A stretch of DNA of 32,219 bases, taken from positions 1 to 32,219 of the forward strand of contig JAPLPF010000138.1 of assembly GCA_026400325.1 (NCBI GenBank). Reading direction: 5' to 3'. Source of the DNA: Rhodobacterales bacterium (GTDB lineage: Bacteria > Pseudomonadota > Alphaproteobacteria > Rhodobacterales > Rhodobacteraceae). This document shows, piece by piece, positions 1-32,219 of this stretch (the stretch's first letter is position 1; each line of letters begins with the position of its first letter). The position numbers and the translations under genes were made by a program. Under the pieces are notes generated by a model. That model searched no databases. It was not told the origin of the DNA and saw only the letters and a list, made by a program, of their open reading frames with translations.

Positions 1-2
1 CC

Positions 3-674
3 CGGGATGAGGCAGAGGCTGCCTTCGGCGCCCTGTTCGAATGCCAGGGCACACCGGCGCAGATGGGTGGATTTCTCATGGCCCTGCGCACCCGGGGCGA
101 GACGGTGGACGAATACACCGCTGCCGCCACTGTCATGCGATTGAAGTGCAACCCGGTGCGCGCCGAACTGGGCACGCGGACGATCTTCAACATCCTTGGC
201 CCGCTGACCAATCCCGCCGGGGTAAAGCGCCAGTTGACCGGGGCGTTCTCGGCGGCGCTGATCCGGCCGATGGCCGAAACCCTGCTGGCCCTGGGCACGC
301 AAAAGGCCTGGCTGGTCCATGGTTCGGACGGCACGGACGAAATCTCGATCTGCGGGGCGACCAGCGTTTCGGCGGTGGAAAACGGGGAGGTCCGCGACTT
401 CACGGTCCACCCCGAGGATGCGGGTCTGGCCCCCCACCCGTTCGAGGCGATCCTTGGCGGAACCCCGGCCGAAAATGCCGCTGCCTTTCGGGCTTTGCTG
501 GACGGCGCGCTTGGGGCCTACCGCGATGCCGTTCTGTTGAATGCCGCGGCAGCGCTTGTGGTGGCCGATCGGGTCGGCACATTGACTGACGGTGTGGCCC
601 TTGCCCGCGAAGCCATCGATTCTGGCGCCGCCCGCGCCAAGGTTCAGGCGCTTGCGCGCCTGACCAACGCTTGA
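3..674 (+). pseudogene. trpD: anthranilate phosphoribosyltransferase, 5'-truncated by window edge and carrying an apparent in-frame internal deletion
   Basis: Frame 3 reads [80 protein letters not shown]...; TrpD flanking motifs are present but the GTGGD and KHGNR blocks are absent; followed by trpC. Confidence 0.85.
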
Positions 675-687
675 GGGGAGGGGCCAG

Positions 688-1500
688 ATGAGCACGATCC
701 TGGACCGCATCAAGGCCTACAAGCTGGAGGAAGTGGCGGCGCTGAAAGCCGGCACATCGCTTGCGGATCTTGACGCCGCTGCCCGCGCCGCGACACCGCC
801 GCGCGGCTTTGCCCGCGCCTTGCGTGATGCGGTAGCGACCGGCTACGGCCTGATCGCCGAAATCAAGAAAGCCAGCCCGTCCAAGGGGTTGATCCGGGCC
901 GACTTTGATCCTCCGGCGCTGGCCCAGGCCTATCAGGCGGGGGGGGCAACTTGCCTTTCGATCCTGACCGACGGGCCAAGCTTTCAGGGTGCCGATGCAT
1001 TTCTGGTTGCCGCCCATGCCGCCGTGACCCTGCCCTGCCTGCGCAAGGATTTTGTCCATGACCCGATCCAGGTGGTCCAGTCCCGGGCCCTGAACGCGGA
1101 TTGCGTGCTTCTGATCATGGCCTCGCTGGACGACATCGAAGCGGCCGAGCTTGAGGCCACGGCCATGGGTCTGGGCATGGATGTCCTGATCGAAGTGCAT
1201 GACGAGGCGGAACTGGAACGCGCCGCGCGGCTGAAATCCCCGCTGATCGGCATCAACAACCGCAATCTGCACAGCTTCGAGGTGACACTCGACACCACCC
1301 GCCGCCTTGCCCGCAGGGTTCCCGAGGATCGGATGATCGTGGCCGAAAGCGGGCTTTACACGCCCGCCGATCTTGCCGACCTGGCCCAGTACGGTGCCCG
1401 ATGCTTCCTGATCGGCGAAAGCCTGATGCGGCAGGCCGATGTTGCCGCCGCCACGCGAGCGATCCTTGCCCGCCCGCTGACCGCGCAGGGCGGGCTATGA
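688..1500 (+). CDS. trpC: indole-3-glycerol phosphate synthase
   Basis: 270 aa; [59 protein letters not shown] motifs. Confidence 0.97.
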
Positions 1501-1985
1501 CCAGGGATGGGACGGGTCTTTCCCATTTCGATGACCGGGGGCAGGCCCATATGGTCGATGTCTCGGGCAAGCCTGTCACCGACCGTGTGGCCGTGGCCGT
1601 GGGCGCGGTGCGCATGACGGCGCAAACGCTGTCCCTGATCATGGAAGGCCGGGCGAAAAAGGGCGACGTGTTGTCGGTCGCGCGACTGGCCGGGATCATG
1701 GCGGCCAAGAAGACCGCCGACCTCATTCCGCTGTGTCACCCCTTGCCGATCACGAAGGTTGCGCTTGACCTGACCGCCGACCCCGCCTTGCCCGGCGTGC
1801 GGATCGAGGCGACTGTCAAGACCAGCGGCCAGACCGGCGTCGAGATGGAGGCGTTGACGGCAGTGTCGGTCGCGGCGCTGACCGTCTTTGACATGGTCAA
1901 GGCGGTAGAGAAGTCCATGGTCATCGAAGGCATTCGGGTGATCCTGAAAGATGGCGGAAAATCCGGTCGTTACGAGGCACTTTGA
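1497..1985 (+). CDS. moaC: cyclic pyranopterin monophosphate synthase
   Basis: [27 protein letters not shown]..., [49 protein letters not shown] overlap with trpC stop. Confidence 0.97.
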
Positions 1986-3154
1986 TGATTTCGGTTGAAG
2001 AGGCGCTGCAGCACTGCCTGTCCCTTGCGGCACCGCTTTCGTCTGAAAGAATCCCGCTTGCGCAGGCACATGGTCGCTGGATGTGCACGCCGGCGGTGGC
2101 CACCCGCGACCAGCCACCTTTTGTGGCGTCGGCGATGGATGGCTATGCTGTCCGGGGTGATCCCGGCCCGGGCGACAGCCTTGCCGTGGTTGGCGAGGCG
2201 GGTGCAGGGCATGCCTTTGCAGGACATATCGGCCCCGGTCAGGCCGTGCGCATCTTTACCGGCGCCCCGGTGCCGGAAGGTGCCACGCGCGTCATCATTC
2301 AAGAGGACGTGACCCGCGAGGGTGATCGCATAACGGTCAAGCCCGGGGCTGATGCGGGCCCCCATATCCGCCCCCAGGGCCAGGACTTCCACGTCGGGGA
2401 CAGCTTATCTGCGCGCAGGCTTCGGGCCAATGATCTGGCGCTTCTGGCCGCAATGAACCTTGGCCTGGTCACCGTGACCCGCCGTCCGGTCGTGGCCCTG
2501 ATCGCCACCGGGGACGAGCTGGTGATGCCGGGCGAAGACCCCCGCCCCGACCAGATCATTGCCTCGAACAGCTTTGCCCTGAAGGCCCTGATCGAGGCCG
2601 AGGGTGGCATCGCGCGCCTTTTGCCCATCGCCCGCGACAGCGAGGCAGAGTTGGCCTTCGTGCTTGACCTTGCCGGGGATGCCGATCTGATCGTGACCAT
2701 CGGTGGCGCATCGGTCGGGGACCATGATCTTGTGGCCCGGGTGGCAGGGCTGGAGCAGGCCTTCTGGAAAATCGCGATGCGGCCGGGAAAGCCCCTCATG
2801 GCCGGCCGTTTCAAAGGCACGCCGATGCTGGGCCTGCCGGGAAATCCGGTTTCGGCCATCGTCTGCGGCCATCTTTTCCTTTTGCCGATGGTTCGGGCCA
2901 TGCTGGGCGACCCCACCCCCGCCCCGCAACCCCGGTTGGCGCAGCTTGCCGTCGACCTTCCCGCCAACGGTCCACGCGCCCATTACATGCGCGCGCGTCT
3001 GGTCCCCGGCTCGGGCCTGCCCGGGATCAGCCCTTTCGAGCGGCAGGATTCAGCTTTGCTGTCGATTCTGGGCCAGGCCGACGCGCTGTTGATCCGGCCC
3101 CGGGCCGACGGCCCGCGTGGCGCGGGTGACACGGTCGCCTATCTGCCGCTTTGA
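1985..3154 (+). CDS. moeA: molybdopterin molybdenumtransferase
   Basis: ISVEEALQHCL..., AMDGYAVRG, IIQEDVTREGDRI, ATGDELVMPGE, TIGGASVGDHD, MRPGKPLMAGRFKGTPMLGLPGNPVSA; TGATG overlap with moaC stop. Confidence 0.96.
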   Translation: MISVEEALQHCLSLAAPLSSERIPLAQAHGRWMCTPAVATRDQPPFVASAMDGYAVRGDPGPGDSLAVVGEAGAGHAFAGHIGPGQAVRIFTGAPVPEGATRVIIQEDVTREGDRITVKPGADAGPHIRPQGQDFHVGDSLSARRLRANDLALLAAMNLGLVTVTRRPVVALIATGDELVMPGEDPRPDQIIASNSFALKALIEAEGGIARLLPIARDSEAELAFVLDLAGDADLIVTIGGASVGDHDLVARVAGLEQAFWKIAMRPGKPLMAGRFKGTPMLGLPGNPVSAIVCGHLFLLPMVRAMLGDPTPAPQPRLAQLAVDLPANGPRAHYMRARLVPGSGLPGISPFERQDSALLSILGQADALLIRPRADGPRGAGDTVAYLPL

Positions 3155-3171
3155 CCGGGCCAGAAAGATTC

Positions 3172-3200
3172 TTGACACAAACCGGGAACACGGGCAGAAC
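3172..3200 (+). promoter_or_regulatory. lexA promoter region with SOS box GAAC-N7-GAAC (3186-3200) and TTGACA -35-like hexamer (3172-3177)
   Basis: ttgacacaaaccggGAACacgggcaGAAC lies 32 bp upstream of the lexA start; matches the alphaproteobacterial LexA consensus GTTC/GAAC-N7 direct repeat. Confidence 0.8.
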
Positions 3201-3232
3201 ATTGTGTTAACTCACAGTGGAGATTTTCCCCA

Positions 3233-3919
3233 ATGCTGACCCGCAAGCAGTTGGAACTTCTGGACTTCATCAAGACGCGGATGGACCGTGACGGGGTGCC
3301 GCCGTCCTTTGACGAAATGAAGGATGCGCTGGACCTGCGGTCCAAGTCCGGCATCCACCGACTGATCACCGCGCTGGAGGAGAGGGGCTTCATCCGCCGT
3401 CTGGCCCACCGCGCCCGCGCCCTTGAAATCATCAAGCTGCCCGAAGCGATGGAGCGGCCCGGGTTTTCGCCCAGGGTCATTGCGGGCGACCGGACCGACC
3501 CGCCGCGCGGCGCGATGCCGGTATCAACCGTCCATGCGATGGAACTGCCGGTCATGGGCCGCATCGCCGCCGGTGTCCCGATCGAGGCGATCTCGGAAGT
3601 GTCTCATCATGTGGCCGTGCCGGGCTCGATGCTTTCCGGATCGGGCCAGCACTATGCGCTTGAGGTAAAGGGCGATTCCATGATCGAGGCCGGGATCAAC
3701 GATGGCGACATCGTGGTGATCCGCGAACAGTCGACGGCGGAAAACGGTGATATCGTCGTGGCGCTTGTCGAAGACCACGAGGCGACGCTGAAGCGTTTTC
3801 GTCGCCGTGGCAGCATGATCGCGCTGGAGGCTGCCAACCCGGCCTATGAGACACGGGTTTTCCCCGACCATCTGGTCAAGGTCCAGGGTCGGCTTGTCGG
3901 GCTGATCCGCAGCTACTGA
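3233..3919 (+). CDS. lexA: SOS repressor LexA
   Basis: [38 protein letters not shown] cleavage site in [29 protein letters not shown]. Confidence 0.97.
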
Positions 3920-6039
3920 CCCGGCAGCGGCATCGCAAGGGCAGCGCCCAGGCTTCCAAGGGCGGCCTGGTCTACCGTGCCCGCCCGGGGGGACCATAGC
4001 CGCCTTCCGGTGTTGGTCGGCTCGATCCGCAAGCCTCGTCCGTCCTGCCAGACCGCAAGCGGCCCGGTCAATCGCAGGTCATCGCTGTCGATCAAGGCGC
4101 AGCCATCGGGCACTGGCCCGGGGGCGTCGGCAAGGATCACCAGCGAGGCCCCCGCGCAGGCCCCGGTAAGCTTTCCGGCCGCTGCCTTTCCCGTCAGGAC
4201 CACCGCCTTTCACCCTGCGATGTCGAACCAACGCTCACCCTTTGGCCCGGTGAACCCGATACGCGCCGACGCCTCCTTTTGCTCGGCCAGATCGCCATCA
4301 TTCTCCAGCCAGCCCCTTGCGGCAAATCCCCCGCCACTGGGCGCCGACAGAACCCGGCCTTCCGGCCCGTCAAGCCCGACAAGCTTGCCATCGCCCGAGA
4401 TCAGAAGCATCGGCCGCTCTGCCATTCCCCACATGAGGAAAGCCACCACAACGGGCAACAGACCCACGATACGCACCTGCCCGCGCCAAAGGATTGCCCA
4501 GATCGTTCCCAGTGTGAAGAGAGGCAGCACCCAGGGCCCCGGCTCGGGGATCGGGGTCACGGCCCCCTCCAGCCCGGCAATCCAGTGGGCGACAAAAAGG
4601 ATCCATCGCGCCCCCTGCTCCATCACCCACAACGGCAGCCCCGCCAGCCCGATCGGCGCCAGAAGGGCCGCAACCGCCCCCGCAGGCATGATCACGGCCC
4701 CCATGACCGACACGGTCAGGATGTTCGCCAGCAGGCCGTAGTCGGTAAAGCGGTTGAAATGCGCGGCGGCATAAGGTGCAGTGGCAAAACCACCGATCAC
4801 CGAGCTTAGCACCAACGTGAAGACCGGCATCATCCAGCGGGGCATTCGCTCGCGGTAGATGCTGCTGTCCAGCGCCGCGAAACCGACGATCAGTGCCACC
4901 GTGGCGGCAAAGGACATCTGAAAGCCGGGCTGCGTCAGGCTTTCCGGCTTGGTCAGAAGGAGGAGTGCCCCAGCCACCGCGACCGACCGCAGCGTCAGCG
5001 CCCTGCGGTCAAGAAGCACCGCGCCCAGAAAGACGGCAATCATGATGAATGCCCGCTCGGTCGCGACATTGGCCCCCGACAGAAGCAGGTAGAACAGCGC
5101 AACGCCAAGGCTGACCACCGCCGCGACCTTCTTGGTGTTGATCCGCAGCGCAACCGGCGGGACCAGCGCCAGCCCATAGCGCACAAGGGCAAAGACGAAG
5201 GCGGTCAGGAAGGCCATGTTCATTCCCGAAATCGCCAGAAGATGCGCAAGCGAGCTGTCGCGCAGCGCCTGCACCGTGTCCTGGGTGATGGCAGATCGGT
5301 CACCGGTCATCGCACCGGCGGCGAAGGCCCCGGCCTGGCCCTCCATATGCGCCAGCATGCCCTTGGTCAGGTAGCTGCGCAGCCGGTCGATCAACAGCGC
5401 GCCCTCTTTCGGTTCTTCCAGCAGAAGGACCGGGGTCCGGGTATAGCCGACCGCGCCCAACTGATCGAAGAACGCCATGCGTCGAAAGTCAAAGCCCCCC
5501 GGCTCCACCGGGCCGTCGGGCGGGGCCAGACTTGCCGTCAGGATCACCACCTGGCCCGGCCGGGGGTCAAGCCAGGGCTGATCCGCCTGCAGCGACACCC
5601 GGACCCGGACGGGGGTGCGGTCAGGTGCAACTTCGCGCAAGGTAACCCGGTCAAGTGTCAATCGCAGCGCATCGGACTGTGACCGGTCGATCTGGACGAT
5701 CCGCCCTTCCACCGGGCCATAATACCGAAAGCTCAGGATCGGTTCGGCCACCGAATGTGCCCTGATCCCGGCTGCCAACCACCCGGCCGCCACGGCGGCA
5801 ATAGCCACTGCCAGCGGTCGTCCAAGCCCGGGCCCGAATCCGGCCAGGGCAAGACCGGCGACAAGAACCAGTGCGGCCAGCCCATAGCTGCCCACCCCCG
5901 GTTCGGTCGGCACCGCGAACCAGGCCCCGACGCCGCAGCCGATCAGCACAGCAATCCAGGGAAACAGTGTTCCCCGTGCCGCCTGCAGGCCGTCCAGCGG
6001 CCCAAGGATCAGCCGACCCAGCCCCACCTTGTCACCCAC
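3913..6039 (-). pseudogene. comEC: ComEC/Rec2-family competence membrane protein interrupted by an in-frame TGA at 4212-4210
   Basis: ORF 4210..6039 has multiple TM segments and HLLAISGMNMAFLTAFVFALVRY (ComEC motif); same-frame continuation 3913..4203 (KAVVLTGKAAAGKL...) runs to the lexA 3' end. Confidence 0.8.
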
Positions 6040-6088
6040 CCCGCGATTGCCTAAGACGCCTGAGAGCCTAGCGTCCGCATGGTTTCCG

Positions 6089-6121
6089 AAAGGTTAACCA
6101 AAAGGCCAACAGAAGGTTAAC
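6089..6121. promoter_or_regulatory. comEC/gltX divergent intergenic region with two AAGGTTAAC repeats
   Basis: AAGGTTAAC at 6090-6098 and 6113-6121, the second just upstream of the gltX start. Confidence 0.35.
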
Positions 6122-6128
6122 GTCCGTC

Positions 6129-7544
6129 ATGTCACACAGTCCCGGGCCTCCCGTCGTCACACGCTTTGCGCCCTCGCCCACCGGGTATCTGCATATCGGC
6201 GGTGGCAGGACCGCGCTTTTCAACTGGCTTTACGCCCGGGGGCGTGGGGGCAAGTTTCTGCTTCGGATCGAAGACACCGACCGCGAGCGGTCAACCCCCG
6301 AGGCGACGGCAGCCATCCTGCGCGGCCTGACCTGGCTGGGCCTTGACTGGGATGGCGAGGTGGTCAGCCAGTTCGAGCGGCGCGACCGCCACGCTGAGGT
6401 AGCGCATGAGATGCTGGCGCGAGGGACAGCTTACAAGTGCTTTTCCACTGCGGAAGAAATTGCTGCCTACCGCGCTGCGAAAGAGGCAAAGGGCGCCAGC
6501 TATGCGGTCTTCGTCTCGCCCTGGCGCGACGCCGATCCGGCCACTTTCCCGAAGGCACCTTACGCAATCCGCATGAAGGCCCCGCGCACCGGCGAAACGG
6601 TGATCGAGGACGAAGTGCAGGGTCGGGTTGTGATCCAGAACGCAACTCTGGACGACATGATCGTCCTGCGGTCAGACGGCACACCCGTCTACATGCTGGC
6701 GGTGGTGGTGGACGACCACGACATGGGTGTGAGCCATGTCATCCGCGGTGATGACCACCTGAACAACGCCGCGCGCCAGCAGATGGTCTATGACGCGATG
6801 GGCTGGACGGTGCCGGTCTGGGCCCATATCCCGCTGATCCACGGGCCGGACGGCAAGAAACTGTCGAAACGCCACGGGGCGACGGGGGTCGAGGACTATC
6901 AGGCGATGGGCTACCCGGCGGCGGGGATGCGCAACTACCTCACGCGGCTTGGCTGGGCGCATGGCGACGCGGAGATATTCACCAGCGCCGAGGCGATGCA
7001 GATGTTCGACCTTTCGGGAATCGGACGCGCTCCGGCGCGGCTGGACTTCAAGAAGCTGGAAAACACCTGCGGCCACCACATGGCGATGGCCGAGGATGCT
7101 GCACTGCTGCATGAACTTGAGGCATACATGATCGCGGTGGATCGCCCGGCCCTGACTGAACCCCAGCGCGGGCTGATGCTGGCAGCGCTGCCCTTCCTGA
7201 AGAAATCCGCAAAGACATTCCCGGAACTTCTTGATAAAGCAGACTTCCTTCTGATTTCGCGTCCGGTTGTCCCTGACGAGAAGGCCGCCCAGGCCCTTGA
7301 TCCGGTATCCCGTGGTATACTGAAATCATTGACGCCGCAGCTGCAAAGTGCTAACTGGACCAAAGAGGCTCTGGAGCCCATCCTGACCGAAGTCGCGGCT
7401 GCAAACGGCATTGGCTTCGGCAAACTTGCCGCCCCGCTTCGGGCGGCGATCGCGGGCAAAAGTGTCACACCAAGCGTCTATGATATGATGCTGGTCATCG
7501 GTCAGGACGAATCCATTGCGAGGCTGAAGGACGCGTCATCGTGA
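6129..7544 (+). CDS. gltX: glutamyl-tRNA synthetase
   Basis: [51 protein letters not shown] (KMSKS-like) motifs. Confidence 0.97.
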
Positions 7545-7567
7545 CCAGCGCCCCCCGGTCTTGAAGC

Positions 7568-7586
7568 TGCACCAAGGCTTGGTGCA
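7568..7586 (+). promoter_or_regulatory. hairpin between gltX and gltA
   Basis: TGCACCAA-GGC-TTGGTGCA, perfect 8-bp stem, no following T tract. Confidence 0.5.
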
Positions 7587-7641
7587 GGATAGCCACGGGG
7601 TGCCCTCTGCCAGGGGTGTTGCCCGCCACACCGGGGAAGAG

Positions 7642-8934
7642 ATGATGTCGGACAAAGTCGCGAAGCTGAGCCTGGACGGAAAGACTTACGATCTTCCCGT
7701 GCACAAACCCACCCTTGGCCCCGATGTTCTTGACATCCGCAAGCTGTACGGTGAGGCGGACGTCTTCACCTACGACCCGGGCTTCACCTCGACCGCCGCC
7801 TGCGAAAGTGCCATCACCTATATCGACGGCGACAAGGGCGAGCTTCTGTATCGTGGCTATCCGATCGAGCAGCTGGCCGAGAAATCCACTCATCTTGAGG
7901 TGTGCTACCTGCTGCTTTACGGTGAGTTGCCGAACGCGGACCAGCTGGCCGATTTCATTCACCGCGTGACCAACCACACGATGGTACATGAGCAGATGCA
8001 CTATTTCTTCCGCGGCTTCCGGCGGGACGCGCATCCGATGGCCACGATGGTGGGCGTGGTCGGCGCGATGGCAGCGTTCTATCACGATTCCACCGATATC
8101 ACCGACCCCTGGCAGCGCGAGGTTGCGGCGATCCGGATGATCGCCAAGCTGCCGACGATTGCCGCGATGGCCTACAAGTATTCGGTCGGACAACCCTTCG
8201 TCTATCCGAAGAACGCGCACAGCTATGCCGGCAACTTCCTGCACATGTGCTTTGCCGTCCCGGCCGAGGAGTATGTCGTCAATCCGGTCCTCGAAAAGGC
8301 GATGGACCGGATCATGATGCTGCATGCCGACCATGAGCAGAACGCCTCGACCTCGACCGTGCGTCTGGCAGGCTCGTCCGGGGCGAACCCATTCGCCTGC
8401 ATCGCGGCCGGCATCGCCTGCCTTTGGGGGCCGGCGCATGGCGGGGCGAACCAGGCGGCGCTGGAGCAGTTGCGTCAGATCGGGACGGTCGACCGTATTC
8501 CCGAATTCATCAAGCAGGCCAAGGACAAGACCAGCGGCATCAAGCTGATGGGCTTTGGCCACCGGGTCTACAAGAACTTTGACCCGCGCGCCAAGGTGAT
8601 GAAGGAAAGCTGCGACGAGGTGCTGGATCTTCTGGGTGTCCACAACAACCCGCTCCTCCAAGTCGCCAAGGAACTTGAACGCATCGCGCTGCAGGATGAT
8701 TACTTCATATCGAAGAAGCTCTATCCCAATGTGGATTTCTACTCCGGTATCATCCTTGAGGCGATGGGCTTCCCGACCGCGATGTTCACCCCGATCTTCG
8801 CGATCAGCCGCACGGTGGGCTGGATCAGCCAATGGCGGGAAATGATCGCCGACCCGACCCAGAAGATCGGGCGCCCGCGGCAACTGTACATCGGGCCAAC
8901 TCAGCGTGACTATGTGGACCTGCGCCACCGGTAA
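7642..8934 (+). CDS. gltA: citrate synthase
   Basis: [94 protein letters not shown] before ATGATGTCG. Confidence 0.97.
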
Positions 8935-8939
8935 AGGAC

Positions 8940-8963
8940 AGGGTGGGCAGTATTGCCCGCCCT
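8940..8963. terminator. terminator-like hairpin between convergent gltA and amidase gene
   Basis: AGGGTGGGCA-GTAT-TGCCCGCCCT, 10-bp stem with one G-T. Confidence 0.6.
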
Positions 8964-9831
8964 ATCGTCCATCCAGCGTACCGACCGAGGCGTAAAGATC
9001 CACCCTGCGGTCGCGGAACAAACCCCAGCTGGCCCGCAGGGCGGCAATCGCCTCAAGGTCAAAGCGGTGGATCAGCACCTCTTCGGCCGCGCGCCCGGCC
9101 TTCGCCATCAGTTGCCCGGTATGGTCGGCAATGAAGCTTGAACCGTAAAACGTGACTTCGCGTCCTTCCGGGGCCGTTTCGGTCCCGATCCGGTTCGAGG
9201 CGATGACGGGCAGTATGTTCGCTGCCGCATGTCCACGCATCACCATTTCCCAATGCGGCTGGCTGTCATATCCCGGTGCGGGCGGCTCGGATCCGATGGC
9301 TGTGGGATAAAGCAGCACCTCTGCCCCCAGAAGGGCCATGGCCCGGGCGCATTCCGGGAACCACTGGTCCCAGCAGATGCCCACACCGATGCGACCAAAG
9401 GCGGTATCCCAGACCTTGAATCCGGTATCGCCGGGCGAGAAATAGTATTTCTCCTCATACCCCGGCCCTTGCGGGATGTGGCTCTTGCGATAGACCCCAA
9501 GAACGCGCCCGTCGGCATCGACCATTGCGACCGAGTTGAAGAAGGCCGGCCCGGCCCGTTCGAAAAAGCTGATGGGCAGGACGACGCCCAGCTCCTTCGC
9601 CAGGGCGGCAAAGCGCGCGATCAATGGGTGGCCCTTGGCGGACATGGCCAGATCGAAATAGCGCGGATGCTGTTCGATGCAGAAATAGGGCGTTGCAAAC
9701 AGTTCCTGGACAAGCACCACATTGGCCCCCTGCGCAGCGGCCCGGCGCACCAGTGCCTCGGCGCTATCGGCGTTGGCAGGCAGGTCCCAGCTGCAGGCGA
9801 ATTGGGTGGCGGCGACGGTGATCTGGCGCAT
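8962..9831 (-). CDS. aguB: carbon-nitrogen hydrolase, N-carbamoylputrescine amidase-like
   Basis: MRQITVAATQFACSWD..., ELFATPYFCIEQ, YRKSHIPQGPGYEEKYYFSPGDTGFKVWDT, GICWDQWFPECARAMALLGAE. Confidence 0.85.
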   Translation of the reverse strand: MRQITVAATQFACSWDLPANADSAEALVRRAAAQGANVVLVQELFATPYFCIEQHPRYFDLAMSAKGHPLIARFAALAKELGVVLPISFFERAGPAFFNSVAMVDADGRVLGVYRKSHIPQGPGYEEKYYFSPGDTGFKVWDTAFGRIGVGICWDQWFPECARAMALLGAEVLLYPTAIGSEPPAPGYDSQPHWEMVMRGHAAANILPVIASNRIGTETAPEGREVTFYGSSFIADHTGQLMAKAGRAAEEVLIHRFDLEAIAALRASWGLFRDRRVDLYASVGTLDGR

Positions 9832-9927
9832 GAACTGTCCAATACTGTTAGCGGGGATTTTGCACACCCGCCCCCCCCGCAGAGTATTTGCAAAAGAGCA
9901 AAGCTCAAGTGCAGCGTGCAGCGCCGG

Positions 9928-12207
9928 TCATCCCCTGGATGCAGCGTCGATCCAGGACCAGATCCGCGATGGCGTGAAGGGCATGTCGACGCGACTGACC
10001 CCGACCAGAGCAAGCGCATCGCGCACGGCGTTCGAGATCGCGCCCAGAGCGCCGACGGTGCCCGCCTCACCGCAGCCTTTCATGCCCAAAGGGTTGGTGC
10101 GGGTCAGAATCCCTTGTTCGGCAAAGGAAAACATCGGCATGTCGCTGGCACGCGGCATACCGTAGTCCATGAAGCTGGCCGTGATCACCTGGCCTGTGTC
10201 GTCCTGCACCAGCCATTCGGTCACCGCCTGCCCGAAGCCTTGCGCGATCCCGCCATGCACCTGCCCTTCAACCAGATTGGGGGCCACCAGCACGCCAAAA
10301 TCATCCACCACCGAGTAGCGATCCAGGGTCAGGCCGCCGGTTTCGGGGTCGATCTCTACCTCGGCCAGATGGACGCCGTTCGGGAAGGATCTGCCGTCCA
10401 GCGTGATCTTCTCGGCCCGGTCGAGAAGGTCCGTCCGGCCCTTTGCCCGGGCCAGCGCTGCAGCTTCGGTCAGGGTCAGGCGCAGGTTGGTTCCCGGCGC
10501 GCCAAAGCGGTGGTCGGCAAAGCTGACACCGTCCAGACCCCAGGCATCCGCCAGGAACTCTTCGAAACTGCGGATCATTGCGGTCACTGTCGCGCGGGTC
10601 GCCGTTCCCTGCACCGTGACCGACCGTGAGCCCCCGGTGCCGCCCCCCCTGGCAATACGGTCGCTGTCGCCCTCAACGATGCGCACCCGATCTGACGGGA
10701 TGCCGGTCGCTTCGGCAACCATCCGGGAATAGACGCTTTCATGACCCTGCCCATTCGACTGGGTCCAGACGTAAAGCGTGGCGCCGCCGTCTTCGTCCAG
10801 CGAAAGGCGGGCGATTTCGTCAGGGTCACCAAGGATCGCCTCGATATAGGCCGCAACGCCGATGCCGCGCAGCTTGCCCCGGGCCCGGCTGTCCTCAAGA
10901 CGGCCGGCGTAGCCTGCCGAGCGTGCCGCCACGGTTTCCAGAAGGCCTGCAAAGTCGCCGCCGTCGATCTCTTCGCCCTCAAGCGTTGTGGCGGGGAAAT
11001 CGCGGATCACGTTCTTCAGCCGCAAGGCGACCGGATCGACACCCAGCCTGCGTGCCGCCTCGTCCATCGCGCGCTCGATGGTCAGAATGGCCTCGGGCCG
11101 GCCGGCTCCGCGATAGGCGTCGATCGGGGTGGAATTCGTGTAGACCCCGGTCACGGCCAGCATGCCGACCGGCACCTTGTAGACCCCGGTCAGCACCTTT
11201 GCGAACAGCTCGGTCTGGATCGCCTGCCCGAATTGCGAGTTGTAGGCCCCAAGGTTTGTCACAATGTCCACCTTGTAGGCAGTTATGCGATGGTCAGCGT
11301 CAAAGCCAAGCTCAACCCGCGCCACCAGATCACGACCGGCGTTGTCGGTCAGCATTCCCTCGGTCCGGCTGGAGATCCACGCAACCGGACGACCAAGCGC
11401 GCGGGCGGCTTCGGCAATCACCACATATTCCGGATAGGTCATCGCCTTCATGCCGAAACCGCCGCCGACATCAGGGTTCGTGACCCGGACCCGGTCGCGC
11501 TGCAGGCCCAGCATCCGGGAAAGCTCGTTTCGCTGCACCCAGACGCCCTGGCCATTCACGCAAAGGTGGAGGCGGTCGCCGTCCCATTCGGCATAGGCTG
11601 CCCGGGGTTCCATCGGGGCGGCAGTCACCCGGTTGTGGACCACCTCCAGCGCCACACGGTGCGCCGAGGCATCGAGCGCCGCTGCCGTTCCCATCTCGTC
11701 ACCGAAAAGAAAGTCGAATGCGCGGTTCTGCGGTGCCTCAGGATGGATCGCAGGATCTTCACAGATCAGATGAAGAGAAGGATCGAGTGGATTGATATCG
11801 ATCGATATTGCCTCTAACGCATTGCGCGCCAGATCTGGTGAGTCAGCCACGACAATGGCAATTGCCTCACCCACGAAACGCACGCGCCCGCGCGCCAGAA
11901 CCGGACGCTCCGGCCCGGCGCCCTTGGCCCCGCTCCGGGTGCCGATCCGTTCGCCCTTCATGCCAAGCTTCACGCCCCGGGCAAGAAGGTCTTCGGCCAT
12001 CAGAACCAGATGCACGCCGTCAAGCGCACGCGCTGCGGACACATCCAGCGACAGGATCTGCCCGTGCGGATGGTCCGAGCGCAGGAAAGCCGCCCAAAGC
12101 GCGCCCTCTGGCACCAGATCCGCGACATAGCGCCCCCTGCCGGTCAGGAACCGCACATCCTCGCGCCGGGTCAGCGGCTGGGCCATCCCGAATTTCAGCT
12201 GTTCCAC
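9928..12207 (-). CDS. xanthine dehydrogenase/CoxL-family molybdopterin-binding subunit (form II-like AYRGAGR)
   Basis: PLTRREDVRFLTGRGRYVAD, GGGFGMK, AYRGAGRPEA, QSNGQGHESVYSRMVAE, GMKGCGEAGTVGALGA; likely GTG start at 12207. Confidence 0.9.
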   Translation of the reverse strand: MEQLKFGMAQPLTRREDVRFLTGRGRYVADLVPEGALWAAFLRSDHPHGQILSLDVSAARALDGVHLVLMAEDLLARGVKLGMKGERIGTRSGAKGAGPERPVLARGRVRFVGEAIAIVVADSPDLARNALEAISIDINPLDPSLHLICEDPAIHPEAPQNRAFDFLFGDEMGTAAALDASAHRVALEVVHNRVTAAPMEPRAAYAEWDGDRLHLCVNGQGVWVQRNELSRMLGLQRDRVRVTNPDVGGGFGMKAMTYPEYVVIAEAARALGRPVAWISSRTEGMLTDNAGRDLVARVELGFDADHRITAYKVDIVTNLGAYNSQFGQAIQTELFAKVLTGVYKVPVGMLAVTGVYTNSTPIDAYRGAGRPEAILTIERAMDEAARRLGVDPVALRLKNVIRDFPATTLEGEEIDGGDFAGLLETVAARSAGYAGRLEDSRARGKLRGIGVAAYIEAILGDPDEIARLSLDEDGGATLYVWTQSNGQGHESVYSRMVAEATGIPSDRVRIVEGDSDRIARGGGTGGSRSVTVQGTATRATVTAMIRSFEEFLADAWGLDGVSFADHRFGAPGTNLRLTLTEAAALARAKGRTDLLDRAEKITLDGRSFPNGVHLAEVEIDPETGGLTLDRYSVVDDFGVLVAPNLVEGQVHGGIAQGFGQAVTEWLVQDDTGQVITASFMDYGMPRASDMPMFSFAEQGILTRTNPLGMKGCGEAGTVGALGAISNAVRDALALVGVSRVDMPFTPSRIWSWIDAASRG

Positions 12208-12234
12208 GCGCGCACCTCCGTTCCAGGACAAGCT

Positions 12235-12268
12235 AAGCGCCCGGCAGGGATTGTCCAGCCGGGCGCTT
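12235..12268 (-). terminator. terminator-like hairpin downstream of the decarboxylase gene
   Basis: AAGCGCCCGGC (12235-12245) / GCCGGGCGCTT (12258-12268), perfect 11-bp stem, 12-nt loop. Confidence 0.65.
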
Positions 12269-12287
12269 GGCGGTCAAAGGCGAAAGG

Positions 12288-13433
12288 TCACAGCGCGAGG
12301 CTGAGGACCGTGGCCAGTTGCAAGTCGCCAAACCCGTTGAAGCGGGTGTTGGTGACAGTCGAATAGGACCCCATGCCCTGCCAGATCACGAAGTCGCCCT
12401 CGGCGATGTCGGACGGCAGCGGCAGTTCCCCGGGCAGCCGGTCTACCGAATCGCAGGTCGGGCCGAACACGATGCGCGGCAGGGTGTCGCCCTTGCGCTT
12501 GGCACCATCGGGAGACAGCACCTCCATCCGGTCGATCACGCCGATCATCGGAAGCTCGGTCAGCGCGCCATAGACGCCGTCGTTCAGGAAGACATGTGTG
12601 CCATCGCGCAGCGCCTTGACCCGGGCGGCAAGCGCGAAGGCGTCGCCGCAAAGCGCACGTCCGGGTTCGCAGACCAGAAGCGGGCGATCGGCACCGAAGG
12701 CTTCCGTCGCGACGCGGTCGATCAGCTGGAACGTCGTCTCGATCTGCGGCACGATGGACTGCAGCCTGTGGTTCGGAAACCCGCCGCCGACGTTCAGCCG
12801 CGCAATCGTGACGCCCGCGTTGCGGGCAATGACCGCCGCTTCGCGGATGTAGAACTCCCACGCGGCGGGGTCGGTGCATTGCGTGCCGGGGTGGAAGGTC
12901 AGCGAAGGGATGTAGCCTGCCGCCGCCACGGCTTTCAGAAGCTCGACCGCAAGCTCGCTGGTTGCACCGAACTTGGCGCCAAAGTTGTAGGCGGCCCCGG
13001 CGACCGGCAGTTTGAAACGGACCGAGATTTCGGTACCCTCGGCGGGAACCATCTCGATCAGTTTGGCCAGTTCGGACTGCGAATCAACGCTGTAGGATTT
13101 CACGCCCCTTTCAACCGCAAAGGCGATCTCGTGGCGCGCGCGCACCGGGTTGTTGTAGTGGATGGCGGCATCCGGCGCGAGGCGGCGGATCAGGTCAATC
13201 TCGAACGGGCTTGCGCAGTCATAGCCACGGATACCCGCAGCGGAAAGGTTCTCGACCATCGCTTCGCCGGGGTTAGACTTCACCGCATAGGTCACCATGC
13301 CGGGAAAGCCGTCGATGAAGCGGCGGGCTGCGGCCTGCGCGGCCGAGGGCGCGAAGAACAGCACCGGGTTTTCCGGCTGCTGGTTGCGGAGGTATTCGGT
13401 CGGATTGGTCCAGATCGTCTTGGAGAGTCCCAT
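12288..13433 (-). CDS. type III PLP-dependent decarboxylase (ornithine/lysine decarboxylase family)
   Basis: PGMVTYAVKSNPGEAMVENL, YNNPVRA, SYSVDSQSEL, RLNVGGGFPNH, CEPGRALCGDAF, FGPTCDSVDRLPGELPLP. Confidence 0.92.
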   Translation of the reverse strand: MGLSKTIWTNPTEYLRNQQPENPVLFFAPSAAQAAARRFIDGFPGMVTYAVKSNPGEAMVENLSAAGIRGYDCASPFEIDLIRRLAPDAAIHYNNPVRARHEIAFAVERGVKSYSVDSQSELAKLIEMVPAEGTEISVRFKLPVAGAAYNFGAKFGATSELAVELLKAVAAAGYIPSLTFHPGTQCTDPAAWEFYIREAAVIARNAGVTIARLNVGGGFPNHRLQSIVPQIETTFQLIDRVATEAFGADRPLLVCEPGRALCGDAFALAARVKALRDGTHVFLNDGVYGALTELPMIGVIDRMEVLSPDGAKRKGDTLPRIVFGPTCDSVDRLPGELPLPSDIAEGDFVIWQGMGSYSTVTNTRFNGFGDLQLATVLSLAL

Positions 13434-13647
13434 CGGCTGATTTTCCTTTGCCAACAAGACGCTTCGCCCTTCCCTGACAGCAACGGGACCGGGCACCAGC
13501 GTGGTTTCAAGTGAACCAGGCCAGGTGCGTATGAGCCGCCCTTTTCCTGCAGTGAAGGATGCCGCATATGGTGTACAAACTCACCGAACAAAACTGTATT
13601 AATGGCGCGATGTATCGTTATAATGACGAAAAGACCGGACAGAATGT

Positions 13648-14079
13648 ATGGATGACCTTGATCGCAACCTGCTTGGGCTTCTTGGCGCCGATGCGCGGAT
13701 GTCTGTGGCCACGTTGTCGCGCCGGCTGAAGGTCGCCCGGTCCACCATCCAGGCCCGGCTGGAGCGTCTTGAGACGACCGGCATCATCGCCGGCTATACC
13801 TTGCGTCTGGGTGAGGGCGCGCGCGAAGGGCGACTGCGCGCCTCGGTTCTTCTGACCATCGAGCCGCGTTCACAGGCCGCCGTCCTGACCCGCCTGAAGT
13901 CGATCGCCGAGGTCGAGCGTGTCTTCACCACCTCGGGCCGGTTCGATTTCCTGCTGCAGGTCGCCTGCCCGAACACCCAGGTGCTGGATCAGGTGCTGGA
14001 CCAGATCGGCGCCATGGCCGGGGTGCGCGCGTCGGAAAGCCTGATCCACCTGTCCACCAAGATCGACCGGGCGGTGTGA
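13648..14079 (+). CDS. Lrp/AsnC family transcriptional regulator
   Basis: MDDLDRNLLGLLGADARMSVATLSRRLKVARSTIQARLERLETTGIIAGYTL. Confidence 0.93.
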   Translation: MDDLDRNLLGLLGADARMSVATLSRRLKVARSTIQARLERLETTGIIAGYTLRLGEGAREGRLRASVLLTIEPRSQAAVLTRLKSIAEVERVFTTSGRFDFLLQVACPNTQVLDQVLDQIGAMAGVRASESLIHLSTKIDRAV

Positions 14080-14083
14080 ACAG

Positions 14084-14668
14084 TCACCGGGGCTGGCGCT
14101 GGGGCAGAACCCGGCGCAACAGCCCTTTGATCATCTCGATCCGGGCGGCTTCGTCCATGCCCTCCATCATCCGCAGCCTTTGACCGGCGGCAAGATCGGC
14201 AACCCCATGCGCCATGGCCCACAGCGCCGCAATGTCGGCAAGGCCACCGCCAAGGGGCTCGACCAGGCCGACAAGGTGGTCAAAGGCGGCATTGCCGGCC
14301 TCTGACAGGTCGGCGTTGCCGAAGTCCGGCTTCTTCGAGGAAAAGATCAGGCGGAACAGCGTCGGGCGATCCAGCGCAAAGTCCAGATAGCCGATCCCGG
14401 CCGCCACCGCCCGGTCGCGCGGTTCCACGGCAGTCGCCTCGCGGGCCTGCATCGCGGCCAGAAAGCGGTGGAAGCCTTCGGTTGCAAGCGCGGTCAACAG
14501 GCCCTGCACATCCCCGAAGTGGTGCGCGGGGGCTGCATGGCTGACCCCTGCCCGCTTGGCGACCGACCGCAGCGAAAAGCCTTCCATCCCCCGCTCGGCA
14601 AGCTCGGCCTCGGCCGCCTGCAGCAAGGCCACCCGCAGATCGCCGTGGTGATAGGGTTTCTCCGCCAT
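14084..14668 (-). CDS. TetR/AcrR family transcriptional regulator
   Basis: MAEKPYHHGDLRVALLQAAEAELAERGMEGFSLRSVAKRAGVSHAAPAHHFGDVQGLL. Confidence 0.92.
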   Translation of the reverse strand: MAEKPYHHGDLRVALLQAAEAELAERGMEGFSLRSVAKRAGVSHAAPAHHFGDVQGLLTALATEGFHRFLAAMQAREATAVEPRDRAVAAGIGYLDFALDRPTLFRLIFSSKKPDFGNADLSEAGNAAFDHLVGLVEPLGGGLADIAALWAMAHGVADLAAGQRLRMMEGMDEAARIEMIKGLLRRVLPQRQPR

Positions 14669-14691
14669 TTCCTTGGCATAGACCCGCAACT

Positions 14692-14756
14692 TGTCACCGT
14701 AAAGATTTTTGTTGACGAGATCCCACCCGTCCCGCTAATCCTGACAGTGTAAAGAT
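14692..14756. promoter_or_regulatory. candidate promoter (TTGACG-N18-TAATCC) flanked by two 15-nt near-direct repeats
   Basis: TGTCACCGTAAAGAT (14692-14706) and TGACAGTGTAAAGAT (14742-14756), 12/15 identical; TTGACG 14712-14717, TAATCC 14736-14741. Confidence 0.4.
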
Positions 14757-14767
14757 ACGAGGTTCCA

Positions 14768-15190
14768 ATGACCGCCACCCAACTTTTTGACCTGACCGGT
14801 CCGCTGGCATTGCTGGGTTGGCTTGCCCTTGCGCTGTCCCCCCTTGCCCCGCGCACAACGCAAGGGATCGCCGTCGCGGTGCCGCTGATTCTGTGTGTCC
14901 TCTACTCCGGCCTGATCCTCGCCAACTGGTCGAGCACCGAGGGCGGCTTTTCCTCGCTGGCCGACGTCCAGCTTCTGTTTGCGTCCGAGCCCATCGCCCT
15001 TGCCGGCTGGGTCCACTACCTCGCCTTCGACCTTTTCGTCGGGGCCTGGGCCGTCCGCACCGCGCGGGCCGAGGGGATCGCGCACTGGATGGTCCTGCCG
15101 TGCCTGATCCTCACCTTCCTTTTCGGACCTGCGGGCCTTCTGGCCTTTGCGATCCTGCGTTTCACCCTGACCAGAAAGGTCCTGCCATGA
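14768..15190 (+). CDS. ABA4-like (DUF4281) integral membrane protein
   Basis: MTATQLFDLTGPLALLGWLALALSP..., FASEPIALAGWVHYLAFDLFVGAW, FLFGPAGLLAFAILR. Confidence 0.85.
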   Translation: MTATQLFDLTGPLALLGWLALALSPLAPRTTQGIAVAVPLILCVLYSGLILANWSSTEGGFSSLADVQLLFASEPIALAGWVHYLAFDLFVGAWAVRTARAEGIAHWMVLPCLILTFLFGPAGLLAFAILRFTLTRKVLP

Positions 15191-15966
15191 CCCTTGCGCC
15201 GTCCGTCCCGTCCGCCCCGCCCATCGCCTTTGCCTCGGGGCCAAATCGCCAGCTTCTGGCCGTCACCCTGCTTCTGGCCCTTGCTACCGTGCCGCTGATG
15301 GCGGCCCACGCACTTGATCACCGGCTGTTCCAGGGCGACAATGTCTGGCTTAAACCCCTGAAATTTCACCTTGCGCTGATGGTCTACACCGGCAGCCTGG
15401 CGCTTTACGCCATGCTGTTGCCCGAAGGCACCTTCACCACGCCCCGTTGGCGCCTCTACATCGGTGTGGTGATCACCTGCATCCTGGCCGAGGTGACGTG
15501 GATCGGAACTGCCGCAGCACTTGGCACCGCCTCGCATTTCAACATCGACGGGATCTGGAGCCCGATCTACGGCCTGATGGGCCTTGCCGCAGTGACGCTG
15601 ACCTCGCTGTCGCTGGCGATTGCCCCCGCCTTCTGGCGCCGACGGGAAAGCCCGCTGATGCTGGGCATAGCCCTCGGCCTGGGGCTGACGTTCCTGCTGA
15701 CGGTGGTTGTGGCGGGTTTCATGTCGCAGAACCTGAGCCACTTCGTCGGGACCCCCGTGACAGGGGCACGCATGCCGCTTTTCGGCTGGTCATCCGAGAT
15801 GGGCGACCTGCGGATCGCCCATTTCCTGGCGACCCATGCCATGCACGCGGTCCCGCTGGTCGGCCTTGCTGGCAGCCGGACCGCCGTCTGGTCCACCGCG
15901 CTGGTTTGGACCCTGATCGTCCTGTGGTGCTTTGCCCGCGCGATCCTGGGCTTGCCTCCGTTCTGA
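15187..15966 (+). CDS. hypothetical multi-pass membrane protein, overlapping the ABA4-like gene
   Basis: ATGA overlap; MTLAPSVPSAPPIAFASGPNRQLLAVTLLLALATVPLMAAHALDHRLFQGDNVWLKPLKFHLALMVYTG... Confidence 0.8.
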   Translation: MTLAPSVPSAPPIAFASGPNRQLLAVTLLLALATVPLMAAHALDHRLFQGDNVWLKPLKFHLALMVYTGSLALYAMLLPEGTFTTPRWRLYIGVVITCILAEVTWIGTAAALGTASHFNIDGIWSPIYGLMGLAAVTLTSLSLAIAPAFWRRRESPLMLGIALGLGLTFLLTVVVAGFMSQNLSHFVGTPVTGARMPLFGWSSEMGDLRIAHFLATHAMHAVPLVGLAGSRTAVWSTALVWTLIVLWCFARAILGLPPF

Positions 15967-15970
15967 TGGG

Positions 15971-16495
15971 TCAGACCACGGCAGCCATCTGCCGCCGAAG
16001 CGCAAGCCCAAGCCAGCCTATCCCCACTCCGATCAGGCCAAAGACACCGACAAAGACCCACAGAATGCCCAAGCCTGCGCTGGCGCTGCCCTTCTCGAAC
16101 CCGACCAGGTCTGGCCGTGACGGCAAATAGAAGATCTCTACCTCTGCGCCTTCGCGCAGGCTGTCAAAGCGCCCCTTGTCGACAAAGCGTTCGACCGTGA
16201 CCGACTTGCCTGTGGCCGTGGTGAAGGCAAGCTCGACACTATAGCTGGTCGTGGTCTTCCAGCGTTCCTGCGTATCCCTTGATCGGGTCTCGGTGACGGT
16301 GCGGTTGGTGATTGTTGCCACAGCCGGCACCCCTTCCGCTGCCAGAAGGCGCGCGTCCGCCGCGGCACTTCGACCTGCAAGGAAGATGACCGTAGCGACG
16401 ACAAGGAAGATCGCCGCCATGCCGAACAGGATGGCCGGAAGCAGGGCTGCGAACTTTCTGTTGGTTTCGGTGTTCGGCTCGACCTTTATCTGCAT
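15971..16495 (-). CDS. DUF3592-like membrane protein
   Basis: Two TM segments flanking [79 protein letters not shown]. Confidence 0.75.
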
Positions 16496-16874
16496 GCCCG
16501 TCCAAACCTCTCGCACCAGGTCTTTCCGCTGGAAATCAGCAACCGCTGCCCGCATCCTGCGATCCAAGGGGGCCCCCGGTCCAGTGAATTTCACCGTCAT
16601 CCGGGCACCGGTTCGGTCGCTTGCCTGCCCATCAGCCCTGCCGCCCTTGCCAGCAACACCTGTACACCGCTACCGCCAGGCAAAGACCGACAGGGCAGGG
16701 ATGACTGCGGAAAGACCGATCCCCGCCCAGCGCAGGCAGGCGGCCCCGCCCGCCTTGTCGCCGGTTGCAGGCAACGTTTTCGCCAACCTTCCGGCCTGCC
16801 CCCTTGGCCTTTTGCCCGGTCTCCGCTATCCCGCGCCCCAAGCCTTCAAGGCCAGCCTTCAAGGGACGCCGAAC

Positions 16875-19800
16875 ATGCCGATGGAAAAGACCTTCAACGC
16901 CGCCGAGGCCGAGGCGCGGATTTCCAAGCTCTGGCTTGACCGCAAGGCCTTTGCCGCCGGGGCCAATGCCAAGCCCGGGCACCCGGCCTTTTCCGTCATG
17001 ATCCCGCCGCCGAACGTGACCGGCAGCCTGCACATGGGCCACGCCTTCAACAACACCCTGCAGGACATCCTGACCCGCTGGCACCGGATGCTGGGCGATG
17101 ACACGCTGTGGCAGCCCGGCACCGACCACGCGGGAATCGCGACCCAGATGGTGACCGAACGCGAGATGGCCAAGAACGGCGAACACTCGCGCCGCGACCT
17201 GGGGCGCGAAAAGTTCCTCAGCCGCGTCTGGCAGCAAAAGCAGAAGTCGCGCGGCAATATCCGGGGGCAGCTGGAGCGGCTGGGGGCCTCCTGCGACTGG
17301 GACCGTGAGGCGTTCACCATGTCGGGTGCTCCGGGGGCTCCGGCTGGCGAGGAGGGCAACTTCCATGACGCCGTAATCAAGGTCTTCGTCGATCTTTACA
17401 ACAAGGGCCTGATCTATCGCGGCAAGCGGCTGGTGAACTGGGACCCGCATTTTGAAACCGCGATTTCCGACCTTGAGGTCGAGAATACCGAAGTCCCCGG
17501 CCATATGTGGCACTTCAAGTACCCGCTCGCGGGCGGGGAGACCTACGAATATGTTGAGAAGGACGCCGAGGGTAGGGTGACCCTGCGGGAGACGCGGGAT
17601 TACATCTCCATCGCCACCACCCGGCCTGAAACCATGCTTGGGGACGGCGCGGTTGCGGTTCATCCATCAGATGAACGTTACGCGCCAATCGTCGGGAAAC
17701 TATGTGAAATTCCGGTTGGGCCGAAGGAACACCGCCGCCTGATTCCGATCATCACCGACGAATACCCCGACCCCACGTTCGGGTCCGGTGCGGTGAAGAT
17801 CACCGGCGCGCATGACTTCAACGACTATGCTGTGGCGAAGCGCGGCGACATCCCTTGCTACCGCCTCCTCGACACCCGCGCCCAGATGCGGGCAGACGGC
17901 GCGCCCTATGCCGAGGCGGCAGAGATCGCGGGCCGCATGTCGCGGGCGTGGCTGGTTGCCAAGGGCTATGCGACGCCGGGCTTCGTCGAGCAGCCCTTCA
18001 CTTTGAGCGAATCCGAGATCGACGCCCTCAACCTTGTGCCGGATGAGTTGCGGGGCCTGGACCGGTATGAGGCCCGTAAGCGCGTGGTCGAGGCGATCAC
18101 GGCCGAGGGGCTGGCCGTGATGGTGGCCGCCAAGGAGTCGGGGCAAGCCCCGACCTACGAGAACGACGACGGCGACGAAGGTAGGTCGGGGCTTGCCCCG
18201 ACTCTTGTCCCCTACGTCGAATCCAAACCGATCATGCAGCCCTTTGGCGACCGCTCCAAGGTGGTGATCGAGCCGATGCTGACCGACCAGTGGTTCGTCG
18301 ACACCGCGAAGATCGTGGAACCCGCGCTGGAGGCGGTGCGGACTGGCCGGACGAAGATCATCCCGCCCTCGGGCGAGAAGACCTATTACCACTGGCTGGA
18401 GAACATCGAACCCTGGTGCATCAGCCGCCAGCTTTGGTGGGGGCACCGCATCCCCGCCTGGTTTGTGGTGAGTGAAACGGGCGGTGTGATCGTCTTGTTG
18501 CTTTCTGTGCAGCGACGGCGGAAGAAGCGGCAGAGCAAGCAAAACGTTACTACGACGTCGACCGGATTTTCGCGAAGCCCATCCGTGTGGTGGCAAAGAA
18601 TGAATGGAGCGACCTTAGCTACATCAACATCGGTGACCCGTTTGAGACCATCATTTTGTCTCGCGACCCCGACGTCCTCGACACCTGGTTCTCCTCCGGC
18701 CTCTGGCCCATCGGCACGCTCGGCTGGCCGGAGCCCACGCCGGAGCTGCAGAAATACTTCCCCACCTCGGTCCTCGTGACCGGGCAGGATATCCTGTTCT
18801 TCTGGGTCGCCCGGATGATGATGATGCAGTTGGCCGTCGCGCGCGACATTCCGTTCCACACCGTCTACCTGCACGGCCTTGTCCGCGACGCCAAGGGCAA
18901 GAAGATGTCGAAGTCGCTTGGCAACGTCATCGACCCGTTGGAGATCATCGACGAATACGGCGCCGACGCGCTGCGGTTTGCCAATGCCGCAATGGCCTCG
19001 CTGGGCGGCGTCTTGAAGCTGGATACCCAGCGCATTGCGGGCTACCGGAACTTCGGCACGAAACTCTGGAACGCCTGCCGCTTTGCCGAGATGAACGGGG
19101 TTTGGGAGGGTCATGCGACCGGCCCTGCGCCCTCGCCCACCGCAACCGCGAACAAGTGGATCATCGGTGAGACGGCGAAGACCCTGGCCGAGGTCAACGA
19201 GGCGCTGGAGGCGTTCCGCTTCGACACCGCCGCTGATGCCCTTTACAAATTCGTCTGGGGCAAGGTCTGCGACTGGTATGTCGAATTCGCCAAGCCCCTG
19301 TTCGACGGCCCCGACGCCGCCGAGACGCGGGCGACGATGGCCTGGGTCCTCGACCAGTCGATGATCCTCCTCCACCCCTTCATGCCCTTCATCACCGAAG
19401 AGCTGTGGGGGACGACCGGCACGCGCGAGAAGCTGCTGGTTCACACCGATTGGCCAGAGCTGCCGCAAAGCCTGATCGACCGGGAGGCGGACAGGGAAAT
19501 GTCCTTTGTGACCACCCTTATCGACGATATCCGCTCGGCTCGCGCGCAAGTGCATGTGCCGGTGGGGCTGAAGGCTGACCTTGTGGCGACCAGCTTGACC
19601 GATGAAGCGCGCGCCGCCTTTGCGCGCAACGAGTCGCTCATCAAACGCCTGGCCCGGGTGGACACCGTCACCGAAGGTGCGGCCCCCAAGGGCAGCATCG
19701 CGGTGGCGGCGGAAGGGGCAGCCTTCGCGATCCCGCTGCAAGGCCTGATCGACATTGGCGAGGAGAAATCCCGCCTGCAAAAGGCGCTGGACAAGCTGGG

Positions 19801-19960
19801 CAAGGAAATCGGCGGCCTGAAGGGCCGCCTCGACAACCCGAACTTCGCCCGCTCGGCCCCCGAGGACGGTGTGATGGAAGCGCAGTCGAACCTGGAGGCG
19901 CGGCAAGAGGAATCCGCCAAGATCAAGGCGGCCCTCACCCGTCTGTCCGACCTCGGCTGA
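16875..19960 (+). pseudogene. valS: valyl-tRNA synthetase, frame broken near 18475-18500 (-1 shift)
   Basis: Frame A 16875-18488: [49 protein letters not shown]; frame B from 18488 to 19960: [19 protein letters not shown]...[33 protein letters not shown]. Confidence 0.9.
18135..18204. repeat. intragenic nested palindromic element inside valS (REPIN-like)
   Basis: Perfect 24-bp inverted repeat GAGTCGGGGCAAGCCCCGACCTAC (18135-18158) / GTAGGTCGGGGCTTGCCCCGACTC (18181-18204), spacer gagaacgacgacggcgacgaag; each arm carries its own GTCGGGG...CCCCGAC hairpin. Confidence 0.95.
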
Positions 19961-20030
19961 TTTCATTCTGGCCGAAATATCCTCAGAGGGGTGAGGAGCG
20001 TAAGCTCCGAGGGGGGCTGAAGGCCCCCCT
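19961..20030. repeat. double-hairpin intergenic element / terminator downstream of valS
   Basis: tttcattctggccgaaatatcctc then GGAGC-GTAA-GCTCC (19995-20008) then GGGGGGC-TGAAG-GCCCCCC (20011-20029). Confidence 0.65.
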
Positions 20031-20065
20031 TGCGCCGCTGCAACCTGCCATGCCAGCCTGCAAGG

Positions 20066-21166
20066 ATGAGCCGCTTCCTGACCCCCAACGCCGCCGCCCT
20101 GCCCTCGACCGTCCCGTTCACCGGTCCCGAGGCGCTGGAGCGTCGGACAGGCGTTCCCTTTCGGGTGCGGTTGGGCGCGAATGAAAGTCTGTTCGGCCCC
20201 TCGCCCCATGCGATCGCCGCGATGCAGGCTGCGGCGGCGGACGCCTGGATGTATGGCGATCCGGAAAATCACGATCTTAAACAGGCGCTTGCGGCCCATC
20301 ACGGGGTCAGTCCGGCGCATATTGCCGTGGGACAGGGGATCGACGGCCTTCTGGGCCTGATCTGCCGGCTGACGCTAGAACCGGGTGCGGCGGTCGTCAC
20401 TTCGCTCGGGGCCTATCCGACCTTCAACTTCCATGTGGCCGGAAGTGGTGGCGCGCTGACACGGGTGCCCTACCGGGGCGATCATGAGGACCCGGAAGGG
20501 TTGCTTGACGCGGCGCGGGCCACCGGTGCGCGGCTTTTGTACTTCGCCAACCCGGACAACCCGATGGGCAGCCACCACCCGGCATCGGTGATCGAGGCGA
20601 TGGTGGCGAACCTGCCGGAAACCACGCTTCTGGTGCTGGACGAGGCCTATGCCGACCTCGCCCCGCCCGGCACGGTGCCCGACATCGCGCCGGATCATCC
20701 CCAGGTCATCCGGCTGCGGACCTTTTCCAAGGGCTACGGCCTGGCAGGCGCAAGGGTTGGCTATGCGATCACCAACCCGGACCTTGCCCTGGCCTTTGAC
20801 AAGGTGCGTGACCATTTCGGCATGGGCCGGATTTCCCAGGCCGGGGCGCTTGCGGCCCTTGCCGATCAGGACTGGCTGGATCAGGTGACGTCCCGAACGC
20901 GGCACGCCCGGGACCGGCTGACCGCGATAGCCCGCGGCAACGGGTTGCACCCCCTGCCTTCGGCCACCAACTTCGTGACGATGGATTGCGGTCGTGACGG
21001 AGAGTATTCCCGCAAGGTTCTGTCCGAGATGGGTGCGCGGGGCGTCTTCATCCGGATGCCGGGTGTAGCACCGCTTGACCGCCGCATCCGGATCAGCCTT
21101 GGCGACGATCCATCCCTTGATATCGTGGAGCAGACGCTGCCGCTGGCGCTGAAGGCCGCCGGCTGA
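20066..21166 (+). CDS. class I/II PLP-dependent aminotransferase, histidinol-phosphate aminotransferase-like
   Basis: MSRFLTPNAAALPSTVPFTGPEALERRTG; LGANESLFGPSP, YFANPDNPMGSHH, LVLDEAYADLAP, RTFSKGYGLAGARVGYA. Confidence 0.88.
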   Translation: MSRFLTPNAAALPSTVPFTGPEALERRTGVPFRVRLGANESLFGPSPHAIAAMQAAAADAWMYGDPENHDLKQALAAHHGVSPAHIAVGQGIDGLLGLICRLTLEPGAAVVTSLGAYPTFNFHVAGSGGALTRVPYRGDHEDPEGLLDAARATGARLLYFANPDNPMGSHHPASVIEAMVANLPETTLLVLDEAYADLAPPGTVPDIAPDHPQVIRLRTFSKGYGLAGARVGYAITNPDLALAFDKVRDHFGMGRISQAGALAALADQDWLDQVTSRTRHARDRLTAIARGNGLHPLPSATNFVTMDCGRDGEYSRKVLSEMGARGVFIRMPGVAPLDRRIRISLGDDPSLDIVEQTLPLALKAAG

Positions 21167-21550
21167 TCACTCGGCCGCGAGGTCGGGCTTTGCCGGGCCA
21201 ACGGCAGGGGCGCTGCCGGCCATCGGGCTGTCGGCCGGGCCAAGACGCGGGGCTTGCGCAGCTGCCATGTCCTGCAGCAAAAGCCGCGCAGACGGACCGG
21301 GATCGGCACCTGCGGCACCGATGATCCGGCGAAAGACCAGAACGTTCTGGAATGTGGTCCTGGTTCCGGTCAGGCCCACCCTTTCGTCACAGGGCAGCGC
21401 ATCGGCGCGGACATAGTCCCAGCCTTCGGCACCCAGAGTGTTCATCAGCTGGGTCAGCGCATAGGCAAAACGCTCTTCAGTGGTTTTCACCCCGCGCGCC
21501 TTTTCGCCCCGCTTCGGGGCCGGAATGACTTTGTATTCAAAACGCTGCAT
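21167..21550 (-). CDS. DUF4177-like protein
   Basis: MQRFEYKVIPAPKRGEKARGVKTTEERFAYALTQLMNTLGAEGWDYVRADALPC...VLVFRR. Confidence 0.75.
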   Translation of the reverse strand: MQRFEYKVIPAPKRGEKARGVKTTEERFAYALTQLMNTLGAEGWDYVRADALPCDERVGLTGTRTTFQNVLVFRRIIGAAGADPGPSARLLLQDMAAAQAPRLGPADSPMAGSAPAVGPAKPDLAAE

Positions 21551-21685
21551 CGGGTTTCTCCCGTGTTGATCGGGCCAAGTCATAGGGGATTGCGCGCCTT
21601 GCCGCAAATCACGCAAAGGTTTTTCCAGACGAACCGCGCCTGGCCGGCAACAGTCGGGGCAGCAACAGTCCGCACGGCACCGCCC

Positions 21686-23197
21686 TCAGATCCCCAGCTT
21701 TGCCGCGACCAAAGCGTTCACGGTCGCCGGGTTGGCCTTGCCTCCGGTTGCCTTGATCACCTGACCCACAAACCATCCCGCAAGTTTCGGGTTGGCCTTG
21801 GCCTTTTCCACCTGATCGGGGTTGGCGGCGATGATCTCGTCCACGGCTTTCTCGATGGCGCCGGTGTCGGTGACCTGCTGCATGCCCCGCGCTTGCGCCA
21901 TCGCCGCCGGGTCGCCGCCTTCGGTGTAGACGATCTCGAACAGGTCCTTGGCCATCTTGCCAGAAATGGTTCCCGCCACGATAAGATCAATGATCCCGCC
22001 CAGTTGTGCCGCCGAAACCGGGCTGTCGCCGATCTCGTGGCCTTCCTTCTTCAGCCGGCCGAACAACTCGTTGATCACCCAGTTCGCCGCCAGCTTGCCA
22101 TCGCGGCCGCGGGCCACCTCGTCGAAATAGCGCCCCGAGTCCAGTTCGGCCGTCAGCACGTTGGCGTCATAGTCGGTCAGGCCATGGTCGGCCATGAAGC
22201 GGGCCTTCTTGGCATCGGGCAGTTCCGGCATTGCGGCGGCGATACTGTCAACCCAAGGCTGCTCGATCTCCAGCGGCAGAAGGTCGGGGTCGGGGAAGTA
22301 GCGGTAATCATGCGCCTCTTCCTTGGAGCGCATCGACCGGGTCTCGCCCTTGTCGGGGTCGTAAAGCCGGGTTTCCTGCACGATCTTGCCGCCATCCTCC
22401 AGAATGGCAATCTGGCGGCGGGCTTCATAGTCGATGGCCTGGGTCATGAACCGCATCGAGTTCATGTTCTTGATCTCGCAGCGCGTGCCGAGGTGGCTGA
22501 AGTCCTGTGTGGCCTGGTACTTCTCATACTGGCCGGGCTTGCAGACCGACACGTTCACATCGGCCCGCAGGTTGCCGTTCTGCATGTTGCCGTCGCAGGT
22601 GCCCAGATAGCGCAGGATCTGGCGGAGCTTGGTCACATAGGCCGCCGCTTCTTCGGGCCCGCGAATGTCGGGGCGGCTGACGATCTCCATCAGGGCCACG
22701 CCGGTGCGGTTGAAATCAACAAAGGAAAGGGTCGGGTCCATGTCGTGGATCGACTTGCCGGCGTCCTGTTCCAGGTGGATGCGTTCGATCCGCACCAGAC
22801 GGGCCACTCCGGGGGACATCTCGACCAGCACTTCGCCCTCGCCCACGATGGGGTGGTAAAGCTGGCTGATCTGATAGCCTTGCGGCAGGTCGGGGTAGAA
22901 GTAATTCTTGCGGTCAAAGGCCGACATGAGGTTGATCTTCGCCTTCAGCCCCAGCCCGGTGCGCACTGCCTGTTCGACGCAGAATTCGTTGATGACCGGC
23001 AGCATCCCCGGCATCGCAGCATCAACAAAGGCGACGTTGGCGTTCGGTTCGGCGCCGAAGCCGGTCGAGGCGCCGGAAAAGAGCTTGGCGTTCGAGGCGA
23101 CCTGGGCGTGGATCTCCATGCCGATGACAAGTTCCCAGTCGGCCTTGGCCCCGGCGATCACCTTCGGGACAGGCGCGGTATAGGTCAGGTCAAGCAT
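21686..23197 (-). CDS. gatB: aspartyl/glutamyl-tRNA amidotransferase subunit B
   Basis: [93 protein letters not shown]. Confidence 0.97.
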
Positions 23198-23281
23198 GAT
23201 GGCTCCACGAAGCGACGGGTCATTTCCGGTCGGTTTAGGCCGGGCAGACGCGCGGGGCAAGAACCATCAGACGGTGGATGT

Positions 23282-24490
23282 TCAGGTACGGGGAACGCGG
23301 GTGAACAGACCCTCGCCACGGCGGCTGATCCGTGCGCCGCGTTTCAACGCCGGGCCGAACGCCTCGCAAAGGGCAAAGGCAAGGCCATCCGCGCCAAGGG
23401 TCCACTGGTCCAGATGCACTTCGTGCAGGCGGTTCCACAGCACGTCGGACAGCGCGGTGCGGGCTTTGGTCAACGGGTAGTTTTCCGATGGCCCGGCCTT
23501 TTCATAGCTTCGGACCATCCCGGCCAGAACGTTTGCCGCGACGTTTGCCCGGTGCTGGCAGCCGGTTGCCGCCTGATAATCTGCCAGCCCCCTGAGGAAC
23601 AACTCCAGATCAAGCGATGGCAGCATTTCCCCCAGTGTCTCGGCGGCGGACAGGTGGAAAATCGCGTATGCGGCCTTGCCGGTCACGCTGTCGGTCATCG
23701 TCGCGGCCCGACGGGCGGCCTTTTCAAAGGCCGTCAACGACCCGAACCAACCGGGAAGCATGTGGACCGCATGGGTGGCGTGGGCCATCGCATCCTCGGG
23801 GTCGAGGTCGCACCAATCTTCGAACCAGTCGCGGCACAGCGTTGCCCCATCCTCGATGCCGCCAACCAGAAGATAGCGGGTGGCAGCCAGAAGCGGCGAC
23901 ATCTGTTCGATCGGGTCGAATTCATCCAGCAGATGCTCGGCTGCATCGAAATGGGCGGCGCTTTCTTCCCACAGGTCACGCGACAACTGCCCGCGTGTCG
24001 CAAGGTCACGCTTGAAGAGCCCGATGTCGATCAGGGCCTGCGCCAGAAGATGTGCCGCGGCCGGGTCTTGCGGATGCATTTCCAGCAATGCCTCGAACCG
24101 CTTGAGTTCAAGGGCCATCGCGGGCACATCCTGCCGCTCAAGCGCGAGGATCAGACCGGCACGCGCCCCTTCGCTGATCAGAAGTGCGACCCGCCGTCCA
24201 CCCGAGGCCATCGTGCGATCCTGGTCGGCAAACCGCAGCGCATCCAGAAGGTCCGGCCACTCGCCTGCGTCGGCCATCGCCGCGTGGTCATCGCGGATGC
24301 ATTGCCATTCGGTCATCTCGGGACCCTGGCCCATGACCGCAACATCCAGCCGGCCAAGCACATCGGAGGCGGTCATTCCGTCAAGGTCAAAGCCGATGGA
24401 AACACCGACGGTCCGAAGCAAGGCGGCGGCTTCTTGCCGGCCCCTGTCGGTGCGGGTTTTCACGTGCAGCAGTGACGTTGTAATGAGCAT
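23282..24490 (-). CDS. hypothetical protein, TPR-like helical repeats
   Basis: ~400 aa ORF with helical character (ILALERQDVPAMALELKRFEALLEMHPQDPAAAHLLAQALIDIG); no family recognised with confidence. Confidence 0.7.
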   Translation of the reverse strand: MLITTSLLHVKTRTDRGRQEAAALLRTVGVSIGFDLDGMTASDVLGRLDVAVMGQGPEMTEWQCIRDDHAAMADAGEWPDLLDALRFADQDRTMASGGRRVALLISEGARAGLILALERQDVPAMALELKRFEALLEMHPQDPAAAHLLAQALIDIGLFKRDLATRGQLSRDLWEESAAHFDAAEHLLDEFDPIEQMSPLLAATRYLLVGGIEDGATLCRDWFEDWCDLDPEDAMAHATHAVHMLPGWFGSLTAFEKAARRAATMTDSVTGKAAYAIFHLSAAETLGEMLPSLDLELFLRGLADYQAATGCQHRANVAANVLAGMVRSYEKAGPSENYPLTKARTALSDVLWNRLHEVHLDQWTLGADGLAFALCEAFGPALKRGARISRRGEGLFTRVPRT

Positions 24491-24555
24491 CAACTCGTTT
24501 CCAAAGGCGGTACGCAAATACCCTTTGTCGAGTGATTATGCCAAATCAGGGCTAA

Positions 24556-25197
24556 ATGATGGAAATGCAGTGGATTTCGGATGTCGCCAGGACATGGGGA
24601 CTGGGCGCAACGCGGCTTGTCGGGGTGTGCGGGGCATGCTTCACGTTGAGCGGTTGCCTGGCAACGCAATCCAAGGATGAAATGTCCCTCGTAGCCCCCC
24701 CGATGCAGTGGGACCATCATCCCGAAGGCCTCGAATGGACCGAATCAACCCTTGTCGCAGTTTCGACCAAGGATGCACAGCTTTCGGACCGCGTTCCCGC
24801 CGATATCGAGACCTGGTGCCCCGGCTACGCCAAAGCCGATGTCGAAGAGCGCCGGGCGTTCTGGACCGGGCTTCTGTCGGCGGTGGCAAAGTACGAAAGC
24901 ACCTGGAACCCGGCCGCATCGGGCGGTGGCGGGCGCTGGATCGGGCTGATGCAGATATCACCCCGTTCGGCCGCCAACTACGGGTGTGAGGCCACATCGG
25001 CCGGTGCGCTGAAAGATGGCGAAGCCAATCTGGAATGCGCGGTCGAGATCATGTCCGAACAGGTTGGCAAGGATGGCATGGTCGCGGGGGGCGGCAACCT
25101 TGGCGTCGGCAGGGACTGGGCCCCTTTGCGCAACAATGAAAAGCGCGCCTCCATGGCGGCATGGACCCGCGAACAGCCATATTGCGAAGCTGGCTGA
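24556..25197 (+). CDS. transglycosylase SLT-domain lipoprotein
   Basis: N-terminal signal with lipobox LSGC; LLSAVAKYESTWNPAASGGGGRWIGLMQISPRSAANYGC. Confidence 0.85.
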   Translation: MMEMQWISDVARTWGLGATRLVGVCGACFTLSGCLATQSKDEMSLVAPPMQWDHHPEGLEWTESTLVAVSTKDAQLSDRVPADIETWCPGYAKADVEERRAFWTGLLSAVAKYESTWNPAASGGGGRWIGLMQISPRSAANYGCEATSAGALKDGEANLECAVEIMSEQVGKDGMVAGGGNLGVGRDWAPLRNNEKRASMAAWTREQPYCEAG

Positions 25198-25204
25198 GCC
25201 GACC

Positions 25205-27769
25205 TCACCCCGCCTTCAGCATGCGTTCCACCATTTCCTGCAGGTCCCCGCTTAACCCGGGGGCGTCCAGAACACGGCGCAACTCTGCCCGGGCAAGCTT
25301 GCGCCGCGCCGCGCCATAGCGTGGCCAGGTCTCGAACGCGGTGGACATCCGGGCGGCCGTCTGCGGGTTCAGTGGGTCAAGCCGGATCAGCCAATCTGCC
25401 ACCAGCCGGTAGCCCGCCCCCGAAAGGTGGTGAAATCCCGCATGGTTGGCCGCAAACGCCCCGATCACCGACCGGAACCGATTGGGGTTTTTCCAATCGA
25501 AATCCGGCCGTTGGCATAGCAGCTCGGTCAGCGCTGCCGCTTCGGCCGGTTCGGCATGACCGATCTGCAGGGCAAACCATTTGTCCATGACATTGGCGTC
25601 ATGGCCCCAGCGTCCGGCAAAATCCGCAAGCTCGGCTTGACCCTGACCGATCGACAACAGCGATGACAGCGCGCCGATCTCTTCGGTCATGCTTCGGGCA
25701 GCCTTGCAGGCCCTGGCCGCCAGCTTGCCGCCATCCCGCCTGGATATCAGCGCCAGCGCCGCCAGACGCAGCGCCCGTCGTCCTGCCTGCGCTGCCGATG
25801 GCGTAAAGGGCTGCCCGTCGTCCAGTGCGGCGTAAAGTCGGCCCAGCCCTTCGCCCAGCCGGATCGCCAGCGCGCCCGCCATTTCGCGCCGGGCGGCGTG
25901 AATCCGCGCCGGGTCGGGAATGCGACCCAGGGCGTGGATCGTCTGGGCCATGTCGTCCTCGCCGGGAAGGCGGAGGCACAAGGCGCGGAAGGCCGGATCA
26001 AGCGTTTCGTCAAAGGTTACCGCGGCCAGCGCGTCAAGCCAGATGGTCGCAGGGGGTGTGCCTTCCTGCACCATCTCGGCCATGACGTCCTTGGCAAGGG
26101 CGCGGCCAGCCTCCCATTTGTTGAAGGGGTCGGTGTCATGCGCCAGCAGAAAGGCGCGTTCTTCGGGCGGGGATTTGCGGTCCAGCACGACGGGTGCCGA
26201 AAACCCGCGCAGGATCGACGGCACCGGCCGCGTCGCCAGGCCGTCAAAGCGAAAGCTTTGCCTCGACTCGGTCATTTCCAGCATGATGGTCGGCACCACC
26301 TCGTCGCCGTTTGGGTTCAGAAGGCCGACCTTGATCGGAATGACCTGCGGCGCTTTCTTGCCCTCACCCGGGCGGGCCGGAGTGGTCTGGGTGAAGGTCA
26401 GGGTAAAGACGCCGTCCTGCCAATCCTCGGTCACGCGGACAACCGGGGTTCCAGCCTGAGAATACCAAAGCCGGAACTGCGTCAGGTCACGTCCGGTTGC
26501 ATCTTCGAAAACCTTTAGCCAATCCTCGATCGTTGCGGCGTCGCCGTCATGGCGGTCGAAGTAAAGGTCAAGCGCGCGCTTGTAGGAGGCATCGCCAACC
26601 AGCGATTTCAGCATCCCGATAACCTCGGCCCCCTTCTCATAGATGGTCGAGGTGTAGAAGTTGTTGATCTCGACAAAGCTTTCGGGCCGGACCGGATGGG
26701 CCAGCGGACCCGCATCCTCGCGGAACTGGCGGGCGCGAAGGGCCACGACATCCTCGATCCGTCGCACCGCCGCTGACCGCATGTCGCCGGAAAACTGGTG
26801 GTCGCGAAAGACGGTCAGCCCTTCCTTGAGGCACAGCTGGAACCAGTCGCGGCAGGTGATCCGGTTACCGGTCCAGTTGTGGAAATATTCATGCGCAACA
26901 ATGGCTTCGATTCGGGCGTAATCGTCGTCCGTCGCGGTTTCCGGGCTGGCCAGGACATAGCGGGAGTTGAAGATGTTCAGCCCCTTGTTCTCCATCGCGC
27001 CCATGTTGAAATCATCGACGGCCACGATGTTGAACACGTCGAGATCATATTCGCGGCCGTAAACCTCTTCCTCCCATTTCATCGAGCGTATCAGGCTGTC
27101 CAGCGCATAGGCGCAGCGCCCTTCATCGCCGGGGCGGACCCAGATGTTCAGCTTGACCTTGCGGCCTGAAAAGGTGCGGAACGTTCCCGACCGCGCGCGA
27201 AGATCGCCCGCGACCAGCGCGAACAGGTAGGCGGGCTTGGGCCAGGGATCGTCCCATTCGGCGAAAGCCTTGCCCTTTGCCACCGGATTGCCGTTCGACA
27301 GCAGGACCGGCTGATTGCCTTCGACCCGCACCTTGAAGCGGGCCATCACATCCGGCCTGTCGGGGTAGTAGGTGATCTTGCGAAAACCCTCTGCCTCGCA
27401 TTGGGTGCAATACATGCCTTTGGACATGTAAAGCCCCTCCAGCGCGGTGTTGGTCTCGGGGTCGATCTCGACCTCGGTCTCGATGGTGAAGGCACCGACG
27501 GGAACCAGCTTTGCCGGTATGGTCAGGCCCGTGGCGTCCGGCACGATCTTCGCTGGCCGCCCATCAATCCGAAGCGACAACAGCCGCAGGCCCTCGCCGT
27601 CCAGCCGCAAGGCGTGATGTCCGGGCCGCGCCGGATTGGGGGCAAACTGGATATGGGCAAGGACACGCGTCGCTGTTGGGGCCAGCCTGAACGTCAGCGC
27701 CACCTTCAGAACCAGATGGGTAAAGGGCTGGTAATCGGCAAGAAATACGGTCGTCGGCGCGTCGGACAT
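25205..27769 (-). CDS. pepN: aminopeptidase N (M1 family)
   Basis: MGAMENKGLNIFNSRYVLA, VAHEYFHNWTGNRITCRDWFQLCLKEGLTVFRDHQFS. Confidence 0.97.
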   Translation of the reverse strand: MSDAPTTVFLADYQPFTHLVLKVALTFRLAPTATRVLAHIQFAPNPARPGHHALRLDGEGLRLLSLRIDGRPAKIVPDATGLTIPAKLVPVGAFTIETEVEIDPETNTALEGLYMSKGMYCTQCEAEGFRKITYYPDRPDVMARFKVRVEGNQPVLLSNGNPVAKGKAFAEWDDPWPKPAYLFALVAGDLRARSGTFRTFSGRKVKLNIWVRPGDEGRCAYALDSLIRSMKWEEEVYGREYDLDVFNIVAVDDFNMGAMENKGLNIFNSRYVLASPETATDDDYARIEAIVAHEYFHNWTGNRITCRDWFQLCLKEGLTVFRDHQFSGDMRSAAVRRIEDVVALRARQFREDAGPLAHPVRPESFVEINNFYTSTIYEKGAEVIGMLKSLVGDASYKRALDLYFDRHDGDAATIEDWLKVFEDATGRDLTQFRLWYSQAGTPVVRVTEDWQDGVFTLTFTQTTPARPGEGKKAPQVIPIKVGLLNPNGDEVVPTIMLEMTESRQSFRFDGLATRPVPSILRGFSAPVVLDRKSPPEERAFLLAHDTDPFNKWEAGRALAKDVMAEMVQEGTPPATIWLDALAAVTFDETLDPAFRALCLRLPGEDDMAQTIHALGRIPDPARIHAARREMAGALAIRLGEGLGRLYAALDDGQPFTPSAAQAGRRALRLAALALISRRDGGKLAARACKAARSMTEEIGALSSLLSIGQGQAELADFAGRWGHDANVMDKWFALQIGHAEPAEAAALTELLCQRPDFDWKNPNRFRSVIGAFAANHAGFHHLSGAGYRLVADWLIRLDPLNPQTAARMSTAFETWPRYGAARRKLARAELRRVLDAPGLSGDLQEMVERMLKAG

Positions 27770-27883
27770 GCAAGGCTCCCTTTCCCGACAAGCTAAGGGG
27801 CCGGGCGGCAGGCGCAAGGGGCATGGGGACCTGTCGTCGTTTCCGGCTTTACGAATCCGCAGGCTGGGCTACATCTGTGTTCC

Positions 27884-29395
27884 ATGAATGTTCTTCTTTG
27901 GCTCAAGCGCGACCTGCGCATCAATGACCACCCTGCGCTGGTGCTGGCGTCGGGGATCGGGCCGGTTCTGCCGGTCTTTCTGGTCGAGCCTTCGCTGTGG
28001 TCCGGCCCCGATGCGTCGGCCCGGCAATGGTCTTTCGTGGCCGAAAGTCTTGCAGAACTGCGGGCCGACCTTGCGGCACGGGGCCTGCCCCTGATCGTGC
28101 GGGTCGGCGAGGCGACCGAGGTGCTGGCCACCCTGTGTCGCCGTCACCGGATCACCCGGATCGTCAGCCATGAAGAGACGGGGACCCTTGCCAGCTATGC
28201 CCGAGACAGGGCCGTCGCCGCCTGGGCACGGGCGGCAGGGGTCCAGTGGACCGAAGTGCCGCAGTCCGGTGTGGTCCGCCGTCTGGCCAGCCGCGACGGC
28301 TGGGCCGGCCAGCGTGACGCCTTCATGGCCGTGCCTGTCCTGCCGCTGCCTGCAATGACAGCCGTGCGGGATGTTGAACCCGGGCCCATCCCCCCTGCCC
28401 GCGCGCTGAAGCTTGCCGACGATCCCTGTCCCCATCGCCAGCTTGGCGGGCGTGACCGGGGGCTTGATCTTCTGGGCAGCTTCCTGACCCAGCGGGGGGA
28501 ACCCTACCGCGTGGCGATGTCCTCACCCTTGACGGGGGAACGTGCCTGTTCGCGCCTGTCGCCGCATCTGGCCTGGGGCACACTGTCGCTGCGCGAGGTG
28601 GTGCAGGCGACCGCCACCCGCCAGACTGCCTGCAAGACCGTCCGCCCCGGCGGGCGATGGGGCGGTGCACTGGCCAGCTTCCAGTCCCGCCTCACTTGGC
28701 GCGACCATTTCATCCAGAAGCTGGAGGATCAGCCATCGATCGAGACGCGCGATCTGCATCCGCTGGCTGTCACCCGGCCAAGGGACAGTGACCCCGCGCG
28801 CCTGGCGGCCTGGGCAGCAGGGGAAAGCGGCCTGCCCTTTCTGGACGCCTGCCTGCGGTATCTGCGTGCGACGGGCTGGCTGAATTTCAGGATGCGGGCC
28901 ATGGTGACATCGGTCGCGTCCTACCACCTGTGGCTGGACTGGCGGATCAGCGGCCAGCACCTGGCGCGCATGTTCACCGACTATGAACCCGGTATCCACT
29001 GGCCGCAGGTCCAGATGCAGTCGGGGACGACCGGGATCAACATTCCCCGCATCTACAACCCGGTCAAGCAAGGCCTGGATCAGGACCCGACCGGCGCCTT
29101 CACCCGCGCCTGGGTGCCGGAACTGGCGGCTGTGCCTGACGCCTTTCTGCAAGAGCCCTGGAAATGGCCCGAGGCGCGAATCCTGCTGGGTCGGCGCTAC
29201 CCCGAACCGATGATCGACGTCACGATCGCCGCCCGGCAGGCACGCGACGCGATCTGGTCTGCGCGCAAGTCGCCCGGTTTCGCCGGACCTGCGGCGGCCA
29301 TCGTCAAGAAACACGCCAGCCGCGCCGACCCACGCTTTGTCAACGACCGAACCCCGCGTCGCCGTCCAACGGCGCAACTGACACTGGACCTGTAG
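27884..29395 (+). CDS. photolyase/cryptochrome-family FAD-binding protein
   Basis: MNVLLWLKRDLRINDHPAL; FQSRLTWRDHFIQKLEDQP, GLPFLDACLRYLRATGWLNFRMRAMVTS, DYEPGIHWPQVQMQSGTTGIN. Confidence 0.93.
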   Translation: MNVLLWLKRDLRINDHPALVLASGIGPVLPVFLVEPSLWSGPDASARQWSFVAESLAELRADLAARGLPLIVRVGEATEVLATLCRRHRITRIVSHEETGTLASYARDRAVAAWARAAGVQWTEVPQSGVVRRLASRDGWAGQRDAFMAVPVLPLPAMTAVRDVEPGPIPPARALKLADDPCPHRQLGGRDRGLDLLGSFLTQRGEPYRVAMSSPLTGERACSRLSPHLAWGTLSLREVVQATATRQTACKTVRPGGRWGGALASFQSRLTWRDHFIQKLEDQPSIETRDLHPLAVTRPRDSDPARLAAWAAGESGLPFLDACLRYLRATGWLNFRMRAMVTSVASYHLWLDWRISGQHLARMFTDYEPGIHWPQVQMQSGTTGINIPRIYNPVKQGLDQDPTGAFTRAWVPELAAVPDAFLQEPWKWPEARILLGRRYPEPMIDVTIAARQARDAIWSARKSPGFAGPAAAIVKKHASRADPRFVNDRTPRRRPTAQLTLDL

Positions 29396-29560
29396 ATGCC
29401 AAGAGGGGTGAAGAAATCCGACCTGCCGCAAAAGACCTGTGCCACCTGTGGCAAGCCCTTCGTCTGGCGCAAGAAATGGGAAAAGGTCTGGGACGAGGTG
29501 CGCTATTGCTCGGACCGCTGCCGCGCCGGGCGCGGGCCGATCTCTTCGAAGAAACAGTGA
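29396..29560 (+). CDS. DUF2256-like small zinc-ribbon protein (54 aa)
   Basis: ATG directly follows the photolyase [57 protein letters not shown]; CxxC...CxxxC; shorter than the ORF-track cutoff. Confidence 0.88.
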
Positions 29561-29582
29561 CGGAGACTTTGAAGGCTCTTTC

Positions 29583-29604
29583 GCGGACTTTCTGAAAAGT
29601 CCGC
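29583..29604. terminator. terminator-like hairpin between convergent DUF2256 and SRPBCC genes
   Basis: GCGGACTTT-ctga-AAAGTCCGC, perfect 9-bp stem. Confidence 0.7.
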
Positions 29605-29609
29605 CTTCC

Positions 29610-30062
29610 TCACTCTGCCCCGATGAACTGCGCGAGCTTGCCCAGCGTCTGCTGGCCCAGTTCGACTGCACCAAAACCCTTGACCGCCTCGTATTCCTCG
29701 ACCGTCCCGAAAACCATGGAAAGGGTCACCCGGGTCCGCCCCCCCTCATCGACGAAGTCGGCTGCTGCGTCGGCATGTTTGGGGCCGTTCTCGCCGAAAT
29801 GCAGGGTGTATTCGATCCGCTTCTGCGGCTCCACACGGCCATAGCGGTGATGGTTCGGATAGACCGTTCCGTCCGGTCCGATCATGTCGAAGACCCACTC
29901 GCCACCCGTGCCCAGGTTGATCCGCTTGGTGCGGCAGGTGTAGCCCTGCGGTCCCCACCACTGCGGCAGGGTTTCGGGGTTCATCCAGGCGCCCCATACG
30001 AGCGCCACCGGGACGGCGATCACCCGTTCCAGCACCATGGTGCGGTCAGCGAGGTCGGTCAT
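29610..30062 (-). CDS. SRPBCC/AHSA1-family protein
   Basis: LERVIAVPVALVWGAWMNPETLPQWWGPQGYTC...GGEWVFDMIGPDGTVYPNHHRY. Confidence 0.9.
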   Translation of the reverse strand: MTDLADRTMVLERVIAVPVALVWGAWMNPETLPQWWGPQGYTCRTKRINLGTGGEWVFDMIGPDGTVYPNHHRYGRVEPQKRIEYTLHFGENGPKHADAAADFVDEGGRTRVTLSMVFGTVEEYEAVKGFGAVELGQQTLGKLAQFIGAE

Positions 30063-30541
30063 TTCATCAATCCTTTCGCATAATCCTCCAGCTGGGTGAT
30101 AACGGTGCCCCAGCCGTCGTAGAACCCCATGTCAATGTGCGCCTTCGCCGTTTCGGGACTGCGGTGGCGGGCGATGGCGGTGTATCTGGTCCGCCCGCCC
30201 CCGATGTCCTCGAAATGGATGATCGCGGTCATGAAGGGATCTGGCTTCGGCTTCCACCCGGTCTCATAGGCATCTGTAAACACAAGCTTTTCATTCGGGA
30301 TAACCTCAAGGTAGACGCCATTGTTCTCCATCTCGTTGCCGTCGACGTTGAAGGTCGTGTTGCAGGCACCACCGACCTGCACGTCCAGAACGCAGGACGA
30401 GACTGAGTGTGGCTTCGGGACAAACCAATGGACAAGGTGCTCGGGCGTGGTCCAGCACATGTAAAGAACTTCGCGCGGGGCATTCACCTCGCGGGTGATG
30501 ACAAGGTCAAGCTCGGGGTCCAGATCGGGGGTCGTGGTCAT
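30059..30541 (-). CDS. SRPBCC/AHSA1-family protein
   Basis: DLVITREVNAPREVLYMCWTTPEHLVHWFVPKPHSV...; 4-nt overlaps with both neighbours. Confidence 0.9.
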   Translation of the reverse strand: MTTTPDLDPELDLVITREVNAPREVLYMCWTTPEHLVHWFVPKPHSVSSCVLDVQVGGACNTTFNVDGNEMENNGVYLEVIPNEKLVFTDAYETGWKPKPDPFMTAIIHFEDIGGGRTRYTAIARHRSPETAKAHIDMGFYDGWGTVITQLEDYAKGLMK

Positions 30542-30885
30542 TTCTCGCGTTCCTTCATCAGGGTCATCACGTAGTCATCAAGCCGATCCAGCCGCGCCTC
30601 CCAGATCTTGCGCTGGTCTTCCAGCCAGCCAGTCATCGGCTGAAGGGCCGCGGGTCGAAAGGCGCAGGACCGGACGCGACCATCCTTCTGGGTGGTGACC
30701 AGCCCCGCTGTCTCGAGTACCGACAGATGGCGCATGATCGTCGGCAGCTTGAACCCGGAGGGCCCGGCCAGTTCCGTCACCGGGGCAGGCCCCTGTGCCA
30801 GCCTGCTCAACATCATGCGCCGGGTCGGATCCGAAAGCTTTCCTTGCTGCCACCCCGCGCGATGTCCTATTGTGTGCAACAGCAT
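30538..30885 (-). CDS. ArsR-family winged-helix regulator
   Basis: LSDPTRRMMLSRLAQGPAPVTELAGPSGFKLPTIMRHLSVLETAGLVTTQKDGRVRSC; N-terminus uncertain. Confidence 0.88.
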   Translation of the reverse strand: MLLHTIGHRAGWQQGKLSDPTRRMMLSRLAQGPAPVTELAGPSGFKLPTIMRHLSVLETAGLVTTQKDGRVRSCAFRPAALQPMTGWLEDQRKIWEARLDRLDDYVMTLMKEREK

Positions 30886-30888
30886 ACA
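30871..30888. promoter_or_regulatory. imperfect palindrome in the ArsR/glcB divergent region
   Basis: TGTGTGC-AACA-GCATACA, 6 of 7 arm positions Watson-Crick, one G-T. Confidence 0.35.
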
Positions 30889-30919
30889 GCGCGGCCCAAT
30901 GGCCCATGGAGGACAAGCG

Positions 30920-32219
30920 ATGACCCAGCGTCTGGATCGTGCGGGGCTTCAGGTGGATGCGGTGCTGGCCCGCTTTGTCGAGGATGAGGCGCTGCCCGGC
31001 CCCGGGATCACGGCCGACGCGTTCTGGACAGGCTTTGCAGACCTTCTGGCCGCGTTCGCGCCGAAGAACCGGGACCTTCTGGCCAGGCGGGACGTGTTGC
31101 AGGAACAGATTGACGCCTGGCATGTCGCAGGTCGCGGCCAGCCACATGACCATGCGGCCTACAAGAGGTTTCTGGCCGACATCGGCTATCTGCTTCCCGA
31201 AGGACCCGCGTTTTCCATCGAGACCGTGAACGTCGACCCCGAGATCGCCCTTGTTCCCGGCCCGCAGCTTGTGGTTCCGTTCACCAATGCCCGCTATGCG
31301 CTGAACGCTGCAAATGCGCGGTGGGGAAGCCTTTACGATTGCCTATACGGGACCGATGCGATGGGGTCCCTGCCCCCCTCGGGCGGCTATGAGCGGGGAC
31401 GCGGTGCGCGGGTGATCGCCCGGGCGCGGGTGTTCCTGGACGAGGCTTTTCCGATTGCGGGGACGAGCCACGCCGACGTGCGGCGTTATGTGGTGAAGGA
31501 CGGGGCGTTGCTGGTTGACGACCTGCCGCTGGTGGACCCTGCGACGTTCGCGGGCTATCGGGGGAACCCGAAGGCTCCGGATGCGGTCCTGCTGCGCAAC
31601 AATGGTTTGCATGTCGAGCTGGTCTTCGACCGGGCGCATTTCATCGGGTCTCGGGATCAGGCTTTGCTGGCCGACGTGCAGCTGGAAAGTGCGCTGACGG
31701 CGATCATGGACTGCGAGGATTCGGTCGCCTGCGTTGATGCGGAGGACAAGGTCGAAGCCTATCGCAACTGGCTGGGCCTGATGCGGGGGACCCTGTCAGA
31801 GGTTTTCGACAAGGGCGGTCGCAGGGTCGAACGCCGTCTTGCGGCAGACCGGGAGTATCTGGACCCGAAGGGCATCCCGTTCACCCTCAAGGGGCGCGCC
31901 TTGATGTGGGTCAGGAATGTCGGCCACCTGATGACCAATCCCGCCATTCTGCTTCCCGATGGGTCCGAGGTGCCCGAAGGCCTGATGGATGCGATGGTGA
32001 CGGTGACGCTTGCCCTGCATGACCTGAAGAAGGCCGAAGGGCTGCGAAACTCGGTCCTTGGGTCGATCTATGTGGTCAAGCCAAAGATGCACGGGCCAGA
32101 GGAAGTGGCTTTTGCCAATGCAGTGATGGCAAGAGTGGAGAAGGTGCTGGGGTTGGCCCCGGCGACCGTGAAGCTTGGGATCATGGATGAGGAGCGGCGG
32201 ACATCCGTCAACCTCAAGG
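30920..32219 (+). CDS. glcB: malate synthase G, 3'-truncated by window edge
   Basis: MTQRLDRAGLQVDAVLARFVEDEALPGPGITADAFW..., NAANARWGSLYDCLYGTDAM, IMDCEDSVACVDAEDKVEAYRNWLGLM, YVVKPKMHGPEEVAFAN, KLGIMDEERRTSVNLK. Confidence 0.95.
   Translation, partial: MTQRLDRAGLQVDAVLARFVEDEALPGPGITADAFWTGFADLLAAFAPKNRDLLARRDVLQEQIDAWHVAGRGQPHDHAAYKRFLADIGYLLPEGPAFSIETVNVDPEIALVPGPQLVVPFTNARYALNAANARWGSLYDCLYGTDAMGSLPPSGGYERGRGARVIARARVFLDEAFPIAGTSHADVRRYVVKDGALLVDDLPLVDPATFAGYRGNPKAPDAVLLRNNGLHVELVFDRAHFIGSRDQALLADVQLESALTAIMDCEDSVACVDAEDKVEAYRNWLGLMRGTLSEVFDKGGRRVERRLAADREYLDPKGIPFTLKGRALMWVRNVGHLMTNPAILLPDGSEVPEGLMDAMVTVTLALHDLKKAEGLRNSVLGSIYVVKPKMHGPEEVAFANAVMARVEKVLGLAPATVKLGIMDEERRTSVNLK

Follow-up and report, generated by a model that had tools for sequence, protein, structure and literature searches.

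The valS gene of a Tabrizicola genome was found to carry, in frame, two GTAG-tagged REP units (GTAGGTCGGGGCTTGCCCCGACTC) in opposite orientation, and we put the probability at roughly 0.8 that this REP pair was inserted into a surface loop of ValRS, probably by a RAYT and likely as two insertions. The window, i.e. the whole stretch of DNA that was analysed, is 32,219 nucleotides long and belongs to a Tabrizicola (Rhodobacteraceae) MAG of 233 contigs and 3.56 Mb that is 90% complete (hereafter G000). A preliminary description of the window had interpreted the palindrome as one of a mobile palindromic family that tolerates in-frame insertion into coding genes. As far as can be judged from the sequences, this interpretation is supported: there are further copies of the family, valS alleles that lack the element, and a RAYT gene, and it is from these that we infer mobility itself. 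Neither an absence of other copies nor a set of ValRS orthologues all carrying the same peptide on non-palindromic DNA was seen.

The two arms of the palindrome, of 24 nt each, are 100% complementary and lie 22 nt apart (Table 1), just as had been described. Each of them is itself a hairpin, composed of GTAG, the stem-loop GTCGGGG-CTTG-CCCCGAC and a final TC, so that each arm is a short, perfectly paired stem-loop flanked on one side by GTAG. The claim that the palindrome is read through in frame was likewise borne out, since the frame is open and there is normal ValRS sequence on both sides. At 24 nt, the unit spans a whole number of codons, and stops are absent from all but one of its six reading frames. 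The palindrome had been said to occur once in the window, and indeed no other inverted repeat there is perfect at the 24-nt length; the next five are 14-20 nt long and 78-88% complementary. By our own arithmetic, 32 kb of sequence would contain a perfect pair of 24 bp within 100 nt by chance with a probability of ~1e-8. When folded as RNA, the 70 nt formed a 24-bp stem at -56.3 kcal/mol, compared with -24.2 for shuffled sequences (z -10.7). The outermost bases had been read as GANTC (CcrM) sites, and both GAGTC and GACTC are present, but GACTC is the ordinary 3' end of the GAC-type REPs in this genome; the GANTC sites therefore need no separate explanation, and the CcrM proposal was dropped. 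Elsewhere in the window, an inverted repeat of 17 nt at positions 12232-12271 (88% complementary, 6-nt gap) is possibly a terminator.

Table 1. Features of valS and of the palindrome that it contains (window coordinates).
Feature	Position	Strand	Remarks
valS, first-frame part, host gene	16875..18464	+	ValRS residues 1-530
Inside-out (iREP-REP) doublet	18135..18204	+	folds as one 24-bp hairpin or as two small hairpins
Left REP unit (GTAGGTCGGGGCTTGCCCCGACTC on the minus strand)	18135..18158	-	read in frame on the + strand as ESGQAPTY; exact unit also at C82:9143-9164
Spacer, 22 nt	18159..18180	.	codes ENDDGDE plus one base of the codon that follows; the acidic loop sequence is probably native
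Right REP unit GTAGGTCGGGGCTTGCCCCGACTC	18181..18204	+	read in frame within GRSGLAPTL
valS second variable loop	18465..18586	+	frame shifts by one base, which is probably a sequence or assembly error
valS remainder	18587..19960	+	open in another frame

The genome-wide search that the preliminary description had proposed recovered further copies as well as inverted pairs. The REP pattern GTAGGNCGGGNNNNNNCCCGNC gave 24 exact matches in G000 versus 2 for the reversed-pattern control, and it was matched in all 32 Tabrizicola genomes searched. The family is dispersed and multi-copy in G000, where its hairpin loops are of several types, chiefly GTTCAC, CTTCAG and GCTTGC. One further copy of the GCTTGC type, to which the valS units belong, was found in G000 as a single unit on contig C82, just after a gene reading as rpmD; other REPs of this genome are situated just after rplA, rpoA and odhB (all names from reading the translated ends). 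Among the G000 REPs checked, only those of valS and of the RAYT gene lie inside real coding sequence. Open reading frames of 160-520 aa that span other REPs were rejected as coding insertions because they are spurious, with no Pfam match except for nuoJ alone, and their flanks read on inspection as the ends of rplA, rpmD, rpoA and odhB. In the case of nuoJ, the REP doublet at C32:22074-22129 supplies the TAG stop of the gene (..PGQGL followed by the TAG of GTAG).

The preliminary description had also assigned the palindrome the layout of a REPIN. Two inverted REPs with a short spacer are indeed present, and, as in the REPIN/RAYT system (Bertels and Rainey 2011, PMC3116915), they occur together with a RAYT and with subfamilies that exist side by side. 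However, the GTAGs of the valS pair face inward (CTAC ... GTAG, versus GTAG ... CTAC in the pair of the RAYT gene), no second copy of the whole 70-nt doublet or of its spacer was found in the genome, and the copy number of the family is low (the 24 exact matches given above). For reasons of this orientation and of the single occurrence of the entire doublet among the copies found, the valS feature is named here a GTAG-REP doublet, not a proven REPIN.

Comparison of the valS loop across relatives revealed element-free alleles in close relatives, for which the preliminary description had suggested looking. No palindrome was present in 21 of 27 Tabrizicola genomes, in which the loop reads LAVT..KKSVDKETGAEHLE..VPYVE or a close variant, and the 30 valS loops read from other Rhodobacteraceae genera were likewise free of REPs. 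The element is an in-frame coding insertion with element-free orthologues, and in this respect it behaves like the Rickettsia palindromic elements (RPE), palindromic DNA that lies in frame in essential genes and is translated. The likeness to RPE that had been drawn earlier holds for this behaviour and is claimed for nothing beyond it; in Di Nocera et al. 2013 (PMC3733652), RPE-4 and RPE-6 are classed with CGTC repeats, not with GTAG repeats.

The six Tabrizicola genomes that carry a palindrome at this loop comprise three with GTAG REPs (one of them partly readable) and three with another palindrome pair. In the source genome the arrangement is iREP-REP with the loop GCTTGC, and G005 has its own REP-iREP pair, the hairpin loop of which (GCGTGC) is the same as that of the pair inside the G005 RAYT. 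In G004, REP ends are found around a damaged stretch at junctions shared with the source genome, and because of these common junctions the insertion may be old. The damaged stretch of G004 was assembled as poly-G/poly-C and N, as if the hairpin defeated sequencing or assembly. G001, G021 and G003 carry a different in-frame palindrome pair, GCCCCGGGCTTGACCCGGGGC / GTCCCGGGTCAAGCCCGGGAC, with a differing left unit in G003; the reverse complement of GTCCCGGGTCAAGCCCGGGAC begins with CGTC in its context, like the published CGTC-REP type. The six carriers, together with the empty loops of other genera, point to the valS loop as a recurrent landing place within Tabrizicola. In the ValRS tree built for counting insertions only 2 of 24 branches were well supported, and one origin was not separated from several.

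The palindrome could also be kept for the sake of valS function, through ribosome pausing, control of mRNA stability or a useful peptide loop. Such a role would be in line with the very stable RNA hairpin and with the gain of more than one kind of palindrome by the same loop within the genus, but we regard it as very improbable, as the 21 element-free congeners do without the element, the loop is hypervariable and predicted to be disordered, and the carriers differ from each other in both peptide and arrangement. The structure model of ValRS is mediocre overall (pLDDT 63), with a better stretch at residues 220-420. In it, residues 429-452, which the element encodes, fall on a segment of pLDDT<50 (residues 430-447) between two strands of the editing region. 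Nothing that we observed hints at a regulatory function within valS; it is enough that a permissive loop lets the element persist, and the insertion would be neutral to ValRS.

The manner of insertion was evaluated by excising the element in silico in two ways. Removal of both 24-nt units kept the frame and left a native-looking loop, KENDDGDEVVPYVE, which resembles the native loops of the family (LAVMVTNDEGEAVPHVENKPIMQ), whereas removal of all 70 nt broke the frame and introduced stops. This favours two 24-nt insertions around native residues, and the spacer does resemble the acidic loops of element-free ValRS in the family; thus, the two REPs probably bracket native residues. The frame arithmetic speaks for two insertions of 24 nt over one of 70 nt. 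It is rather unlikely that one inside-out REP doublet (BIME-like, with CTAC...GTAG facing) was inserted whole, spacer included, with 2 extra bases. Inside-out doublets, with gaps of 0-28 nt into which the 22-nt spacer of valS falls, are the commoner arrangement in G000 (contigs C29, C176, C206, C223 and C80), the opposite arrangement being found on C32, on C48 and in the RAYT pair. However, 70 nt is not a multiple of 3, so a clean removal breaks valS, neither this doublet nor its spacer was found a second time in the genome, and the spacer itself reads like native ValRS loop. According to the preferred reading of two insertions, GTAG-tagged REP units of the dispersed Tabrizicola family would have entered the ValRS surface loop in opposite orientation, most likely as two separate 24-nt insertions flanking a native acidic loop, and would now be translated as a new disordered loop peptide.

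The assembly does not contain valS as a single intact open reading frame. The frame shifts by one base ~270-320 nt 3' of the palindrome, at about 18470-18520, in the second hypervariable loop, which lies between GHRIPAW and a further stretch of 10 residues. Since a search of the genome gave no other ValRS match (the second match was a paralogue of 29% identity), we consider an error in the MAG sequence more probable than a dead gene. All that is said here of valS depends on a single MAG, in which this very gene is frameshifted. The palindrome might also be a chimera produced by MAG assembly. The division of the MAG into 233 contigs, the frameshift nearby and the poorly assembled loop of G004 would all be compatible with an artefact, but we find this scarcely credible, as the frame is kept across the element, the unit is present elsewhere in the genome, and the corresponding loop of G005, which is a separate assembly, likewise holds a REP pair in frame.

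Intragenic GTAG REPs, including those in tRNA-synthetase genes, are already published, and the valS element extends them. In Di Nocera et al. 2013 (PMC3733652), GTAG and CGTC REPs are described within coding genes, often as dimers that code 20-30 residues; the host genes include tRNA synthetases of X. oryzae, E. litoralis and S. alaskensis. REPs are also described there as supplying TAG stops and as flanking or overlapping the ends of RAYT genes. The Tabrizicola elements share with these REPs the GTAG tag, the perfect hairpin of ~20 nt, the occurrence as single units or inverted dimers in coding genes, the addition of 20-30 aa, the tRNA-synthetase host and the TAG stop given to a neighbour (here nuoJ). 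They differ in that one ValRS loop has been used repeatedly by different palindrome families and that a REP pair lies inside a RAYT gene; neither Rhodobacter nor ValRS is mentioned in the main text. What the valS case adds is the empty alleles, a single loop that two or more palindrome families have used recurrently, and the frame-keeping 24-nt unit.

The RAYT gene for which the preliminary description had proposed looking is present in the genome, outside the window, as a single gene (C230:19716-20276). It was identified with the NCBIfam model REP_Tyr_transpos (NF047646; E 3.8e-49 to 4e-48), and its relative in the PDB is the TnpA-REP 4ER8 (E 9e-39). The search of the genome with Pfam PF01797 (Y1_Tnp) had yielded no transposase, which was a false negative given that NF047646 finds the RAYT. 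TnpA-REP recognises a hairpin together with GTAG and cuts at CT (PMC8266576), and the system studied here resembles the REPtron/TnpA-REP of E. coli, S. maltophilia and Marinomonas (PMC8266576) in having an HUH/Y1 transposase with the PDB homologue 4ER8, a GTAG foot and a CT adjoining the hairpin. The valS insertion would probably have been catalysed by such an enzyme, a RAYT (TnpA-REP, HUH/Y1 transposase) that would recognise the single-stranded hairpin with its GTAG foot and cut near CT. The best candidate would be the only RAYT found in the genome, which has a REP/iREP pair of its own in frame, and we infer that it mobilised the valS units. Against this, the valS units have the loop GCTTGC and the RAYT pair has GTTCAC; a strict match between the two loops fails in the source genome and holds in G005. 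Because of this mismatch, and because only one other GCTTGC copy was found, the mobilising enzyme could be another RAYT, now lost or encoded in the missing 10% of the genome.

In our opinion, the RAYT result matters more than the valS element. The RAYT gene is associated with the repeats through an internal REP pair: its coding sequence holds, in frame, GTAGGTCGGGGTTCACCCCGACTC ... 66 nt ... GAGTCGGGGTGAACCCCGACCTAC. The RAYT orthologues of Tabrizicola show the same arrangement in the same place, with the hairpin loop (GTTCAC, GCCTGC, GCGTGC or CTTCAGA) changing on both arms together. A tagged in-frame pair was present in at least 37 of 75 Rhodobacteraceae RAYT coding sequences, which were drawn from Tabrizicola and from the 80 best public relatives. 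This fraction is not a population estimate, as the alignment by which the public sequences were ranked for similarity itself included pair-bearing RAYTs. Some genomes may be counted twice (as genome and as public record). The reading frame of the pair never varied, although there were 17 different left arms. The two arms agreed at 21.1 of 22 positions within a gene versus 18.5 between genes. Measured to the same end point, RAYTs without any pair are 151-152 residues long and those with a pair 162-187, and the stretch encoded by the pair is predicted to be disordered (residues 94-129, pLDDT <50). Moreover, of the REPs outside the RAYT gene, a mean of 32% had the loop type found inside it, versus 14% when the pairing was shuffled (p about 2e-4, 13 genomes), which is an association only, obtained from related genomes of which 2 of 13 had no match.

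The occurrence of the same kind of hairpin pair in the RAYT gene suggests that the hairpin DNA is tuned for insertion into proteins. It is possible, although we hold this with some doubt, that there exists a Rhodobacteraceae RAYT lineage that carries its cognate pair in frame, where it would serve as a template or address built into the gene, or as a site of self-regulation, and whose REP family has been shaped for coding insertion. The embedded pair would occupy a loop of almost constant position, with the HUH domain on one side and the C-terminal part of the RAYT on the other; its arms would change together between species and follow the REPs present in each genome. If true, the shaping for coding insertion (a 24-nt unit, stop-free in 5 of 6 frames) would account for hairpins in essential genes such as valS. 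A RAYT that bears its presumed substrate, with arms co-varying and matching the REPs of the genome, offers natural enzyme-substrate pairs for direct testing, and it bears on how RAYTs recognise and spread REPs and why they persist as single-copy genes. In the REPtron (PMC8266576) the REPs flank the transposase gene, whereas the Rhodobacteraceae pair lies inside the coding sequence. In the part of the literature that was searched, no REP pair is described within the coding sequence of a RAYT, and such a RAYT is apparently unreported.

In addition, in several Tabrizicola genomes the RAYT gene is closely followed, about 200 nt past the embedded pair, by another REP or REP/iREP pair. This downstream REP or pair sometimes has another hairpin loop (e.g., GCGTGC beside GTTCAC).
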